NCBI RefSeq assembly: GCF_000023865.1
Contig: NC_013159.1
Location: forward strand, 1,266,001-1,330,000
From: Saccharomonospora viridis DSM 43017
GTDB lineage: Bacteria > Actinomycetota > Actinomycetes > Mycobacteriales > Pseudonocardiaceae
Length of the DNA: 64,000 nt
Direction of reading: 5' to 3'
Both the position numbers and the translations under genes were made by a program. Positions within the stretch are counted from its first letter, which is position 1; the number at the start of each line of letters is the position of its first letter. Under the pieces are notes generated by a model. That model did not search any database. It was not told the DNA's origin and saw only the letters and a program-made list of their open reading frames with translations. Below, one piece after another: positions 1 to 64,000 of this stretch.

Positions 1-49
1 GCACGAAGACGGATACGAGGACTGCGGTCAGACTCCGGCGGCTGCGCAT
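1..49 (-). CDS. 5' end of a divergent gene, secreted-protein-like N-terminus (partial)
   Basis: A minus-strand reading frame opens with ATG at 49-47 and runs off the window edge. An in-frame stop lies two codons upstream, so this ATG is the first possible start. The visible residues are MRSRRSLTAVLVSVFV: a positively charged start followed by a hydrophobic run, as in Sec or lipoprotein signal peptides. A GAGGA stretch abuts the ATG, which is poor spacing for a ribosome binding site. It is divergent from the sugar ABC operon. Function cannot be judged from 16 residues, and the open frame could be chance. Confidence 0.35.
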   Translation of the reverse strand, partial: MRSRRSLTAVLVSVFV

Positions 50-135
50 TCCTCAGTTCTAGTCGTTCCCCTCCGAGAGTGGATCTTCCGAAAGGGTGAT
101 TCACGATTCGACGTCCTGGGCGCGCCACCTGCTTC

Positions 136-191
136 CTTATGTGTTAAAAAGAAAAACTTTTGTTTGACATGCGCATAAGATCGACTATCGT
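136..191 (+). promoter_or_regulatory. Promoter of the sugar ABC operon, probably giving a leaderless mRNA
   Basis: A consensus -35 TTGACA (164-169) and a -10 TATCGT (186-191) are separated by 16 bases. The predicted start of transcription falls at about 198-200, on the ATG of the ATPase gene, and no Shine-Dalgarno sequence precedes that ATG, so the message is probably leaderless. An A-rich tract lies just upstream. An inverted repeat, CTTATG (136-141) and CATAAG (174-179), brackets the -35 element and would suit a sugar-responsive repressor. The repressor is an inference. Confidence 0.55.
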
Positions 192-199
192 GCGCAGCT

Positions 200-1717
200 A
201 TGGCTGTGACGCGCCTCACTGCACAGGAGCCGATCGTCCGGATGCGGGGGATCACCAAGCGGTTCCTGGGGAACACGGTCCTCCAGGGGGTGGACCTCGA
301 CCTGTACGCCGGTGAGGTGCACGCACTCGTGGGGGAGAACGGTGCGGGCAAGTCGACGTTGATGAGGATCCTGGCCGGAGTCCACACCGCCGACGAGGGG
401 CGCGTGGAACTCGACGGGCGTCCGGTGTCGTTCTCGGCGCCCAGGCAGGCGCAGGCCGCGGGTATCTCCATCGTGCATCAGGAGCTCAACCTGCTCGGTG
501 ATCGAACGGTGGCCGAGAACGTGTTCCTCGGCTCGGAGCCCGTGCGCTACGGCAGGGTCGACCGGCGACGCATGGAATCGGACACCGTGGCGTTGCTGGA
601 GGAACTCGGCGTCGTGGGAATCTCCCCACGAACCCTCGTGCGACGTTTGTCGGTCGCCCAGCGACAGGTCGTGGAGATCGCCAAGGCGCTGTCGAGCGAC
701 GTCCGGGTGCTGGCGATGGACGAGCCCACCGCCGCGTTGGCCGACAACGAGGTGGAACTGCTGTACAGGCTCGTGCGGCGGTTGTGTGATCACGGTATCG
801 CCGTGCTCTACGTCTCCCACCGCTTGGTGGAGGTGTTCGCGCTCAGTCACCGCATCACCGTGCTCAAGGACGGCATGCTGGTCATCTCCCGACCGAGCGG
901 GGGACTGACCGGCGACGAACTCGTCCGGCACATGGTGGGACGTTCGTTCGAGGCGTTGTTCCCGCCCCGGGCGAAGGATTCGGAGCTCGGTGCGACGCGG
1001 TTACGGCTGTCCGGATGCGGTAACGAGAAACTGCGCGACATCGATCTGGAAGTACGCGCGGGCGAGATCGTCGGGCTGGCGGGTTTACAGGGCGCGGGCC
1101 GCTCGGCCATCGCCCGCGCTGTGGGCGGCAGCGAACCGTTCACCGTCGGAACGGTCGAAGTGGACGGTGCGCCCGTGCGGTTGAGGTCGCCACGCGCGGC
1201 CGTGCGAGCCGGGATCGCGTACGTCACCGAGGACCGCAAGGGGGAGGGGTTGGCCCTGCGCCAGTCGGTGCGGGACAACGCCTTGCTGGTGCGTCGTGCC
1301 GCTTTCGGTGGCCGATCCCGGGGTTGGTCGAGAGGGATCTCGAAGCTGCTGGAAGCGATGACCGTGGTCGCGCGTTCACCGGATCAGGAGGTGCGGTTCC
1401 TGTCCGGTGGGAACCAGCAGAAGGTCGTGCTCGCCAAGTGGTTGGCGGTGGAGCCCAAGGTGCTCGTCGTCGACGAACCGACCCGGGGCGTCGACGTCGG
1501 TGCCAAGCAGGCGGTGTACGAGCTGTTGCGCGGGTTGGCCCGGTCCGGTGTGGCCATCGTGATGATCTCTTCCGAGTTACCCGAACTGATCGGCATGAGT
1601 GACCGCGTGTTGGTGCTGCACGACGGTCGGATCGCGGGTGAGCTCCCCGCGGGGCCGACGGAGGAAGCGGTGATGCGACTGGCCACCGGCCATGTGACCC
1701 CCAAGGAGGCCGCATGA
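200..1717 (+). CDS. Sugar ABC transporter ATP-binding protein (RbsA/MglA/XylG type)
   Basis: 505-residue tandem ATPase that energises sugar import. The first nucleotide-binding domain has the Walker A motif GENGAGKST at about residues 45-53, and a Walker B ending DEPTAAL near 175. The second has the degenerate P-loop GLQGAGRSA near 294, the signature LSGGNQQK near 400 and VVDEPTRGVDVG near 425. Two fused half-sites with one degenerate P-loop are typical of the carbohydrate CUT2 family. The start is the ATG directly after the promoter; no ribosome binding site is visible. It heads an operon with two permeases and a binding protein. The sugar cannot be assigned from sequence; the neighbouring epimerase and dehydrogenase suggest a ketose, pentose or rare hexose. 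Confidence 0.93.
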   Translation: MAVTRLTAQEPIVRMRGITKRFLGNTVLQGVDLDLYAGEVHALVGENGAGKSTLMRILAGVHTADEGRVELDGRPVSFSAPRQAQAAGISIVHQELNLLGDRTVAENVFLGSEPVRYGRVDRRRMESDTVALLEELGVVGISPRTLVRRLSVAQRQVVEIAKALSSDVRVLAMDEPTAALADNEVELLYRLVRRLCDHGIAVLYVSHRLVEVFALSHRITVLKDGMLVISRPSGGLTGDELVRHMVGRSFEALFPPRAKDSELGATRLRLSGCGNEKLRDIDLEVRAGEIVGLAGLQGAGRSAIARAVGGSEPFTVGTVEVDGAPVRLRSPRAAVRAGIAYVTEDRKGEGLALRQSVRDNALLVRRAAFGGRSRGWSRGISKLLEAMTVVARSPDQEVRFLSGGNQQKVVLAKWLAVEPKVLVVDEPTRGVDVGAKQAVYELLRGLARSGVAIVMISSELPELIGMSDRVLVLHDGRIAGELPAGPTEEAVMRLATGHVTPKEAA

Positions 1718-1826
1718 GTGAGGATTTCGGGTTGCTCATGGCGGCCGACCGGGTTGGGCCCCCGCTGTGGCAGGTTGGGATGCCGCGGCAGGGGAGGGTG
1801 TCCCGCACGGACACAGCGGAGGCCAC

Positions 1827-2822
1827 ATGAGCGGAGTCGTGGCGAACCCCTCCTCTGACCGTACTTTGTGGACTAACCGACTCGCGAACCCGGTGGTCGG
1901 GGTCTACGGGGCTCTGCTTCTCGTCGTGATCGTCGGGAGCGTGCTGGTGTCCCTCCGCGGCGGAGTGTTGCTCGACCAGGGTGGGATCTCGAACATCCTC
2001 GTCCGCAGCACGGCTCTCGGGTTGGTCGCCATAGGACAGACGATGGTGATCCTCGCTGGGAAGTTGGACCTGTCGGTGGCTTACCTGGTGGGGCTTTCGT
2101 CGTTGATCGCGGCGGAGACGATGGCCGGCGACCCGGCGATGATCGGGCCCGCGGTGGCGTTGACGATCGTGTGTGCGGCCGGGGTGGGTCTGGTCAACGG
2201 ACTGGTGGTCACGCGTCTCAAGGTGAACGCGTTCATCGCGACGTTGGGCACCGGGCTCGTCATTCGCGGCTACCTGGAGGACTCCTACGACGGTCCGGCG
2301 GGGAACGTGCCCACGGCGTTCCAGCATCTTGGCTACGACCGGATCGGGCCGGTCCCGGTGTCGACCGTGCTGATGCTCGGACTCGCGGTCCTGGCCTGGT
2401 GGTTCTTGACGCGGACACGTCCCGGCTACCACGTCTACGCAGTGGGGGGAGGCGAGGAGGTCGCCCGGTTCTCGGGCATCCGCACCGAACGGATCGTGGT
2501 GCTGGCGCACGTGTTGTGTTCGGTGGCCGCCGGACTGGCCGGGTTGTTCCTCGCCAGCAGGCTCGGGGCGGGAGCCCCGTGGGTGGGCACGGACGGGGGA
2601 TACGACCTGGAGTCCATCGCGGCGGTGGTGTTGGGTGGCACGATCCTCGCCGGAGGTCGGGGTGGTGTGGCCGGCACGATCGGCGGCGTCCTCATCCTCG
2701 CGACCCTCGACACGATCTTCGACGAGTTGGGTGTCGATTCGTTCTTCAAGGACGTGGTCCGTGGAGTCGTACTGATCGCGGCCGTCGCGTTGTACGCCCG
2801 GAGCAGGAGGGCCGGGCGATGA
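1827..2822 (+). CDS. Sugar ABC transporter permease 1 (RbsC-like)
   Basis: 331-residue membrane permease of the CUT2 carbohydrate ABC family. It has about eight to ten hydrophobic segments and the family-typical stretch GQTMVILAGKLDLSVAYLVG near residues 70-90, then AVVLGGTILAGGRGGVAGT in the C-terminal third. The start is taken at ATG 1827, which has GGAGG (1818-1822) four bases upstream; a longer frame from 1767 would add a hydrophilic non-conserved leader. Its stop overlaps the start of the second permease in an ATGA arrangement, so the two are translationally coupled and probably form a heterodimeric channel. About 110 bases separate it from the ATPase gene. Confidence 0.92.
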   Translation: MSGVVANPSSDRTLWTNRLANPVVGVYGALLLVVIVGSVLVSLRGGVLLDQGGISNILVRSTALGLVAIGQTMVILAGKLDLSVAYLVGLSSLIAAETMAGDPAMIGPAVALTIVCAAGVGLVNGLVVTRLKVNAFIATLGTGLVIRGYLEDSYDGPAGNVPTAFQHLGYDRIGPVPVSTVLMLGLAVLAWWFLTRTRPGYHVYAVGGGEEVARFSGIRTERIVVLAHVLCSVAAGLAGLFLASRLGAGAPWVGTDGGYDLESIAAVVLGGTILAGGRGGVAGTIGGVLILATLDTIFDELGVDSFFKDVVRGVVLIAAVALYARSRRAGR

Positions 2823-3817
2823 CCGAGACCGCCACGAGACGACCACGCCGGCCGCTGCTTCCGACACTCGGGGACGGCACCGGCCCCGTGCTGGCCGTAC
2901 TCGCGGTCGTGTTGGTGGCTTTGGCGTTCGTCGGCCCCGCCTACAGCGAACCGGCGGGGTATCTGGCCCTGCTCAAACGTGCGGCGCCGTTGATGATCCT
3001 CGCCCTCGGCCAGTACTTCGTCATCGTCAGCGGTGGATTCGATCTGTCGGTGGGTTCGTTGGTCACGGCGGAGGTCGTGATAGCGGCGCGGTTACTCGAC
3101 GGGGACGAGGCGGCGACGGCGTGGGTCATCCCGCTGTTGCTGGTCCTCGGGGCGCTGGTGGGGCTCGTCAACGGGCTGGTCACCACACGGCTGTTGGTGC
3201 CGTCGTTCATCGTCACGCTCGGCATGTTGCTCGTGCTCGACGGCGCGGTGTTCCTGTGGACCGGCGGTGCGCCCCAGGGAGCGTTGTCGGAGGCGTTCCG
3301 TGTCGTGGGCCGGGAGGGCTTCGAGATGCCGCTGCTCGGCCAGGTGCCGTGGTCGGTGCTGTTGCTCGCCGTGCTCGTGGTCGCAGCCGTGGTGTTCCTG
3401 CGTGGGGGCACGGGTCGGCTGCTCGTGGCGGTGGGCGACAACGAGACCGCGGTGCGCCTCGGCGGTGGCGGGGTCGAAGGTCTACGCACGCTCGCGTTCG
3501 TGCTGTCGGGGATCTCGGCCGCGATCGCCGCGATCCTGCTCGGCGGGTTCGCCGGAGTGTCCGCACAGGTCGGCGACGGATTGGAGTTCCAGGTCATCAC
3601 GGCCGTCGTCCTGGGCGGGGTGGTGCTCGGCGGGGGTCGGGGCTCCGTCGTCGCAGCGGTGGCGGGCGCGCTCACGCTGGAGGCTTTGTTCTCACTGCTC
3701 AATCTGCTCGGTGTCTCCGGAGGACTGGAGTCCGCCGTGCAGGGGGTCATCATCATCGCCGCCGTGGCGTACGCGGCGGTGGGACGGTCGAAGTTCCGGA
3801 CAAGGAGAACCGCATGA
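2819..3817 (+). CDS. Sugar ABC transporter permease 2 (RbsC-like)
   Basis: 332-residue permease paralogous to the preceding one. It has the signature GQYFVIVSGGFDLSVGSLVT near residues 60-80 and VVLGGVVLGGGRGSV near the C-terminus. The start ATG overlaps the stop of permease 1 (ATGA at 2819-2822), and its own stop overlaps the start of the binding protein in the same way. The N-terminal 20 residues are basic and cytoplasmic, before the first membrane helix. CUT2 transporters often use a single homodimeric permease; two distinct genes are seen in a subset. Confidence 0.92.
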   Translation: MTETATRRPRRPLLPTLGDGTGPVLAVLAVVLVALAFVGPAYSEPAGYLALLKRAAPLMILALGQYFVIVSGGFDLSVGSLVTAEVVIAARLLDGDEAATAWVIPLLLVLGALVGLVNGLVTTRLLVPSFIVTLGMLLVLDGAVFLWTGGAPQGALSEAFRVVGREGFEMPLLGQVPWSVLLLAVLVVAAVVFLRGGTGRLLVAVGDNETAVRLGGGGVEGLRTLAFVLSGISAAIAAILLGGFAGVSAQVGDGLEFQVITAVVLGGVVLGGGRGSVVAAVAGALTLEALFSLLNLLGVSGGLESAVQGVIIIAAVAYAAVGRSKFRTRRTA

Positions 3818-4989
3818 GGAAATCGTGGTTGACCGTCGTCGCCGCGGTGGGGGCGTTGACGCTGGCGAGCTGCACCAGTGATCTACCCGCCGAGAGCGGT
3901 TCGTCGGGGGACGCGCGGCAGCAACCCTCCGAGCAGAACGAATTCTTCGATCAAACCGAGTACGAACGGCAACTCGCGCTCCGTACGGCCACCCCCGAGG
4001 GGCCGGACGACAAACCGTGGGAGCAGGCGCTCGAACCGGACCTGGTCGACACCTCCTCCTACGCCAAGTCCGGGCCGTACCACCTGTGCTTCTCCAACGC
4101 CTCGGTGGACAACCCGTGGCGACAGGTCGGCTGGAAGACCATGCAGGCCGAGGTGGAGTTGCACGATGAGATCGCCGAGTTCACCGTTCTCGACGCCGAG
4201 GCCAAGGACGACAAGCAGATCAGTGACATCGCGTCGTTGCTGTCCCGGGGTTGTGACGCGCTGATCGTCTCGCCGAACACCACGGCGACGTTGACGCCCG
4301 CCGTGGAGCAGGCGTGTGACAGCGGGATCCCGGTGATCGTCTTCGACCGTGGTGTCAACACCGACTGTCCCGTGACGTTCATTCACCCCATCGGGGGGTA
4401 TGCCTTCGGAGCCACGGCCGCGGAATTCCTCGCCGACGAAGTCGGGGAGGGGGGAACGGTGCTGGCCCTGCGGGTGCTCCCCGGAGTCGACGTGCTGGAG
4501 CACCGTTGGGCCGCGGCCGAACGCATCTTCGCCGAACGCGGCGTCGAGGTGGTGGGGGTCGAGTTCACCGAGAACGACACCGCGGGTGCCAAGAGCATCG
4601 TCAGTGACTACCTCCAGCGCGAAGGCCGGATCGACGGCATCTGGATGGACGACGGCACGGCCGCCGTGGCCGTGCTGGAGGCGTTCGAGGATCAAGGCAT
4701 GGAACCGCCCGCCATCTCGGGCGAGGACCAGCAGCAGTTCTTGGAGAAGTGGAGCAAGGAGAACCTGACCGCGCAGGCACCGTCCTATCCGACCTACCAG
4801 TGGCGTACACCCGTGATCGCCGCGTTGCGGGTCCTGTCGGGTGAACAAGTACCACACGAATGGATCCTGCCCCAGCCGGTGGTGACGGCAGAGAATCTCG
4901 ACCAGTACCTCGTCGAAGGCATGCCGCCGTTGCACTACGCGCTGTGCGGCTGCCAGGACATGCCCGACTACCCCCAACGCTGGCAATGA
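3814..4989 (+). CDS. Sugar ABC transporter substrate-binding lipoprotein
   Basis: 391-residue periplasmic-binding-protein-like (type 1, RbsB/ALS-type) lipoprotein. The signal peptide ends in the lipobox L-A-S-C with cysteine at residue 20, so it should be tethered to the outer face of the membrane. An acidic linker follows, then a core with features typical of sugar-binding proteins (a region reading SNASVDNPWRQVGWKTMQAE, and later DAEAKDDKQISDI). Two cysteines near the C-terminus (CGCQD) may form a disulfide. The ATG overlaps the upstream permease stop, with AAGGAG 6 bases before it. It supplies the sugar to the two permeases and the ATPase. Confidence 0.92.
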   Translation: MRKSWLTVVAAVGALTLASCTSDLPAESGSSGDARQQPSEQNEFFDQTEYERQLALRTATPEGPDDKPWEQALEPDLVDTSSYAKSGPYHLCFSNASVDNPWRQVGWKTMQAEVELHDEIAEFTVLDAEAKDDKQISDIASLLSRGCDALIVSPNTTATLTPAVEQACDSGIPVIVFDRGVNTDCPVTFIHPIGGYAFGATAAEFLADEVGEGGTVLALRVLPGVDVLEHRWAAAERIFAERGVEVVGVEFTENDTAGAKSIVSDYLQREGRIDGIWMDDGTAAVAVLEAFEDQGMEPPAISGEDQQQFLEKWSKENLTAQAPSYPTYQWRTPVIAALRVLSGEQVPHEWILPQPVVTAENLDQYLVEGMPPLHYALCGCQDMPDYPQRWQ

Positions 4990-5013
4990 CGGAGCCGACA
5001 GGAGTATCGCCAA

Positions 5014-5880
5014 ATGTCCACTGTGCATCAGGTCGGTGTGAACACGTGGGTCTGGACATCACCGCTGGATGACGCCTGGCTGCGGAAGCTGGTGCCGATC
5101 ATCGCGGCCCGGGGTTTCGACGTCGTCGAACTCCCGGTGGAGAACCCGGGGGACTGGGACCCCCGTGAGGCGAAGCGGCTGCTGGTCGAACACGATCTCG
5201 GGGCGTCGGTGGTGTTGGTCATGCCGCCGGGGCGGGAATTGGTGGACACCGATGCCGCCACGGTCAGCGCCACCCAGGACTACCTACGGCATTGCCTGGA
5301 CATCGCGGCGGAACTCGGTTCCCCCACGTTGTGCGGTCCGGCCTACGCCTCCGTGGGGCGGACGTGGCGGATGACGGAACGGCAGCGAGCCGCGTGCGTC
5401 CGTGAATGGCGGGATCACATCACCCCGGTGCTGGAACACGCCCGGGACGTCGGCGTGACACTCGGGGTCGAACCGCTCAACCGGTACGAGACCAGCCTGT
5501 TCAACACCGTCGAACAGACTCTGCGGGCCCTGGACGGACTGCCTTCCTGCGGTGTCGCGCTCGACCTCTACCACCAGAACATCGAGGAGCGCGACATCGC
5601 CGCGGCGATCCGCGCGGCCCGCAGCCGCGTCGCGCACGTGCAGGTGTGCGCCAACGACCGGGGCACACCCGGTCGTGACCACTTCGACTGGCCCGAATTG
5701 CTGTCCGCGATCGCCGATGCCGGTTACACCGGTCCGTTGTGCATCGAGTCGTTCACCGCGCACAACAGCAGCATCGCCACGGCGGCCTCGATCTGGCGTC
5801 CGCTGGCCACGAGTCAGGACGCACTCGCGGTCGACGGACTGGCCTTCCTGAAGGAGGTGATGGCGGAGGTTCATTACTGA
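5014..5880 (+). CDS. Sugar phosphate isomerase/epimerase family (D-tagatose 3-epimerase-like)
   Basis: 288-residue TIM-barrel enzyme of the xylose isomerase-like (AP endonuclease 2) superfamily. Residues resembling the metal and substrate site of ketose 3-epimerases are visible: GVEPLNRYETS with glutamate near 152, ALDLYHQN with aspartate near 184, HVQVCANDRGTPG near 210 and CIESF with glutamate near 244. The probable reaction is C3 epimerisation of a ketose or a related keto-sugar in the cytoplasm. AGGAG precedes the ATG by 9 bases, and only 24 bases separate it from the binding-protein gene, so it belongs to the transport operon. The exact sugar is unknown. Hydroxypyruvate isomerase or 3-keto-sugar enzymes of the same fold are alternatives. 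Confidence 0.85.
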   Translation: MSTVHQVGVNTWVWTSPLDDAWLRKLVPIIAARGFDVVELPVENPGDWDPREAKRLLVEHDLGASVVLVMPPGRELVDTDAATVSATQDYLRHCLDIAAELGSPTLCGPAYASVGRTWRMTERQRAACVREWRDHITPVLEHARDVGVTLGVEPLNRYETSLFNTVEQTLRALDGLPSCGVALDLYHQNIEERDIAAAIRAARSRVAHVQVCANDRGTPGRDHFDWPELLSAIADAGYTGPLCIESFTAHNSSIATAASIWRPLATSQDALAVDGLAFLKEVMAEVHY

Positions 5881-5954
5881 CCGTTTCGACCCAGATCGTC
5901 GACGGCGCCGGCACGCCGTGATCACTCATCGCCCTCGACACACGTGAGGATTCC

Positions 5955-8900
5955 ATGAGTAGACGCAAGAGACTGTTGTCGCGCCTCGGCGCCATCGCGT
6001 TGGGCGGATTACTCACCGCCGGAACGGTTCCGGCGATCGCGCAGGCACAGGAAGCCGAGTTCCACGCACTGCTGTTCACCAAGACCGAAGGATACCGGCA
6101 CGATTCGATCCCGGCCGGGATCGAGATGTTCGAGAACCTGGCCGCCGAGAACAACTTCACGTTCGACCACACCGAGGACTCCAGCGTCTTCAACGACGAC
6201 GACCTCGCCGCCTACGACGTCGTCATCATGTTCCAGACCTCCGGGATGGTCTGGGAGAACGACGCGCAACGCGAGGCGATACAGAACTACGTGGAAAACG
6301 GTGGTGGTATCGCCGCGATCCACAACGCCACCGACATGGGAATCGAGAACGAGTTCCCGTGGTGGGACGAGCTCGTGAACGCGGGTGCGCACATGCCGTC
6401 GCACTCGCCGGGCGTCCTGGAGGGCACGGCGAAGGTCACCGACCGCCACCACCCGTCCACGGAAGGACTTCCGGCACGGTGGGAACGTGCCGAGGAGTGG
6501 TACAACTTCGACCGGAGCATGCGCGGCAAGGTGCACGTGCTCGTGTCGGTCGACGAGTCCACCTACGACCCCGGTCCTGACGCGATGGGAGCCGACCACC
6601 CCATCTCCTGGTGTCGCGACGTCGGCCTGTCCCGCGTGTGGGCCACCGCCATGGGACACGACTCCGCCGCCTACAGCGAGGAGGCGTTCGTCCAGCACAT
6701 CCTCGGCGGGGTGCGTACGGCGGCCAGGGTGGTCGAGGCGGATTGTTCGGCCACAGTGGACGCCGCGTTCGAGAAGGTCGCGCTCGATGTCAACACCCAG
6801 GCGCCGACGGCCATGGACGTCGCCCCGGACGGCCGGGTGTTCTACACGGAGATCCTCGGTCGGGTGATGGTGTACCACCCGGAGACGGAGAGCACGTTCA
6901 CGGCGCTGGAGATCCCGGTCTACTCCGGTGGTGAGGACGGCCTGGTCGGGTTGGTCCTCGACCCGGATTTCTCCGACAACGGGTGGATCTACCTGTACTA
7001 CTCCCCACCCGGGGACGAGGAGATCAACCGCGTGTCCCGGTTCACCGTCGAAGGCGACACGATCTCGCTCGACAGCGAGGTGCAGATCATCGACATCCCC
7101 GCGTCGCGTCGCTCGGAGCCCGGCCACACGGGTGGATACCTCACGTTCGGCCCGGAGGGTGATCTGTACATCGGCGTCGGTGACGACACCAACCCGTTCG
7201 AGTCGAACGGTTACACCCCGATCGACGAGCGGGAAGGCCGGGACCTGTTCGACGCGCAGAAGACGTCGGCCAACACCAACGATCTGCGCGGCAAGATCCT
7301 GCGCATCACCCCGCAGGCCGAGGGCGGGTACACGATCCCCGAGGGCAACATGTTCGCCCCGGGGGCGGAGAACACGCGGCCCGAGATCTATGCGATGGGC
7401 TTCCGCAACCCGTACCGGTTCACCGTCGACGTCGACGGAACCCTCTATCTGGCCGACTACGGTCCCGACGCCGGTGAGGCCGACCCCGAGCGCGGCCCCG
7501 ACGGCAAGGTCGAATGGAACATCGTCCGGAAGCCGGGCTTCTACGGTTGGCCGTACTGTATCGGCAACAACATCCCGTACAACGACTACGACTTCGCCAC
7601 GGGCACCTCGGGGGAGAAGTTCGACTGCGAGAACCCCGTCAACGACTCGCCGAACAACACGGGGTTGACCGAGTTGCCGCCCGCCCAGCCCGCCGACGTC
7701 TGGTACGGCTACGGCGAGTCGGAGGAATTCCCGATCCTGGGGACCGGTGGTTCCGCCCCCATGGGCGGTCCGGTGTACCGATACGACCCCGAACTCGAAT
7801 CGGAGATCAAATTCCCCGAGTACTACGACGGCAAGGCGTTCTTCTACGAGTGGGCGCGAAACCGCATCTACACCATCACGTTCGACGAGCAGGGCGAGGT
7901 ACTCAACCTCGATCCCTGGTTGGTCAGTGAGCAGACGATGGCCCCGATGGACATGCGGTTCGGTCCCGACGGTGCCATGTACCTGCTGGAGTGGGGTGGA
8001 GGTTACGGCCGGGACAACCCGGACTCGGGGCTCTACCGCATCGAGTACAACCAGGGCAACCGCAGGCCGATCGTCGAGGTGGGCGCCACCGTGACGTCAG
8101 GTCAGGCGCCACTGGAGGTGTCGTTCACCAGCGAGGGTTCCCACGACCCCGAGGGCACGGACGTCACGTACTCGTGGGACTTCGGGGACGGTGCAACGTC
8201 CACCGAGGCGAATCCGACGTACACGTTCACCGAGCACGGTCAGTACAACGTGCAGCTCACGGTGACCGATGCGACGGGTAAGACCGGCGTGGGCAACGTC
8301 ACCGTGACGGTGGGCAACACCGCTCCCACGGTGTCCGTGGCAGCGCCCGTCAACGGCGGATTCTTCGACTTCGGCGACCACGTGGCGTTCGAGGTCGACG
8401 TCACCGATCCCGAGGACGGGGAGATCGACTGCGGCGAGGTGGTCGTGCAACCCGCGCTCGGTCACGACGCGCACGCGCATCCCATGGACCCGATCAACGC
8501 CTGCGAAGGGGTTATCGAGACCATTGTGGACGATGGTCATGCGGGAGCGAACATCTTCTACTCGATCGACGCCAGCTACACCGACCACGGCGGTATCGAC
8601 GCGCCACGGTTGATCGGTCGGGACACCGTGATCCTCCAGCCCAAGCACAAGCAGGCCGAGTACTTCACGTCCTCGGAAGGCATCCGCATCGTGCACGCGG
8701 AGGGTGCGGAGAACGGCAAGCGCATCGGTGACATCGACGACGGCGACTGGATCGCCTTCACCCCGGTGAACTTCGCGGGTATCGACGAGGTGTCGTTACG
8801 CGTGTCGGCTCCCGAGGGTGCCGGTGGCTCGGTGGAGCTGCGGGCCGGTGCTGTGGACGGTCAGGTGGTGGCCACCGTGGAGGTCCCGTCCACGGGTGGG

Positions 8901-9557
8901 TGGGACAACTACGAGGACCTGCCGCCGGTCCCGGTGACCGATCCGGGCGAGACGACGGAGTTGTTCGTGGTGTTCCGGGGTGAGATCGCCAGTCCGTTCG
9001 ACCTCGACTCGTTGACGTTCCTCGGGGACGGGGTGGCGCAGGTCGACGACGAGGCGCCGGAGATCTCGGTGACCGGCGTGGCGGACGGGGCCTCCTACGG
9101 CGACTCCACCGACCTCATCCTCGGCTGGGAGGCCACGGACTCCGGTTCGGGCATCGCCTCGGTCGAGGCGGAGCTCGGCGGGAAGCCGATCGAGAACGGC
9201 GCGGAGATCCCGCTGTACACAGTGGATCTGGGAGAGCAGGAGTTCGTGATCACGGCCACCGACAGGGCGGGGAACACGGCCGAGCGGAAAGTCACCTTCA
9301 CCGTGGTGACGTCGCTCACCGATCTTCGGGCCCTGGTGGCGCGGTTCGCGGACGAGGACCGCATCAGTGGGAAGACGGCCACCCGGCTGACGGTCCTGTT
9401 CTCCCTCGTGGAAGGCGTGAAACGGATCAGTCCTCACGCTGCGGCATGGGTGCTGACGCTCGCCGTTTCCGACATGGAGAAACGGATCTCGGATACGGAG
9501 GCGAAGGATGTGCTGGTCCGGGACGCCCGATCGCTGATCGACAGTTGGCGGACGTGA
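5955..9557 (+). CDS. Secreted ThuA / glucose-sorbosone dehydrogenase / PKD / CBM6-like fusion protein
   Basis: 1200-residue exported multidomain protein. A signal peptide (basic start, hydrophobic core, A-Q-A-Q cleavage region) covers residues 1-32. A ThuA-type domain follows at about 35-255 (FTKTEGYRHDSI, IAAIHNATD). A glucose/sorbosone dehydrogenase beta-propeller spans about 270-690 (MDVAPDGRVFYTE, GHTGGYLTFGPEGDLYIGVG, YAMGFRNPYRF). A PKD domain (YSWDFGDGATS) lies near 720-790 and a CBM6-like carbohydrate module (DIDDGDWIAF) near 900-1020. An Ig-like segment and a helical tail end the protein. It probably oxidises or otherwise processes a sugar outside the cell, with product uptake by the upstream transporter. 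It starts 74 bases after the epimerase gene. Cofactor and substrate are inferred from the family only. Confidence 0.9.
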   Translation: MSRRKRLLSRLGAIALGGLLTAGTVPAIAQAQEAEFHALLFTKTEGYRHDSIPAGIEMFENLAAENNFTFDHTEDSSVFNDDDLAAYDVVIMFQTSGMVWENDAQREAIQNYVENGGGIAAIHNATDMGIENEFPWWDELVNAGAHMPSHSPGVLEGTAKVTDRHHPSTEGLPARWERAEEWYNFDRSMRGKVHVLVSVDESTYDPGPDAMGADHPISWCRDVGLSRVWATAMGHDSAAYSEEAFVQHILGGVRTAARVVEADCSATVDAAFEKVALDVNTQAPTAMDVAPDGRVFYTEILGRVMVYHPETESTFTALEIPVYSGGEDGLVGLVLDPDFSDNGWIYLYYSPPGDEEINRVSRFTVEGDTISLDSEVQIIDIPASRRSEPGHTGGYLTFGPEGDLYIGVGDDTNPFESNGYTPIDEREGRDLFDAQKTSANTNDLRGKILRITPQAEGGYTIPEGNMFAPGAENTRPEIYAMGFRNPYRFTVDVDGTLYLADYGPDAGEADPERGPDGKVEWNIVRKPGFYGWPYCIGNNIPYNDYDFATGTSGEKFDCENPVNDSPNNTGLTELPPAQPADVWYGYGESEEFPILGTGGSAPMGGPVYRYDPELESEIKFPEYYDGKAFFYEWARNRIYTITFDEQGEVLNLDPWLVSEQTMAPMDMRFGPDGAMYLLEWGGGYGRDNPDSGLYRIEYNQGNRRPIVEVGATVTSGQAPLEVSFTSEGSHDPEGTDVTYSWDFGDGATSTEANPTYTFTEHGQYNVQLTVTDATGKTGVGNVTVTVGNTAPTVSVAAPVNGGFFDFGDHVAFEVDVTDPEDGEIDCGEVVVQPALGHDAHAHPMDPINACEGVIETIVDDGHAGANIFYSIDASYTDHGGIDAPRLIGRDTVILQPKHKQAEYFTSSEGIRIVHAEGAENGKRIGDIDDGDWIAFTPVNFAGIDEVSLRVSAPEGAGGSVELRAGAVDGQVVATVEVPSTGGWDNYEDLPPVPVTDPGETTELFVVFRGEIASPFDLDSLTFLGDGVAQVDDEAPEISVTGVADGASYGDSTDLILGWEATDSGSGIASVEAELGGKPIENGAEIPLYTVDLGEQEFVITATDRAGNTAERKVTFTVVTSLTDLRALVARFADEDRISGKTATRLTVLFSLVEGVKRISPHAAAWVLTLAVSDMEKRISDTEAKDVLVRDARSLIDSWRT

Positions 9558-9575
9558 CGGATCGGTGACTGACGT

Positions 9576-9638
9576 GGGGGTGGATGCCGGGCCACCCCCG
9601 CATCGGCCGACGCCGGGCGGCATGCCACCCGGCGTCGG
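9576..9638 (+). terminator. Two tandem hairpins ending the sugar locus
   Basis: The first hairpin is an 8-bp stem GGGGGTGG (9576-9583) with CCACCCCC (9592-9599). The second is an 11-bp stem at 9607-9617 and 9628-9638 with a further self-complementary GGCATGCC in its loop. Neither has a T tract, which is usual in high-GC actinobacteria. The next 219 bases, up to the MFS gene, hold nothing else I can support beyond that gene's ribosome binding site. Confidence 0.75.
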
Positions 9639-9857
9639 TCCTGACCTTCACCCGCCGTCTCGCGGAGGCTGTGCGTGTGCTGCCTCCCCCGGCGTGGACC
9701 ACATCGACCACCGGTGAGGGCACACCGTCAGCGGCGGGTAGAGTGTCCCGCGGTCGCACCCGTGGTGTGCGGCCTGTCGAGTTCTGTGCATCTACCGGCC
9801 GTCGGCACCCCGACGGACAGCGGCGGCACGTAACCACCGCATCCGTGGAGGTGTCTG

Positions 9858-11276
9858 GTGACTCGGACGGTCGAAACCGATGCTCCCGCGTCAGGCGGTC
9901 TGCTCCGCACGGCGGGGTTGCCCTACTTCCTCATCGCCTTCGTCGCGCGCCTGCCGTTCGCCATGATGGTCGTCGGAGTGCTCACCCTCGTCGTCTCCGC
10001 CCGCGGGTCGATGTCACTGGGCGGCCTCAACTCGGCCGCGGTCGGCACCGGGACGGCCTGCTTCGGCGCGCTCACGGGAGCGGCCGCCGATCGCTTCGGG
10101 CAGCGACCCGTGCTGCTCGTGCTCGCCGGTGCGAACTCCGCGATGCTGCTCACTTTCGCGTTGATCGTCTACAGCGATCTTCCGGGCAGCGCCGTGTTGG
10201 CGGTCGCGTTCGGGATCGGCGCCACCGCGCCGCAGGTCGCGCCGATGTCGCGTTCCCGCCTCGTCACGCTCATCACCGAGCGCATGGCACCCGCTCGCCG
10301 GGCGCGGACCATCTCATCGACGATGGCCTACGAGTCCGCGGCGGACGAGACCGTGTTCGTCATCGGACCGTTCGTCGTCGGCATCCTCGCCTCGACGTTG
10401 GCGCCGTGGGCGCCGCTGGTCGGGGCGGCCGCACTCACTCTGTTGTTCGTCGGGGCGTTCGCGTTGCACCCGAGTGGTCGGCACGTCTCCGCCGCTCGCG
10501 GCGCGGACGGTGCGGCACTGTCCGCACCACGGGAGCTGTTCCGCGCGCGTCTGCTCGTCGTCGTGGCCGGCACCTTCGGGGTCGGTTCCTTCTTCGGCAC
10601 GATGCTCACCTCGTTGACCTCGTTCATGGCGGATCGTGATGCCTCAGACCGGGCCGGACTGCTGTACGGGGTGATGGGCATCGGTTCCGCCGCGTTGGCT
10701 CTCGGGGTCGCGCTCATGCCGACGAGGTTCTCGCTGCGTGCTCGGTGGGTGACGTTCTCGGCGGTCCTGCTCACCGGGAGTCTGTTGCTGTTGGTCGTGG
10801 ACGACGTTCCCGGCATGATCACCGCGCTGGCGTTGCTGGGGATCGGTATCGGTCCGACCCTGGTCACCCAGTACAGCTTCGGTGCCGAGCGCAGTCCGGC
10901 CGGACGCACGGCGACCGTGATGACGATGCTGGGCTCGGGGGTCATCGTCGGTCAGTCACTCGGTTCCGCCGTCACCGGTGAGGTCGCCGAACGTATCGGC
11001 ACCCAGACGGCTCTCGTGCTTCCCGTCGTGGCGGCGACGATCGTCGCCGCCACAGGGGCTGTGAACTGGTTGCTGACCGGTGTCGAACAGCGTGGCCGTG
11101 GGTCGTGCCGAGCCGTCCGAACGTCCTCGTCCGATGTCGGTGATCAAGCGGAACACCCCACTCGAGGAGGACGGGAGGGGAAAGCCGGTGTCCGGGCGGC
11201 GGATTCCTCACACACGCCGATAGACGAGGAGGTAGCGCCAAAACGGCAGTACCCGGATCCGACTGCCGGGCAGTAG
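9858..11276 (+). CDS. Major facilitator superfamily transporter
   Basis: 472-residue membrane transporter with about twelve hydrophobic segments. The loop after the second segment reads GAAADRFGQRPVLLVLAGAN, the MFS motif A region (G-x-x-x-D-R-x-G-x-R). The start is GTG 9858 with GGAGG six bases before it. The last 70 or so residues are hydrophilic and unlike MFS proteins. They overlap the tail of the convergent methyltransferase gene by 69 bases, so the C-terminus may be a read-on extension after loss of an earlier stop. Substrate is unknown; efflux of a small molecule is the usual role. Confidence 0.85.
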   Translation: MTRTVETDAPASGGLLRTAGLPYFLIAFVARLPFAMMVVGVLTLVVSARGSMSLGGLNSAAVGTGTACFGALTGAAADRFGQRPVLLVLAGANSAMLLTFALIVYSDLPGSAVLAVAFGIGATAPQVAPMSRSRLVTLITERMAPARRARTISSTMAYESAADETVFVIGPFVVGILASTLAPWAPLVGAAALTLLFVGAFALHPSGRHVSAARGADGAALSAPRELFRARLLVVVAGTFGVGSFFGTMLTSLTSFMADRDASDRAGLLYGVMGIGSAALALGVALMPTRFSLRARWVTFSAVLLTGSLLLLVVDDVPGMITALALLGIGIGPTLVTQYSFGAERSPAGRTATVMTMLGSGVIVGQSLGSAVTGEVAERIGTQTALVLPVVAATIVAATGAVNWLLTGVEQRGRGSCRAVRTSSSDVGDQAEHPTRGGREGKAGVRAADSSHTPIDEEVAPKRQYPDPTAGQ

Positions 11277-11819
11277 TCGAGCGGCCTCGCGGCGGATCTG
11301 GTTCAGCGACATGCCCTCGTCCCGGACCGGGGCTTCGGGAAGCGGGTCGGCACCCCCGTTCAGGCGTTCGGCCACCGACACCACCGCCTTGGCGACGTGG
11401 TTGAAAGGCAGGGAACCCAGCCAGATCGCCCAGTCCCGGGGCGTGCTCGGTTTCGCCAGCCCCAGTACCGCCAGCACACCGTGGGGAGCAAGGGCGTCAC
11501 GGAGTGTCGTCACGGTGTCGAACGGCAGGTGATGCAGTGACGCGATGCACGTGATGATGTCGTAGTGCCGCGGTGGCAGCGGGTGTGCGGTCACGTCGGC
11601 CCGGTGGTAGGTGATGGTGCCCGGCCCGGGTGAACCCAATGCTCTGGCAGGCTCCAGCACTTCCGCTGCTTGGTCGATGGCGTCGACGTCCAGGCCTTTC
11701 GCCGCCAATTTCCTGGCGAACCCGCCCAGGCCGCACCCGACGTCCAGCGCTCGCCGCGCGCCGGGGGGAACCAGTCGGAGCAGCAGCGGGTGATAGTGGG
11801 CATTGTGGTTGAAGGGCAC
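11208..11819 (-). CDS. Class I SAM-dependent methyltransferase
   Basis: 203-residue methyltransferase. Motif I reads LDVGCGLGGFARKLA near residues 23-37 and an acidic motif II (VDAIDQA) follows; CIASLHHLPF is the motif III region. The N-terminal FNHNAHYHPLLL resembles relatives that begin a few residues before this segment, so GTG 11819 is preferred. ATG 11861 would add 14 basic residues. Neither start has a clear ribosome binding site. It is divergent from folC and convergent with the MFS gene. The methyl acceptor is unknown. Confidence 0.8.
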   Translation of the reverse strand: MPFNHNAHYHPLLLRLVPPGARRALDVGCGLGGFARKLAAKGLDVDAIDQAAEVLEPARALGSPGPGTITYHRADVTAHPLPPRHYDIITCIASLHHLPFDTVTTLRDALAPHGVLAVLGLAKPSTPRDWAIWLGSLPFNHVAKAVVSVAERLNGGADPLPEAPVRDEGMSLNQIRREAARLLPGSRIRVLPFWRYLLVYRRV

Positions 11820-11883
11820 CCGGGCACCGTATCGGCGGCGACGTAGACTCGACAGCGTCATCGCAAGTTGTGAGGGAGAGTGC

Positions 11884-13380
11884 GTGCCGCCCGACGACCA
11901 GGAGTTTCCTCCTGAGGAGGAGTTCCCTCCCGAGCTTTCGGAGGGGGAGAACTTCATCGCCGGTCCGTTGCCGGATGACGAGTCCGACGTCGAACCGGTC
12001 GACGAGGCCGCGATCGAGGAACAGGCCCGTCGCGACTTGATCAGCGTGGAGGCCGAGCTCAACCGGCGTTGGCCCGAGACCAAGATCGAGCCGTCGTTGA
12101 CGCGGATCTCCACTTTGGCGAACCTGCTCGGCGATCCGCAGCGCGCGTATCCGGTGATCCACATCGCGGGCACCAACGGCAAGAGCTCGACCGCGCGGAT
12201 GATCGAGACGCTGTTCATGCACATGGGGCTGCGTGTCGGTCGGTACACGAGCCCTCACCTGCAGTTGGTGACCGAGCGCATCAGCATCGACGGGGTGCCG
12301 ATCTCCCCCGAGACCTACGTCAAGACCTACCGCGACGTCGAGCCGTTCGTGGCGATGGTCGACAACGCGACGGGGCCGAACGAGCCGGCGATGAGCAAGT
12401 TCGAGGTGCTCACCGGCATGGCGTTCGCCGCGTTCGCCGACGCGCCCGTCGAGGTGGCGGTGCTGGAGACCGGTATGGGCGGACGGTGGGACGCCACCAA
12501 CATCGCCGACGCCCAGATCTCCGTGATCACGCCCATCGGCATCGATCACACCGAGTACCTCGGCGAGGACCGGCGTTCGATCGCGACGGAGAAGGCCGGG
12601 ATCATCAAGCCGGGCGGCATCGCCGTGCTGGCCGAACAACCCGCCGATGCCGAACGGGCGCTGCTGGAACGTGCCGTCGAGGTGGACGCCACCGTCGCCA
12701 GGGCGGGCAGCGAGTTCGGTGTGCTCAACCGCGACATCGCCGTGGGCGGACAGTTGCTCAGCCTGCAGGGGCTCGGCGGTGTGTACGACGAGATCTTCCT
12801 GCCGTTGCACGGTCGGCACCAGGCCGACAACGCGGCGCTCGCGCTCGCCGCCGTGGAGGCGTTCTTCGGCGCGGGTAAGGAACGCCAGCTCGAAGTGGAG
12901 GTCGTACGCGAAGCGTTCGCCGCGGTGCAGACGCCGGGCAGGCTGGAGCGTGTCAAGGCCTCACCGACCGTGTTGATCGACGCCGCGCACAATCCGCACG
13001 GTGCCCTCGCATTGGCGAACACTGTGGACGAAGAGTTCGCCTTCCGGAAACTGGTCGCCGTGGTCGGGGTTTTGGGGGACAAGGACGCCACCGGGGTCCT
13101 CGAGGCTCTCGAACCCGTGGTGTCCGAGATCGTCGTCACCCAGAACTCGTCGCCGCGCGCGTTGTCCGCCGACGAACTCGCCACGCTCGCCTTGCCGATC
13201 TTCGGGGAGGAGCGGGTGACGGTGGAGCCGAGGCTCGACTCGGCCATCGATGCGGCCGTCACCCTCGTCGAACAGACCGACGATCCTGAGGAACCCCTGT
13301 CCGGTGGTGGTGTGCTCGTGACGGGTTCGGTGGTCACGGCAGGGGAGGCCCGCACGTTGTTCGGCAAGGAGCCCGCATGA
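11884..13380 (+). CDS. folC: Bifunctional dihydrofolate synthase / folylpolyglutamate synthase
   Basis: 498-residue Mur-ligase-family enzyme that adds glutamate to dihydropteroate and to folates in the cytosol. The ATP-binding loop IHIAGTNGKSSTARMIE lies near residues 92-108, preceded by the RISTLANLLGDPQ region. ETGMGGRWDATN and ITPIGIDHTEYLG are typical FolC signatures, and DAAHNPHGALALA marks the C-terminal domain. The start is GTG 11884 with GAGGGAGA upstream. A Glu-rich N-terminal extension of about 50 residues is visible, as in other Pseudonocardiales. Its stop overlaps the next start (ATGA), coupling it to the DUF4233 gene. Confidence 0.95.
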   Translation: MPPDDQEFPPEEEFPPELSEGENFIAGPLPDDESDVEPVDEAAIEEQARRDLISVEAELNRRWPETKIEPSLTRISTLANLLGDPQRAYPVIHIAGTNGKSSTARMIETLFMHMGLRVGRYTSPHLQLVTERISIDGVPISPETYVKTYRDVEPFVAMVDNATGPNEPAMSKFEVLTGMAFAAFADAPVEVAVLETGMGGRWDATNIADAQISVITPIGIDHTEYLGEDRRSIATEKAGIIKPGGIAVLAEQPADAERALLERAVEVDATVARAGSEFGVLNRDIAVGGQLLSLQGLGGVYDEIFLPLHGRHQADNAALALAAVEAFFGAGKERQLEVEVVREAFAAVQTPGRLERVKASPTVLIDAAHNPHGALALANTVDEEFAFRKLVAVVGVLGDKDATGVLEALEPVVSEIVVTQNSSPRALSADELATLALPIFGEERVTVEPRLDSAIDAAVTLVEQTDDPEEPLSGGGVLVTGSVVTAGEARTLFGKEPA

Positions 13381-13826
13381 GTGAGTCTGAAGCGCCTGAG
13401 ACGGTCGAGACGGCTGAGGCGACATCGGTGCCGCCGCCCGCCACGGATCCGATGAAGGGTTTCCGTGGCGTGCAGGCCGGGACGCTGGTCCTCGAGGCCA
13501 TCGTGGTCGGCCTCGCCCTTCCCGTGGTGGCCCAACTCGGGGACGGTTTGACGAGCCTGCAGGGCTGGACCGTGAGCGGTATCGCCGTGGGACTGCTCGT
13601 GTGCACCGGACTGCTGCGGTTCCCGTGGTCGATCTGGGTGATCCTGGCTCTCAACGTGGGACTGCTGGCCTTCGTCGTCACCCTGCCCTGGGTGGCGGTG
13701 ATCGGGGTGATGTTCCTCGCGGTATGGGGCTGGCTGATGTGGCTACGCCGCGACGTCGCCCGCCGGATGGCGCGGGGATTGTTGCCGAGCCAGCAGCAGC
13801 ACGCCCAAAGCGAGGGGACCCCCTGA
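13377..13826 (+). CDS. DUF4233 membrane protein
   Basis: 149-residue protein with four hydrophobic segments between about residues 35 and 125, an acidic N-terminal tail and a basic C-terminal tail containing WLRRDVARRMARG. It matches the DUF4233 family that sits directly after folC in many actinobacteria. The start codon overlaps the folC stop (ATGA). No biochemical role is known. The conserved coupling to folC suggests a membrane-linked function in the same transcription unit. Confidence 0.88.
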   Translation: MSESEAPETVETAEATSVPPPATDPMKGFRGVQAGTLVLEAIVVGLALPVVAQLGDGLTSLQGWTVSGIAVGLLVCTGLLRFPWSIWVILALNVGLLAFVVTLPWVAVIGVMFLAVWGWLMWLRRDVARRMARGLLPSQQQHAQSEGTP

Positions 13827-14335
13827 CACTTCTTCCCGGCGTGTCGGCTCAGGGTGAGTCCCCTCGACTTCGGACGAGCCCCGTGCCGGACGGCCAACAG
13901 CAGGGTGACGGTCGACCCGCCCCCCCCGGGAGGACAGCATGACCGCCGCTATGGCGTTCACGGGCGTGTCCGTCGGGTCTTCGGGGTGGTGACACGCACC
14001 TTGATGCCCGCGTCGAACCGAAGCTCGGCGAAGCCGGGCGGCCCCGTGATCGGGCGGGCCGGCAGGGGCGCACACGGCCCCACGATCAGCGGCAGCGTGG
14101 CGGCCGGTCGGTGCCGCCGCGCGCCCGAGGTGCCGGCGACGCTCCCATCCGGTGGCATGGTGGCTGCGGTGGCGTGTCGGAATGGAACACCCACTCGCGG
14201 TCACCTCGTTGTCGTCGGTGGCGAATCCCGATCCCGTCGAGGAAATCATCGTCCTCCGGTTTCCTTTTGGGTCGTGGCTTGTACGGCGGACGTGTCTTCG
14301 ACTCCACGCGGGCCCCGGGAGCGGAGGTCTCCGGT
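13827..14335. other. About 500 bases without a convincing gene
   Basis: Between the DUF4233 gene and the minus-strand EspC-like gene I see no frame with clear coding character. A minus-strand frame from GTG 14307 to 14086 begins with a basic-acidic stretch (KPRPKRKPEDDDFLDGIGIR). It then runs into low-quality, proline- and arginine-rich sequence without a ribosome binding site. It could be the start of a decayed partner of the EspC-like gene, but this is weak. Confidence 0.4.
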
Positions 14336-14611
14336 TTACGGCGATGATTCCCGCGCCGCCTCGTCCGGGTCGTCGACGTAGGCTGCCAGTGCCTGCGGAC
14401 GTTTCCGGTGGATGAATTCCGCCGAGCCGAAAACCGCCTCCCCCACGGTTTCCCCGCTCTGTTCGTACCGGCTCTTCAGACTGTGTTGTGAGGAAGTCCT
14501 TCGAGCAGGCCCGTTCGGTGATTCGGGGAGTCCGAATTCCTCGCTGGTCCGTTCGAGGACACCGCCGAGACGAACGATCCCAGCGATCTTGAGGCCGTAC
14601 CCGTCAGACAT
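14336..14611 (-). CDS. EspC-like (type VII secretion target) small protein, possibly degenerate
   Basis: 91-residue soluble protein beginning MSDGYGLK from ATG 14611, with GGTGGAAG just upstream. The MSDG start, the length near 100 residues and the helical C-terminal half (GETVGEAVFGSAEFI followed by an Ala/Asp tail) resemble actinobacterial ESX secretion-associated proteins of the EspC type. The MSDGFRST protein at 43072 is in the same class. The middle (residues 25-45) is proline- and glycine-rich and fits the family poorly. The gene lies alone on the minus strand between DUF4233 and ndk. It may be a secreted substrate, or a remnant of a pair. Confidence 0.45.
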   Translation of the reverse strand: MSDGYGLKIAGIVRLGGVLERTSEEFGLPESPNGPARRTSSQHSLKSRYEQSGETVGEAVFGSAEFIHRKRPQALAAYVDDPDEAARESSP

Positions 14612-14803
14612 GTCTTCCACCGAATCGAAGGAGCCGACGGAATCGGTGAATGAGGCTCGAAGACCAGTCACGGTGGGAAGAATCGCCGGCGTCCAAACGA
14701 GTGGGGTGCCCGGAACGCGGCGGGGCCGACCAGCTCGTTAGGCTGCGTACATCGGGGGCGGAACGATTCATTGTGTACGTGATCACCGAAGGAGTAACGC
14801 ACC

Positions 14804-15214
14804 GTGAGTGAGCGCACGCTGGTCCTGGTCAAGCCCGACGGTGTCAAGCGCGGCCTCGTCGGCGAGGTCATCTCCCGGATCGAGCGCAAGGGGCTGCGGC
14901 TGGCCGCCATGGACCTGCGCATGGTCGAGCGTTCGGTGGCCGAGGAACACTACGCCGAGCACAAGGACAAGCCGTTCTACGGTGACCTGCTCGACTTCAT
15001 CACCTCGGGGCCGGTCGTGGCCATCGCGGTGGAGGGGCCCCGTGCCGTGACCGCGTTCCGGCAGCTGGCGGGCGGCACCGACCCCGTGGAGAAGGCCACG
15101 CCGGGCACCATCCGCGGCGACTTCGCCCTGGAGACGCAGTACAACCTCGTGCACGGCTCCGACTCGCCCGAATCGGCCGAGCGTGAGCTGAAGCTGTGGT
15201 TCCCCGACCTGTGA
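14804..15214 (+). CDS. ndk: Nucleoside diphosphate kinase
   Basis: 136-residue NDP kinase that equilibrates nucleoside di- and triphosphates. The start reads [19 protein letters not shown]. The catalytic histidine lies in NLVHGSDS near residue 117, and the loop [11 protein letters not shown] is intact. The start is GTG 14804 with GAAGGAG nine bases upstream. It normally sits between the folC/DUF4233 pair and rne in this group; here about 9 kb of accessory DNA separates it from rne. Confidence 0.96.
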
Positions 15215-15238
15215 CGGTCACATCCTGAGGGTGACCGG

Positions 15239-15281
15239 CCGAAGGCGCCCGGGCGGTCCCGCACCGTCCGGGCGCCTTCGG
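15239..15281 (+). terminator. Terminator hairpin after ndk
   Basis: A perfect 14-bp stem (15239-15252 with 15268-15281, starting CCGAAGGCGCC) encloses a 15-base loop, 24 bases after the ndk stop. There is no T tract. It ends the core folC-ndk block, and the accessory region follows. Confidence 0.8.
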
Positions 15282-15342
15282 CATGTTCGGGGGGCCCCGA
15301 CGTTTCCGGTGTGGTCTCGTCGAGGACGGTCGGTGGGAAGGG

Positions 15343-15732
15343 TCAATTCTGGTCCGAACCGCCGCGGCGGGAGGCCGACACCGTGCCAACGGTGAGCAGG
15401 GCCGCCATCGTCGCCATCGTCACCAGAACGGCCACGATCTGCGGAGTGCCTCGGGTACGAGTAAGACGGCGACATCCCGCCCACGGACGCTGCTGCGCCG
15501 CCAAGGACCAAGGCGCGGCTTCGCGATGAACGCGGTACCACTCAGACGAGTCGTTCATCGTCCGGGTGGTGCGGATACCGAAAGCTCCGTTGGGCTTGAT
15601 CTTTCCTTTCCTGCCCAGAATTCCCAGAAAGCCCATGACGACAGCCACCAGTGCCAAGGGGATGACGAGTTCGATCGTCGGTCCGGTTCCTACCCCTACC
15701 AGTCGCTGACCAAGCTGGATCGACGATTCCAC
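15343..15732 (-). CDS. SdpI-like integral membrane protein
   Basis: 129-residue membrane protein with a hydrophobic segment at about residues 19-40 and another near 100-120. Between them is a stretch close to the SdpI/YhfL family core: KIKPNGAFGIRTTRTMND followed by SSEWYRVHREA. SdpI in Bacillus is the immunity protein and signal receptor for the SdpC toxin; actinobacterial relatives are mostly uncharacterised. The start is GTG 15732 with AAAGG upstream. The frame is open for 100 further codons, but that part is arginine- and proline-rich and not family-like. The 266 bases beyond it hold no gene I can support. Confidence 0.7.
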   Translation of the reverse strand: MESSIQLGQRLVGVGTGPTIELVIPLALVAVVMGFLGILGRKGKIKPNGAFGIRTTRTMNDSSEWYRVHREAAPWSLAAQQRPWAGCRRLTRTRGTPQIVAVLVTMATMAALLTVGTVSASRRGGSDQN

Positions 15733-15998
15733 GAGTACACCTTTCGTCCCCTTCGGCTTACGTGCTCCACTTTCGATGATCTTGGTAATGAAAGTCGGCT
15801 GGGAGGGCCGATCGTGCGAAGGCGGTGTGGCGTCGATCCGGAGCCTCGACGGTCGGAAGTATCGGAAGCCCCCGCCGACACCGGTCAGCCCCCGCCCCCG
15901 AACCCGCCACCACGGGTGAGGGGGATCAGCCCACCAACGATGCGCAGGGGGTGGTGACCGGAGCTGAGTCACTGGCCCGCTTCTACACGGAGGACGCC

Positions 15999-16291
15999 AT
16001 GGACCTTCCCGCTGGCACGAAGCGATCCGAACCAATCCCGGTGTGCGTGCTACGAGAACACGACCTCGTGATCGCGCCCAACGACGCCGACGTACAGATA
16101 CACGCGATCTACAACTGGTCGATGACCAACAACCGGGGAACCGGACGGCACCCGGTCAGCGACTACAACCGTCCAATCCGGCTGACGCCGAGGCAGTGCG
16201 GATCCTACATCATTCCCAAGGGCGCCGGAAGGTGGACCTGCACTACACCCTGTCTCAGCCGTTCCGCGTGACCGTCTTCCCCCGCCACTGA
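15999..16291 (+). pseudogene. Phage-derived small protein with an apparent one-base frameshift
   Basis: From ATG 15999 (GGAGG five bases upstream) a frame reads MDLPAGTKRSEPIPVCVLRE and continues plausibly to about 16228. There it turns into a Cys/Arg/Ser tail ending at 16271. In the adjacent frame the sequence after that point reads KVDLHYTLSQPFRVTVFPRH and stops at 16291, where TGATG couples it to the holin start. This implies a one-base loss near 16228-16230. I do not recognise the family; position suggests a phage structural or accessory protein of about 97 residues. A sequencing error is possible. Confidence 0.5.
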
Positions 16292-16650
16292 TGGTCGCGG
16301 TCGAAGACACGATGGCGTACGCGAAAGCGTGGGTCATGGCCATTGGCAGCGCGGTCGCGGTCATGGTGGCCAGTCTGGGCGAAACCAGCCTGGCCACCAT
16401 GGACACCGTGGAGTGGCTGAATGCGGTCATCCTCGGCCTCGGCGCGTTGCACGTGGCCATCACCCCGAACATTCCTGGTGCCCGGTACGCCAAAGCGATC
16501 ACCGCCGCGTTGTTGTGCGTCCTGGTGGTCATCGTCAACGCCATGGTCGAGGGAAACCCGTTGACTGAGTGGCCACAAGTGCTGGTCGCGGCGTTGACCG
16601 CGCTCGGCGTGTACGCCACCCGGAGCGACGCAACCGCACCAACTCCATAG
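16291..16650 (+). CDS. Phage holin-like small membrane protein
   Basis: 119-residue protein with three hydrophobic segments (about residues 14-30, 42-60 and 68-86), then a fourth weaker one before a Thr/Pro tail. Size, topology and position next to a tail protein gene match actinophage holins, which make pores in the membrane for lysis. The start ATG overlaps the preceding stop as TGATG. No endolysin gene is nearby, so the lysis function is an inference and the gene may be a remnant. Confidence 0.6.
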   Translation: MVAVEDTMAYAKAWVMAIGSAVAVMVASLGETSLATMDTVEWLNAVILGLGALHVAITPNIPGARYAKAITAALLCVLVVIVNAMVEGNPLTEWPQVLVAALTALGVYATRSDATAPTP

Positions 16651-16677
16651 CCCCCACCCTTGATAAGGAGTAACCCC

Positions 16678-19479
16678 GTGCCGCTGCCCTCCGCATGGGA
16701 CACCGTGCCCGTGTTCGGCGCCCATGTGCAGATCAACGGTGAACCCGCACAAGGAAGCATCACCTTCACCGCCCGGCAGCGCCTGCACTCCTACGCCGAC
16801 GAAATCGCTATCCTGCCCGGTCCCATCACGGCCTTTTTGGGCCAGGACGGGCGTTTCGAGATCGCGCTGCCCACCACCGATGACCCGGACATCACGCCGA
16901 GCGGGTGGGCGTGGGAGGTCACCGAGCAGTTCGGGCCTGAGGACCGGCCGACCTACCAGCGCACCTACATCATGCTCGCCCCGGCAGGCGATCCGATCGA
17001 CCTGACCAACATTGAACCGGCGGTGCCACCGGAGGAAGCGCCGGTGGTGCCGTGGACCTCAGTGGCGGGCAAAACGCCGAATGCCGAAGGCAACATCGTG
17101 TTGTCCTTCGGCGATTTGGTGGGCACGGTGCCCACCGAGGCCATTCCGGCCATCGCGCTCACCGATGTCCACACCGTGGACAGTGAAGCGGCCATGCTCG
17201 CGCTGGACGCCCAGCGTGGGGACATGGCGATCCGGCTGGACGAGTCACAGTCGTACGTGCTGGCCGCTGACGACCCCACACAGGCCGCGTCGTGGGTGCG
17301 GCTGGCTACCCCACCCGACGTGGTGTCCTCGGTGGCTGGACGCACCGGTCACGTCATGCTGACCAAGGCCGATGTGGGGCTGGACCAGGTGGACAACACT
17401 TCCGACTTGGCCAAGCCGGTGTCGGCAGCCACTCAGGACGCCCTCGACGCCAAGGTGCCCACCACCCGCACCGTGGCCACCGGCACCGGGTTGACCGGAG
17501 GCGGGGACCTGGCGGCCGACCGAACCCTGTCCGTGGCGTTCGGCACCACGGCGGGCACCGTGGCAGCCGGGGACGACGAGCGCCTGTCGGGCAACCTGAA
17601 AGCGGCAGCCAACCTGGCCGATGTGGCCAGCGCCGAGACCGCCCGCACGAACCTCGGCCTCGGCGACGCGGCCACCCGCGACGTGGGCACCACGGCGGGC
17701 ACCGTGGCAGCCGGGGACGACCCCCGTTTCGCGGGCGGCGAAGCCATTCAGGACCAGGTGGACGACCACGCCGACACACTCGCCCAGCACGCCGCCGCAC
17801 TCGGCGCGCCCGGCTACGGCACCGTCCGCCACAGCACGACCCGCCCGTTCGGCCTCGACGCCCAACACGCCGCGTTCCCCGGCGCGGCGCGCCTGCCCGA
17901 CGGATCGCTGTACCTGGTGTGGCGTCAGGGGTCCAACCACTGGACCAACCGCGATGGGTCGTTGCTCGCCTCCCGAAGCCGCGACCTCGGCCGCACCTGG
18001 ACTCAGCCGGTCACGATCGTGCCGTATGCGGGCGACGGCGTGGACTACCGAGACCCCTCGGTGTCGGTGTCCCGCGACGGCACCCGCATGTATCTGACCT
18101 ACTTCAAGGGCACCTCGGCCGTGGCCGCTGCCGGGGCGTTCCTGCGTGTCTCCACCGACCAGGGACAGACGTGGGGACCTGAGGTGCGCATGGACACCCT
18201 GCCCTATGCCGCGATCTGCGCGCCGCTGGTCGAACTGGGCACCGGTGACCTACTCGGGTTCCTCTACGGCCACAGTGGCTCGGAGACTCAGGACTCCGTG
18301 TGGCTGGTGCGCTCGTCCGACCAGGGGCAGACGTGGCAGGCACCCGTGCGCCTGGTCAACGGCGTCACCGACGCCCGCAACTACCAGGAGCCGTGGGCGG
18401 TGCAGCGCGGTGATCAGCTCGTGGTGTTGTTCCGGTGGGGTAGCGGCGACGGTATCGGCACCATCGCGGCCACCAACGCCGCCGCGACGACGTGGGGCAC
18501 TCCGGGGCGTCGGTTCGGCGGGAGTGGCCGGCCGTCTGCGGTGTGGCTGTCCACCGGAACCATGGTGGTGACCTACCGCGCTTCCACGGGCGGCGCCCTG
18601 GTCTACCGCGCGAGTCGCGATGGCGGGGTGTCGTGGGACGCCGAGCGGTTGCTGTCCCGCCCACCCACGGGCGGCATGATGACCTACGCCTCACCCATCG
18701 AGACGTTCACGGGAGAGGCATTCTGCCCGTACACCGAGGAAGACTCCGCGGGCGTGGTGTCCCGTCTGTATCTGTCCTACCTGTCCGAAGGCGGCTCCTA
18801 CACGCCACTCGGGCCGACCCCAGACACCCGTCTCGCCGTGCCCACGCGCGTCGATGACGTGCTGTACGCGACGGAGTTCAACCAGCCGGACGGGCCACCT
18901 CCGCCCGAGTGGACCGTGTTCAGCGGGTCCCCAGCGATCCGGGGTGGCCGCCTGGTATCTGGCACGCAGGACACCACCCCGGAACGACTGGTGGTGGACG
19001 TGGGCACGGCTGACGCCACGGTGGAGGCACACCTAGCGTTCACAGGTGGCAGCACAACCCAGATCGGCTATGGGTTGATCTTGCGGTATGTCGATCCGGG
19101 CAACTTCCTGATGGTGGCGGCCGAAGTGGCCACGGGGACCGGAGTGGACCTGCACCCCACGCAGCTCAACGTCTACCGCAACTACCAAGGCACCCTCTAC
19201 AGGTGGTACTCATCCACGTGGAACACCGCGTTCACGGAACCGACTGTGACGCTCGGGACCGCCCCCAACCCGGCGTTGTACTCCACCAGCTACAACCGGC
19301 TGAAAGCTGAGATGCGGGGCCGCGTGATCATCTTCTATATCAACGACGTCATGGTGCATTGGATGAACAACAGCACCGACGCGACCACGCCTCTTGGGAC
19401 TGCCACAAGGCATGGCATCGTGCTCAATGCCCCGGTCGGTCAGCAACAGTATTGCAGGAGGTTTACCATGATCGGCTGA
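16678..19479 (+). CDS. Phage minor tail / tail fibre protein with sialidase-type repeats
   Basis: 933-residue protein. Residues 1-110 are a tail-associated N-terminal domain. Near 215-300 is the fibre shaft stretch TKADVGLDQVDNTSDLAKPV, common in phage fibres, plus a repeated GTTAGTVAAGDD motif. From about 380 to 740 there is a BNR/sialidase beta-propeller with Asp-boxes (SRDLGRTW, STDQGQTW, SSDQGQTW, SRDGGVSW). A LamG-like carbohydrate-binding domain fills the C-terminus. The start is GTG 16678 with AAGGAG seven bases upstream. It probably bound or cleaved host surface glycans. No capsid, portal or integrase genes are present, so it belongs to a phage remnant or a co-opted tail module. Confidence 0.75.
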   Translation: MPLPSAWDTVPVFGAHVQINGEPAQGSITFTARQRLHSYADEIAILPGPITAFLGQDGRFEIALPTTDDPDITPSGWAWEVTEQFGPEDRPTYQRTYIMLAPAGDPIDLTNIEPAVPPEEAPVVPWTSVAGKTPNAEGNIVLSFGDLVGTVPTEAIPAIALTDVHTVDSEAAMLALDAQRGDMAIRLDESQSYVLAADDPTQAASWVRLATPPDVVSSVAGRTGHVMLTKADVGLDQVDNTSDLAKPVSAATQDALDAKVPTTRTVATGTGLTGGGDLAADRTLSVAFGTTAGTVAAGDDERLSGNLKAAANLADVASAETARTNLGLGDAATRDVGTTAGTVAAGDDPRFAGGEAIQDQVDDHADTLAQHAAALGAPGYGTVRHSTTRPFGLDAQHAAFPGAARLPDGSLYLVWRQGSNHWTNRDGSLLASRSRDLGRTWTQPVTIVPYAGDGVDYRDPSVSVSRDGTRMYLTYFKGTSAVAAAGAFLRVSTDQGQTWGPEVRMDTLPYAAICAPLVELGTGDLLGFLYGHSGSETQDSVWLVRSSDQGQTWQAPVRLVNGVTDARNYQEPWAVQRGDQLVVLFRWGSGDGIGTIAATNAAATTWGTPGRRFGGSGRPSAVWLSTGTMVVTYRASTGGALVYRASRDGGVSWDAERLLSRPPTGGMMTYASPIETFTGEAFCPYTEEDSAGVVSRLYLSYLSEGGSYTPLGPTPDTRLAVPTRVDDVLYATEFNQPDGPPPPEWTVFSGSPAIRGGRLVSGTQDTTPERLVVDVGTADATVEAHLAFTGGSTTQIGYGLILRYVDPGNFLMVAAEVATGTGVDLHPTQLNVYRNYQGTLYRWYSSTWNTAFTEPTVTLGTAPNPALYSTSYNRLKAEMRGRVIIFYINDVMVHWMNNSTDATTPLGTATRHGIVLNAPVGQQQYCRRFTMIG

Positions 19480-19601
19480 CCGGGCACTCGCCTACTGTCG
19501 GGCGTTGGAAGACGGTCAACCCGGGCTACCCTGTACGCGGTGCGCGCCACCGCCCGCCTTACCCTTCTGTGCGGTCGAGCTGGCGCACACCCTAAAAGCG
19601 A

Positions 19602-19672
19602 CCCCGCCCCCGTCCTGCTGCCTCGGTTCCAGTAGCCAAGGTCCGAGCGGACACGGGGGCGGGGTTCTTCTT
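19602..19672 (+). terminator. Intrinsic terminator after the tail protein gene
   Basis: A perfect 12-bp stem, CCCCGCCCCCGT (19602-19613) with its complement (19653-19664), is followed by the T-rich TTCTTCTT. It is one of the few hairpins in the window with a T tract, consistent with a phage origin. Confidence 0.85.
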
Positions 19673-19680
19673 GTGTCTCT

Positions 19681-19713
19681 GGCCGGTATGGCCGAGCTAG
19701 CCGACACGCTGGC
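19681..19713 (+). other. tRNA-Leu-like 5' half fragment, possible attachment-site remnant
   Basis: The stretch including TGGCCGAGCTAGCCGACACG resembles the D-arm of a class II (leucine) tRNA, and its reading frame MAELADTLA is the peptide commonly produced by translating such genes. No anticodon stem, variable arm, T-arm or 3' acceptor follows, so it is not a tRNA gene. It lies between phage DNA and lower-GC DNA, where an integration scar could be expected. The resemblance is partial and may be chance. The rest of 19673-19999 is AT-richer and holds no gene I can support. Confidence 0.25.
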
Positions 19714-19999
19714 GTAATTACCCTTCGTAGTGATCTGGTTTGGTGTCCAAAACCCTTGTATTGATGATCGAAAGTAAATCCGCCGATTGGGTAGGACCCC
19801 CTTTGTCCGATTAACAAGTAGTCACCTAGGTTAATTCTGCTTGGAGATCATTTGTCACCCTACCGGGTCTAGTGGAGGGCTCCTGGTAGTGATTGGCTTA
19901 GCTCGGGTCGGGGGTGATCAAGAAGGGTCTGCTGGGGGATATGCATATTGCAACCCTAGAGGGCTGGGCTGCCATCAAAGAAGGGTAAGTTCGAGACAT

Positions 20000-21259
20000 A
20001 TGCGCCCAGGTAAGTCCTCATGGAAAAGAGTTCTTTCCGTTGTTGGTGCTGCGGTCGTGATGACCGTTAGCGGCACAGCCGCAATTGCTGAGGCTGAGGA
20101 CCCGTTAAGCCTAGCTAGCCAGTCACGCGCCCACTTTGTCAAAGTCGCAGACTCTTCCCATGAGAGCCTCTGCTCGAATGCCACAGAGTAAACTGATCGC
20201 TGCATCCAGCTTGGTCAACCTAAGCAAGTTAGCGCCATCCAAGCACGCGGACAGAAACTAAGCCGTACTCCTGCACAGCTGGCAACTGTCAATCCAAGAG
20301 CGATGGACAGAGCCGACATGACGGCGGAGCCGGATTGCGAAACCGGGTTCCTTCGCTGGAATTCCTGCCGGTATGTCGAGTGGGGATACAACGTATGGGA
20401 AGTCGTTAACGGAGTCCCCACGAAAAGGATCGGCTACCAGACCTACCTCTTTTCTACTGAGGTTGGATGGAATCATTTAAGCCTGAACTGGTCCCTTCGT
20501 TCAACTATCAGTGTTCTCGACGCATGGGGGACTGAAGCTGTCGGCGCGCAAGGTGTTGTGAGCAATGGTTGCGCGCGCGACCCTCTGGTCTGCACTGACA
20601 ACGGTGGCTCGTGCTCGGTTTTCCTCGAGAAGGGGCACAGCTACTTCCAGGATTGGGAACAATGGGAAACCGGACCTGTTTCCCAAGGGGCAGGAAGCTC
20701 TTCGAGTCTCGGAGGCTATATCGGAGCTTGGCTGGTTGTTTCCTCGACTGGCGCGCCAGGAAGTTCAATCTCATTGAATATCGCAGAGGTCAACGGCGTA
20801 AAGGGACGTTGTGACCGAGTCGTTCGCACTACTCCCGGATGTGTCGCAAGCGAAAACCCTGCTGTAATCACGTATGACTCCGTTGCTTATCCGAAGGTGG
20901 CGGAAGTTGCAGAACACGTCTATGATGCGCAGGCATCTTTACCCTACAATTGGGGATGGTATGGCGTTGGCTCCCCGCTGACGCTCGGAGACGGTGCAAC
21001 AGAAACGGCGAACCGTGCCGTTTCCTGTCCTCCTGGAGGCACGCCTACAGGAAAGAGCTGCGACGAATATCCGATCGCGAAGTCAAATGAGGGGGCCGCT
21101 TCTGGATATGCGTACTCCGTGCGGTATGTGGCACCAGAAGCAAACTCATCCCAAGGTGGGCTCACATCAGCGTATATCGGCTACTCCCGTATCATGTTGA
21201 ACGAGGAATTTTGGGTCCTGGCCATATTGCCTGATGGAAGGAATTCGTGGGATCGATAG
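20000..21259 (+). pseudogene. Secreted NucA/NucB-type nuclease split by one in-frame TAA
   Basis: A signal peptide (MRPGKSSWKRVL then a hydrophobic core ending near AIAEAED) is followed by a frame stopped by TAA at 20189-20191. The same frame continues open from 20192 to 21259, so a single nonsense codon breaks a protein of about 419 residues. The C-terminal 75 residues carry CDEYPIAKSNEGA and a later N-S-S-Q-G-G-L stretch, close to the NucA/NucB extracellular DNase family (usual motif C-D-E-Y-P-F-A). Upstream cysteines suggest disulfides. GC content is clearly lower than in the core genes. It overlaps the next gene by 13 bases. True inactivation, readthrough or a sequence error are all possible; translation could also restart at ATG 20303, without the signal peptide. 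Confidence 0.7.
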
Positions 21260-21756
21260 AGCTGACACCCGGGACGAGAGAAAAGATCGTCGCTGAGGTC
21301 GCAGACGGACAGTACAGGTTCGAGAGTCCCGGACAACCGATGGATGACCCGTGGCCCGAATCGGAAGATGGTTTGACGACGGGTGAAGACGGTTGGTTCG
21401 TCGTGCTTGCCGGTATTGAGTGGGGGCCACTGGACGTGAGCGTGGAGTACCGCGCAGGGGCTCCCGCCGACGTGGCCCCTGGTTGGGAGACCGTCTCACA
21501 GCGGAGCTTTTACATCCCGAACGCAGTGTTCGAAATACTCACGACCAGCCTCGATGTAGTGCACACTGTCTCGATTCCATCGGTGGGGTGGCATGTCGTC
21601 CGAGTCCACGTTCGGGGCCGTGACTCTCGTCTCGCCAAGAATCACCAACCCGGAGGGATGGAAGAACACCTACTACAGATCTGGCCTGCCGACAGTAAGC
21701 AGCCAGCATCGCTATTGGTCGGCCCGGACCATTACGGCCAGGCATTCCTTAATTAG
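21247..21756 (+). CDS. Hypothetical partner of the NucA/NucB-like nuclease
   Basis: 169-residue soluble protein without a signal peptide, starting at GTG 21247 with GGAAGG six bases upstream and overlapping the nuclease stop by 13 bases. It is acidic in the N-terminal half (DDPWPESEDGLTTGEDG) and beta-rich, with no family I recognise. Tight coupling to a secreted nuclease, cytosolic location and similar low-GC composition fit an immunity protein or chaperone. That role is inferred from context only. Confidence 0.65.
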   Translation: MGSIELTPGTREKIVAEVADGQYRFESPGQPMDDPWPESEDGLTTGEDGWFVVLAGIEWGPLDVSVEYRAGAPADVAPGWETVSQRSFYIPNAVFEILTTSLDVVHTVSIPSVGWHVVRVHVRGRDSRLAKNHQPGGMEEHLLQIWPADSKQPASLLVGPDHYGQAFLN

Positions 21757-21790
21757 TTCAGGCGCTGTCTGAAAGCGTCAGGTGCAGAAA

Positions 21791-21843
21791 ACAGCCCCCG
21801 TGCTCGGCCCGGTAATCCCGATCCCGGGAAGCACGGGGGCTGT
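21791..21843 (+). terminator. Terminator hairpin after the nuclease pair
   Basis: A perfect 13-bp stem (21791-21803 with 21831-21843, starting ACAGCCCCCGTGC) encloses a 27-base loop that can fold again on CCCGG/CCGGG segments. There is no T tract. It marks the right end of the low-GC block, 13 bases before the truncated permease frame. Confidence 0.75.
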
Positions 21844-21855
21844 GGTACGCGCCGG

Positions 21856-22455
21856 GTGAGGTTGGTGCGCTGCGACGGTTCGCCCGCGTTGTTGGTGGCC
21901 TCGGCCATGAACGGCGCGGTGTTCGACGCGACGTTCAACGTGTTCTTCAAGTTCCGCTACGACAAGGTCTATGAGGGCGTGTTGAGCACGCCGCTGGGGC
22001 CGTTCGACATCGCCTTGGGCGAGATCGGCTGGGCGGTGCTGCGCGGCAGCCTCTACTCGGTGGGGTTCTTCGGGGTCATGGCGGTGATGGGCCTGGTCAC
22101 CACGCCGTGGGCGGTGTTGGTGATCCCGGTGGCCGTCCTGGTGTCGTTCGCCTTCGCCGCGGTGGGCATGGTGTGTGCGACGCTGCTGCGCACCACGTCG
22201 CAGTTCGACTACATCCAACTGGCCGTGATGCCGCTGTTCTTCTTCTCGACGACGTTCTACCCGTTGTCGGTCTACCCCGAGCCGTTGCAAGTGATCGTCC
22301 AATGTCTCCCGCTGTATCATGGCGTCGAGTTGTCCCGCGGGTTCGCGGCCGGTGTCGTCGACGTGTCGATGTTCGGGCACGCCGCTTACCTGTTCGGGTT
22401 AGCCGTCCTCGGGGTCTATGGCGTCGCTCGTCGTATCTCCACCCTGCGTCGTTGA
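21856..22455 (+). pseudogene. ABC-2 type transporter permease lacking its N-terminal part
   Basis: 199 codons match the C-terminal two thirds of NodJ/DrrB-type ABC-2 permeases: PALLVASAMNGAVFDATFNV, then FRYDKVYEGVLSTPLGPFD, with four membrane segments and an FFFSTTFYPLSVYPE signature. Homologues have about 80-90 further residues, including the first helices, and the dozen residues before PALLV are not family-like. No ATPase gene is adjacent. The family sequence begins right after the low-GC block and its terminator, so the island probably replaced the 5' part. Base composition is core-like. It is tail-to-tail with the subtilase gene, overlapping by 57 bases. Confidence 0.75.
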
Positions 22456-23829
22456 CACGGAGTTCACCGCGGCGTACGCGTCGACCATGCCGTGCCCGTA
22501 GAAGCCGTTGTATCCGGCGTAGCCCTCACAGTAGGCGTTCTGCACACCGTTGCCGGTGAGGTCGTAGTCGTCGGGGCAGGGCACGGGGGACGCGGTGTGG
22601 AGCAGCGTGTCACGGAGCCGGTCCGGGGGGAGACCGGGATGGTGGGAGGCCAGTAGGGCCGCGACCCCGGTGACATGCGGCGCCGCCATCGACGTACCGC
22701 ACAGGGTGCCGTAGCCCCCGGGCACGGTGGACAGCACGCAGTCACCGGGTTCACCACCCGGTGCGGTGAGGTCGATCACGCTGAGCCCGTACGCGCTGTA
22801 CCCGGCCTTGAGTCCGTGGCGGTCGGACGCCGACACCGACACCGCGTCACGCAGACCCGCGGGCAGGGTTTCGCAGCCGGCTCGATCCGATCGGGCCCCG
22901 GCGGGGGTCAGTTCGGTGGCTTTGTTGGAGGCCGCCACCACGGTGAGCGTGCCTTCGTCGTGGGCATGGCGCAGAGCGCGGCGCACGGCTTCGCGGACCG
23001 CGGCCCGACCTGGTTCCCGTGCGCACGGCTTCGCCCACGGTTCGATGAGGAAACTGCCGTTGACCAGTGTGAATCCTTGTTCGGCCGCCCACAGCAGGCC
23101 ACAGACCGCGGCTTCGGGACTCACCCGGCCGTGGTCGTCGACCACCCGCACCGAGGCCACTTTCACTCCGGGCGCTACACCGGTCACGCCACGTTCGTCG
23201 GCGGCCGCGGCGAGGATCCCCGCGACATGGGTGCCGTGGGCCGAGGCCGGTGGCTCCCCGTCGGTGCGGCTCGGCTCCGGCGTTCCGGACAGACAGTTCG
23301 TCGACAGCTCCGGGAGCACGGCGTGGGCGAGTTCGGGGTGGGAGGTGTCGATACCCGAGTCCAGTACACCGACGACGACGTCGGCGCTACCGCGCTGGTG
23401 GACGTGGGCGGCCTCGGCGCGCACCGCGCGCAGGTTCCACTGCCGGTCGGTGAGGTCCTCGGCGGCTTCGGTGGGAATGAGCCTTCGGGGTGACGTGGTG
23501 TTCGGCGAAGGTACGGGGAGGCCGCGACGGTGGCGTTGGGCGCTGAACGCACGGTGTTCACCCAGTCGCTCGGCGAAGTGGGCGTCGGCGGAGGTCGCCA
23601 CGCCGACCGCGATCTCGGCGTAGTACGTGGTGAGCTCCCCACACGAGGTGTCGATCTCGTTCACTGCGTGTTCAGCGGGGGTGCGGGGGTCGAACACCAC
23701 GAGGTAACGCGCGGGGGGTTCGGCCGGGGCGCACGCGGCACCAGACTCCGGCGTGGCGTACATCTCACCCGGATGGCCACACAGCAGCAACACGGCGGTG
23801 AGCAGGAACGCAGGGCTGGCTCCGGGCAC
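22399..23829 (-). CDS. Secreted S8 family (subtilisin-like) serine protease
   Basis: 476-residue exported protease. The start is GTG 23829, with GGAGGTGA upstream, followed by a hydrophobic segment (LLTAVLLLC). A propeptide-like region runs to about residue 125. The catalytic triad is complete: Asp157 in VVGVLDSGIDTSHPEL, His198 in AHGTHVAG and Ser380 in CGTSMAAPHVTG. The oxyanion Asn is near 302 (VVAASNKA). Several extra cysteines suggest disulfides in the mature enzyme. No C-terminal membrane anchor is visible, so it is not a typical mycosin. It is convergent with the broken ABC permease. Confidence 0.88.
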   Translation of the reverse strand: MPGASPAFLLTAVLLLCGHPGEMYATPESGAACAPAEPPARYLVVFDPRTPAEHAVNEIDTSCGELTTYYAEIAVGVATSADAHFAERLGEHRAFSAQRHRRGLPVPSPNTTSPRRLIPTEAAEDLTDRQWNLRAVRAEAAHVHQRGSADVVVGVLDSGIDTSHPELAHAVLPELSTNCLSGTPEPSRTDGEPPASAHGTHVAGILAAAADERGVTGVAPGVKVASVRVVDDHGRVSPEAAVCGLLWAAEQGFTLVNGSFLIEPWAKPCAREPGRAAVREAVRRALRHAHDEGTLTVVAASNKATELTPAGARSDRAGCETLPAGLRDAVSVSASDRHGLKAGYSAYGLSVIDLTAPGGEPGDCVLSTVPGGYGTLCGTSMAAPHVTGVAALLASHHPGLPPDRLRDTLLHTASPVPCPDDYDLTGNGVQNAYCEGYAGYNGFYGHGMVDAYAAVNSVSTTQGGDTTSDAIDPEDG

Positions 23830-24313
23830 GCTCACCTCCGCCGCATCGTTGCGCGTGTCGCGTCCTTCCCCTCGTCTGCGCACGGTAACGAGCAGGTCAG
23901 AGGCCGACAACCCGAAGTCGGGACGCTCCGCCGGGGAACTCATTGCCGAAGGCGAACGAGAACGCGGCACCTGTGTGGGATACTGGATGTTGGTTGCCGG
24001 GCTGATGTCGCCGCCGAAGAGGCGGCGGACAGTTACGGGCGACCCGGCGATGAGCTGGGAGAACCGCGCGTTCATCGCCGCCCCGCGCATCCTGTGTCGG
24101 GCGGCTTGAGGACGTGGCGACGCTTTGCGGGCGTTCGAGGTCGACCGGCATGTCGTCGCGAGACCCGCCATCGGTGGCGTGCCGGTGTACCCGGCCCCTC
24201 GATGGCACGACAGGCAAGGATTCCCGCCCGGGTGGTACCGCCGGGGCGGTAGACAACAGGAAATGGCCCCTGTGCGGCCGCATGATTAATGCGCCCGGGG
24301 GCGGAGGAGATAT
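23830..24313. other. 484-base intergenic region before rne
   Basis: No convincing gene is seen between the divergent subtilase and rne. Frames open on the minus strand upstream of the protease are arginine-rich and lack family signals. The region should hold both promoters and a long rne leader; the only certain element is the GGAGGAG ribosome binding site at 24302-24308. RNase E leaders are often autoregulatory, but no structure was proven here. Confidence 0.5.
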
Positions 24314-27300
24314 ATGTCGAACGCGGAGACACCCGCCGAAAACACTGGCGGGACTGCCGCCACACCTATTGCACGCGCGCTGGCCGAGCTGCCGGACAAG
24401 ACGAGGGTCCACCTGCTGGCGAAGCTGTTGGGTACCAGCAGTCGCGAAGTGTTGGCCGCGTTGGCGCAGCTCGGACACACCGCTCGCAGCCCACAGTCGG
24501 GTGTGTCGAAGGATGTCGCGCTGCGTGTGGCGGAGGAGCTCGGCTTCGTGGAGACCGAGCCACCCGATGGTCAGGAACAGTCGGACACCGACGCGACACA
24601 GACCGATATCACCCAGACGGTGGAGCCGGCCGAGGCGCCCGCGGCCGATGCGGGTGACGAACCAGCCGCCGATCCGGCCGCCGCACCGAATGCCACCGAG
24701 GAACCCGTGGCGGAGGGGGCGGCCACGGAGGAGCCGGAAAAAGACCCCGAAAAGGACCCCGAAAAGGACGTGGTCGCGGACTCGGCGGAGTCGAAGAAGG
24801 ACGAAGAGACCGCGGAGGAGGACCCGAGGGGCGTTCGGTCGGAGTCCTCCGAGCAGGCCGGGGCGACCGAGTCGCCCCAGGGTGCGCCCGTGGTGGAGCC
24901 GGCCGAGACCGGCGGAACGCCGTCGGCCACGACACCGACCGGCATGGCTCCGCCGGTCACCGCGCCGGTGCTGATCCCACCGGTCCCGCCGGTGCAGTCG
25001 ACGCAACCCGAGCCGCGACCCGAGATCCCACACACACCGGTGTTCGCGGCACCGTCGCCTCTTTTCCTGCCACCCGAGCCGATCGCCTCTCCTCCGGCGG
25101 CAGCCAAGGGCGAGGCGGGCACGGATGCTTCCGGTTCCGGAAGCGACTCCAGGCAGACCCACGACCATTCGGGTGACGGGGGGAGTTCGGACGGTACCCG
25201 TCGTCGTCGCCGTCGGGGCCGCCGTGGTCGCGGCCGGGGCAAGGGCGGCGAGGACCACACCACAACCTCTTCGACGTCGACCGCCACGACCACCGACACC
25301 GCCGCCTCGACGGCCACGGAAGCTGCCGACTCCACCGGGACCGCCGAAGGGGAGCAGCAGGCGAAGCCGGGCGCCGAGAACACCGACGAGTCTTCGACTT
25401 CCGTCGCGAGTGACACCGACGGCAACGTCGGAGGCGGGGGAGAGTCGTCCACGCAGCAGGAGGAGGGCGACACCGAGCGGGGTGCCGCCCAGTCGTCGGA
25501 GACCGAGACCACGACGACCAGGCGTCGCCGCCGCCGGCGCCGCCGCAGGAGCGGTGACGACGACACCCTCGAGACCACGACGTCGGCGGACGACCCTCCC
25601 AACACGGTCGTCCACGTGCGGGACGGCAAGCCCGCCGAGGAGAAGGAGACGAAGGCCGAGGACGGTGTGCGCAGCGTGCGCGGCTCCACCCGTCTGGAGG
25701 CCAAGCGTCAGCGTCGCCGGGACGGCCGGGAAGCGGGCAGGCGGCGTGCCCCGATCCTGTCGGAGGCCGAGTTCCTCGCCCGCAGGGAGTCGGTCGAGCG
25801 GACCATGGTGGTCGCCGAGCGTGGCGATTCGACTCAGATCGGTGTGCTCGAGGACGGTGTGCTCGTCGAGCATTTCGTCACCTCGTCGGACAGCGGCTCG
25901 ATCGTCGGCAACGTCTATCTCGGCCGGGTGCAGAACGTCCTCCCGTCGATGGAAGCGGCTTTCATCGACATCGGCCGCGGCCGCAACGCGGTGCTCTACG
26001 CCGGTGAGGTGGATTGGGACGCCGCCGGGTTGGAGGGCAAGGCCCGCAAGATCGAGCAGGCGTTGACCACCGGTGACCACGTGCTCGTGCAGGTCACCAA
26101 GGACCCCGTCGGGCACAAGGGGGCCCGGCTGACCACACAGATCTCCCTGCCCGGCAGGTTCCTCGTCTACGTGCCGTCGGGCGGAGCCACCGGCATCTCA
26201 CGCAAGCTTCCGGAGAACGAGCGACGTAGGCTCAAGGACATCCTCAAGCGCATCGTGCCGTCCGACGCGGGCGTCATCATCCGCACGGCCTCGGAGGGCA
26301 TCAGCGAGGAGGAGCTCGCGCGCGACGTCCGCAGGCTCAAGGCCCAGTGGGAGGTCATCAAGGAGAAGGCGGAGGCCGCGAGCGCGAAGAAGTCCGGTGC
26401 ACCCGCGCTGCTGTACCAGGAGCCGGACCTGCTGGTGAAGGTCATCCGGGACCTGTTCACCGAGGACTTCAAGAAGCTCGTGGTTCAGGGCGACACCGCC
26501 TGGGAGACCATTCGGAACTACGTCGAGCACGTCGCTCCGGATCTGCTCGATCGCGTCGAGCGCTATGTCGGCACGGGGGATGTGTTCGCCGACTACCGCA
26601 TCGACGAGCAGCTCATGAAGGCGCTCGACCGCAAGGTGTGGTTGCCTTCAGGCGGTTACCTGGTGATCGACCGCACCGAGGCCATGACGGTGATCGACGT
26701 CAACACCGGCAAGTTCACCGGGTCCGGTGGCAACCTGGAGGAGACGGTCACCAGGAACAACCTGGAGTCGGCCGAGGAGATCGTGCGGCAGCTGCGGCTG
26801 CGGGACATCGGCGGCATCATCGTCATCGACTTCATCGACATGGTGTTGGAGTCGAACCGCGAGTTGGTGCTGCGCAGGCTCACCGAGTGCCTCAGCCGGG
26901 ACCGCACCCGACACCAGGTCGCCGAGGTCACGTCGTTGGGTCTGGTGCAGATGACCCGGAAGCGCGTCGGCACGGGGCTGCTGGAGGCGTTCTCCACCAC
27001 GTGTGAGCACTGCAAGGGCCGGGGCGTCATCGTGTCCACCGACCCGCACCGGGGGAATGGGCACGGTAACGGCCACCACGGTTCGCGGCGTTCCCGGAAC
27101 AAGTCGAAGGCCGGAGAACAGCACGGGACGAAGGCGGTGGAGCAGGCCGCACAGGGACCGACACCGGAACAGCGGGAGTCGGCCGTGTCGGCCGTGCAGG
27201 CCATGGCCAACGCCTCGAAGGTGGCTCTGACGAAGACCTCGGAGAGCGAGTCGGACGCTGAGCGTGCCGATCGGTCGGGTGAGGACACGCGGACGACCGT

Positions 27301-27595
27301 GGAGGCCCAGCCCGACGAGTCCGCTGCGGTGGACGGGCAGCGCAACGGCGCGGTCCCGGTGCGACCGGAGGAAGAGGCCGCTTCCACTCTGTCCTCGGTG
27401 GCCAAGACCTCCACGTCGGCCGAGGAGTCCGCTGAGGATCGGCCCGAGAGTACGGCGGACGGGCAGCGGGAGCAGCGCCCGACGACGACGGCGGCGGCGG
27501 CCGTGTCCGAGCCCGCTGTGCGTACGGTGAGGCGTCCCCGTCGAGCGGCGGTGCGGCCGGCGGGGCCGCCCGTGCCCGCCCGGGACGACGGCTGA
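24314..27595 (+). CDS. rne: Ribonuclease E/G family endoribonuclease
   Basis: 1093-residue RNase E/G. The N-terminal 475 residues are a low-complexity extension, acidic and Pro/Ala-rich, with two arginine clusters (RRRRRGRRGRGRGK and RRRRRRRRRRSG). The catalytic core follows at about 480-905. It contains an S1 segment (GNVYLGRVQNVLPSMEAAFI), the metal-binding aspartates in VIDVNTGKF near 795 and IDFIDM near 838, and the zinc-link CEHCKGRG near 898. The C-terminal 190 residues are disordered. GGAGGAG precedes the ATG by six bases. The enzyme starts mRNA decay and processes rRNA; the arms probably bind RNA and protein partners. Confidence 0.95.
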   Translation: MSNAETPAENTGGTAATPIARALAELPDKTRVHLLAKLLGTSSREVLAALAQLGHTARSPQSGVSKDVALRVAEELGFVETEPPDGQEQSDTDATQTDITQTVEPAEAPAADAGDEPAADPAAAPNATEEPVAEGAATEEPEKDPEKDPEKDVVADSAESKKDEETAEEDPRGVRSESSEQAGATESPQGAPVVEPAETGGTPSATTPTGMAPPVTAPVLIPPVPPVQSTQPEPRPEIPHTPVFAAPSPLFLPPEPIASPPAAAKGEAGTDASGSGSDSRQTHDHSGDGGSSDGTRRRRRRGRRGRGRGKGGEDHTTTSSTSTATTTDTAASTATEAADSTGTAEGEQQAKPGAENTDESSTSVASDTDGNVGGGGESSTQQEEGDTERGAAQSSETETTTTRRRRRRRRRRSGDDDTLETTTSADDPPNTVVHVRDGKPAEEKETKAEDGVRSVRGSTRLEAKRQRRRDGREAGRRRAPILSEAEFLARRESVERTMVVAERGDSTQIGVLEDGVLVEHFVTSSDSGSIVGNVYLGRVQNVLPSMEAAFIDIGRGRNAVLYAGEVDWDAAGLEGKARKIEQALTTGDHVLVQVTKDPVGHKGARLTTQISLPGRFLVYVPSGGATGISRKLPENERRRLKDILKRIVPSDAGVIIRTASEGISEEELARDVRRLKAQWEVIKEKAEAASAKKSGAPALLYQEPDLLVKVIRDLFTEDFKKLVVQGDTAWETIRNYVEHVAPDLLDRVERYVGTGDVFADYRIDEQLMKALDRKVWLPSGGYLVIDRTEAMTVIDVNTGKFTGSGGNLEETVTRNNLESAEEIVRQLRLRDIGGIIVIDFIDMVLESNRELVLRRLTECLSRDRTRHQVAEVTSLGLVQMTRKRVGTGLLEAFSTTCEHCKGRGVIVSTDPHRGNGHGNGHHGSRRSRNKSKAGEQHGTKAVEQAAQGPTPEQRESAVSAVQAMANASKVALTKTSESESDAERADRSGEDTRTTVEAQPDESAAVDGQRNGAVPVRPEEEAASTLSSVAKTSTSAEESAEDRPESTADGQREQRPTTTAAAAVSEPAVRTVRRPRRAAVRPAGPPVPARDDG

Positions 27596-27607
27596 CTAGG
27601 GTGAGTG

Positions 27608-27653
27608 GGCTCGACGCACGGGGGTGAGTGAAACGACCCCGGTGCGTCGAGCC
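27608..27653 (+). terminator. Terminator hairpin between rne and rplU
   Basis: A 12-bp stem GGCTCGACGCAC (27608-27619) with its complement (27642-27653), plus a possible inner G-C helix, lies 12 bases after the rne stop. There is no T tract. A TACTCT hexamer at 27669-27674 may be the -10 of the rplU promoter, without a recognisable -35. Confidence 0.65.
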
Positions 27654-27743
27654 GGAAGCGGACTGGAGTACTCTGTAAGACGGCCCGCGATCAGGCGGGT
27701 CGTCGTAGCCCCAACCAAGTAGTCGAGTAATCAGGAGACTTCC

Positions 27744-28058
27744 GTGTCGGCGTATGCAGTCGTCAAGACCGGCGGCAAGCAGTACAAGGTCGCCGTCGGC
27801 GATGTCGTCGAGGTCGAGAAGCTCGACGGCGAGCCGGGCACCGAGCACACCCTTCCCGCCGTGATGGTGGTCGACGACGGCAAGGTCACGACGGACGCTG
27901 ACGCGCTGGCGAAGGTCTCGGTCACGGGCAAGATCGTCGAGCAGATCAAGGGCCCGAAGATCCGTATCCACAAGTTCAAGAGCAAGACCGGCTACCACAA
28001 GCGTCAGGGTCACCGGCAGCGGCTGACCCGCCTCGAGGTCACCGGCATCAACAAGTAA
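27744..28058 (+). CDS. rplU: 50S ribosomal protein L21
   Basis: 104-residue L21, which binds 23S rRNA. The start [20 protein letters not shown] and the C-terminal basic stretch [19 protein letters not shown] are typical. It starts at GTG with AGGAG seven bases upstream and is followed after 15 bases by rpmA. Confidence 0.97.
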
Positions 28059-28073
28059 GGAACCTGACCAGCC

Positions 28074-28331
28074 ATGGCAACCAAGAAGGGCGCGTCCAAC
28101 TCTCGCAACGGCCGTGACTCCAACCCGAAGTACCTCGGCGTGAAGAGGTTCGGCGGTCAGACCGTGAAGGCGGGCGAGATCCTCGTCCGTCAGCGTGGAA
28201 CCAAGTTCCACCCCGGTGTGAACGTCGGCCGCGGCGGTGACGACACCCTGTTCGCTCTCGCCGCAGGCTCGGTTCAGTTCGGCACGAAACGTGGCCGCAA
28301 GACGGTCAACATCGTGCCGGTCGAGGCCTGA
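28074..28331 (+). CDS. rpmA: 50S ribosomal protein L27
   Basis: 85-residue L27. The N-terminal tail [20 protein letters not shown] reaches the peptidyl-transferase centre and is complete without a cleavable extension, unlike some Firmicutes forms. The core reads [20 protein letters not shown]. It is co-transcribed with rplU and followed by a strong intrinsic terminator. Confidence 0.97.
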
Positions 28332-28357
28332 CCGGCCCGGCCAGCACACGCTACCCA

Positions 28358-28404
28358 AAAACGAGGGACGGGCCCGGAACACATCCGGCCCCGTCCCTCG
28401 TTTT
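28358..28404. terminator. Intrinsic terminator after rpmA
   Basis: A 15-bp stem AAAACGAGGGACGGG (28358-28372) with its complement (28390-28404), ending in TTTT. It separates the ribosomal protein unit from obg and could act on both strands. Confidence 0.88.
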
Positions 28405-28448
28405 GTCATGACAGGTGTTTTTCCTGTGGCCCTGAGGAAGGCGACGTA

Positions 28449-29930
28449 ATGGCATCCCGGTTCGTGGATCGCGTGGTGATTCATCTCGCCGCGGGTAACG
28501 GAGGGAACGGCTGCGCCTCGGTGCATCGCGAGAAGTTCAAACCGCTCGGTGGTCCCGACGGTGGCAACGGCGGCCACGGCGGCGATGTGGTGCTCGTCGT
28601 CGACCCGGGTGTGCACACCCTGTTGGACTTCCATTTCCGTCCCCATGCGCGAGCCGGAAACGGTAAGCAGGGGCAGGGTGGGCACCGTAACGGTGCGGCC
28701 GGGGAGGACCTGGAGTTGCGCGTGCCCGACGGCACCGTCGTGCTCACCGAGGACGGTGAGGTGCTGGCCGACCTGGTGGGCGCCGGCACCCGCTTCGTGG
28801 CGGCCAAGGGAGGCCGTGGCGGGCTCGGTAACGCCGCACTCGCGTCGCGGGCGCGTAAGGCACCCGGTTTCGCGCTGCTGGGAGAGCCGGGGGAGGAACG
28901 CAACCTCGTGCTGGAGTTGCGTTCCGTCGCCGACGTGGGACTGCTCGGCTTCCCCTCGGCGGGCAAGTCGTCGCTGATCTCGGTGTTGTCGGCCGCCAAG
29001 CCGAAGATCGCCGACTACCCGTTCACGACGTTGGTGCCCAACCTCGGGGTGGTGAGCGCGGGGGACACCGTGTTCACCATGGCCGACGTTCCCGGTCTCA
29101 TTCCGGGGGCGAGCCAGGGACGTGGCCTGGGCCTGGACTTCCTGCGTCACATCGAACGCTGCGCCGTGTTGGTGCACGTGATCGATTGCGCGACGTACGA
29201 GCCTGAGCGGGATCCGATCTCGGACTTCGACGCGTTGGAGAACGAGCTCGCGCAGTACACGCCCGTGCTCGGTGGGGACCTCGACTCGCGGCCGAGGGTC
29301 GTGGTCCTCAACAAGGTCGACGTGCCTGATGCGGCCGAGCTGGCCGAGATGGTGAGGCCCGACTTCGAGGCACGCGGACTGCGCGTGTTCGAGGTGTCCA
29401 CCGCGACGCACGCCGGGCTGCGGGAGTTGACCTACGCGCTCGGCCAGATCGTGGAGGAGCACCGTGCCGCGCAACCGCCGCCCGCGCCGACGAAGGTCGT
29501 CGTGACACCGAAGGCCGTGGACGACGGTGGTTTCACCGTGGAGCCGGACCCCGAGGAACCCGGTGGTTTCATCGTGCGCGGCGCCAAACCCGAACGGTGG
29601 GTGCGGCAGACGAACTTCGCCAACGATGAAGCCGTCGGCTATCTCGCCGAACGGCTCTACCGGCTCGGTGTGGAAAAGGAGCTCGCACGGATGGGTGCCG
29701 AACCCGGCTGTGCGGTCACCATCGACGGCGTGACCTTCGATTGGGAGCCTTCCACTCCGGGTGTGGTGGAGGCACTGACCGGCCGTGGCAGTGATCCACG
29801 GCTGGAGGACCGGAGCAGGACGACCGCGGCGGAGCGCAAGGAGGCTCGCCGCCTGCGCAGGGAGGGCACAGGGCCCGACCTGGACACCCCCAACGACGAG
29901 GAAAGCGGGACCGAGGACGCCGATGAGTGA
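28449..29930 (+). CDS. obg: GTPase Obg/CgtA
   Basis: 493-residue ribosome-associated GTPase involved in 50S assembly and stringent control. The glycine-rich Obg fold occupies residues 1-158 ([24 protein letters not shown]). The G domain has [10 protein letters not shown] near 168, [16 protein letters not shown] near 215 and NKVD near 290. A C-terminal OCT domain ([20 protein letters not shown]) lies at about 378-450. The acidic-basic tail is usual for actinobacteria. GAGGAAGG precedes the ATG. Its stop lies eight bases inside proB, so the two are coupled. Confidence 0.96.
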
Positions 29931-31041
29931 GGCACGGCGCGCTATTGCCTCTGCGAAGCGCCTGGTGGTGAAGGTTGGATCGTCAGCGCTCACCACGGCG
30001 GGTAGTGGGCTCGACATCGACAGGCTCGACGCGCTCGTGGACGCCATTGCCGAGCGGATGGCGCGGGGCACGCAGATCGTGTTGGTGTCCTCGGGCGCCA
30101 TCGGAGCCGGAATGGCACCGTTGTCGCTCAGCTCGCGGCCGAAGGACCTGGCCACACAACAGGCCGCCGCGAGTGTCGGCCAGTTGGCCTTGGCGCATGC
30201 GTACGCCAATTCGTTCGGCCGGTATTCGCTCACGGTGGGGCAGGTGTTGCTCACCTCCGACGACGTGGTTCGTCGCGCGCACTACCGCAACGCCCAACGC
30301 ACGTTCTCCCGACTGTTGGCGTTGGGCGCGGTTCCGGTGGTGAACGAGAACGACACCGTGGCCACCGAGGAGATCCGGTTCGGTGACAACGACCGGTTGG
30401 CTTCGCTCGTGGCGCATCTGGTGGCCGCCGACGGACTCGTGCTGTTGTCCGATGTGGATGCTCTGTACGACGGTGATCCGCGGTCCGGGGGGACCCGGAA
30501 GATCACCGAGGTGAGGTCGGAATCCGATTTGGAGGGACTGTCCGTCGGGCGTTCCAGTTCGGGACTCGGTACGGGCGGCATGCTGTCGAAGGTCGCCGCA
30601 GCGCGCACGGCCGCGGCGGCCGGGATTCCGGTGCTGATCGCGGCCGCGAGCGACGCGCGACACGCGTTGGGACAGGCGGCCGTCGGCACGGCGTTCGTGC
30701 AGGCGCCGAGTCGCATGTCGGCGCGGCGGTTCTGGCTCGGCTACGCGGCGGGCTCGCGCGGGCGGCTGTACCTGGACGACGGTGCGGTGACGGCGGTCGT
30801 GCGGCATCGGCGTTCGCTGCTCGCCGCGGGTATCACGGGTGTGGACGGTGACTTCCAGGCCGGTGACGTGGTTGATCTCGTGAACCACGCGCAAACCGTG
30901 GTGGCTCGTGGTGTGGTGGCGTTCGACGTCACCGAACTTCCGGATCTGATCGGTCATTCGTCCCACGAATTGCCCGAGGAGCAGCGTCGCGCGGTCGTGC
31001 ACGCGGACGATCTGGTGCCCTTGCGCGGTCGCGCCTCTTGA
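29923..31041 (+). CDS. proB: Glutamate 5-kinase
   Basis: 372-residue enzyme for the first step of proline synthesis, phosphorylating glutamate. The amino acid kinase domain begins [13 protein letters not shown] and has [12 protein letters not shown] and [19 protein letters not shown]-terminal PUA domain ([17 protein letters not shown]) lies from about residue 280. The start ATG 29923 overlaps the obg stop by eight bases. No proA follows; nadD comes next after 152 bases. Confidence 0.95.
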
Positions 31042-31193
31042 TCGTCCACGGATGTCACTCGACGGATCGCCCATCCGGTGGCGTGAGCTGTGACACGGTC
31101 GGCGGGTCGAACGATCCTCGGCCATGTCGCGGTCGCCACTGTATGGGCTGGTGGCACGTTGGTGGAGGCACACAGCGTTTAAGGTGAGTTCCC

Positions 31194-31790
31194 ATGTCCG
31201 CACGCCGTATCGGGGTCATGGGCGGCACGTTCGACCCTATTCACCACGGACACCTCGTTGCCGCCAGTGAGGTGCAGCATCGTTTCGGGCTCGATGAAGT
31301 GATCTTCGTGCCCACCTGCCAGCCATGGCAGAAAGCGGGTCGTGAGGTGTCGGCGGCGGAGGACCGTTACCTCATGACCGTGATCGCCACCGCGTCCAAC
31401 CCGGTGTTCTCGGTGAGTCGCGTGGACATCGACCGTGGTGGGCAGACGTACACGGTGGACACGTTGCGTGATCTGCGGGTCGAATATCCCGACGACGAGC
31501 TGTTCTTCATCACCGGTGCCGACGCGTTGGAACAGATCCTCACGTGGCGCGATGCCAACGAGTTGTTCACGCTCGCGCACTTCATCGGCGTCACCAGGCC
31601 GGGTTACCAGCTGGACAACCACCACCTGCCCGAGGGCAAGGTGAGCCTGGTCGAGGTCACCGCGATGGCGATCTCGTCGACGGGATGCCGTGAGCGGGTG
31701 CGCAACGGGGAGCCCGTGTGGTACCTCATGCCCGACGGCGTGGTGCGCTACATCAACAAGCGGAAGTTGTACGTTCGCGAGTCGTCCTGA
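31194..31790 (+). CDS. nadD: Nicotinate-nucleotide adenylyltransferase
   Basis: 198-residue enzyme that makes deamido-NAD from nicotinate mononucleotide and ATP. It has the nucleotidyltransferase signature [12 protein letters not shown] at residues 9-20 and the C-terminal [13 protein letters not shown], corresponding to the usual I-S-S-T-x-I-R motif. AAGGTGAG lies six bases before the ATG. The order nadD-rsfS-gpgP-octT-degV matches mycobacteria. Confidence 0.95.
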
Positions 31791-31867
31791 ACTGGGGGAC
31801 ATCCTCCGATGTCGCCTGCGGGTAGGCTTTTTCCGGCATACGTTTGGAACACCGTGTAAGGAGAACC

Positions 31868-32275
31868 GTGGCAGCGACGGCCGAAGCCTTAGACCTCGCG
31901 ACCGCGGCCGCGCGTGCGGCCGCGGACAAGAAGGCGACCGACGTGGTGCTGATCGACGTCTCGGAGCGTCTTGTGATCACCGACGTCTTCGTGATCGCGT
32001 CGGCGCCCAACGAACGTCAGGTCGGCGCCATCGTCGACAACATCGAGGAAAAGCTTCGCAAGGCCGGGCACAGGCCGGTGCGCAGGGAGGGCACCAGGGA
32101 AGGGCGCTGGGTGCTCATCGACTACACCGACGTCGTGGTGCACGTCCAACACGACGAGGAGCGCGCCTTCTACGGTCTTGAGCGGCTGTGGAAGGACTGT
32201 CCCCGGATCGAGGTCGAGGGGCTGGAAGCCCCGGCCGAGGACGCGGACGGTGACGAGGAAACGGACGTGTCGTGA
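31868..32275 (+). CDS. rsfS: Ribosome silencing factor RsfS
   Basis: 135-residue RsfS/Iojap protein that binds L14 and blocks subunit joining when nutrients run short. Family features are VVLIDVSERLVITDVFVIAS and the WVLIDYTDVVVHVQHDEERA region. The start is GTG 31868 with AAGGAG four bases upstream; a longer frame from 31844 has no ribosome binding site. Its stop overlaps the next start as GTGA. Confidence 0.94.
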   Translation: MAATAEALDLATAAARAAADKKATDVVLIDVSERLVITDVFVIASAPNERQVGAIVDNIEEKLRKAGHRPVRREGTREGRWVLIDYTDVVVHVQHDEERAFYGLERLWKDCPRIEVEGLEAPAEDADGDEETDVS

Positions 32276-32883
32276 CACTGCGACGACTCGTACTGTGGCG
32301 ACACGGTGAGACCGACTACAACGCGGCCGGGCGGATGCAAGGTCAGCTCGACTCGAAGTTGACCGAGGTCGGATGGAAGCAGGCGAAGTTCGCCGCACCC
32401 GCATTGGCCCGGTTCACCCCGGATCTCGTCGTCGCCTCCGACCTGCGCCGAGCCACCGACACCGCCACCGTGTTGACGGAGGCGTTCGAACTGCCCCTGC
32501 GGTTGGACAAGCGGCTGCGTGAGACGCATCTGGGCGAATGGCAGGGCCTCACGGGCGCCGACGTGGACGAGAGGCACCCGGGCGGGCGGGAGCGCTGGCG
32601 GCTGGACGCCACGTGGGCGCCACCCGGTGGTGAGTCGCGGCTGGAGGTCGCCGAGCGGGCCTACGAGGTGGTGGCCGACCTGCTGAACGGCGAGGAACGG
32701 GTCGAGACCGTGCTCTTCGTCGCGCATGGCGGATTGATCCTCGCCCTGACCGCGAAACTGCTGCGGCTGCCCATCGGACTGTGGCCCTCACTCGGGGGTA
32801 TCTCCAACTGTCACTGGGTGGATCTGACGCGGCAGGACGGTACCTGGCGGCTGCGTGCCTACAACGCGGGGATCATCGGGTGA
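32272..32883 (+). CDS. gpgP: Glucosyl-3-phosphoglycerate phosphatase-like histidine phosphatase
   Basis: 203-residue histidine phosphatase with the catalytic loop LWRHGETDYN near residues 8-17 and the second histidine in VAHGGLILAL near 150. The position directly after rsfS and before octT is the same as mycobacterial gpgP, which removes phosphate from glucosyl-3-phosphoglycerate to give glucosylglycerate for methylglucose lipopolysaccharide. The start GTG overlaps the rsfS stop and its own stop overlaps the octT start. The substrate is assigned by synteny and family; a general phosphoglycerate mutase-like phosphatase is the alternative. Confidence 0.82.
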   Translation: MTLRRLVLWRHGETDYNAAGRMQGQLDSKLTEVGWKQAKFAAPALARFTPDLVVASDLRRATDTATVLTEAFELPLRLDKRLRETHLGEWQGLTGADVDERHPGGRERWRLDATWAPPGGESRLEVAERAYEVVADLLNGEERVETVLFVAHGGLILALTAKLLRLPIGLWPSLGGISNCHWVDLTRQDGTWRLRAYNAGIIG

Positions 32884-33671
32884 GTGATACCCCTCCCCCT
32901 CGACTGTTGGTGTTCGGTGATTCGCTGAGCTTCCACGGTCCGGACAGAGGGTATCCGGCTGATGACGAACGATTGTGGCCGAACGTGGCGGCGCGATCCC
33001 TCGGTGGCGTCGCCGACCTCGTGGCCAGAGCCGGGTGGACGGCTCGGGACGCGTGGTGGGCGATGATCGGCGATCCCCGGGTGTGGGCGGAGCTGCATCG
33101 TGCCGACATCGTGGTGTTGGCGGTCGGGAGCATGGACACGGTGCCGTCACCGCTGCCCACCTATTTACGCACGGGACTGCGGTATCTGAGACCCGACTCG
33201 CTACGCCGCGCGGCCCGACGGACGTATCTCGCCGCTCAGCCTGTGCTGTCGGTCGCGTTGCGGGGTCGACCCTCGGCGTTGCCTCCGCGGCTGACGGTGC
33301 GGTACCTCGACCTGGCGGTGTCGGCGTTGCGGGCGTTGCGGCCGTCGTTGCCCGTGGTGGGTTGGCTTCCGTCGGTGCATCGGGCGGCGTCGTACGGATA
33401 TGTGCAGACGGTCCGGCCCCGCACGGCCGTGGCCGTGTCACGCTGGGCGGCTGACGTGGGCGTCCCCTTGCTGGACGTACCCGCCGTGGTGGGGGCGCAC
33501 GTCCTGGGCGGCCATGGCAATCCCGACGGCATGCACTGGGGGTGGGACGGACATGCCCTGGTCGGGAAGGCGATGGCCGAGTTGATCCGGCCACTGCTCA
33601 CCCGTCGGGGCAATAGCACGTCCAGTACGCCCGACACGTCCGACTCCGAACGCGTCCGCCACGTAGGCTGA
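32880..33671 (+). CDS. octT: SGNH hydrolase-fold diglucosylglycerate octanoyltransferase-like protein
   Basis: 263-residue SGNH-fold protein. Block I is VFGDSLSFHGP near residues 11-21 with the nucleophile serine. The C-terminal catalytic pair is in DGMHWGWDGHA near 218-228. It occupies the place of mycobacterial octT, which acylates diglucosylglycerate in methylglucose lipopolysaccharide synthesis. The start GTG 32880 overlaps the gpgP stop by four bases. The gpgP-octT pair supports that this organism makes polymethylated polysaccharide intermediates; the acyl donor cannot be read from sequence. Confidence 0.75.
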   Translation: MSDTPPPRLLVFGDSLSFHGPDRGYPADDERLWPNVAARSLGGVADLVARAGWTARDAWWAMIGDPRVWAELHRADIVVLAVGSMDTVPSPLPTYLRTGLRYLRPDSLRRAARRTYLAAQPVLSVALRGRPSALPPRLTVRYLDLAVSALRALRPSLPVVGWLPSVHRAASYGYVQTVRPRTAVAVSRWAADVGVPLLDVPAVVGAHVLGGHGNPDGMHWGWDGHALVGKAMAELIRPLLTRRGNSTSSTPDTSDSERVRHVG

Positions 33672-33675
33672 CCGC

Positions 33676-34530
33676 GTGCCGGTCGCGGTTGTCACGGATT
33701 CCACAGCTCATCTGCCCGAGGGTTTCGCCGAGAGGTACGGCATCCGGGTCGTTCCTCTGCATGTCCTCGTCGACGGTGTCGCCTCGCTCGACGGTGTCGA
33801 GATCGGTCCGACGGCGCTCGCGCGAGCGTTGGGGGAGCGCAGGATCGTCACCACGTCCAGACCCACACCGGCTGAGTTCGCTTCGGTGTTCAGGCAGGCT
33901 TTGGCGGAGGGGGCCGACGCGATCGTGTCGGTGCACCTGTCCAAGAAACTGTCCGGTACGTGGGAGGCCGCCGTGCTCGCGGCGCAGGAAGTGGGTCCGG
34001 ACGTGGTGCGCGTGGTCGATTCCCGCGGTATCGCGATGGGATTGGGGTTCGCCGCGTTGCGAGCCGCCGAGGCGGCGCATCGAGGAGCGTCGGTCGAGGA
34101 GGTGGAGCGGGTCGCCGTGGAGACCGCCGAACGTTCCGAGACGTTGTTCGTCGTGGAAACCCTGGAGCATCTGAGGCGGGGCGGTCGTATCGGCCATGCC
34201 GCGGCGTTGTTGGGCACGGCGCTCGCGGTGAAGCCTGTGCTGCGCATGGTCGACGGTGAGATACGCCCGTTGGAGAAGGTGCGCACGATGCAGCGGGCCA
34301 TGAACCGGCTGGTGGAGCTCGTCGCGGAGGCGGCAGGGGACGGCGAGGTGTCGCTGGCCGTCCATCATCTGGCCTCACCCGATCGTGCGGCCGAACTCGC
34401 CACGCGGCTCGACGAGCGGTTGGGGAAGTCGTCCGGGTGTGTGGTGTCCGAGCTCGGGGCCGTGGTCGGGGCGCACACCGGCCCGGGGGTGCTCGGAGTC
34501 GTGGTACAGCGTCCGACTCCTATGGGATGA
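33676..34530 (+). CDS. DegV family fatty acid-binding protein
   Basis: 284-residue DegV protein. Typical elements are VVTDSTAHLPEG at the start, TTSRPTPAEF near 57, SKKLSGTWEAA near 88 and LRRGGRIGHAAALLG near 170. DegV proteins bind fatty acids, in some bacteria as the binding subunit of fatty acid kinase. The start is GTG, four bases after the octT stop. It ends the nadD-to-degV transcription unit; a hairpin follows 52 bases later. Confidence 0.92.
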   Translation: MPVAVVTDSTAHLPEGFAERYGIRVVPLHVLVDGVASLDGVEIGPTALARALGERRIVTTSRPTPAEFASVFRQALAEGADAIVSVHLSKKLSGTWEAAVLAAQEVGPDVVRVVDSRGIAMGLGFAALRAAEAAHRGASVEEVERVAVETAERSETLFVVETLEHLRRGGRIGHAAALLGTALAVKPVLRMVDGEIRPLEKVRTMQRAMNRLVELVAEAAGDGEVSLAVHHLASPDRAAELATRLDERLGKSSGCVVSELGAVVGAHTGPGVLGVVVQRPTPMG

Positions 34531-34582
34531 GCCGCCGTGCCGGCCGGTCGGCATCGTAGGCGTCCGAACGGTACCGGTCGTG

Positions 34583-34615
34583 GGGGAGTTGTCCACACTC
34601 CCCGGGTTGTCCACA
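34583..34615 (+). promoter_or_regulatory. Two perfect DnaA boxes in the degV-comEA gap
   Basis: The actinobacterial DnaA-box consensus TTGTCCACA occurs at 34589-34597 and again at 34607-34615 in the same orientation, 18 bases apart start to start. The first box forms the loop of a hairpin whose stem is GGGGAG (34583-34588) and CTCCCC (34598-34603), which may also end degV transcription. Two perfect boxes so close together are unlikely by chance. They could titrate DnaA or let it control comEA. Confidence 0.6.
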
Positions 34616-34669
34616 GCGGCCACGGAATCGACTCACGGTGACGGGCGGGATCGCCGTAGCGTCGAATCC

Positions 34670-35638
34670 GTGTTCGAGACAGCACGGACGACGGTGCGGC
34701 TCTCCGGCCGAACGCAGGACACCGACCTCATCGCAGAAACCGGTGGGGTCAAGACCGGTCAGGCCGAGACTGCGCGAAATGGGCCGGAGGAGACAGCGCC
34801 GGATTGTGTTTGGACCGCGGACGCAAAGCGGGAAGCACGTCCGAAGGTCCGGTTGGCGCAGCTCGCCGCCGAGGTCGGTGGTCGCCGGACGTCACCCTCA
34901 CCCCGGCACCGGGTGCAGGCACGTTCCGGGCGACGAGGTGGCTTGATCGAACGGTGGCTTCCCGGAGGGCAGCGTGTCACACCACCACGGCGACGGCATC
35001 TCGTGATCGCCGCTGTCGTCGGCGGTGTTCTGGTGAGTGTCGTCGCTGTGGCGGCGATCGTCGGGAGCGGGCCGGAACCGGAGCACGCACCGCCGCTACC
35101 GCTGGTCCAACAGGAGTCGGTGTCGGCGGGGAAGGCCGGTGAGCCCGATGCCGTCCCCGATGTGGCGTCGAAAGCGACATCGACCGCTGCCGAACCCACC
35201 TCACTCGTCGTCAGCGTGGTAGGCACCGTGGCGAGACCCGGGCTGATCACCGTGCGGCCCGGCGCTCGGGTCGCCGATGTCATCGAGTTGGCAGGGGGAG
35301 CCGACAGTGACACCGATCTGCTGACGGTGAACCTGGCTCGCCGGGTGTCGGACGGTGAGCAGATCTACGTCGGTGTCACCCCGCCGCCGGGAGCGGAGCA
35401 TCCTCCCGTCGCGGCGGTGCCCGCCGATCCGTCCACATCGGCGGCGAAGGTGGATCTGAACACGGCGGATCGGCAGTTGCTGCAGACTCTGCCCGGGGTG
35501 GGTGAGGCCACGGCGTCCCGCATTCTCGAGTGGCGGGAACGCCATGGGAGGTTCACGTCGGTGAGCCAGCTTCGGGAAGTCGACGGCATCGGTGAGAAAC
35601 GGTTCGCGCGTCTGCGTGATCTGGTGTCGGTCGGATGA
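34670..35638 (+). CDS. comEA: ComEA-like helix-hairpin-helix DNA-binding protein
   Basis: 322-residue DNA receptor-like protein. A long basic cytoplasmic part (1-105) precedes one membrane segment (HLVIAAVVGGVLVSVVAVAA near 110-130). A SLBB-type segment (VVGTVARPGLITVRPGARVA) and two helix-hairpin-helix motifs follow at the C-terminus (VDLNTADRQLLQTLPGVGEA and IGEKRFARLRDL). The start is GTG 34670, seven bases after a TAGCGT -10-like hexamer and without a ribosome binding site, so it may be leaderless. With comEC downstream it would bring DNA to the import channel; natural competence in this group is unproven. Confidence 0.85.
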   Translation: MFETARTTVRLSGRTQDTDLIAETGGVKTGQAETARNGPEETAPDCVWTADAKREARPKVRLAQLAAEVGGRRTSPSPRHRVQARSGRRGGLIERWLPGGQRVTPPRRRHLVIAAVVGGVLVSVVAVAAIVGSGPEPEHAPPLPLVQQESVSAGKAGEPDAVPDVASKATSTAAEPTSLVVSVVGTVARPGLITVRPGARVADVIELAGGADSDTDLLTVNLARRVSDGEQIYVGVTPPPGAEHPPVAAVPADPSTSAAKVDLNTADRQLLQTLPGVGEATASRILEWRERHGRFTSVSQLREVDGIGEKRFARLRDLVSVG

Positions 35639-35650
35639 GGGTGGACCGAA

Positions 35651-38164
35651 GTGGTGATCAAAGTCGCTGCGGTCGGCGCTCGCGGCGACGCACCGACGCA
35701 CGACTGGCGCTTGGTTCCGGCCGCGGTCACGGTGTGGTCGGGGGCGATCCTCGGATTGCTGTGGGGGTGGTGGGCGAGCGCGTTGTGCGGGGCCGTCGGG
35801 TGCTCGGTCGCGGTCGTGTTGGCGTGGCGGGTTTCGCGTTCAGGCCGTCACGATCACCGCCGTTGGCTTCCCGCAGCGGGCGTGCTCTTCCTCTGTGGAC
35901 TGTTGACCGCATGGCCTGTGGGGGTCCGGTTGTACGACGCGGAGCACGCGGAACTCCGTGGTCTCGCCCGCGCTGGTGAGAAGGTGACGCTGTCAGCGGT
36001 GGTGGTTCAGCGGCCGCGCCCGGTCCATGTCGATGGTTACGCGGGCCGTCCGGGAGGTGCCCGATCGGTACTCGTCCCGGTGGATGCCGTCACGGTGACG
36101 GTGGGGGGTGAACGTGTCGCCGCGCAGCATCGGGTCTTGCTCATCGCGCCGGCGGTTACCTGGAGCGATGTACTGGTGGGGCAGCATGTCACGGTGCGCG
36201 CCGAGCTTGCGCCCGCCCGACCGCACGAGATGACGGTGGCGGTCGGCTTCGTGCGCGGACCGCCCGAGACGGAGCGCGTCGCACCGTGGTGGCAACGGAT
36301 TTCCGAGTCGGTGCGCGCGGCGTTGCGTGCGGCCTGCGAGGTGCTGTCGGAGGAACCGGCGGGCTTGCTCCCCGGGCTGGTGGTGGGGGACACCAGTGAG
36401 CTCTCGAAACGGGTGGAACAGGAGTTCCTCGATGCGGGGCTGTCTCATCTGACCGCCGTTTCAGGGTCCAATGTGGCCATCCTGTGCGGTGCGATCCTCC
36501 TTATGGCCCGAGGATTGCGATGCGGTCCTCGTTCGTCGGCGGTGTCGGCGGCCGCGGCCCTGCTCGGATTCGTCGTTCTCGTGGGCTACGAGCCGAGCGT
36601 GTTACGGGCAGGCGTGATGGGTGCGGTGGGGTTGCTCGCACTCGTGTTGGGACGGCGGGGCTCGGCGTTGCCCGCCCTCGCGGCCGCGGTGTGCGTACTC
36701 GGGCTGTACGACCCCGACATGGCCGTCAGTATGGGCTTCACGTTGTCGGTCGTAGCGACGGCAGGGCTCGTTCTACTCGCTCCGCTCTGGTCACGGGCAT
36801 TGGAGCGTCGGGGAGTACCCGGCGGGATCGCGGACGCGCTGGCCGTGCCCACGGTGGCGTTCTTCGCGACGGCCCCGGTCATAGCGGGGATGGTCGGGGA
36901 GGTGAGCGTGGTCTCCATCGTCGCGAACCTCGCGGCCGCACCCGTCGTCGCACCGATCACCGTTCTCGGAACGGCCGCCGCTGCTCTAGCCCCGCTCTGG
37001 CCCGGTGCGGCCGAAATCGTGGTCCAGGTGGTAGGGCCCGCGGTCAGCTGGCTGATCCTCGTGGCACGCCACGCCGCTTCCGTGCCCGGTGCGGTGATCC
37101 CGTGGCCGTCGGGGTGGTGGGGTGGTGTGTCCGCGGTGTTCGTGATCGTGCTGCTGTGGTGCGGTCTCCGGTTCCGTGGGGTCCGGCTGGCGGTGACGCT
37201 CGCGGTGATCGGCACAACGCTGTTCCTGGTGCCGACCCGTGTGCTCGCGCCCGTGTGGCCACCGAACGGCTGGGTGTTGGTGGCATGTGACGTCGGCCAA
37301 GGTGATGGCCTTGTCCTGGCCACAGGGGAACGGGACCGGGCTGTCGTCGTCGACACCGGTCCGGATCCTGCTGCCTTCGATCGCTGTCTGGACCGGCTCG
37401 GCGTGAATCGAATCCCGTTGGTGGTACTGACCCATCTGCACGCGGACCATGTGGGAGGCCTGTCCGCGGTCTTCGACGGACGCGCTGTCGGCGGGGTGGC
37501 CGTGGGACCGGGGCTGACACCGGAGTGGGCGTGGCGGTCGGTCGTGGACCTCACGGCCGACCGACGAATCCCGCTGGTCCGGCTGACCGCGGGAGACCGG
37601 CTCGTCTGGCGGGACCTGAGGATCGACGTGCTCGCCCCCTCGGTAGGGAATGCCGTGGTTGGTGGGGACACCGACGGCACCGCGATCAACAACACGTCAC
37701 TGGTCCTGCGGGCCACCACGCCGGCAGGGCGCATCTTGCTGACCGGCGACGTGGAATTGTCGGCTCAGGCGGAACTCCTCGCCATGGGAACAGACCTCCG
37801 TGCCGACGTCCTCAAGGTCCCGCATCACGGCAGTCGATACACGCTCGCGGCATTCCTGAAAGCCGTGTCACCGCGTATCGCGATCACCAGTGTCGGGGCT
37901 GACAACACCTATGGTCATCCCAGCCCTCAGACCCATCGGGTGCTCCACGGGTTGGGGACCCTGGTGGTCAGAACCGACACGAGCGGTGATACGGCCGTGG
38001 TGTTGCACGACGATGAACCGGCGGTCGTCCGAAGGGGACCATCGATGCGGCGTCGGCTCAGTCGTCCAGCGCGGCTTGCACGGCCTCCACCGATGGTGGG
38101 ACTGTGGCCTTGGGGCCGACTTGATCGCCGAGAGCGTCGAGTGTCTTCAAACCGTCACCGGTGA
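35651..38164 (+). CDS. comEC: ComEC/Rec2 DNA internalisation protein
   Basis: 837-residue membrane protein. An N-terminal DUF4131 domain with three helices comes first. The competence domain follows, with SHLTAVSGSNVAILCGAIL near 270 and about eight further helices. The C-terminal metallo-beta-lactamase domain has THLHADHVGGL near 595 and VLKVPHHGSRYT near 720. The last 30 residues are basic, overlap the convergent thrC gene by 107 bases and are not family-like. The start is GTG 35651, twelve bases after the comEA stop, without a strong ribosome binding site. It is the predicted membrane channel for single-stranded DNA. Confidence 0.9.
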   Translation: MVIKVAAVGARGDAPTHDWRLVPAAVTVWSGAILGLLWGWWASALCGAVGCSVAVVLAWRVSRSGRHDHRRWLPAAGVLFLCGLLTAWPVGVRLYDAEHAELRGLARAGEKVTLSAVVVQRPRPVHVDGYAGRPGGARSVLVPVDAVTVTVGGERVAAQHRVLLIAPAVTWSDVLVGQHVTVRAELAPARPHEMTVAVGFVRGPPETERVAPWWQRISESVRAALRAACEVLSEEPAGLLPGLVVGDTSELSKRVEQEFLDAGLSHLTAVSGSNVAILCGAILLMARGLRCGPRSSAVSAAAALLGFVVLVGYEPSVLRAGVMGAVGLLALVLGRRGSALPALAAAVCVLGLYDPDMAVSMGFTLSVVATAGLVLLAPLWSRALERRGVPGGIADALAVPTVAFFATAPVIAGMVGEVSVVSIVANLAAAPVVAPITVLGTAAAALAPLWPGAAEIVVQVVGPAVSWLILVARHAASVPGAVIPWPSGWWGGVSAVFVIVLLWCGLRFRGVRLAVTLAVIGTTLFLVPTRVLAPVWPPNGWVLVACDVGQGDGLVLATGERDRAVVVDTGPDPAAFDRCLDRLGVNRIPLVVLTHLHADHVGGLSAVFDGRAVGGVAVGPGLTPEWAWRSVVDLTADRRIPLVRLTAGDRLVWRDLRIDVLAPSVGNAVVGGDTDGTAINNTSLVLRATTPAGRILLTGDVELSAQAELLAMGTDLRADVLKVPHHGSRYTLAAFLKAVSPRIAITSVGADNTYGHPSPQTHRVLHGLGTLVVRTDTSGDTAVVLHDDEPAVVRRGPSMRRRLSRPARLARPPPMVGLWPWGRLDRRERRVSSNRHR

Positions 38165-39320
38165 TCAGCAGGACGGTCTCGGCGTCGGGGTCGAGCCTGC
38201 CGGTCTCGACGAGCTTCTTCGCCGTCGCCACGGTGACGCCTCCGGCCGTCTCGGTGAAGATCCCCTCCGTTCGGGCCAACAGCCGGATCCCCTCCACCAC
38301 TTCCTCGTCGGTGACGTCCTCGATCGCACCACCGGTGCGGCGCACGGTGTCGAGCACGTACGGTCCGTCGGCCGGGTTGCCGATCGCCAACGAGCGGGCG
38401 ATGGTGTCGGGACGCACCGGCTGCACCACATCGTGCCCCCCACGGAACGCCGTGGACACGGGCGAGCATCCGGTGGCCTGCGCGCCGAACACCCGGTACG
38501 GACTCGCCTCCACCAGGCCGAGCTCACCCAGCTCGCGGAAACCTTTGTCCACCTTGGTCAATTGTGAGCCGGAGGCGATGGGAACGACGATCTGTTCGGG
38601 CAACCGCCAGCCGAGCTGTTCGGCGACCTCGAAAGCGAGGGTTTTCGAGCCCTCCGAGTAATAGGGACGGACGTTGACGTTGACGAACGCCCACGTGTCA
38701 TGTTCAGCCGCGAGTTCGGTGGCCAGCCGGTTGACGTCGTCGTAGTTGCCGTCCACGGCGATCAGCACACCGTCGTACACGGCGGTCGTCAACACCTTCG
38801 CCCGCTCCAGGGACGAGGGAATGAGCACCACCGAACGCCACCCCGCCCTGGCGGCGGCAGCGGCGACGGCGTTGGCCAGGTTCCCCGTCGACGGACACGC
38901 GAGTGTGTCGAAACCGAACTCGCGCGCGGCGGCCAGCGCGACGGCGACCACCCGGTCCTTGAACGAATGCGTCGGATTCCCGGTGTCGTCCTTCACCCAC
39001 AGCCGACGTATCCCGAGCGCCTTCGCCAGTCGGTCGGCACGCACCAGCCGCGTGAAACCGGGCTCGGTATTGGGGGTCTCCTCGACATTGGACGGAACGG
39101 GCAGGAGTTTCTTGTACCGCCAGATGTTGCGTGGGCCGGACTCGATGTCCTCCCGGCGGACCCGGCCGAAGTCGTAGGCGACCTCAAGCGGTGAGAAGTC
39201 ATGGGGCGAGACGAACTCGGGGGCCAACGGCTGGCGGTGTCCCTCCTCTTTCGACACCAACTCGACGGCGGGGCCGAGGTCGACGGCGCGGTCGGAGGGC
39301 GTGAATGCAACTGCGGTCAT
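38058..39320 (-). CDS. thrC: Threonine synthase-like PLP enzyme under a SAM riboswitch
   Basis: 420-residue fold-type II PLP enzyme. The PLP lysine is in NPTHSFKDRVV near 115, and ACPSTGNLANAVAAAAARAG, VNVNVRPYYSEGSKT and IASGSQLTKVDKGF are typical of threonine synthases. The N-terminal segment HDFSPLEVAYDFGRV resembles the region that carries a Cys knuckle in plant/archaeal-type ThrC, but the cysteines are absent. The start is ATG 39320 with AAGGA upstream, right after the riboswitch; an earlier in-frame ATG at 39338 lies inside P1. It would convert O-phosphohomoserine to threonine. Control by SAM suggests that it may serve methionine synthesis instead (see findings). It lies between comEC and holA. 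Confidence 0.85.
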   Translation of the reverse strand: MTAVAFTPSDRAVDLGPAVELVSKEEGHRQPLAPEFVSPHDFSPLEVAYDFGRVRREDIESGPRNIWRYKKLLPVPSNVEETPNTEPGFTRLVRADRLAKALGIRRLWVKDDTGNPTHSFKDRVVAVALAAAREFGFDTLACPSTGNLANAVAAAAARAGWRSVVLIPSSLERAKVLTTAVYDGVLIAVDGNYDDVNRLATELAAEHDTWAFVNVNVRPYYSEGSKTLAFEVAEQLGWRLPEQIVVPIASGSQLTKVDKGFRELGELGLVEASPYRVFGAQATGCSPVSTAFRGGHDVVQPVRPDTIARSLAIGNPADGPYVLDTVRRTGGAIEDVTDEEVVEGIRLLARTEGIFTETAGGVTVATAKKLVETGRLDPDAETVLLITGDGLKTLDALGDQVGPKATVPPSVEAVQAALDD

Positions 39321-39332
39321 CGCGAGGTCCTT

Positions 39333-39464
39333 CCTCATCTTCCCCGCTGACGCGGGACGGAATTGGCACCGATGTCGTCAGCTACCTCGCGGAATCCGAG
39401 ATGACAGGCTGACGCCGGTTGCCGGGGCTTCATCGGGCCGGTCCCTCTGCCCCTCTGGATGAGC
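39333..39464 (-). promoter_or_regulatory. SAM-I (S-box) riboswitch upstream of thrC
   Basis: Read on the minus strand, the region carries the S-box core: GAGGGACCGGCCCGATGAAG, then CCCCGGCAACC (39447-39417), and later GGTGCCAATTCC (39370-39359). Helix P1 forms between CTCATC (39463-39458) and GATGAG (39339-39334). P4 is the CCCGC/GCGGG hairpin at about 39355-39342. The 3' side of P1 runs straight into the GGAAGGA ribosome binding site of thrC, so SAM binding should mask translation initiation. There is no separate terminator helix. The class is SAM-I rather than the SAM-IV form often seen in actinobacteria, because the k-turn and GATGAA segments are present. Confidence 0.9.
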
Positions 39465-39586
39465 TATTCAGTTGTGCGATGCGTGCGCCGTGGCGGGCGT
39501 CACGGCATCGGCTCGTAGGCTACAGCAACGGTCTCGAAGCGGGCCACCCGCCATGCGGGGGATGACACCCGTGGCAGGATCGAGGC

Positions 39587-40567
39587 GTGACCGGTCCAGC
39601 CACCACACCGCCCCCGCTGTATCTCGTGCTCGGCGAAGAAGAACTGCTCGTCGAACGGGCCGTACGTGAGGCGGTCGACACCGCACGTCTGGCCGATCCG
39701 ACGGCGGAAGCCACCCGGGTGCGTGTGAGTGAACTCACCCCGGCGCAATTCGCGGAGTTGGTCAGTCCGTCACTTTTCAGCGAAGGCCGCGTCGTCGTGC
39801 TCGACGCGGCGCAGGAGATCTCCCAAGAGAACGCCGATGCCGTGCTGTCCTACGTCTCCGCCCCGGCTGACGGCATCACGCTCGTGGTCGTGCACAGCGG
39901 GGGAGGGCGGAGCAAAGCCGCGAAATCGTTGCCTTCGGCGCTACGCAAAGCCGGTGCGGTCGTCACGGAATGTCCGAAGGTCACCAAACCCGCCGAACGG
40001 GAGGCGTTCGTCCGCAACGAGGTACGTAGAGCGGGCGGACGGATCGATGCGCCGGCCGTGGCGGCCCTCATCGACGCGGTGGGTACCGATCTACGGGAGT
40101 TGGCGTCGGCGGCGACACAACTGGTGGCCGATTCGGGCGGTTCGGTCGACGAAGAAGCCGTTCGTCGCTACCACCGGGGGCGTGCGGACGTGACCGGCTT
40201 CCAGGTCGCGGAGAAGGCCGTGGCCGGTGATCGCGCCGCTGCGCTCGAATCACTGCGGTGGGCGCAGCAGATCGGGGTCGCCCACGTGTTGCTCGCCGAT
40301 GCTTTGGCCGACGCGGTGCGCACGATCGCCAAAGTGTCGGCGGCCGGACGCGGTAACCCCAACCACATGGCGGGTGAGCTGGGGATGCCGCCGTGGAAGA
40401 TCCGCAAGGCGCAAAGTCAGGCCCGGGGGTGGAGCTCCAGTGGGCTCGCCGAGGCCATGCGGGTCGTCGCCCGAGTGAACGCCGAGGTCAAGGGGGCGGC
40501 GGCGAATCCGGAGTACGCGCTCGAACGTGCGGTGCTCGACATCGTCGAAGCCCGTGACCGGCGTTGA
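39587..40567 (+). CDS. holA: DNA polymerase III subunit delta
   Basis: 326-residue clamp-loader subunit. The start PLYLVLGEEELLVERAVREA, the central VVTECPKVTKPAEREAFVRN and the C-terminal GMPPWKIRKAQSQARGWSS are typical of actinobacterial HolA. Delta opens the sliding clamp. The start is GTG 39587; a CAGGAT hexamer ends six bases upstream and can serve either as a -10 for a leaderless message or as a weak ribosome binding site. The comEC-holA-rpsT order is conserved apart from the inserted thrC. Confidence 0.93.
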   Translation: MTGPATTPPPLYLVLGEEELLVERAVREAVDTARLADPTAEATRVRVSELTPAQFAELVSPSLFSEGRVVVLDAAQEISQENADAVLSYVSAPADGITLVVVHSGGGRSKAAKSLPSALRKAGAVVTECPKVTKPAEREAFVRNEVRRAGGRIDAPAVAALIDAVGTDLRELASAATQLVADSGGSVDEEAVRRYHRGRADVTGFQVAEKAVAGDRAAALESLRWAQQIGVAHVLLADALADAVRTIAKVSAAGRGNPNHMAGELGMPPWKIRKAQSQARGWSSSGLAEAMRVVARVNAEVKGAAANPEYALERAVLDIVEARDRR

Positions 40568-40605
40568 CTTCCCGAAGCCCAGCCGGACACGGCGATGAGG
40601 CCGCA

Positions 40606-40654
40606 AACGCCGAAGGCCCCGGGGGAACTCGCCACCTCCGGGGCCTTCGGCGTT
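40606..40654. terminator. Bidirectional terminator between holA and rpsT
   Basis: A perfect 17-bp stem (40606-40622 with 40638-40654, beginning AACGCCGAAGG) encloses a 15-base loop between the two convergent genes. Confidence 0.88.
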
Positions 40655-40696
40655 CGACGTCGGTATTGTCATGTCGACGTCTGTGGAAGCTTGTCC

Positions 40697-40957
40697 TCAG
40701 AGCTTGTTGACGCGCTGAGCCATCGCGGACTTCTTGTTCGCGGCCTGGTTCTTGTGGATCACGCCCTTGCTCACGGCCTTGTCGAGCTTGCGGGCGGCTT
40801 CGCGCTGCAGCTCCACGGCCTTGGCCTTGTCACCGGCGTCGGCGGCCTCGCGGAACTTGCGGATCGCGGTCTTCACCGCCGACTTCACCGACTGGTTGCG
40901 CTGGCGGCGCTTCTCGTTGGTCTTGATGCGCTTGATCTGAGACTTGATGTTGGCCAC
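40697..40957 (-). CDS. rpsT: 30S ribosomal protein S20
   Basis: 86-residue basic S20 that binds 16S rRNA. The start reads [20 protein letters not shown] and the protein is mostly helical with many Lys/Arg. It begins at GTG 40957, with AAGGAG seven bases upstream. It is convergent with holA, as in mycobacteria. Confidence 0.96.
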
Positions 40958-41130
40958 TACGCGCTCCTTCGTCTTGATCGGCGGTTACGTCGTCGCCGCG
41001 CTTGTACGGCCCCGAACCGGGGTGATCCGGGTTTCCTCCCCTGCGGAATGCCGCACGGCAACGACTGACCAGCCTAGCAACGCCCGAAGTCCGTGACGGT
41101 CGCACCCCCGGTCCACGTCGTGAGACGGTA

Positions 41131-41517
41131 ATGGCCATGGACGTGCTGAGCAGTCGCATCCTGCTGAACCCGAAGGACCCCGAGGTGACCACGGCCTTCT
41201 ACCGGGACACGCTCGGGTTGGCGATCTACCGCGAGTTCCCCGGTGGGACGGTGTTCTTCCTCGGCGGTGGTTTCCTGGAGATCGTCGGCCGGGGTGAAAA
41301 GGGTCGGACCTCCGACGTCGCGTTGTGGCTGCAGGTTCGCGACCTCGCCGCCACGGTGGCCGAGTTGCGGCAGAAGGGGGTCGTCCTCGACCGCGAGCCG
41401 CGCCGGGAGCCGTGGGGGCTCGACGAGGCGTGGCTGTCCGATCCCGACGGCACGCGGATCGTGCTGGTGGAGGTCCCGTCCGACCACCCCCTGCGGGTCG
41501 ATGTCCGTACACCGTAG
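41131..41517 (+). CDS. VOC (glyoxalase/bleomycin resistance) family protein
   Basis: 128-residue single-module VOC protein. The first beta strand (SSRILLNPKDPEVTTAFYRD), FFLGGGFLEIVGRG in the middle and WLSDPDGTRIVLVEV at the end are typical. Such proteins dimerise around a metal and act as glyoxalases, dioxygenases or resistance proteins; no specific role is visible. The start could be ATG 41131 or ATG 41137. The ribosome binding site is weak. Its end overlaps the start of the following frame-broken gene by 17 bases, suggesting co-transcription with the type VII locus. Confidence 0.85.
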   Translation: MAMDVLSSRILLNPKDPEVTTAFYRDTLGLAIYREFPGGTVFFLGGGFLEIVGRGEKGRTSDVALWLQVRDLAATVAELRQKGVVLDREPRREPWGLDEAWLSDPDGTRIVLVEVPSDHPLRVDVRTP

Positions 41518-42063
41518 TGGCAGGACGGCACGCGTCGTGCGCGCCGTGGCGTGGTGGACGGCCGCGGCGCTCGCCGTGCTCCTGCTGGCCACCGCCGCCC
41601 GTCTCACCTACGGGGCGGCCCGGACGTGGAACGGGTGGGGACCGCGAGCGTCGTCTCCTGCGTGGAACACGGGCCCATAGGCCTGCACGGACTCGGCACC
41701 GCGTACACCTGCACGGCGGATGTGCGGTGGGACGACGGCCGGACCGAACGTCGGACCTTCCCGGTCGGCCAACTGACCCCCGCCGTCCACGGCATGGCGG
41801 TGCCGGTGTACGAGGATGTCGCCGACACCAGGGGCGACGGCACGGAGCTGGGCCGTAACGACACGGCGGCGTGGTCGCAGGCCCGTGTGCCGTTGTTGCT
41901 CGTGGGTGGGGTCGTGGTGCTCGTTCTGTGCATGGGAGCGCTGAGGTCGACGTATCGGCTGTTCCGCGGTCCCGAGCGAAAAGAGACGAAGCGCGAGCGG
42001 AGGCCGATCGGGCGGACACGTTCGGCCGAGCAACGGAAGGCCGCGCAGGTGCTGGCGACGTGA
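41501..42063 (+). pseudogene. DUF6346-like membrane protein with a one-base frameshift
   Basis: From ATG 41501 (MSVHRSGRTARVVRAV, then a membrane segment) the frame holds to about 41635. It then becomes unlikely and stops at 41680. In another frame the protein continues as VGTASVVSCVEHGPIGLHG, then a Cys-containing domain and a second membrane segment, to the stop at 42063. Adding one G to the run at 41636-41638 restores a 188-residue protein with an extracytoplasmic domain between two membrane helices, like the DUF6346 proteins of Pseudonocardiales. It opens the type VII substrate locus. It is either a pseudogene or a homopolymer sequencing error. Confidence 0.6.
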
Positions 42064-42069
42064 TGGCCG

Positions 42070-42778
42070 GTGGACCAAACCGACGTCGCCGCGGCGGGCA
42101 CGCCGAGACTCGCCGTCTGGCTGTATGGGTTGGCGGCGTGGTGCGTCATGGCCGTGATCGTTTGCGTCCTGGCGACGGTTCCACTCCACGACGCCCCGAG
42201 GGCGGTGCGGTTCGTCCCACCCGTGCCGGAGATCGCGCGCAGCTGGTTGATGGACGTGCCGGTGATGCTGGTCGTGATCGGAGGGGGTGCTGACGCCCCT
42301 GTTGTTCGCGATGGCGCGTGGCACGCGTACCGAGGCCGCACGCATCGTGCGATACGGCTCCGAGTACCTCGGGCGTGACTTACGGGGGAAGGGATCAGCG
42401 ACCACGCGCGTGGCGCGGCGGCTCGACACGATGAGGCGGGGCGAGCGGGTCGGACTGGTCCTGTCCTACGCGGTGGGGGCGGCGTTGCTGTCGCTGGCGG
42501 TCGTGGCCGCCGTCCGGTGTGTCGATCAGATGCCCGCGGGGGCGCCGTCACCCGCCAGGCTGGCGGCGGCGCGGGACGTCGTGTTGGTGGGGTCGGCGGC
42601 ATTGTTGTGGCTGTTGACGGTGGACGGCAGATACCGCGGGATCTGCGCTCTATTGGACCGACACCGCCGGCACGTCGAAACCAGTGACCAGGAGCCGTCG
42701 GTGCAGATGAACGAGCCACCAGCCCGGACGGGGCCGTGTCGGTCGTGCTCGCTCCGGGTGGCAGGTTGGAGAGCCTGA
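42070..42778 (+). pseudogene. Four-helix membrane protein with a one-base frameshift
   Basis: GTG 42070 opens a frame with a membrane helix (LAVWLYGLAAWCVMAVIVCV) and runs correctly to about 42284. The coding then moves to the frame that includes VLTPLLFAMARGTRTEAARI and two more helices, ending at 42778. Removing one G from the GGGGG run at 42284-42288 joins them into a protein of about 230 residues. I do not recognise the family. The last 25 residues overlap the following gene and may be read-on after another indel. Its place between a DUF6346-like gene and an YbaB-like gene suggests a function with the type VII substrates. Confidence 0.5.
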
Positions 42779-43071
42779 CTCTGACCCCGAACTCCCTCCT
42801 CCTGGGGCACGAGCGGCTCGCCGCGACCATCACGGAGACGATTCGGGTCGCGCACGCCGAGGCGGCTTCCCAGACCCAGCAGGCGTTGCAGCCGCTGGTG
42901 GGAGGCACGCAGGCGATGGAGTTCCTGCGCGAACAGATCGACACGGCGTTGGAGGAGGACCCGGCCGTTGCATCCGCCGATGATCGACACGACGCCGAGG
43001 CGGGGCGGAGGGGCCGCCGTTCCCACGACGACGAGGACGATTTCGGTGGCCCGATCCTGGGGAGGGACTAG
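42736..43071 (+). CDS. YbaB/EbfC-like small protein, 5' end uncertain
   Basis: 111 residues from GTG 42736: SVVLAPGGRLESLTLTPNSL, then a helical part (LAATITETIRVAHAEAASQT) and an acidic-basic tail. This fits the actinobacterial YbaB/EbfC DNA-binding proteins often found in ESX-substrate loci. Homologues have about 30 more residues, a coiled coil plus a T-S-P-D-G-A-V segment. That segment is present in frame just upstream (42718-42738), but no start codon lies between it and the in-frame TGA at 42685, so the true 5' end may be lost to an indel. The stop abuts the next ATG. Confidence 0.55.
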   Translation: MSVVLAPGGRLESLTLTPNSLLLGHERLAATITETIRVAHAEAASQTQQALQPLVGGTQAMEFLREQIDTALEEDPAVASADDRHDAEAGRRGRRSHDDEDDFGGPILGRD

Positions 43072-43386
43072 ATGAGCGACGGATTCAGGTCGACCCCCGA
43101 GGACCTCGAAACGCACTCGGCCACGGTCCGCGAGCTCGGTGACCGGCTCTCGAAGGCCGCTGAGGCCGGGCGGAGTGTGGAGCTCGGCGGGGAGACCTAC
43201 GGCGTCATCGGCCAGGCCTTCGCGGGCGATGCCAAGACCCAGATCGTCGAGACGGCGGAGGCGATCTCGGAGGTGGCGACGGGTCTGAGCGATTTCGCCG
43301 ACGGCATCGCCTCGGCAGGGGAGAACTACCGCAAGGCCGAGGAGGGGATCAGGGACTTCCTCAAGCAGTTCGGGGGTGGAGGATGA
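43072..43386 (+). CDS. EspC-like type VII secretion target
   Basis: 104-residue protein with two long helices: MSDGFRSTPEDLETHSATVR, then a central AFAGDAKTQIVETAEAIS, ending GGGG. Size, MSDG start and all-helical pattern match ESX-1 secretion-associated (EspC/WXG100-superfamily) proteins. It starts directly after the preceding stop and overlaps the next start by four bases. This frame is intact although its neighbours are broken. It probably forms a helical pair with, or is secreted with, the protein that follows. Confidence 0.75.
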   Translation: MSDGFRSTPEDLETHSATVRELGDRLSKAAEAGRSVELGGETYGVIGQAFAGDAKTQIVETAEAISEVATGLSDFADGIASAGENYRKAEEGIRDFLKQFGGGG

Positions 43387-44424
43387 GCTTTCTGGAGAAC
43401 ACCTCGCCGGACAAGTGGACCGCCGGGGCCGGCCCCATCGACACCGTCTATCAGGTGGCCAAGGACCTCAACAACCCGAGGACTGGGCGATGGACGGTCT
43501 CGCGCTCGGTCTGGAGGGCCTCGGATTCATCGCCAATCCGCCCGGTGCCCTGGCGGGCTCGGCGGTGGGTTTCCTGATCGAGCACCTGTCCTTTTTGAAA
43601 GAACCCCTCGACGACCTCGCGGGGGACCCCGATGCCATCTTCGGGGTCGCGGCCGTGTGTGGGGGGAGCAGATCAGCAAGGAATGCGCCCAGATCGCCGA
43701 GGACTACAAGCGGGCGATCGAATCGGGGATCCCCAGTTGGGAAGGTGACGCGGCCGAGGCGTACCGGGCGAAGGCCACCGAGATCGCGGAACAGATCCAA
43801 TCGCTGGCGGCGGCGGTCGGGGTCTCGCAGGCCGTGCAGGGCTTCGGGCAGTTGGTGGCCACGGTGCGGGGGATCACCCGCGATCTGATCGCCGACGTGG
43901 TGGGGGAGATCCTCATCGCGGCCGGCGCCGCGCTCGCGAGCAGCTGGTTCACGTTGGGGGGATCGCTCGCGGCGTTCACGGGCTGGGCCGTCGCGCGGGG
44001 CGGCCACCGCGGGCAAGATCGCGGGCAAGATCTCCAAGCTCCTCATGAGGCTCGCCACGATCCTGAACAGGTTCAGTCGGCTGCGAGGGGCCGTCCAGCA
44101 GCTCGGCAAGCTGTCTCGCAAGTTCGGTGACACCGCCAAGTCGCCGGGCAAGGTCGCCGCGCGGAGGGGGAGTCACCTCAGAGCCGTCGAGGGCAAGATC
44201 GACGGCTGGAACGAGGCGCTCACGAGCCGACTGCCGAGTGGTTGACCGACCTCGCGGGCAAGGTCGACGACAAGATGGCCAAGCGGCTTCGTGACGGTTT
44301 CTCCGACACGGTGAGTCTTCCCAACCTGGGGCGGGTCGGCGCCTACGAGTACCTCAAGGAGGGCTCGAACGCCGACGAGAACTACCAGGACGCGGTCAAG
44401 AACCTCGAGCAGGGGGATTCCTAG
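43383..44424 (+). pseudogene. WXG-type secreted effector-like protein with four frame breaks
   Basis: ATG 43383 overlaps the EspC-like stop. Coding sequence can be followed through successive frames: MSFLENTSPDKWTAGAGPID to about 43479; DWAMDGLALGLEGLGFI to about 43660; EQISKECAQIAEDYKRAI with the W-E-G motif near 43740 to about 43998; MRLATILNRFSRLRGAVQQL to about 44236; then TDLAGKVDDKMAKRLRDGF to 44424. The rebuilt protein has about 346 residues with a WXG-type helical hairpin, two hydrophobic segments and a basic region. Three breaks are repaired by adding one G or C; the one at 43655-43666 fits either one missing G or a GT duplication. It is decayed or mis-sequenced. The final four bases overlap the convergent methyltransferase gene. 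Confidence 0.6.
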
Positions 44425-45017
44425 CGCGCCCGCCAGGCCCGCAGTTGCACCGCTCGTCCGGCGAGCGGGCCGGGCGGTTGCCACGTCCACGTCTGGGCGT
44501 CGGTGAACCCGGCGGTTTCGGCCTCGGCCGCGAGGTCGTGCCGGGACACCGGAAGCCACTTCTCGTGCCCCGAGAGCACGATGCGGCCACCGGGGCGCAG
44601 CACGCGGTGCAACTCGCTGAACGCGGCGGACCGGTCCTCCCAAAGATGCACGTTGTTGACGCTCAGCACGACGTCCGTGCTCTCGTCGTCCAACCCGGTA
44701 CGGGCGGCGGTCCCGGATCGCAGCAGTACGGTCCCCGCCCGCACCTCGTCGGCGCAGCGCCGACGACACAGTTCGAGCATCTCGTGCGACGGGTCGATGC
44801 CGATCACCAGACGTGCTCTCTCGGCGGCCGCCTCTAGGCCCACGCCCGGACCCGGTCCGACGACGAGGACCGTTTCCTCCACTCCGAGTTTGGCCACCGA
44901 GACGACCTTTCGTTCGGTGGCTGCGTTACTACGGGCCATCACGACGCCGCCCAGCCTGCCCAGCGGGCCGCGAGGGTGACCGAAGGCACGGTCGAGTACC
45001 TGTCCGAGAGAACTCAT
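44421..45017 (-). CDS. Class I SAM-dependent methyltransferase
   Basis: 198-residue methyltransferase with motif I VLVVGPGPGVGLEAAAERA near 50-68, an acidic VIGIDPSHEML and a motif III region VVLSVNNVHLWEDR. It belongs to the broad Methyltransf_11 class; the substrate is unknown. ATG 45017 has only a weak ribosome binding site. It is divergent from lepA and convergent with the type VII locus. Confidence 0.85.
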   Translation of the reverse strand: MSSLGQVLDRAFGHPRGPLGRLGGVVMARSNAATERKVVSVAKLGVEETVLVVGPGPGVGLEAAAERARLVIGIDPSHEMLELCRRRCADEVRAGTVLLRSGTAARTGLDDESTDVVLSVNNVHLWEDRSAAFSELHRVLRPGGRIVLSGHEKWLPVSRHDLAAEAETAGFTDAQTWTWQPPGPLAGRAVQLRAWRAR

Positions 45018-45132
45018 AGTTCGAGGTCAGCACGAAAGTCGTCGCCGTGCATCGGGGATCACCCCGGAATTTCCCCGTGGGGCACCATGGGAACATGGAC
45101 TTCACCAGCCGAGAGTGATCCGAGGTATCTGA

Positions 45133-47013
45133 GTGACACAGCCACGCCCGTCAGCCGACACCACGTTCACACCACCGGAGTTCATCCGTAACTTCTGCAT
45201 CATCGCCCACATCGACCACGGCAAGTCCACCCTGGCCGACCGGATGCTGCAGCTCACCGGTGTGGTCGAGGAACGGACGATGCGTGACCAGTACCTCGAC
45301 CGCATGGACCTCGAGCGGGAGCGGGGCATCACCATCAAGGCGCAGAACGTGCGCCTGCCGTGGCGGTACCAGGGGCAGGACCACGTGCTGCACCTGATCG
45401 ACACGCCGGGGCACGTGGACTTCACCTACGAGGTCTCGCGTGCGTTGGAGGCCTGCGAGGGCGCCATCCTGCTGGTGGATGCGGCTCAGGGCATCGAGGC
45501 GCAGACGCTGGCGAACCTCTACCTCGCTCTCGACAAGGACCTCCACATCATCCCGGTCCTCAACAAGATCGACCTCCCGGCCGCCGACCCCGACAAGTAC
45601 GCCGCCGAGCTCGCCAACATCATCGGATGCGAGCCCGAGGACGTCCTGCGCGTCTCGGCGAAGACCGGTGAGGGCGTGCGGGAGCTGTTGGACCAGGTGG
45701 TGGAGCAGGTGCCGCCGCCGGAGGGCGACTCGGACGCGCCGCCGAGGGCGTTGATCTTCGACTCGGTGTACGACACCTACCGTGGCGTCGTCACCTACAT
45801 CAGGGTCGTGGACGGCAAGATCACGCCGCGGGAACGCATCAGGATGATGTCCACGAACGCCACGCACGAGCTGCTGGAGGTCGGCATCATCTCGCCGGAG
45901 CCGAAGCCGTGCGCCGGGCTCGGCGTGGGCGAGGTCGGGTACCTCATCACCGGTGTGAAGGACGTCCGGCAGTCCAAGGTCGGCGACACCGTGACCCTCG
46001 ACCGCAATGCCGCCGAGGAACCTCTCGCCGGTTATCGCGAGCCGGTACCCATGGTGTTCTCGGGGCTGTACCCGGTGGACGGCTCGGACTACCCCGTCCT
46101 GCGTGATGCCCTGGACAAGCTCCGGCTCAACGACGCCGCCCTCAGCTACGAGCCCGAGACCTCCGCGGCGTTGGGTTTCGGGTTCCGATGCGGATTCCTC
46201 GGTCTGCTGCACCTGGAGATCACCCGGGCCAGGCTGGAACGCGAGTTCGGCCTCGATTTGATCGCCACGGCGCCGAACGTGGTCTACCAGGTGTTCATGG
46301 AGGACGGCACCGAGCACATCGTCACCAACCCCACGGACTGGCCGTCCGGGGGCAAGATCGCCGAGGTGCGTGAACCGGTCAGCAAGGTGACCGTGATCTC
46401 ACCCTCGGAGTTCATCGGCGCGATCATGGAGCTGTGCCAGGGTAAACGCGGCCAGCTGCTGGGCATGGACTACCTGTCGGAAGACCGGGTGGAGCTGCGG
46501 TACAAGTTGCCGCTCGCCGAGATCATCTTCGATTTCTTCGACGCTTTGAAGTCCCGCACCCGGGGTTACGCGTCGCTCGACTACGAGGAGGCGGGGGACC
46601 AGGCCGCCGATCTGGTCAAGGTGGACATCCTGCTGCAGGGCGAGCCGGTGGACGCGTTCTCCGCGATCGTGCACAAGGACGCCGCCTACGCGTACGGCAA
46701 CAAGATGGCGAGCCGGTTGCGGGAACTCATCCCGCGGCAACAGTTCGAGATCCCCATCCAGGCCGCCATCGGATCGCGCATCATCGCCCGCGAGACCATC
46801 CGGGCCATCCGCAAGGACGTGTTGGCCAAGTGCTACGGCGGTGACATCTCGCGGAAGCGCAAGCTGCTGGAGAAGCAGAAAGAGGGCAAGAAGCGCATGA
46901 AGACGGTCGGTCGCGTGGAAGTGCCTCAGGAGGCCTTCGTCGCGGCGCTGTCCTCCGAAGACGGTGACAAAGCCGACAAGGACAAGGGCAAGGGCGGCAA
47001 GGGTAAGAAGTAG
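45133..47013 (+). CDS. lepA: Elongation factor 4 (LepA)
   Basis: 626-residue translational GTPase that back-translocates or remodels stalled ribosomes. It has the G1 motif [16 protein letters not shown]2 [16 protein letters not shown]3 DTPGHVDF and G4 NKIDLP, and the LepA-specific C-terminal end ([20 protein letters not shown]) with a Lys-rich tail. The start is GTG 45133 with GAGG seven bases upstream. It stands as its own unit; a possible hairpin lies at 47065-47086. Confidence 0.96.
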
Positions 47014-47064
47014 CCGCTCGACTGCCCCGAAGACACGCCGCGGTTTCGGTGTGCGAGTCGAACA

Positions 47065-47086
47065 TTTCGGTTGAGTGAGGCCGAAA
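47065..47086 (+). terminator. Possible terminator after lepA
   Basis: A 6-bp stem TTTCGG/CCGAAA with a 10-base loop lies about 50 bases after the lepA stop, with an alternative longer pairing to CGGTTTCGG upstream. It is modest in strength. Confidence 0.4.
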
Positions 47087-47140
47087 CGGTAAGGGGTGGG
47101 CGCGTCACTCGGCCGGTGAGCTTATTCGTACGCTTGTGCC

Positions 47141-48193
47141 ATGTTCGACAGCTTGCGCGTGCCCGTGATCGTCGCGCCCATGGCCGGTGGCCCCTCCACG
47201 CCCGAGCTCGTCGCCGCGGCGGGGCGAGCCGGAGCCTTCGGATACCTCGCGGGCGGGTACCTCACCGCGGCGAACCTGGCTGAACAGATCGCGGCGGTCC
47301 GGCGCCTGTCGGACGGTGTCTTCGGGGTGAACCTGTTCGTTCCCGGGATACGCTCCACTGTGGACCTCAGTGCGTATGTCGAGCGGATGAACCGGGAGGC
47401 AGCGCGGTTCGACACGAGACCGGGGGAGCCGCGGTGGGACGACGACGGCTACTCCGCGAAGCTGGACCTGCTCGTCGAGTCGCGGGTTCCCGTCGTCTCG
47501 TTCACCTTCGGACTGCCCGCCGAGTCGGACGTCGAACGACTGCACGAGGTGGGCACCACCGTCGTGGTGACCGTGACCTCACCCGACGAGGCCCGTCAGG
47601 CCGCTGAGGTCGGTGCCGACGCGCTGTGTGTGCAGGGGTTCGAGGCGGGTGGCCACCGCAGCCTGTTCACCGACGATCCGGACGACCCCTGCGGAGGCCC
47701 GCTGTACGGGTTGTTGGCCGCGTTGCGGCTCGTCTCGTCCGTCACCGACCTGCCTCTGGTGGCCGCAGGAGGGATCGTGCACGGTGCCGACGTGGCGGCC
47801 GTGCTCACGGCGGGTGCCGTGGCGGTGCAGTCGGGCACCGCGTTCCTCCAGGCCGACGAGGCAGGGACGAACGCCACCCATCGACGAGCGCTGGCCGAGG
47901 GGGGACGGCTCACGGAGTTCACCCGGGCCTTCAGTGGACGTCCCGCCCGCGGTTTGGTCAATCGGTTCCTGCGGGAGCATTCGGACCACGCTCCGGCGGC
48001 GTACCCCCAGTTGCATCGGCTCACCAAGCCCGTGAGGGCCGCATCGAGCCAGGCGGGTGATCCGGAGGCCATGTCGCTGTGGGCGGGACAGACCTACGCG
48101 CTCGCCCGCACCGGGCCGGCGGCGGAGATCATCGACACGTTGTGGAACGAGGCACGAGAGGCCTTGACCCGGGTGACGAAACGATTCGCCTGA
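47141..48193 (+). CDS. Nitronate monooxygenase family flavoenzyme
   Basis: 350-residue FMN-dependent TIM-barrel enzyme. VPVIVAPMAGGPSTPELVAA at the start, CVQGFEAGGHRS near 165, and LVAAGGIVHGADVAAVLTAG with VAVQSGTAFLQADEAG near 210-245 are family signatures. It oxidises nitronates such as propionate 3-nitronate, protecting respiration. The ATG at 47141 lies six bases after TACGCT (47129-47134) and has no ribosome binding site, so the message is probably leaderless. Confidence 0.88.
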   Translation: MFDSLRVPVIVAPMAGGPSTPELVAAAGRAGAFGYLAGGYLTAANLAEQIAAVRRLSDGVFGVNLFVPGIRSTVDLSAYVERMNREAARFDTRPGEPRWDDDGYSAKLDLLVESRVPVVSFTFGLPAESDVERLHEVGTTVVVTVTSPDEARQAAEVGADALCVQGFEAGGHRSLFTDDPDDPCGGPLYGLLAALRLVSSVTDLPLVAAGGIVHGADVAAVLTAGAVAVQSGTAFLQADEAGTNATHRRALAEGGRLTEFTRAFSGRPARGLVNRFLREHSDHAPAAYPQLHRLTKPVRAASSQAGDPEAMSLWAGQTYALARTGPAAEIIDTLWNEAREALTRVTKRFA

Positions 48194-48333
48194 CGTCGTC
48201 GCCGGGAGTGGGGCGGTTTCCCCGCCTGTCAGGACGTCGTCAAGCGGTGGGGCCGACGTGGTGAGCCGAAGGCCTCGACCCACCACGCCGGCGACGCTGT
48301 GCCCACGTATGGTCCCGCGGTGGACGTGGACCG

Positions 48334-49299
48334 CTAGCGAGTGAAGACGATCTTGCCCGCGGTGTTCCCGGCGAGCATGTCGGCGAAACCCTGCTTGGCT
48401 TCCGTCATGGGCATCTCGGCGCCGATCTGCGGGCGAATCCCCTTCAGGTCGACGTAGGAGAGCAGGTCGGCCAGCTCGTCGCGCGTACCCATCGTCGAGC
48501 CCACCACCCGCAGCTGAAGGAAGAACACCCGCTGTAGGTCGGCACTCGGGTCGGGCCCACTGGTGGAGCCCGAGACCACGACGATCCCGCCCGGTTTCAG
48601 TGACTTCAACGAGTGGGACCACGTGGCCTTACCGACGGTCTCGAAGACGGCGTCCACCCGTTCCGGCAGGCGCGCTCCGGGCTCGAACGTGGCGTGCGCG
48701 CCGAGGCTCTCCGCCAACGCCCGCTTCTCCTCCGTCCTGCCCGTCACCCACACGCGGAAACCGGCGGCACGGCCGAGCTGGACGAGCGCCGTGGACACCC
48801 CGCCGGACGCACCCTGCACCAGCATCGTCTGTCCCGGCCGCAACCCGGACTTGACGAACAGCATGCGATACGCGGTCAACCAGGCGGTGCCCATCGTGGC
48901 CGCCTCCGCGAAGGACAGCCCCGCGGGCTTGGGCAGCACGTTACGTGCGGGAACCACCACACTGTCGGCGAACGTGCCCTGGTACTTCTCGGTGAGCAGG
49001 GTCCGCTTCGGGTCCAGCGTCTCCTCTCCGCGCCACGCGGGATCGTTGATCACCGAGTGCAGCACCACCTCGCTACCGTCGTCGAGCACCCCGGCCCCAT
49101 CGCAGCCGAGGATCATGGGGAATTGATCGGGTTTGATCCCCACCCCCCGGAGGGTCCAGATGTCGTGCATGTTGAGACTGGCAGCGCGCACCGACACCCG
49201 GACCCAGCCTTCGGGCACCTCGGGATCGGGCCGTTCACCCACGACGAGCGAGGACAACGGATCGTCAGCGTTCGGTTCTTTGGCGTAGACGGCGAACAT
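48334..49299 (-). CDS. Zinc-binding dehydrogenase / quinone oxidoreductase (MDR family)
   Basis: 321-residue medium-chain reductase. The NADPH-binding motif QGASGGVSTALVQLGRAAG lies near 157-175, and RAASLNMHDIWTLRG and GCDGAGVLDDG are in the catalytic domain. The structural zinc cysteines are absent, as in quinone reductases. The ATG at 49299 is six bases from a TAGGTT -10-like hexamer, without a ribosome binding site, so it is probably leaderless. Substrate is unknown. Confidence 0.88.
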   Translation of the reverse strand: MFAVYAKEPNADDPLSSLVVGERPDPEVPEGWVRVSVRAASLNMHDIWTLRGVGIKPDQFPMILGCDGAGVLDDGSEVVLHSVINDPAWRGEETLDPKRTLLTEKYQGTFADSVVVPARNVLPKPAGLSFAEAATMGTAWLTAYRMLFVKSGLRPGQTMLVQGASGGVSTALVQLGRAAGFRVWVTGRTEEKRALAESLGAHATFEPGARLPERVDAVFETVGKATWSHSLKSLKPGGIVVVSGSTSGPDPSADLQRVFFLQLRVVGSTMGTRDELADLLSYVDLKGIRPQIGAEMPMTEAKQGFADMLAGNTAGKIVFTR

Positions 49300-49305
49300 G
49301 GCGCC

Positions 49306-49324
49306 AACCTACCTGGCGTACGCT
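49306..49324. promoter_or_regulatory. Compact divergent promoter pair for two leaderless genes
   Basis: Two -10-like hexamers lie back to back: TAGGTT on the minus strand (49311-49306), six bases from the ATG of the reductase gene, and TACGCT on the plus strand (49319-49324), seven bases from GTG 49332. Neither gene has a ribosome binding site. The start codons are only 32 bases apart, so each promoter's -35 region would lie inside the other gene. Confidence 0.5.
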
Positions 49325-49331
49325 CGGTTGT

Positions 49332-49580
49332 GTGTTCGACGGAGTGGCCCGCTGGTGGGACGGCTTCGAGCTGTGGCTCGCACAGCAATGGTTCCCGGTT
49401 CAGTTCGTTCTGGTCGCCGCCGTGCTCCTGCCGTTGTGTGTCGGTATGGCATGGGTGATCCACCGTGGGGTGGAGGCCGTAGCGGACCGGCTCGGCCGAT
49501 TGTGCCGCGCCGATGCCGCCGGCAACGGTCACGGTGTTGTTGACGAAGGTCACGGCGGGAGGCCCGATGCTGTCTCGTAG
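49332..49580 (+). CDS. Small single-pass membrane protein
   Basis: 82 residues from GTG 49332, with an aromatic N-terminal amphipathic part (ARWWDGFELWLAQQWFPVQF) and one hydrophobic segment at about 21-43. A hydrophilic tail follows, whose last part overlaps the next frame by 14 bases. No family is recognised. Its position ahead of the barnase-like remnant and barstar suggests a shared transcript. Confidence 0.55.
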   Translation: MFDGVARWWDGFELWLAQQWFPVQFVLVAAVLLPLCVGMAWVIHRGVEAVADRLGRLCRADAAGNGHGVVDEGHGGRPDAVS

Positions 49581-49893
49581 ACGTATCCGCGTCGCCCTCG
49601 TCGCTCTCATCGTGCTGGCTATCGTGGGTTGGTTCGCACAACAAGCGCTCGGGGTTGGAAATCCAGGCCCCCCTAGCGGTAGCCTGCCGGGCGCGGAATC
49701 GAATCCCGGTGTCGTGCTGCCGTCCGTTCCTTTGTTGGAGGCCGATCCAGCCTGAGGGCAGGGCGGGTGCGACACTGACGCACCGGTTCCGTACCCGGAC
49801 GGCCAACCTTCGGCATGAGGAGGCGTCGTTGCCTCACGCAACATCCGGTTCCTGCGGAGCCAGCAGCACGCAGGACGTCACGGTGGGAACGCA
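49567..49893 (+). pseudogene. Probable remnant of a secreted barnase-type ribonuclease
   Basis: ATG 49567 (GGGAGG four bases upstream) encodes MLSRRRIRVALVALIVLAIV, a signal-anchor like those of actinobacterial ribonucleases paired with barstar, then a Gly/Pro/Ser-rich linker. TGA at 49753-49755 ends the frame. Beyond it, in the same frame, comes APVPYPDGQ, resembling the barnase P-F-P-Y-x-x-D-G segment, before a second stop. Another frame gives HEEASLPH, resembling N-R-E-x-L-L-P. The catalytic C-terminal 45 residues (Glu, Arg, His of barnase) are not found before barstar begins. The toxin therefore appears lost; similarity is faint. Confidence 0.4.
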
Positions 49894-50268
49894 GTGATGA
49901 CCGTCAAAGCTAAGCCTGATTTGAAGACCGTCGCCGAGCAGGCGCGCGCCCGGGGCGCGTACACGCACGTGGTGGACACGGCGGAGCACCCCGACAGAGG
50001 TAGCACCCTGAACGCCATCGCAGCGGCGTTGTCGTTTCCCGATCACTTCGGCCGCAATCTCGACACGCTGTACGACGGGCTCACCGACCTGTCGTGGTTG
50101 CCGCCTGGTGAGCACGTGTTGATCTGGCGCGCCTCCGAGGTGCTCAAGCGCAGTGACCTCAAGTCGTACCTCGCGGTGCACAGCGTGCTCTCCGATGCGC
50201 AGCGCGCGCTGGCCCCGCGTGAGGGACGTCGGGACGGACGTCAGCTGACCGTGGTCCTGGCCGACTGA
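49894..50268 (+). CDS. Barstar family ribonuclease inhibitor
   Basis: 124-residue barstar-like protein. The core LNAIAAALSFPDHFGRNLDT, then LYDGLTDLSWLPPGEHVLIW, matches the barstar helix and acidic loop that plug the barnase active site. It starts at GTG 49894 or the adjacent ATG 49897, with GGTGGGA upstream. It would neutralise a secreted ribonuclease in the cytoplasm, but the upstream partner seems degraded. A hairpin terminator follows at once. Confidence 0.88.
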   Translation: MMTVKAKPDLKTVAEQARARGAYTHVVDTAEHPDRGSTLNAIAAALSFPDHFGRNLDTLYDGLTDLSWLPPGEHVLIWRASEVLKRSDLKSYLAVHSVLSDAQRALAPREGRRDGRQLTVVLAD

Positions 50269-50270
50269 CC

Positions 50271-50303
50271 GCCGTGGGCCCATCACACGGATGGGCCCAC
50301 GGC
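50271..50303. terminator. Bidirectional terminator between barstar and enoyl-CoA hydratase genes
   Basis: A perfect 13-bp stem GCCGTGGGCCCAT (50271-50283) with its complement (50291-50303) and a 7-base loop lies between the convergent genes. Confidence 0.85.
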
Positions 50304-50323
50304 GACTCACCGGTCCTCGGAGG

Positions 50324-51100
50324 TCAGGAACGTTCGGGAACCCAGTTCGGGAGGCGTTTCTCGGTGAACGCCGCGATTCCCTCCTGGCCTTCCTCACCGG
50401 CGAAGAACTGTGCGGAGAGCGCCTGCATCTTCTCGAAGGTCTCGGGCATGGTGCGCGCCGTCTCGCCCTGGAGCAGTTCCTTCGTCGCGGCCAGGGCGGT
50501 CGGAGCTCCGAGGGAGAGCGAAAAGACGTAGCGTTCGACGGTGGCGTCCAGTTCGTCGGCGGGAACGGCGGCGTTGAGCAGACCGATCTCAGCGGCCCGT
50601 CGGGCGTCGAACACCTCGCCTGTGAGGAACAGTTCGTGGGCGGCGCGGGCGCCGATGCGGGGCAACACGGTCACCGAGATCACGGCCGGTACGACACCGA
50701 TACGGACCTCGGTGAAGGCGAACGTGGCGTCTTCCACCGCGACGGCGATGTCGGCGGCGGCGACCAACCCGACGCCACCCGCCCGCGCCGGACCCGCGAG
50801 TTTGGCGATCACCGGCTTCGGGCTCGTCCACAGCCGCTGCAGCAGGGCGGGGAAGTCGTTGACGCCTTGCTGGCCGGCATGCGCGCCCTTGGCCTCCTTG
50901 AGGTCCATTCCGGCGCAGAAGACCGGACCGGTGTGGTCGAGCACGATCACGCGCACGGTGTCGTCGTCGATGGCTCGGTCCAGGCTCGCGGCGAGTTGTG
51001 CTCGCAGCGGGGCGGACAGCGCGTTGCGGTTGTGCGGGGAGTCCAAGGTGATCGTGGCGACCCCCGTCGCGGTGGTGTAGTGCACCAGTTCGTCAGCCAT
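50324..51100 (-). CDS. Enoyl-CoA hydratase/isomerase family protein
   Basis: 258-residue crotonase-fold protein. The oxyanion-hole segments are FCAGMDLKEAKGA near 63-75 and AGPARAGGVGLVAAADIAVA near 100-120. The general acid/base glutamates of classical hydratases are not obvious (the stretch reads FTEVRIGVVPAV), so the exact reaction is uncertain. The start is ATG 51100, with AAGG eight bases upstream. A longer open frame upstream only translates the 21-bp repeats as a seven-residue repeat (RTRLRSL) and is rejected. Confidence 0.88.
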   Translation of the reverse strand: MADELVHYTTATGVATITLDSPHNRNALSAPLRAQLAASLDRAIDDDTVRVIVLDHTGPVFCAGMDLKEAKGAHAGQQGVNDFPALLQRLWTSPKPVIAKLAGPARAGGVGLVAAADIAVAVEDATFAFTEVRIGVVPAVISVTVLPRIGARAAHELFLTGEVFDARRAAEIGLLNAAVPADELDATVERYVFSLSLGAPTALAATKELLQGETARTMPETFEKMQALSAQFFAGEEGQEGIAAFTEKRLPNWVPERS

Positions 51101-51134
51101 GCCCATACCTTGGCACACGACTTCCCCGCGTAAC

Positions 51135-51210
51135 CGTGTCCGCAGACTCCGTAGTCGTGTCCGCAGCCTATGCAGCCGTGTCCGCAGGTTGCGTAGTCGT
51201 GTCCGAACGG
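51135..51210 (+). repeat. 21-bp tandem repeats, forward set (3.5 copies)
   Basis: Units begin with CGTGTCCGCAG at 51135, 51156 and 51177, with a partial fourth at 51198 (CGTGTCCGAACGG). The 3' half of each unit varies around G-T-A-G-T. The period is exactly 21 bases, two turns of the helix. A short palindrome GGACAC/GTGTCC follows at 51285-51299, just before the exchanger gene. The same core in reverse orientation recurs at 52383-52456. Confidence 0.85.
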
Positions 51211-51335
51211 GGCGGGGCGTCGCATGCGACACATGTCGCTGTGCTGCACGGTCATTGCCGCTGCCGCACACTGAAAAGTCATGCGGACACCTCGTGTCCC
51301 CTCGTCACCGCTGCTGACGAGAGGGGCTTCCCACC

Positions 51336-52373
51336 GTGAGTAGTGTGGTCACACAGTTGTGGCCGCTGTGGCTTGCTGTCGTGGTGTTCCTCGCCGCCGG
51401 AGGCGTCACCGTGGTGTGCAGCATCCGGCTGGTAGGCCTCGGTGACACACTGGCCGACCGCACCGGGTGGGGCGAAGCGCTCTTCGGCGCCGTGTTCTTC
51501 GGATTGGTGACCTCACTGTCCGGCATCGTGATGACCGCCGCCACCGCGGCGGCGAACCTACCTCAACTGGCGTACAGCAACGCCGTCGGGGGAATCGCGG
51601 TGCAGACACTGGCGATCGTGGCCGCCGATGCCGCCCACCGCAGGGTCAACCTGGAATACGCCGCCGCCTCGGAACTGAATCTGCTGTTCGGTTGCTTGTT
51701 GATCGTGTTGCTCAGTACGGCGTTGTTGGGTTCGTTCAGCCCCGAGCTGACCGTGCTCGGCATCCATCCCGTGTCACCGATCATGGTGGCGTTCTATTTC
51801 GGTGGGTTGAAGCTGATCCAGGGCCGTGAGGGGCCGATGTGGACGGCCGTGGTCACCCGGGAGACCAGGCTGGACCGTCCCGAGGAGGATGATCCGTTCG
51901 GCACGCGGTCGTCGAAGTCGCTCGCGGGCGAGTTCGCGGCCATCGCGGTCGTGGCCGTGCTCGGCGGATGGGCGGTGGCGCGGGCGGCGGAAAGCGTCGT
52001 GACGATGACGGGGCTGAGTGAGGGGTTCGTGGGCGGCGTCCTCATGGGAGGGGTCAACGCCTTGCCCGAGACGGTGACGGCGATCACCGCGGTACGTCGG
52101 GGTGCGTTGACGTTGGCGGTGGCGGCCGTGATCGGGGGGAACAGTCTCGATGCGTTGAACCTCGTCGTGGGCGACGTCGCGTTCCGTGGCGGGTCGCTGT
52201 TCCACGCGGCTGGGACCGACCAACTGTTCCTCACCACGGTTGCTTTGTTGATGACGGCCGTGCTGTTGGGTGGTCTGTTGCTGCGGCAGCGTCTCGGTTG
52301 GTGGCGGTTGGGGTTCGACGGCGTGCTGCTCGCGGTGATCTACGGCGGTACGGTGATCACACTTCTGTACTGA
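51336..52373 (+). CDS. Sodium/calcium exchanger superfamily membrane protein
   Basis: 345-residue protein with ten or so hydrophobic segments and two homologous halves. The second alpha-repeat is canonical (GGVNALPETVTAITAV, then GGNSLDALN). The first (LVTSLSGIVMTAATAAANLP, then SNAVGGIAVQ) lacks the usual proline-glutamate pair, so ion selectivity may differ from Ca2+/H+ exchangers. It starts at GTG 51336 with GAGAGGGG about 9 bases upstream. It is flanked on both sides by arrays of a 21-bp repeat in opposite orientations. Ion and direction are unknown. Confidence 0.8.
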   Translation: MSSVVTQLWPLWLAVVVFLAAGGVTVVCSIRLVGLGDTLADRTGWGEALFGAVFFGLVTSLSGIVMTAATAAANLPQLAYSNAVGGIAVQTLAIVAADAAHRRVNLEYAAASELNLLFGCLLIVLLSTALLGSFSPELTVLGIHPVSPIMVAFYFGGLKLIQGREGPMWTAVVTRETRLDRPEEDDPFGTRSSKSLAGEFAAIAVVAVLGGWAVARAAESVVTMTGLSEGFVGGVLMGGVNALPETVTAITAVRRGALTLAVAAVIGGNSLDALNLVVGDVAFRGGSLFHAAGTDQLFLTTVALLMTAVLLGGLLLRQRLGWWRLGFDGVLLAVIYGGTVITLLY

Positions 52374-52382
52374 TCCCCCAGG

Positions 52383-52456
52383 CTGCGGACACGACTACGT
52401 AACTTGCGGACACGGCTGCGTAACTTGCGGACACGACTGCACAGGCTGCGGACACG
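52383..52456 (-). repeat. 21-bp tandem repeats, reverse set (4 copies)
   Basis: GCGGACACG, the reverse complement of the forward core, recurs at 52385, 52406, 52427 and 52448, again at an exact 21-base spacing. The array lies between the exchanger stop and the end of the convergent cysY gene. Together with the forward set it forms a 1.2-kb inverted arrangement around one gene. Confidence 0.85.
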
Positions 52457-52459
52457 GTC

Positions 52460-53239
52460 TCAGGTGGGGCGGTGGTCTCGTGGTGTCGCGAGGGCCGTGG
52501 AGTAGCGACGGCGTATCACCTCGGCGATCGTCGGTTCCGCGCCGAGGGGTGCGGCGATCCTCGCGTCGGGCACCGAGGCACGCACCGCGTCCCGAACGCG
52601 GTCCGGCAGGAGGCCGGGCGCCAGGAACCAGGACGCCACCGCGAATCGCCGGGCACCGCGTGCGCGTAGTGCCGCGAGCGCGGCCGGAACATCGGGTTGG
52701 GTGCTGCTCGCGAACACCGGGGTGGCCATGAAACCGTGGCGCTCCTCCCAGCTCTCGGCGAGCCGCCCCACGGCGGCGTTCGCGGGGGCGTGGGAGGATC
52801 CCACGGCCGCCACCAGCACGCCGAGCCGGGGGTCGGTCACGTCCGCGCCGGTCTCCCGCACGCGTCGTAAGGCGAGTTCGCCCAGCACCGGGTCGGGGCC
52901 GAGGACGTCCGACACCGTCACCTGAAGGTGCGGGAGTCGGTCGGTGAGTCGAGCCACGATCCCCGGTAGGTCCACGCGTGCGTGATAGGCGTCGCCGAGC
53001 AACAGCGGAACCACCACGACGTGCCGATGTCCTTCCGCGTGCAGCTCGATGAGCAGATCCGGCAATGGGGGGTCGGACAGGTCGAGAAACGCCGTTCGCA
53101 CGAGCACGTGAGGCATGCCCGCCCGTACCAGCTCCACGAGTGCGCGCACGGTGGTGGCCGACCTCGGGTCCCGACTGCCGTGCGCGACGGCGACGAGCGG
53201 GGGCGGGCACTGCGTGGTCACGGTGGTGTGTGCCCTCAC
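52460..53239 (-). CDS. cysY: Sirohydrochlorin chelatase (CbiX/SirB type, CysY-like)
   Basis: 259-residue protein with two CbiX-like halves. VAVAHGSRDPRS and VVVVPLLLGDAYHARVDLP carry the metal-binding histidines; the second half begins near VLVAAVGSSHAPAN. It inserts iron into sirohydrochlorin to give sirohaem for the sulfite reductase of the same operon. GTG 53239 overlaps the cysN stop (GTGA). It is the last gene of the sir operon; the order matches cysI-X-H-D-N-Y of Corynebacterium. Confidence 0.85.
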   Translation of the reverse strand: MRAHTTVTTQCPPPLVAVAHGSRDPRSATTVRALVELVRAGMPHVLVRTAFLDLSDPPLPDLLIELHAEGHRHVVVVPLLLGDAYHARVDLPGIVARLTDRLPHLQVTVSDVLGPDPVLGELALRRVRETGADVTDPRLGVLVAAVGSSHAPANAAVGRLAESWEERHGFMATPVFASSTQPDVPAALAALRARGARRFAVASWFLAPGLLPDRVRDAVRASVPDARIAAPLGAEPTIAEVIRRRYSTALATPRDHRPT

Positions 53240-54513
53240 GCGCCGAGTGCGGTGAACCGTTCACCGACGAGTCCGGCGGCAAGGGTGTCGCCACTGGCCG
53301 GATCGATCACCAGGAACGCGCCCGTACGCGGATTGTGGCCGTAGTCGTCCACGGGGATCTCCTCGGACAGGCGGAGCCGCACCGAGGCGATCTCGTTGAG
53401 CTCCAGGCTGTCGAGGTCGTCAACGGTGGCCAGGGTCTGTTCGTCGAAGCGGGACTTCAGCCTCTCCACCAGTGCCTGAACGGTGCGTGTGCCGTGTTTG
53501 ACGAGTACCCTCGCCCCCGGTGTGAGCGGTTTGGTCGACAACCAGCACAACGTGGCGTCGAACTCGTCCGTCACGGTCGGAGTGTGCGCACCGGCCGCGG
53601 CGAGCAGGTCACCGCGGGCGATGTCGAGCTCGTCCGACAACAAAAGCGTCACGGACATGCCCGCGCTGGCCTCCTCGAGAGGGCCGGAAGGGGTGTCGAT
53701 GCGTTCGACGCTGCTGCGTAGCCCCTGGGGCAACACGACGACCTCGTCCCCCGGACGTACGATGCCCGACGCGATCTGCCCGGCGTAGCCGCGGTAGTCG
53801 GGGTATTCGGGGGTGCGGGGCCGGATCACGTACTGCACGGGGAAACGGAAAGCCGCGCGGTGCGGATCGTCCGTCACGGGCACGGTCTCCAGATGCTCGA
53901 GGAGGGTCGGCCCCTGGTACCAGGGGGTGTTCTCCGAACGCGTGGCCACGTTGTCGCCGTGCAACGCCGACACGGGGATGGCCAGTACCGCCCTCTCGGC
54001 GTAGCCCAAAGACGTGGCGTGTGCGGTGAACTCCTTGGCGATGACGGTGAACGCCTCTTCGTCGTAGCCGATGAGGTCCACCTTGTTCACCGCGAGCACC
54101 AGATGCGGCACGCCGAGCAGCGCGAGTACGGCCGCATGGCGCTTGGTCTGTTCCACGACCCCTTTGCGTGCGTCCACCAGGAGCACGGCGAGTTGTGCCG
54201 TGGAGGCACCCGTGACCGTATTGCGCGTGTACTGGACGTGTCCCGGCGTGTCGGCGAGGACGAAACTGCGGTTGGGTGTGGCGAAGTAGCGATACGCCAC
54301 GTCGATCGTGATGCCCTGTTCCCGTTCGGAGCGCAAGCCGTCCACGAGTAACGATAAGTCCGGTGTGGACAAACCTTTGTCGACACTGGCTCGTTGTACG
54401 GCGTCGAGCTGGTCGGCGAGTACGGATTTCGTGTCGTAGAGCAGACGTCCGACGAGTGTGGATTTCCCGTCGTCCACGCTTCCGGCGGTGGCCAGCCTCA
54501 GCAGGCTCGACAT
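53236..54513 (-). CDS. cysN: Sulfate adenylyltransferase subunit 1 (GTPase)
   Basis: 425-residue GTPase subunit of ATP sulfurylase. It has the P-loop GSVDDGKSTLVGRLL, EREQGITIDVAYRYF, DTPGHVQYTRN and NKVDLIG, then EF-Tu-like domains 2 and 3. It ends without the CysC kinase domain found in fused CysNC, so APS is probably reduced directly by the APS reductase encoded upstream. The start abuts the cysD stop with no gap, and the end overlaps cysY. Confidence 0.95.
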   Translation of the reverse strand: MSSLLRLATAGSVDDGKSTLVGRLLYDTKSVLADQLDAVQRASVDKGLSTPDLSLLVDGLRSEREQGITIDVAYRYFATPNRSFVLADTPGHVQYTRNTVTGASTAQLAVLLVDARKGVVEQTKRHAAVLALLGVPHLVLAVNKVDLIGYDEEAFTVIAKEFTAHATSLGYAERAVLAIPVSALHGDNVATRSENTPWYQGPTLLEHLETVPVTDDPHRAAFRFPVQYVIRPRTPEYPDYRGYAGQIASGIVRPGDEVVVLPQGLRSSVERIDTPSGPLEEASAGMSVTLLLSDELDIARGDLLAAAGAHTPTVTDEFDATLCWLSTKPLTPGARVLVKHGTRTVQALVERLKSRFDEQTLATVDDLDSLELNEIASVRLRLSEEIPVDDYGHNPRTGAFLVIDPASGDTLAAGLVGERFTALGA

Positions 54514-55434
54514 CTAGAAGTATCCCTCCCGCTTACGATCCTCCATGGCGGCTTCGGAGAGCCGGTCGTCCGCCCTGGTGGCTCCACGCTCGGTGAGTCG
54601 ACTGGCCTGCACCTCGGCGATGATCTCCTCCACGGTGGTGGCGTTCGATTCGACGGCCCCGGTGCACGAACCGTCACCGACGGTGCGGTAACGCACCATC
54701 AGCTCGCGGACCTCCTCGCCCTCCCGTGGTCCGCCCCACGGACCCGGGGTGAGCCACATGCCGTCGCGGCGGAAGACCGTGCGCTTGTGCGCGTAGTAGA
54801 TCGAGGGCAGCTCGATGCCCTCCCGGGCGATGTAGTTCCACACGTCGGCTTCGGTCCAGTTCGACAACGGGAACACGCGTACGTGCTCGCCGGGGCGATG
54901 CCTGCCGTTGTACAGGTTCCACAGTTCCGGTCGTTGCCGGCGTGGTTCCCATTGCCCGAAAGTGTTGCGGAGACTGAAGATACGTTCCTTGGCGCGGGAA
55001 CGTTCTTCGTCGCGCCTGGCCCCGCCGAACACGGCGTCGAAGCGATGTTCGGCGATGGTGTCGAGCAGCGGTTGGGTCTGCAGTGGATTACGAGTGCCGT
55101 CAGGGCGTTCCTGGAGGCGTCCGTCGTCGATCCAGTCCTGTACCTTCGCGACGATCAACCGTAGGCCGTATCGGGAGACGACGCGGTCCCGGAACCGCAG
55201 GACCTCGTCGAAATTGTGTCCGGTGTCCACGTGCAACAAGGGAAACGGCACGGGAGCGGGCCAGAACGCCTTGATCGCCAGGTGCAGGAGCAGGGTGGAG
55301 TCCTTGCCTCCCGAGAACAGGATCACCGGACGGTCGAACTCGCCGGCGACCTCGCGGAAGATGTGCACCGCCTCCGATTCGAGGGCGGCGAGATGGTCCC
55401 GCGCCGCCTCGGTCGTGGTCTGCGCAGTGGTCAT
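54514..55434 (-). CDS. cysD: Sulfate adenylyltransferase subunit 2
   Basis: 306-residue catalytic subunit that forms APS from sulfate and ATP. The PP-loop VILFSGGKDSTLLLHLAIKA, LLHVDTGHNFDEVLRFRD and GGARRDEERSRAKERIFS are typical, and the end reads MEDRKREGYF. The start is ATG 55434 with AGGGGAAGGG upstream; the open frame beyond it is not family-like. It lies 34 bases after cysH and directly before cysN. Confidence 0.95.
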   Translation of the reverse strand: MTTAQTTTEAARDHLAALESEAVHIFREVAGEFDRPVILFSGGKDSTLLLHLAIKAFWPAPVPFPLLHVDTGHNFDEVLRFRDRVVSRYGLRLIVAKVQDWIDDGRLQERPDGTRNPLQTQPLLDTIAEHRFDAVFGGARRDEERSRAKERIFSLRNTFGQWEPRRQRPELWNLYNGRHRPGEHVRVFPLSNWTEADVWNYIAREGIELPSIYYAHKRTVFRRDGMWLTPGPWGGPREGEEVRELMVRYRTVGDGSCTGAVESNATTVEEIIAEVQASRLTERGATRADDRLSEAAMEDRKREGYF

Positions 55435-55468
55435 ATTCCCTTCCCCTCGGCGCTTCTCATCGGTGTCA

Positions 55469-56170
55469 TCAGGCGTGCAGACCACATTCGGTCTTCGAGG
55501 TGCCGGCCCAACGACCGCTGCGCGGATCGGCCCCGGGAGCCACCTTGGCGGTGCACGGGGCGCAACCGATGGACAGATAACCCTCACCGACCAGCGGGTT
55601 CTGCAGGATGCCGTGCCGGGCGATGTAGTCGTTGAACTCCTCGTCGGTCCACGCGGCGATGGGGTTGACCTTGACGAGTCCGTTACGTTCGTCCCACATG
55701 ACGATGGGGGTGTCGGCTCTGGTGGGCGCGTCCACGCGGCGCACGCCGGTGATCCAGCACGAGTAGCCCGCGAGCGTGGCGCGCAACGGTACTACCTTGC
55801 GCAGATGGCAGCATCGGTTGGGATCGCGTTCGTACAGCCGCTGTCCGTATTCGGCGTCTTGTTCCGCCACGGTTTGCTCGGGACGGGCGTTGATGATGCG
55901 GACCCGCGGGTAGACCGTGGTGACGGCATCCCGGGTTCCGAGGGTCTCGGCGAAGTGGTACCCGGTGTCCAGGAACAGGACGTCGACATCGGGTTTGATC
56001 TTGGTGGCGAGGTCGATGAGTACGGCGTCCTGCATATTGGAGGCGACGATGAGGTCGTCACCGAATTGTTCCACCGCCCATCGCAGCGATTGTTCGGCGC
56101 TCGCGTCCGCCAATTGTTCGGACGCCTCGGCCGCCAAGGCTTTGAGCTCGTCCCGCGAAGCCGTGGTCAT
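55469..56170 (-). CDS. cysH: Assimilatory adenylylsulfate (APS) reductase
   Basis: 233-residue reductase of APS to sulfite. The PP-loop-like region VASNMQDAVLIDLATK lacks a kinase-type loop. The paired cysteines RCCHLRK and GCAPC are those that bind the [4Fe-4S] cluster in APS-type enzymes, and the catalytic tail is TECGLH. This pattern argues for APS rather than PAPS as substrate, consistent with the absence of cysC. The start is ATG 56170 with GGAGGT six bases upstream, overlapping the cysX stop (ATGA). Confidence 0.94.
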   Translation of the reverse strand: MTTASRDELKALAAEASEQLADASAEQSLRWAVEQFGDDLIVASNMQDAVLIDLATKIKPDVDVLFLDTGYHFAETLGTRDAVTTVYPRVRIINARPEQTVAEQDAEYGQRLYERDPNRCCHLRKVVPLRATLAGYSCWITGVRRVDAPTRADTPIVMWDERNGLVKVNPIAAWTDEEFNDYIARHGILQNPLVGEGYLSIGCAPCTAKVAPGADPRSGRWAGTSKTECGLHA

Positions 56171-56328
56171 CGACTTACCTCCGGTATCCGCAAACCGACG
56201 AATTTCACCGAGAAGACTCGTCTGCAGGCGCCGCACAACCACGCTCCGCCGTCCTCCGGTCGAAGATCCTCCTCGCCACAGTACGGACAGTGGAACGGAG
56301 TGGCACGAGATGACGTGGAATCGGTCAT
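56167..56328 (-). CDS. CysX-like zinc-ribbon small protein
   Basis: 53-residue protein with two CxxC pairs (FHCPYCGEEDLRPEDGG and WLCGACRRVF), a zinc ribbon. Its ATG overlaps the sir stop and its stop overlaps the cysH start, both as ATGA, so it is tightly coupled between sulfite reductase and APS reductase. Corynebacterium carries a small CysX at the same place in cysIXHDNYZ, proposed to help electron transfer. The cysteine spacing here fits zinc or rubredoxin-like iron better than a [2Fe-2S] ferredoxin. Confidence 0.8.
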   Translation of the reverse strand: MTDSTSSRATPFHCPYCGEEDLRPEDGGAWLCGACRRVFSVKFVGLRIPEVSR

Positions 56329-58007
56329 ATCAAATCCGCTTCCTCGGCACGAGCGATCCACTGGGCGAACCGTTCACCGTGCTCCCGTTGGGCGACGTAG
56401 TTGCGCACAACACGCTCCACATAGTCCGGCAATTCGGTGGCGGTGACCTTGTGCCTTCGCAGTTTACGGCCGAATCCCGAATCAAGCCCGAAACCGCCGC
56501 CGAGATGGACCTGGAAACCCTCGACCTGCTTGCCTTCGGCGTCGGTGACGATCTGCCCCTTAAGACCGATGTCCGCGGTCTGTATACGCGCGCACGAATT
56601 GGGACAACCGTTGAGGTGAACGCTGATCGGGTGATCGAGATCGTTATTGAGATCGGCCAGTCGTCGCTCCAATTCCGCGACGAGTCGTTCGGCCCGCCCC
56701 TTGGTCTCGACAATGGCGAGTTTGCAGAATTCGATGCCCGTGCAAGCCATGACACCGCGACGCCACGGTGTGGGAGCGGTGTCCAGACCAGCGTCGGCGA
56801 GTTCGGTTCGCAGTTTGTCGACCTCGGACTCCGGAACGTCGAGCACGATCAACTTCTGTTGCGGCGTCAAGCGCACGCGGGTGGAACCGGCACGTTCGGC
56901 GGCCTTGGCCACCGCGGTGAGCATCGACCCGGAAGCCCGCCCGGCCACCGGGGCCGCTCCCACGTAGTAACGACCGTCCCGCTGGCGGTGGACACCCACA
57001 TGGTCGATGGGACGTTCGGGCGCCTCGGGAGCCGGCCCGTCGATCAGCGGCCTGCCGAGATACTCCGTTTCCAGGACCTCTCGGAACCTCTCCGGACCCC
57101 AGTCCTTGACGAGGAACTTCAACCGGGCGCGGGAACGGAGCCTGCGATAGCCGTAATCACGGAACACACCGACGACGCCCGCCCACACGTCGGGGACCTC
57201 CTCCAGCGGCACCCACGCACCGAGTCGCACGGCGAGCATGGGATTCGTCGACAGGCCGCCGCCCACCCACAGGTCGAGCCCCGGCCCGTGCTCGGGATGT
57301 TCGACCCCGACGAACGCGACGTCGTGGATCTCGTGGACCACGTCCTGTAGACCGGAGATGGCGGTTTTGAACTTGCGGGGCAGATTGGCGAACTCGGGCG
57401 CGCCGATGTAACGGCGTCGGATCTCCTCGATGGCCGGTGTGGCGTCGAGGACCTCGTCGGCGGCGATACCGGCCACCGGGGAGCCGAGGATGACACGGGG
57501 ACTGTCACCGCACGCCTCGAGGGTGGTCAAGCCGGCGGCTTCGAGTCTCGCCCAGATCGTGGGGACGTCCTCGATGCGGATCCAGTGGTACTGGACGTTC
57601 TGTCGGTCGGTGATGTCGGCCGTGTTCCTGGCATAGGTCTGGGACAGTTCGCCGATGAGCGCGAGTTGCTCCGTGGTGAGCGCGCCACCGTCGATGCGTA
57701 CCCGCATCATGAAGTAGCGGTCTTCGAGCTCCTCCGGCTCCAGCGTCGCCGTCCTCCCACCGTCGATGCCGGGTCTGCGCTGGGTGTAGAGGCCGTACCA
57801 TCGAAAACGGCCACGCAGATCGCTCGGGTCGATCGAATCGAATCCCTGCCGGGAGTAGGTGTTCTCGATCCGCTCTCGGACGTTCAGCGGTGGATCATCC
57901 TTCTTGGACCGTTCATTCGCATTGAGCGGTTCCCGGTAGCCGAGGGCCCACTGTCCCTCACCACGTGGTCGTCGAGCGCGGGTGGTGCCACCCGGATTCG
58001 GAGCCAT
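56325..58007 (-). CDS. sir: Ferredoxin-dependent sulfite reductase (sirohaem, [4Fe-4S])
   Basis: 560-residue sirohaem enzyme that reduces sulfite to sulfide. The cluster/sirohaem cysteines are in CTGIEFCKLAIVETKGR near 430 and NGCPNSCARIQTADIG near 475. RWYGLYTQR near 70 and LEACGDSPR near 163 hold the Tyr and Cys that are crosslinked in mycobacterial SirA. These, plus the cysH context, favour sulfite over nitrite reductase. ATG 58007 has AAAGGA six bases upstream. It is the first structural gene of the operon, 201 bases after a leader peptide. Confidence 0.93.
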   Translation of the reverse strand: MAPNPGGTTRARRPRGEGQWALGYREPLNANERSKKDDPPLNVRERIENTYSRQGFDSIDPSDLRGRFRWYGLYTQRRPGIDGGRTATLEPEELEDRYFMMRVRIDGGALTTEQLALIGELSQTYARNTADITDRQNVQYHWIRIEDVPTIWARLEAAGLTTLEACGDSPRVILGSPVAGIAADEVLDATPAIEEIRRRYIGAPEFANLPRKFKTAISGLQDVVHEIHDVAFVGVEHPEHGPGLDLWVGGGLSTNPMLAVRLGAWVPLEEVPDVWAGVVGVFRDYGYRRLRSRARLKFLVKDWGPERFREVLETEYLGRPLIDGPAPEAPERPIDHVGVHRQRDGRYYVGAAPVAGRASGSMLTAVAKAAERAGSTRVRLTPQQKLIVLDVPESEVDKLRTELADAGLDTAPTPWRRGVMACTGIEFCKLAIVETKGRAERLVAELERRLADLNNDLDHPISVHLNGCPNSCARIQTADIGLKGQIVTDAEGKQVEGFQVHLGGGFGLDSGFGRKLRRHKVTATELPDYVERVVRNYVAQREHGERFAQWIARAEEADLI

Positions 58008-58208
58008 ACGGTGTCCTTTCGTCCGTTCGCCTTGTCGCCCTCGGCGGTCCCCGAGGCCTCGTCGCAGTCCCGTCGATGTTCTTCTCCGAAGGCGTTCCCG
58101 AAGTGGCTCATCCGAGGGGCACCGCTTCGGTGCGGTCGAGGCGGTGCGAAAACACCCACGGTGGGGGCAGGAGACGCGGATGAGGTCCCGGAGATCGCCG
58201 GAGGCGGT

Positions 58209-58262
58209 TCAGCGAGGGCAGAGACTGCTGGAAACGCGGAGATAGTCGACATGGCGTCGCAT
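58209..58262 (-). CDS. Cysteine-type leader peptide upstream of the sulfur operon
   Basis: A 17-residue minus-strand ORF, MRRHVDYLRVSSSLCPR, from ATG 58262 to TGA 58211-58209. It matches the conserved actinobacterial sulfur-gene leader peptides, which carry an R-R-H-V-D-L-x-R-V motif and a short S-x-L-C end. It precedes sir by 201 bases on the same strand. The single cysteine codon, three codons before the stop, is placed for ribosome stalling when cysteinyl-tRNA is low, which would alter downstream RNA folding. It is too short for ordinary gene callers. The motif match is seen; the attenuation mechanism is inferred. The rest of 58008-58560 shows no further gene. Confidence 0.8.
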   Translation of the reverse strand: MRRHVDYLRVSSSLCPR

Positions 58263-58560
58263 CACGAGGGGCACGCCTGCTGAAGTCACGGTGGGAACCC
58301 TCCCACGCGTCGGCGTGGGCGTCGAGCACGGTTCGGATGGTGAGAAGGCCCCTTTACCCGCGGTGGTCCATCACTAGGATTCGCCCCCGCCGTCGACGCT
58401 CCGTGCTCTTCGCATTCCTCGTCCGACTTCTTCGTGTCGAGGTGTTTCGGGCCCGCTTCCGCCGATCGGTACGCACGCACCGACTGCGGTGACCGAGCTC
58501 TTCGTCACCGTGGAACCGGGCGAGGGGTACGTCCCGGAGCCGGGGTGCCACACTGGAGGC

Positions 58561-59757
58561 GTGGGTTCCATGACCAGTTCGTTCGTTCTTGCCCCGGCCG
58601 CGCTGAGCGAACTGGGAACTCGGCCGTTCGGGGTGTACGTGCACGTCCCGTTCTGCGCCACGCGCTGTGGTTACTGCGACTTCAACACCTACACGGCCGG
58701 GGAACTGGGCACGGCCGCGTCACCGGCGTCGTGGTTCGACGGGCTGCGGCGGGAACTCGACCTGGCCGTCACCACGCTCGGTGACCCACCTCCTGCCGAC
58801 ACGGTCTTCGTCGGGGGAGGCACGCCGTCGCTACTCGGCGCGGACGGGCTGGCACGGGTGCTCGACGCGGTGCGTGACACGTTCGGACTCGCCTCCGACG
58901 TCGAGGTGACCACCGAGTCGAACCCCGAGTCCACCTCCCCGGAGTTCTTCGCCGGGCTGCGTGAAGCGGGGTACACCCGGGTGTCGTTGGGCATGCAGTC
59001 GACGGCACCGCACGTGCTCCGGGTGCTCGACCGCGTACACACCCCGGGTCGCCCCACCCAGGCGGCCGCCGAAGCCCGTGCCGCGGGGTTCGAACACGTC
59101 AATCTCGACCTCATCTACGGAACGCCGGGTGAGCGGACCGCTGATCTGCGTGCCTCGGTGGAGGCCGTGCTCGAGGCGGGTGTCGACCACGTGTCGGCGT
59201 ACGCGCTCATCGTGGAGGAGGGCACGGCCTTGGCTCGTCGCGTGCGTAAGGGGGAGATCCCGGCGCCCGACGACGATGTGCTCGCCGCCGACTACGAGTT
59301 GATCGATTCGATGCTCACCGACGCCGGGCTGCGGTGGTACGAGGTGTCCAACTGGGCGGCCTCGCCGGACGCGCGGTGTCGACACAATCTCGGCTACTGG
59401 CGCGGCGGGGACTGGTGGGGAGCCGGACCGGGGGCGCACAGTCACGTCGGCGGCGTGCGGTGGTGGAACGTCAAGCATCCCGCCCGCTACGCGGCAGTGC
59501 TCGCGGACGGAAAACTGCCGGTGGCGGGGCAGGAGGAACTCACCGACTCCGAGCGGTATCTGGAACGGGTGATGCTCGAACTGCGGCTGGCCGAGGGGTT
59601 GCCGCTGGACGTCCTGGACGACGACGGCCTCCGGGAGGCGAAGCGAGCGGTGGAGGACGGTTTGCTCGACCGGGACGCCGCCGCTCGAGGGCATGCGGTG
59701 CTGACCGACCGGGGGCGGCTGCTCGCCGATGCCGTGGTCCGCCGCCTCGTCACCTGA
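58561..59757 (+). CDS. hemW: Radical SAM haem chaperone HemW
   Basis: 398 residues. The radical SAM motif is VHVPFCATRCGYCDFN near residues 26-41 (CxxxCxxC), with VFVGGGTPSLLG and SLGMQSTAPHVLRVLDRVHT following. HemW-type proteins bind haem and deliver it to haem proteins; they were long annotated as oxygen-independent coproporphyrinogen oxidase. The start is either GTG 58561, six bases after a CACACT hexamer (possible leaderless start), or ATG 58570 with GGAGG ten bases upstream. A longer frame from 58489 is not family-like. Confidence 0.9.
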   Translation: MGSMTSSFVLAPAALSELGTRPFGVYVHVPFCATRCGYCDFNTYTAGELGTAASPASWFDGLRRELDLAVTTLGDPPPADTVFVGGGTPSLLGADGLARVLDAVRDTFGLASDVEVTTESNPESTSPEFFAGLREAGYTRVSLGMQSTAPHVLRVLDRVHTPGRPTQAAAEARAAGFEHVNLDLIYGTPGERTADLRASVEAVLEAGVDHVSAYALIVEEGTALARRVRKGEIPAPDDDVLAADYELIDSMLTDAGLRWYEVSNWAASPDARCRHNLGYWRGGDWWGAGPGAHSHVGGVRWWNVKHPARYAAVLADGKLPVAGQEELTDSERYLERVMLELRLAEGLPLDVLDDDGLREAKRAVEDGLLDRDAAARGHAVLTDRGRLLADAVVRRLVT

Positions 59758-59776
59758 TGTGGCCCCGGTAGGTGCC

Positions 59777-59823
59777 ACACCCCGCCCCGGAGTGACCGAG
59801 GTGGATCACCGGTCGTGGGGTGT
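59777..59823. terminator. Bidirectional terminator after hemW
   Basis: Nested pairings: ACACCCC (59777-59783) with GGGGTGT (59817-59823), enclosing an inner hairpin GACC-GGTG/CACC-GGTC (59794-59814). It lies between hemW and the convergent reductase gene. Confidence 0.6.
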
Positions 59824-60998
59824 CAGGACCGTCGGACGAGCCGGATGGTCAGTCCCGCCTTCGCCAGGCGGTTGAGCAGGGCGTCTCCCATGGCCACCGC
59901 GGTCGTGACCTGGCCGGAGGTGGCGGGCAGGTCGTCGAAGGCCAGACACAGAGCCGATTCCGCGAGCATCTTCGCCGTCTCGTCGTATCCCGGATCGCCG
60001 CCGGCGAATTCGGTGACGACGCGTTCCCCACCGCCCTCGCCGATGAACCGCACGGAGAACCACGAACGCAACCTGCGGTGCTCACTCGGCCCCTCACCGG
60101 GTCTGCGAAGCACCCCGAGCATCCGCCGGGCCGGCGGGATCTGGGCGAGCACCCCCAGCACTCCCAGGCCGAGTCCGGCGGCCAGCACCGTGGGCAGTCG
60201 TTTGACCGATGCGTAGTGACGATAGGTGAACTCGGATCCGTAACGTTCGAGCGCGGCGGCCGACCGACCCACGATCTGCGGATCGAGGGTCGGCAGCGGG
60301 ATCAACCAGCGGCCGCTCTCCCGATCGCGGCGGGGTGGCCAACTCGGCAGATGTATCCGTCGCCCCTCGGGACGTCGTTCGACCTGTCGGCGTTGCCGCG
60401 CCGCCTTGACCATGTCGCGCGGCCGGGACAACGCCGTCAGCACAGAGGAGTAGGTGCCGCCGGAGAACTCCGCGTGGACCCGGACCCGGCCTTCCACGGT
60501 GAGTTCCGTTGCTTTCGGCAGGTGTTGCACCGTGAAGTACACGCCGAGGTCGTAGGGGATGGAATCGAATCCGCATGCGTGCACCAGACGTGCGCCCGTC
60601 CGTCGCGCGGTCTCGTGATGTGCCAGGTACATACGGTCGACGAATTCGGGTTCCCCGCAAAGATCGACGTAGTCCGTGCCGCTGTGAGCACACGCGGCCA
60701 CCAGTGGTTCCCCGAACCGCAGATACGGACCCACCGTGGTGATCACGACGCGGGTGGACTCGGCGAGTGTGCGCAGTGATTCGGGATCGGTGACATCGGC
60801 CCGGAGCAAGGGCAGCTGCGCGCATTCGGGATTGAGACGTGTCAGTCGGTCCCGTACTTGTTCGAGTTTCGTCAGGTTGCGACCCGCGAGTGCCCATCGG
60901 CAACCGTTCGGGGCATGGCGGGCCAGGTACTCCGCGGTCAGTCCTCCGGTGAATCCGGTTCCGCCGAAGAGTATGACGTCGTACTCCCGATCGGCCAT
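59823..60998 (-). CDS. Saccharopine dehydrogenase-like / trans-acting enoyl reductase family
   Basis: 391-residue protein with an N-terminal Rossmann fold (DVILFGGTGFTGGLTAEYLA), TTVGPYLRFGEPLVAACAHS and DYVDLCGEPEFV, and a hydrophobic segment near 275-295 (LPTVLAAGLGLGVLGVLAQI). It belongs to the NAD(P)-dependent saccharopine dehydrogenase-like group that in mycobacteria includes a lipid trans-acting enoyl reductase. A membrane or lipid substrate is likely. ATG 60998 has GGAGGG five bases upstream. It is not a lysine-pathway enzyme by context. Confidence 0.85.
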   Translation of the reverse strand: MADREYDVILFGGTGFTGGLTAEYLARHAPNGCRWALAGRNLTKLEQVRDRLTRLNPECAQLPLLRADVTDPESLRTLAESTRVVITTVGPYLRFGEPLVAACAHSGTDYVDLCGEPEFVDRMYLAHHETARRTGARLVHACGFDSIPYDLGVYFTVQHLPKATELTVEGRVRVHAEFSGGTYSSVLTALSRPRDMVKAARQRRQVERRPEGRRIHLPSWPPRRDRESGRWLIPLPTLDPQIVGRSAAALERYGSEFTYRHYASVKRLPTVLAAGLGLGVLGVLAQIPPARRMLGVLRRPGEGPSEHRRLRSWFSVRFIGEGGGERVVTEFAGGDPGYDETAKMLAESALCLAFDDLPATSGQVTTAVAMGDALLNRLAKAGLTIRLVRRS

Positions 60999-61170
60999 GG
61001 TGTCCCTCCGTAGTCGCGGTGTGTTCTATGCGTAACACGTTGCGGACGCACGGTGGGCGAGAGGTGATGAGAGTCAACCCGGCCGGACGTGTGACACCGA
61101 GACGAAAGACCTGGTGGGCCCACGGGCCGGGCTGGATTGAAACCGGCGGTACCGGGGTACCTGCCCGATC

Positions 61171-61353
61171 ATGAGCGAGAATCACGACCTTTCTCCGGAG
61201 GCGGACGTCACCGAGCAGCAGACGCCTGTCACCCCGGCCGCCGACACCCCGGTCGAGACAGGGATACCGATGGAGGCCGATCCGGCCGATGTAGCCGATC
61301 AGGCGACTCCGGTGCCGCTCGACGAGGACGACGAATTCCGTCCGAGTAGCTGA
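61171..61353 (+). CDS. Small acidic hypothetical protein
   Basis: 60 residues, MSENHDLSPEADVTEQQTPV followed by more acidic, proline-rich sequence ending DEDDEFRPSS. There are no hydrophobic or basic stretches, so it is probably disordered. A TACCTG hexamer ends seven bases before the ATG and there is no ribosome binding site, so a leaderless start is possible. It precedes the WhiB gene by 75 bases. It could be a real small protein or a chance frame; codon third positions are GC-rich as in real genes. Confidence 0.5.
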   Translation: MSENHDLSPEADVTEQQTPVTPAADTPVETGIPMEADPADVADQATPVPLDEDDEFRPSS

Positions 61354-61428
61354 GGTGTGGATTTCTCGCAACCGGGGTAAACGCCCCCCACTGACGCGAT
61401 TTCACAAGCACGGAGGTGACACCAACCT

Positions 61429-61725
61429 ATGGCCGACACGTCTCGCCTGCCCACTCCGGTCGCCGAGGTCTGGGAATGGCAGCGGCACGGTAATTGCCGG
61501 AATCTCGACAGCTCCGTGTTCTTCCATCCTGACGGAGAACGCGGTTTTGCGCGCGCCGACAGGGTTGCGCGAGCCAAGGAGATCTGCCGTACCTGCCCGG
61601 TGATCGTCCAGTGTCGGCACCACGCGCTGACGGTGCAGGAGCCGTTCGGTGTCTGGGGCGGTCTCGACGAAACCGAACGCAGGGAGGCGATCGCGCGGCG
61701 AAAAAAGCTTGAACCCACGGCCTGA
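61429..61725 (+). CDS. whiB3: WhiB3/WhiD-class iron-sulfur transcriptional regulator
   Basis: 98-residue WhiB-like protein. The four cluster cysteines are Cys23 in HGNCRNLDSS and those in ICRTCPVIVQC near 53-62. FFHPDGERG and the turn GVWGGLDETER are near-identical to my recollection of the WhiB3/WhiD subgroup, and a basic AIARRKK tail follows. These [4Fe-4S] proteins sense NO/O2 and bind the primary sigma factor. GGAGGTGA precedes the ATG. In actinobacteria the subgroup controls redox balance and late development. Confidence 0.92.
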   Translation: MADTSRLPTPVAEVWEWQRHGNCRNLDSSVFFHPDGERGFARADRVARAKEICRTCPVIVQCRHHALTVQEPFGVWGGLDETERREAIARRKKLEPTA

Positions 61726-62210
61726 GCGCACCGGAGGGTGCCTGGGGAGTAGGGGAAGAACCAACCGGAGACACCGGAAGACAGCACTACCTCGCGCTCT
61801 CGTTCTCGGCGTTGCCGAACGGTTGTGGTCGCGTGGCCGATGACGGTGGCGTCGGTGTCCGGCGGAGACAGTCGCCTTTGATCGATGCTCCCGCCTGGGG
61901 GACCCCATGTGGCTCAAGAGGCGAACAAGCGCCGAAGCGGCACGGACGACCAACGAAAAGCCGTAGGCCGCCGGGGATCCGGCGAAACCGCGCCGGGGCA
62001 GTCCCGGCTCCGCAACGCCGACAGCGATGCGGAAAGTGGCCGGAAGGCGACGCGGCACAGGTCGGTTCGCCGCGCCGATCGGCTCCCACGGCCGTCGGGA
62101 CCGCTGCGACAGCGGCGGGGTGAGCGCCCAGCATCGTGTGGGCGTGCGGTGGAATAGCCGACCACGGACTCAGGCGATGCGGTCGAGCTCGCCCGGCGAT
62201 TCCCGGTGGT
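61726..62210. other. 485 bases without a supported gene
   Basis: The region between whiB3 and the convergent DUF202 genes holds several open frames on both strands, but all are arginine/proline-rich, lack ribosome binding sites and show no family signal. I see no convincing terminator. Confidence 0.5.
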
Positions 62211-62522
62211 TCACCAGGGCAAGGTGAACAGGACGACCATCGCCGCCGCGGTGATCAGTCCGGCCACGGCCCCCAGCACGGGGGCCGGTATGGGCCGGGG
62301 CGGTGAGGTGCCACGGAGATGGCGGGCGCGCCACGCCCCGGCTCCGGCCAACACGAGGGCGGCCACGGCGACGCAGGCAGCCGCCGTGGCCAACACGCCC
62401 CAGCCGGTGTACGCGGTCTGGTAGAGCAGGAGCAAGGACACCACACCCGCTCCGAGAGCACTGCGTTGCCAGGCGAGACGAGTACGTTCGGCCTGGAGCC
62501 CGCGCGGGGAGTTCTCGGTCAT
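62211..62522 (-). CDS. DUF202 membrane protein
   Basis: 103-residue protein with three hydrophobic segments and the DUF202 N-terminal signature GLQAERTRLAWQRSALGAGV. Its ATG overlaps the stop of the preceding DUF202/YidH gene (ATGA). Function is unknown; paired DUF202 genes are common in actinobacteria. Confidence 0.85.
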   Translation of the reverse strand: MTENSPRGLQAERTRLAWQRSALGAGVVSLLLLYQTAYTGWGVLATAAACVAVAALVLAGAGAWRARHLRGTSPPRPIPAPVLGAVAGLITAAAMVVLFTLPW

Positions 62523-62872
62523 CCCGACATCACCAGCACCGCGGCGTAACCCGTGATGGCCAGCACGGTCACCGATACCACCAACAGCATCGGGTTACGC
62601 GGGAGCGGTTCTCCCCTACGCATGGCCTTCTGCACACGCCACCAGTGGATGTAGGCACTGGCCGCAAGGACCGCGGCCAAACCGATACACAATGCGGCCA
62701 GTGTGGTACGTGCGTTCGCTGTGGCGAATCTGGGCAGTAGCTGGTGTACCGCGACCCCTCCCGCGATGAGGCCGAAGGAGGTGCGGGTCCACGCCAGGAA
62801 GGTGCGTTCGTTGGCGAGAGTGAACCGATAGTCCGGCTCGACTTCCTCGTCTTCGTCGCGTCGGTTCGTCAT
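62519..62872 (-). CDS. YidH-type DUF202 membrane protein
   Basis: 117-residue protein with an acidic N-terminus, the signature LANERTFLAWTRTSFGLIAG near 20-38 and three membrane segments. It is coupled to the second DUF202 gene. The ribosome binding site is weak. It lies 64 bases downstream of the STAS gene on the same strand, so the three may share a transcript. Confidence 0.87.
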   Translation of the reverse strand: MTNRRDEDEEVEPDYRFTLANERTFLAWTRTSFGLIAGGVAVHQLLPRFATANARTTLAALCIGLAAVLAASAYIHWWRVQKAMRRGEPLPRNPMLLVVSVTVLAITGYAAVLVMSG

Positions 62873-62936
62873 GTCACCGAACGCCGGAAGCGCGAGTCGG
62901 GGAGGAAACCGGGACAGGGCGGGGAAACGAGTGAGC

Positions 62937-63359
62937 TCACTTGGCTCCGGAGAGGCTGTTCACCGCGTCGGCGACGTTCTCGTACACCGGCATCTGCGAG
63001 ACGAGGCCCGTGGCCTCCAATGGGCGCAGGACGACGCGTTTGGTGGCGACGATCGCCCACGCCAACTTGTCCTGGGCGGCTTTCTCAGACAGTTCGGCCA
63101 GTACGGAAAGACCGGCCGAGCCGAGGAAACCGACCCCGTCGAGATCGAGGACCAATCTGCCGGATGCTGACGTGTTCTGCTCGACCCACTGCCGTAATTC
63201 GGGTGCGGACAGGAGGTCGACCTCACCGGAGACGTGTGCGAGCACCACGTCGCCCGACCGCTGTTCCGCGTCGATGCGCATGCCGTGGCTGTCGAGAGAC
63301 TGCGGCTGTGCGCCGGGCGTCGACTGAGAAGTCAGGATGTTCGGATCGGTGCTACGCAC
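62937..63359 (-). CDS. STAS-domain anti-sigma factor antagonist
   Basis: 140-residue protein with an N-terminal linker and a STAS domain: LAHVSGEVDLLSAPELRQWV, then LVLDLDGVGFLGSAGLSVLA, where the serine in FLGSAGL is the usual phosphorylation site. Such proteins bind anti-sigma kinases and release SigB/SigF-type sigma factors under stress. The start is GTG 63359 with GGAGGG six bases upstream; the longer frame is not family-like. It is divergent from the DUF5709 gene, which has a matching stress promoter. Confidence 0.9.
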   Translation of the reverse strand: MRSTDPNILTSQSTPGAQPQSLDSHGMRIDAEQRSGDVVLAHVSGEVDLLSAPELRQWVEQNTSASGRLVLDLDGVGFLGSAGLSVLAELSEKAAQDKLAWAIVATKRVVLRPLEATGLVSQMPVYENVADAVNSLSGAK

Positions 63360-63602
63360 TGTTGTCCCTCCGTAGCTTTCGGATAGGGAACACGCAGGAG
63401 ATCGGAGTGTTCGACGCTGCGAAGGCGCACGTGATGACGAAGTCCTGTCGTGAACCCTGCCGTGAAAGCAGCTGTCGTGTTCAGCCGCTGTCCCCACAGT
63501 AGAAAGTCGGCTGCGCGCTTCGCAACCTTTCCGGCCTGGTCTTCACGCTTTGCCCTCACTTCGTTCTCACATTCGCTGACGTCCTCACGCGGATCGTGCG
63601 TG

Positions 63603-63629
63603 GGTTTGCCGGAAACCCTGCACGGGTAA
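63603..63629 (+). promoter_or_regulatory. SigF/SigB-type stress promoter
   Basis: GGTTT (63603-63607), a 16-base spacer, then GGGTAA (63624-63629) match the actinobacterial SigF/SigB consensus (G-G-T-T-T, 15-17 bases, G-G-G-T-A). Transcription would start about 45 bases before the DUF5709 ATG. Confidence 0.65.
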
Positions 63630-63680
63630 GCCGCTACCTCATGAACACAGCGGGCACAGAGGAATACAGGGAGGGTGTCG

Positions 63681-64000
63681 ATGAGTGACGGCAGTGAGCC
63701 GGTGACTCCTCCTCAGGACACCGGCATGCCAGACAGCGTTGAGACCGACCCGGCGGCGCTGAGCAGTGCGGAGGATCTGGATGAAGACCGACTGCGCGTC
63801 GATCCTCTGGAGGAAGGCATCGAACCGCCGGAGCGCTGGAGCGAGGTCGATCGCTACGGCATGACACCGTTCGAACAAAGACAAGGTGAATCCCTGGAAC
63901 AACGGGTAAGCCAAGAAGAGCCCGACGTGGACGCAGAGCAGCCCGCCGAGCATCCCACGACGGCGGCTTCCACGACCGGATTGGACGACACGGTGGACGT
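63681..64000 (+). CDS. DUF5709 family protein (3' end outside window)
   Basis: A frame from ATG 63681, with GGGAGGG upstream, runs off the window after 106 codons: MSDGSEPVTPPQD, then SSAEDLDEDRLRVDPLEEGI and EPPERWSEVDRYGMTPFEQR. The L-D-E-D-x-L-x-x-D-P-L-E-x-G-I-E-P-P-E-R-W pattern is typical of DUF5709, a small acidic actinobacterial family of unknown function. The SigF-type promoter upstream and the adjacent STAS gene suggest a general stress protein. Confidence 0.85.
   Translation, partial: MSDGSEPVTPPQDTGMPDSVETDPAALSSAEDLDEDRLRVDPLEEGIEPPERWSEVDRYGMTPFEQRQGESLEQRVSQEEPDVDAEQPAEHPTTAASTTGLDDTVD

Follow-up and report, generated by a model that had tools for sequence, protein, structure and literature searches.

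The CysO-CysM-Mec pathway of cysteine synthesis is best known from mycobacteria, and its enzyme CysM acts on O-phosphoserine. In Streptomyces, a MetM/MetO pathway that Hasebe et al. reportedly described in 2024 is said to convert O-phosphohomoserine and thiocarboxylated MetO to homocysteine, and in S. albulus metO presumably lies downstream of metM. PMC12172450, which cites Hasebe 2024, describes Streptomyces MetM as a homocysteine synthase using O-phosphohomoserine, and for S. albulus it reports both a SAM riboswitch upstream of metM and that MetM prevents methionine auxotrophy. The same paper describes a homolog from Microcystis, with 51.6% identity to the S. albulus protein, that produces threonine in vitro and is judged not to act fully as a MetM in Microcystis cells; the behavior of this homolog counts against a MetM reading. 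Two further papers concern the RNA: a ribosome binding site (RBS) within the 3′ strand of the SAM-I P1 helix is a known mechanism of direct translation control (PMC2258182), and in S. lividans a SAM-I element precedes SLIV_16930-16925, labelled threonine biosynthesis (PMC8079986).

We have analyzed a 64-kb stretch of the Saccharomonospora viridis genome (the window), in which a gene whose label would be threonine synthase lies behind a SAM-I riboswitch. The gene very probably encodes an actinobacterial MetM-type homocysteine (methionine-pathway) enzyme, and we consider it likely that it fills the MetM role under SAM-off control, with both catalysis and switching direction inferred. In common with the Streptomyces MetM/MetO system are the enzyme clade, SAM-I before the gene and a separate ThrC. 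The locus differs in that Pseudonocardiaceae have no metO beside metM, leaving CysO as the closest carrier, in the loss of the cysteine knuckle in the S. viridis subclade, and in the additional metX-metY route of S. viridis. A gene labelled threonine synthase throughout a family of antibiotic producers is probably a methionine enzyme.

The metM gene and its relatives

38058-39320, minus strand: metM-type gene (label would be threonine synthase); 420-aa product of the MetM clade, PLP lysine in NPTHSFKDR

The open reading frame counted from the first ATG spans 38058-39338, and that ATG falls within P1 of the riboswitch; the ATG at 39320 is the start common to relatives and gives the 420-aa product. 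With 280.4 bits against the TIGR00260 thrC profile (cut-off 167.1), the product counts as a ThrC by the curated HMM. Nonetheless, this gene is not the cell's threonine synthase; that enzyme, to which the metM product is 35% identical, is encoded in hom-thrC-thrB, a separate locus far from the window. The earlier note had remarked on the lack of other threonine-pathway genes nearby, which holds for the distant hom and thrB, and had suggested searching for a second thrC beside them; its presence there excludes the gene being the only thrC in the genome.

Sequence relationships place the product with the MetM enzymes. It is 75–95% identical to Pseudonocardiaceae orthologs and 57–74% identical to the products of loci with an adjacent metO. 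In a tree from which the S. albulus MetM protein itself was left out, 47 MetM rows, metO-linked enzymes among them, form a clade (100/98) apart from the ThrC rows, and those of the Pseudonocardiaceae form a single clade within the MetM rows (100/100); the ThrC phylogeny that the earlier note had proposed as a check therefore groups the protein with the metM-metO clade. The active-site motif NVNVRPYY.EGSKT is found in 152 of 178 MetM rows; ThrC chains in the PDB instead have NSVNP.R.EGQKT, and the organism's own ThrC carries NSVNPVRLVGQKS at this position. MetM thus shares with ThrC its protein family, the PLP lysine motif and presumably the substrate O-phosphohomoserine, and is set apart by its clade, its gene context and SAM control.

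The earlier note had also drawn attention to a missing N-terminal cysteine knuckle. The absence is real, there being no N-terminal Cys in S. viridis MetM, but it is rejected as a mark of function: the knuckle is kept in all 60 rows outside the Pseudonocardiaceae clade and in 50 of 118 inside it, and on this distribution it is ancestral, with a late loss in one subclade.

Of 120 Pseudonocardiaceae genomes, 119 have metM, 77 have MetX (E 1e-60) and one has MetA, the last also having MetX. At the thresholds used, neither MetX nor MetA was detected in 42 metM-bearing genomes, and metabolic models trusting the threonine-synthase label lose methionine synthesis in genomes without these enzymes. The S. 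viridis genome itself, searched as the earlier note had advised for a carrier gene and for metB, metX and metY, has metX and metY as a pair and a gene for cystathionine gamma-synthase in addition to three ThiS-family genes, and MetM is therefore not the sole possible route here.

The SAM-I leader

Scanning with cmscan at gathering thresholds identifies RF00162 (SAM) as the only structured RNA in the window. Its main elements are:

39332-39465, minus strand: SAM-I (S-box) aptamer RF00162 (cmscan score of 79.3 bits against a gathering threshold of 44.4, E 5.3e-17, covering the whole model, 1–108)
39458-39463, minus strand: P1 5′ strand CUCAUC, paired with 39334-39339
39334-39339, minus strand: GAUGAG, forming the 3′ strand of P1 and running into the Shine-Dalgarno-like GAGGAAGGA
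39328-39336, minus strand: purine stretch, Shine-Dalgarno-like GAGGAAGGA, overlapping the P1 3′ strand

The S-box aptamer that the earlier note had placed in the leader of a ThrC-like gene is thus confirmed by the Rfam model, as is its view that P1 runs into the RBS by the overlap of GAUGAG with GAGGAAGGA. Both the P4 hairpin and the P2 internal loop, as expected of SAM-I, are present in the cmscan alignment, and across 67 aligned metM leaders P1 is paired in 100% of cells. The aptamer end lies 10–18 bases from the start codon in 57 of 59 metM leaders, and no terminator-like site was found in metM leaders when looked for; on these grounds a terminator switch is rejected. There is little space for a terminator between the aptamer and the metM start. 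When SAM is plentiful, SAM-I would be expected to close P1, hiding the Shine-Dalgarno sequence and stopping translation. The arrangement resembles the SAM-I elements with an RBS in P1 described in PMC2258182, both in the position of the Shine-Dalgarno sequence in the P1 3′ strand and in the 10–18 bases to the start codon, and departs from them in that its P3 loop may also pair with the spacer preceding the AUG.

A SAM-I element is present at all 14 other metM loci scanned, four of them from Pseudonocardiaceae genomes, and at 16 of 20 further metM loci outside this family, with none found at the remaining four of the 20. One of the 14, L075, has the element some 750 bases ahead of metM.

Sulfur carriers and competing readings

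Outside the Pseudonocardiaceae, metO is directly downstream of metM (within about 210 bases) in 55 of 56 loci, and it adjoins metM in none of the 118 Pseudonocardiaceae loci. The earlier note was right that no carrier gene is adjacent, and this proves to be a trait of the whole Pseudonocardiaceae rather than a peculiarity of the locus, with CysO a likely substitute. An adjacent metO is the usual context of MetM, not a catalytic requirement.

Carriers were surveyed in 80 genomes, comprising 46 Pseudonocardiaceae (one per genus) and 34 of 107 other metM-bearing genomes. The three ThiS-family genes of S. viridis, all distant from the window, encode one carrier of the CysO/MetO class, one of ThiS type and one of MoaD type. 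The first is CysO, encoded in mec-cysO-cysM and 60% identical to a MetO. A close CysO is found in 45 of the 46 genera, the exception being G037, with none at E 1e-7; in all eight genomes of group g53, which we take to be Streptomyces, there are two carriers of the CysO/MetO class. Since S. viridis has a single carrier of this class besides the ThiS and MoaD types, relocation of metO elsewhere as a close copy is thought unlikely. A second, weaker carrier-like protein occurs in 20 of the 46 genera, for which a weaker second carrier is a possibility.

MetM would be a threonine-synthase-like PLP enzyme that draws O-phosphohomoserine from the threonine branch and adds sulfur donated by a small carrier protein in its thiocarboxylated form, giving homocysteine for methionine; in the Pseudonocardiaceae, the most likely source of that sulfur would be CysO of mec-cysO-cysM. 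S. viridis thus holds the genes of the CysO-CysM-Mec pathway, with a carrier of the same class as MetO, and what is new relative to that pathway is the role proposed here for CysO in homocysteine synthesis. We propose CysO for both pathways because no remaining carrier is closer, its identity to a MetO being 60%; whether MetM borrows this carrier of cysteine synthesis is, in our estimate, an evenly balanced question. Its use is reached by exclusion, and both the second carrier-like proteins of the 20 genera and the lack of a CysO hit in G037 count against it.

A second threonine synthase, in which SAM control only balances O-phosphohomoserine between threonine and methionine, would agree with the TIGR00260 score above cut-off and with threonine production by the Microcystis homolog (PMC12172450), yet it is improbable: SAM shut-off would reduce threonine whenever methionine is abundant, ThrC is already encoded, metO adjoins metM in relatives, the gene is kept in the 42 genomes without MetX or MetA, and the active-site motifs of MetM and ThrC differ. 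The earlier note's suggestion that a ThrC-like homocysteine enzyme would make sense of the SAM control is instead supported, by the separate hom-thrC-thrB, the grouping with the metM-metO clade, SAM-I in relatives and the same 42 genomes. A further rival touches the CysO step alone, and holds that MetM in the Pseudonocardiaceae uses free sulfide and no carrier. PLP enzymes of the MetM fold often accept sulfide, and the lack of an adjacent metO at all 118 loci speaks for this reading; we regard it as rather unlikely, given that 55 of 56 loci from other lineages retain a carrier gene next to metM and that a close CysO is retained in 45 of 46 genera, though CysM alone could account for the latter. 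Retention of metM while metO is absent makes these genomes a clear test case for the interchangeability of sulfur carriers.

A candidate pseudoknot before the start codon

SAM-I/IV riboswitches, like SAM-IV, have a PK-2 pseudoknot. For SAM-I/IV this is implied in PMC6890682, in which the PK-2 of SAM-IV is presented as new relative to SAM-I, and PK-2 on SAM-I is not among the three clan architectures compared. The metM leader has two segments that could form such a pairing:

39384-39391, minus strand: CGCGAGGU, within the extended P3 loop on its 3′ side; candidate PK-2-like strand complementary to 39321-39328
39321-39328, minus strand: ACCUCGCG, between Shine-Dalgarno and AUG, 8 bp complementary to 39384-39391 (duplex −13.6 kcal/mol)

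As in SAM-IV and SAM-I/IV, the candidate strand just upstream of the P3 3′ strand would pair with a strand 3′ of P1; unlike them, the metM RNA fits the SAM-I model and has both P4 and the internal loop of P2. Toward the 3′ end of the P3 loop, many metM leaders carry a motif complementary over 7–10 bp to the bases preceding the AUG. The match exceeds shuffles in 38 of 70 leaders, whereas a control region does so in 4 of 70; in 36 of the 38 leaders the P3 motif ends 10–15 bases upstream of GGUGCC. The PK-2 columns are paired in 84.9% of cells (slid alignments reach at most 60.4%), and matched variants of both strands occur in L071, L094, L169, L170 and L171. Alignment A2 holds 67 of the 70 leaders, L085, L141 and L157 (168–182 bases) being omitted by choice, and two of the 60 loci behind the P3-loop comparison went unparsed. 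A PK-2-like pseudoknot on the SAM-I aptamer of metM leaders is possible; its position, the length of the matches and a small number of compensatory variants support it, but the tree-aware covariation test below does not.

The complementarity might nonetheless have arisen with no pseudoknot, CCUC being kept to pair with GAGG of the Shine-Dalgarno sequence and GCGAGG for the apical P3 stem, which we consider a reasonable, if less than even, possibility. The CCUC of ACCUCGCG is complementary to that GAGG, such a local hairpin is possible in 97.3% of cells (with no covariation beyond shuffles), and the leader's own GCGAGGU can pair with AUCUCG inside P3; several P3 loops (e.g. L058 and L065, by eye) have no apical partner for GCGAGG, and the excess over shuffles, the position of the P3 motif and the matched variants also speak against this reading. 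Pair types in the PK-2 columns are no more numerous than in shuffles (267/500). A tree-aware G test was run across every pair of columns, using 40 null alignments, and none of the eight pseudoknot pairs is significant in it, the best ranking 199 of 10,153; the test has low power, since a single pair overall has E below 1 (columns 158–198, apparently P4, 0.425). Set against the 61 other distinct segments, the pre-AUG segment that belongs to a leader does better than 95% or more of them (0.05 or less) in just 10 of 125 cases (mean rank 0.42; 31 of 179 loci unparsed in the leader search), a test made weak by the motif being common to most leaders. The pre-AUG motif occurs without the P3 motif in 15 of 70 leaders.

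Taking enzyme and RNA together, a combined reading that we hold less likely than not is that after loss of metO one CysO feeds both CysM and MetM across the Pseudonocardiaceae, the two sulfur amino acids competing for the carrier, and that the metM SAM-I bears a PK-2-like pseudoknot clamping the pre-AUG bases. If real, the pseudoknot would connect SAM-I with both SAM-IV and SAM-I/IV, all three being versions of a single design. Elsewhere in the S. viridis genome (one contig, 4,308,349 bases) there is one further SAM-I, upstream of a metN-like ABC gene.

The metM-type gene and its SAM-I leader

The sole Rfam match in the window at gathering thresholds is a SAM-I aptamer (39332-39465, minus strand, 79.3 bits), with the ThrC-like ORF directly downstream, as the earlier note had claimed. 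This gene (38058-39320, minus strand) is labelled threonine synthase, but its product is not the cell's threonine synthase; a second ThrC, 35% identical, is encoded between homoserine dehydrogenase and homoserine kinase, where the note had suggested looking. In a tree of 52 rows, 47 MetM-like rows including this protein form one group (support 100/98) separate from the ThrC rows, and the gene belongs to the MetM clade. The other rows are three PDB ThrC sequences, the S. viridis ThrC and a ThrC-like protein of genome G010; the ThrC rows have long branches, for which the program issues a warning. The G010 protein (L076, contig C2) is divergent, 37% identical, and sits on a long branch. Of the 178 rows in the MetM set, 153 carry the motif NVNVRP[YF]Y.EGSKT (the pattern fails to match the other 25) and 162 carry P[IV]ASGS; the counterparts of these motifs in the PDB ThrC sequences are NSVNP.R.EGQKT and PVGNAGNI. 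The PLP lysine motif NPT.SFKDR is retained in 176 of the 178.

MetM and its carrier MetO were reportedly described in Streptomyces by Hasebe et al. in 2024. PMC12172450 describes MetM as a homocysteine synthase acting on O-phosphohomoserine, with a SAM riboswitch upstream of S. albulus metM and, in Microcystis, a homolog adjoined by a gene resembling S. albulus metO. The enzyme and its riboswitch are of a known kind, and the earlier proposal of a SAM-controlled homocysteine enzyme was right in substance, given the separate ThrC, the MetM grouping and the SAM-I match. The new elements are the absence of metO beside metM, where CysO may be shared instead, and a possible PK-2 pseudoknot.

The aptamer ends 10-18 bases before the first in-frame start in 57 of 59 leaders measured, and P1, in S. 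viridis CUCAUC with GAUGAG, is base-paired in each of the 67 leaders aligned; SAM binding would close P1 and stop translation. The genome, a single contig of 4,308,349 bases, has only one other SAM-I (G000:C1:3521006-3521110, minus strand; L016:4507-4611; 60 bits), 189 bases upstream of the first start codon of an ABC transporter ORF resembling metN (best model TIGR02314, score below its cut-off), so that the SAM-I set of the genome comprises methionine uptake and metM. In S. lividans a SAM-I precedes SLIV_16930-16925, entered as threonine biosynthesis in PMC8079986; this is probably the same operon as metM.

Distribution, methionine supply and the sulfur carrier

At E 1e-90, 108 of the 296 phylum genomes have metM; it is present in 119 of 120 Pseudonocardiaceae genomes and all 46 genera. 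Group f1 was taken as this family from the identity of the G004 row to Pseudonocardia oroxyli, and the named loci closest in sequence are from Amycolatopsis, Saccharomonospora and Prauserella. MetX occurs in 77 of the 120 genomes (TIGR01392, E 1e-60, a threshold used because no genome, controls included, passed the curated cut-off) and MetA in one, which also has MetX. Neither acyltransferase was found at these thresholds in 43 genomes, 42 of which carry metM, there probably required for methionine; G087 is without all three. S. viridis itself has metX-metY plus a cystathionine gamma-synthase, genes that the note had proposed to seek, and MetM would be one of two methionine routes.

In 55 of the 56 non-family loci (L149-L206 minus L151 and L153) metM is followed, at no more than about 210 bases, by a MetO-like ORF in the same orientation; the exception is a Nakamurella (L150). 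No such ORF follows metM in any of 118 Pseudonocardiaceae loci (109 distinct proteins; downstream DNA covered 1.5-4 kb in most, less in a few and 67 bases for L141), which extends to the family the remark that no carrier gene is adjacent. Three further non-family genomes, chosen from the carrier-protein survey result, also have no metO next to metM (G323, G122, G168). A second metM-like gene in a family genome (L075, G048:C260, 4125-5345, 66% identical) has a SAM-I at 3287-3376, about 750 bases upstream; it falls outside the family clade in the tree, so contamination or transfer is possible.

S. viridis encodes three ThiS-family proteins, as a search for a ThiS/MoaD-like gene revealed: CysO, within mec-cysO-cysM, one protein of ThiS type and one of MoaD type, the last two named from their sequences and neighbouring genes. 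When each genus is represented by a single genome, 45 of the 46 family genera have a close CysO (E 1e-36 or better), 25 of them with this carrier match only; G037 has no CysO match. A second, weaker carrier-like protein, 33-46% identical to CysO, occurs in 20 of 46 genera (e.g. G039:C41:15784-16059 and G022:C1:1317825-1318094), none near metM by position, and mec and cysM queries gave no match around it in the two loci examined (L225, L226). All eight genomes of g53, a genus group of the same class taken as Streptomyces, have two carriers, one adjoining metM in all eight and the second adjoining cysM in the five examined; CysO is 60% identical to a g53 MetO. Most simply, CysO would supply both CysM and MetM, the rival being that free sulfide, not CysO, is the sulfur source of MetM.

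A possible pseudoknot in the leader

Two strands of the S. viridis leader are fully complementary.

Strands of the possible pseudoknot
39391-39384, minus strand: CGCGAGGU, 3' part of the P3 loop
39328-39321, minus strand: ACCUCGCG, pre-AUG segment, directly before the start codon

Sequence comparisons suggest a possible extra pseudoknot between these elements in metM leaders. With the pre-AUG segment shuffled, 36 of 58 leaders score at 0.05 or less; 38 of 70 leaders lie above P3 shuffles, whereas a control region does so in 4 of 70. The P3 motif of 36 of the 38 ends 10-15 bases upstream of GGUGCC. None of the eight leaders with a P3 shorter than 30 bases beats the shuffles. By simple pattern, 40 of 70 leaders have both motifs, 15 the pre-AUG motif only, 4 the P3 motif only and 11 neither. 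When 67 of the 70 leaders are aligned by MAFFT with pairing ignored, the strands are paired in 84.9% of cells and in at most 60.4% when slid. Matched variants occur in L071 (UCGCGAGAUC with GAUCUCGCGA), L171 (CACGAGGCCU with AGGCCUCGUG), L094 (ten pairs), L169 and L170.

The same complementarity can instead reflect alternative local pairings: CCUC is able to pair with the Shine-Dalgarno sequence too, and the S. viridis GCGAGGU with AUCUCG within P3. Of 17 double-change cells, 14 fall at one base pair, a tree-aware test gives no significant pseudoknot pair, and testing each leader's own pre-AUG segment against those of other leaders gives a weak result. The location of both strands matches PK-2 of SAM-IV, in which, according to PMC6890682, one strand lies directly 5' of the P3 3' strand and its partner 3' of P1. 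The same paper gives SAM-IV as having PK-1 and PK-2 without P4, and SAM-I/IV as having P4 with PK-1 absent; absence of an additional pseudoknot is among the SAM-I traits in PMC7270179. Among the papers listed by a literature search there was no report of PK-2 on SAM-I, a weak negative since the main papers lay outside its reach.

Cysteine knuckle and neighbouring ORF

Outside the family clade every one of the 60 MetM rows carries an N-terminal CxxC-CxxC (the 56 loci, the three additional genomes and the second copy in G048), as do 50 of 118 family rows. It is lost in 11 of 11 sampled rows of one clade (support 100/99) and kept in 10 of 10 other sampled family rows, so that on the tree the loss fits one clade. 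The four cysteines are replaced by near-identical residues (SKEE, S..D) across the subclade, at about 39190-39255 (minus strand) in the window, and Actinopolyspora retains one, as if the knuckle had been lost once and the new residues then strongly conserved. Genomes that have lost the knuckle and are without MetX include G003, G009, G020, G033 and G041, so a MetM without it may still be functional. At the 3' end of metM, an ORF that is ComEC-like by eye (35651-38164, plus strand) overlaps the gene (38058-39320, minus strand) by 107 bases on the opposite strand, the ORF ends being mechanical.
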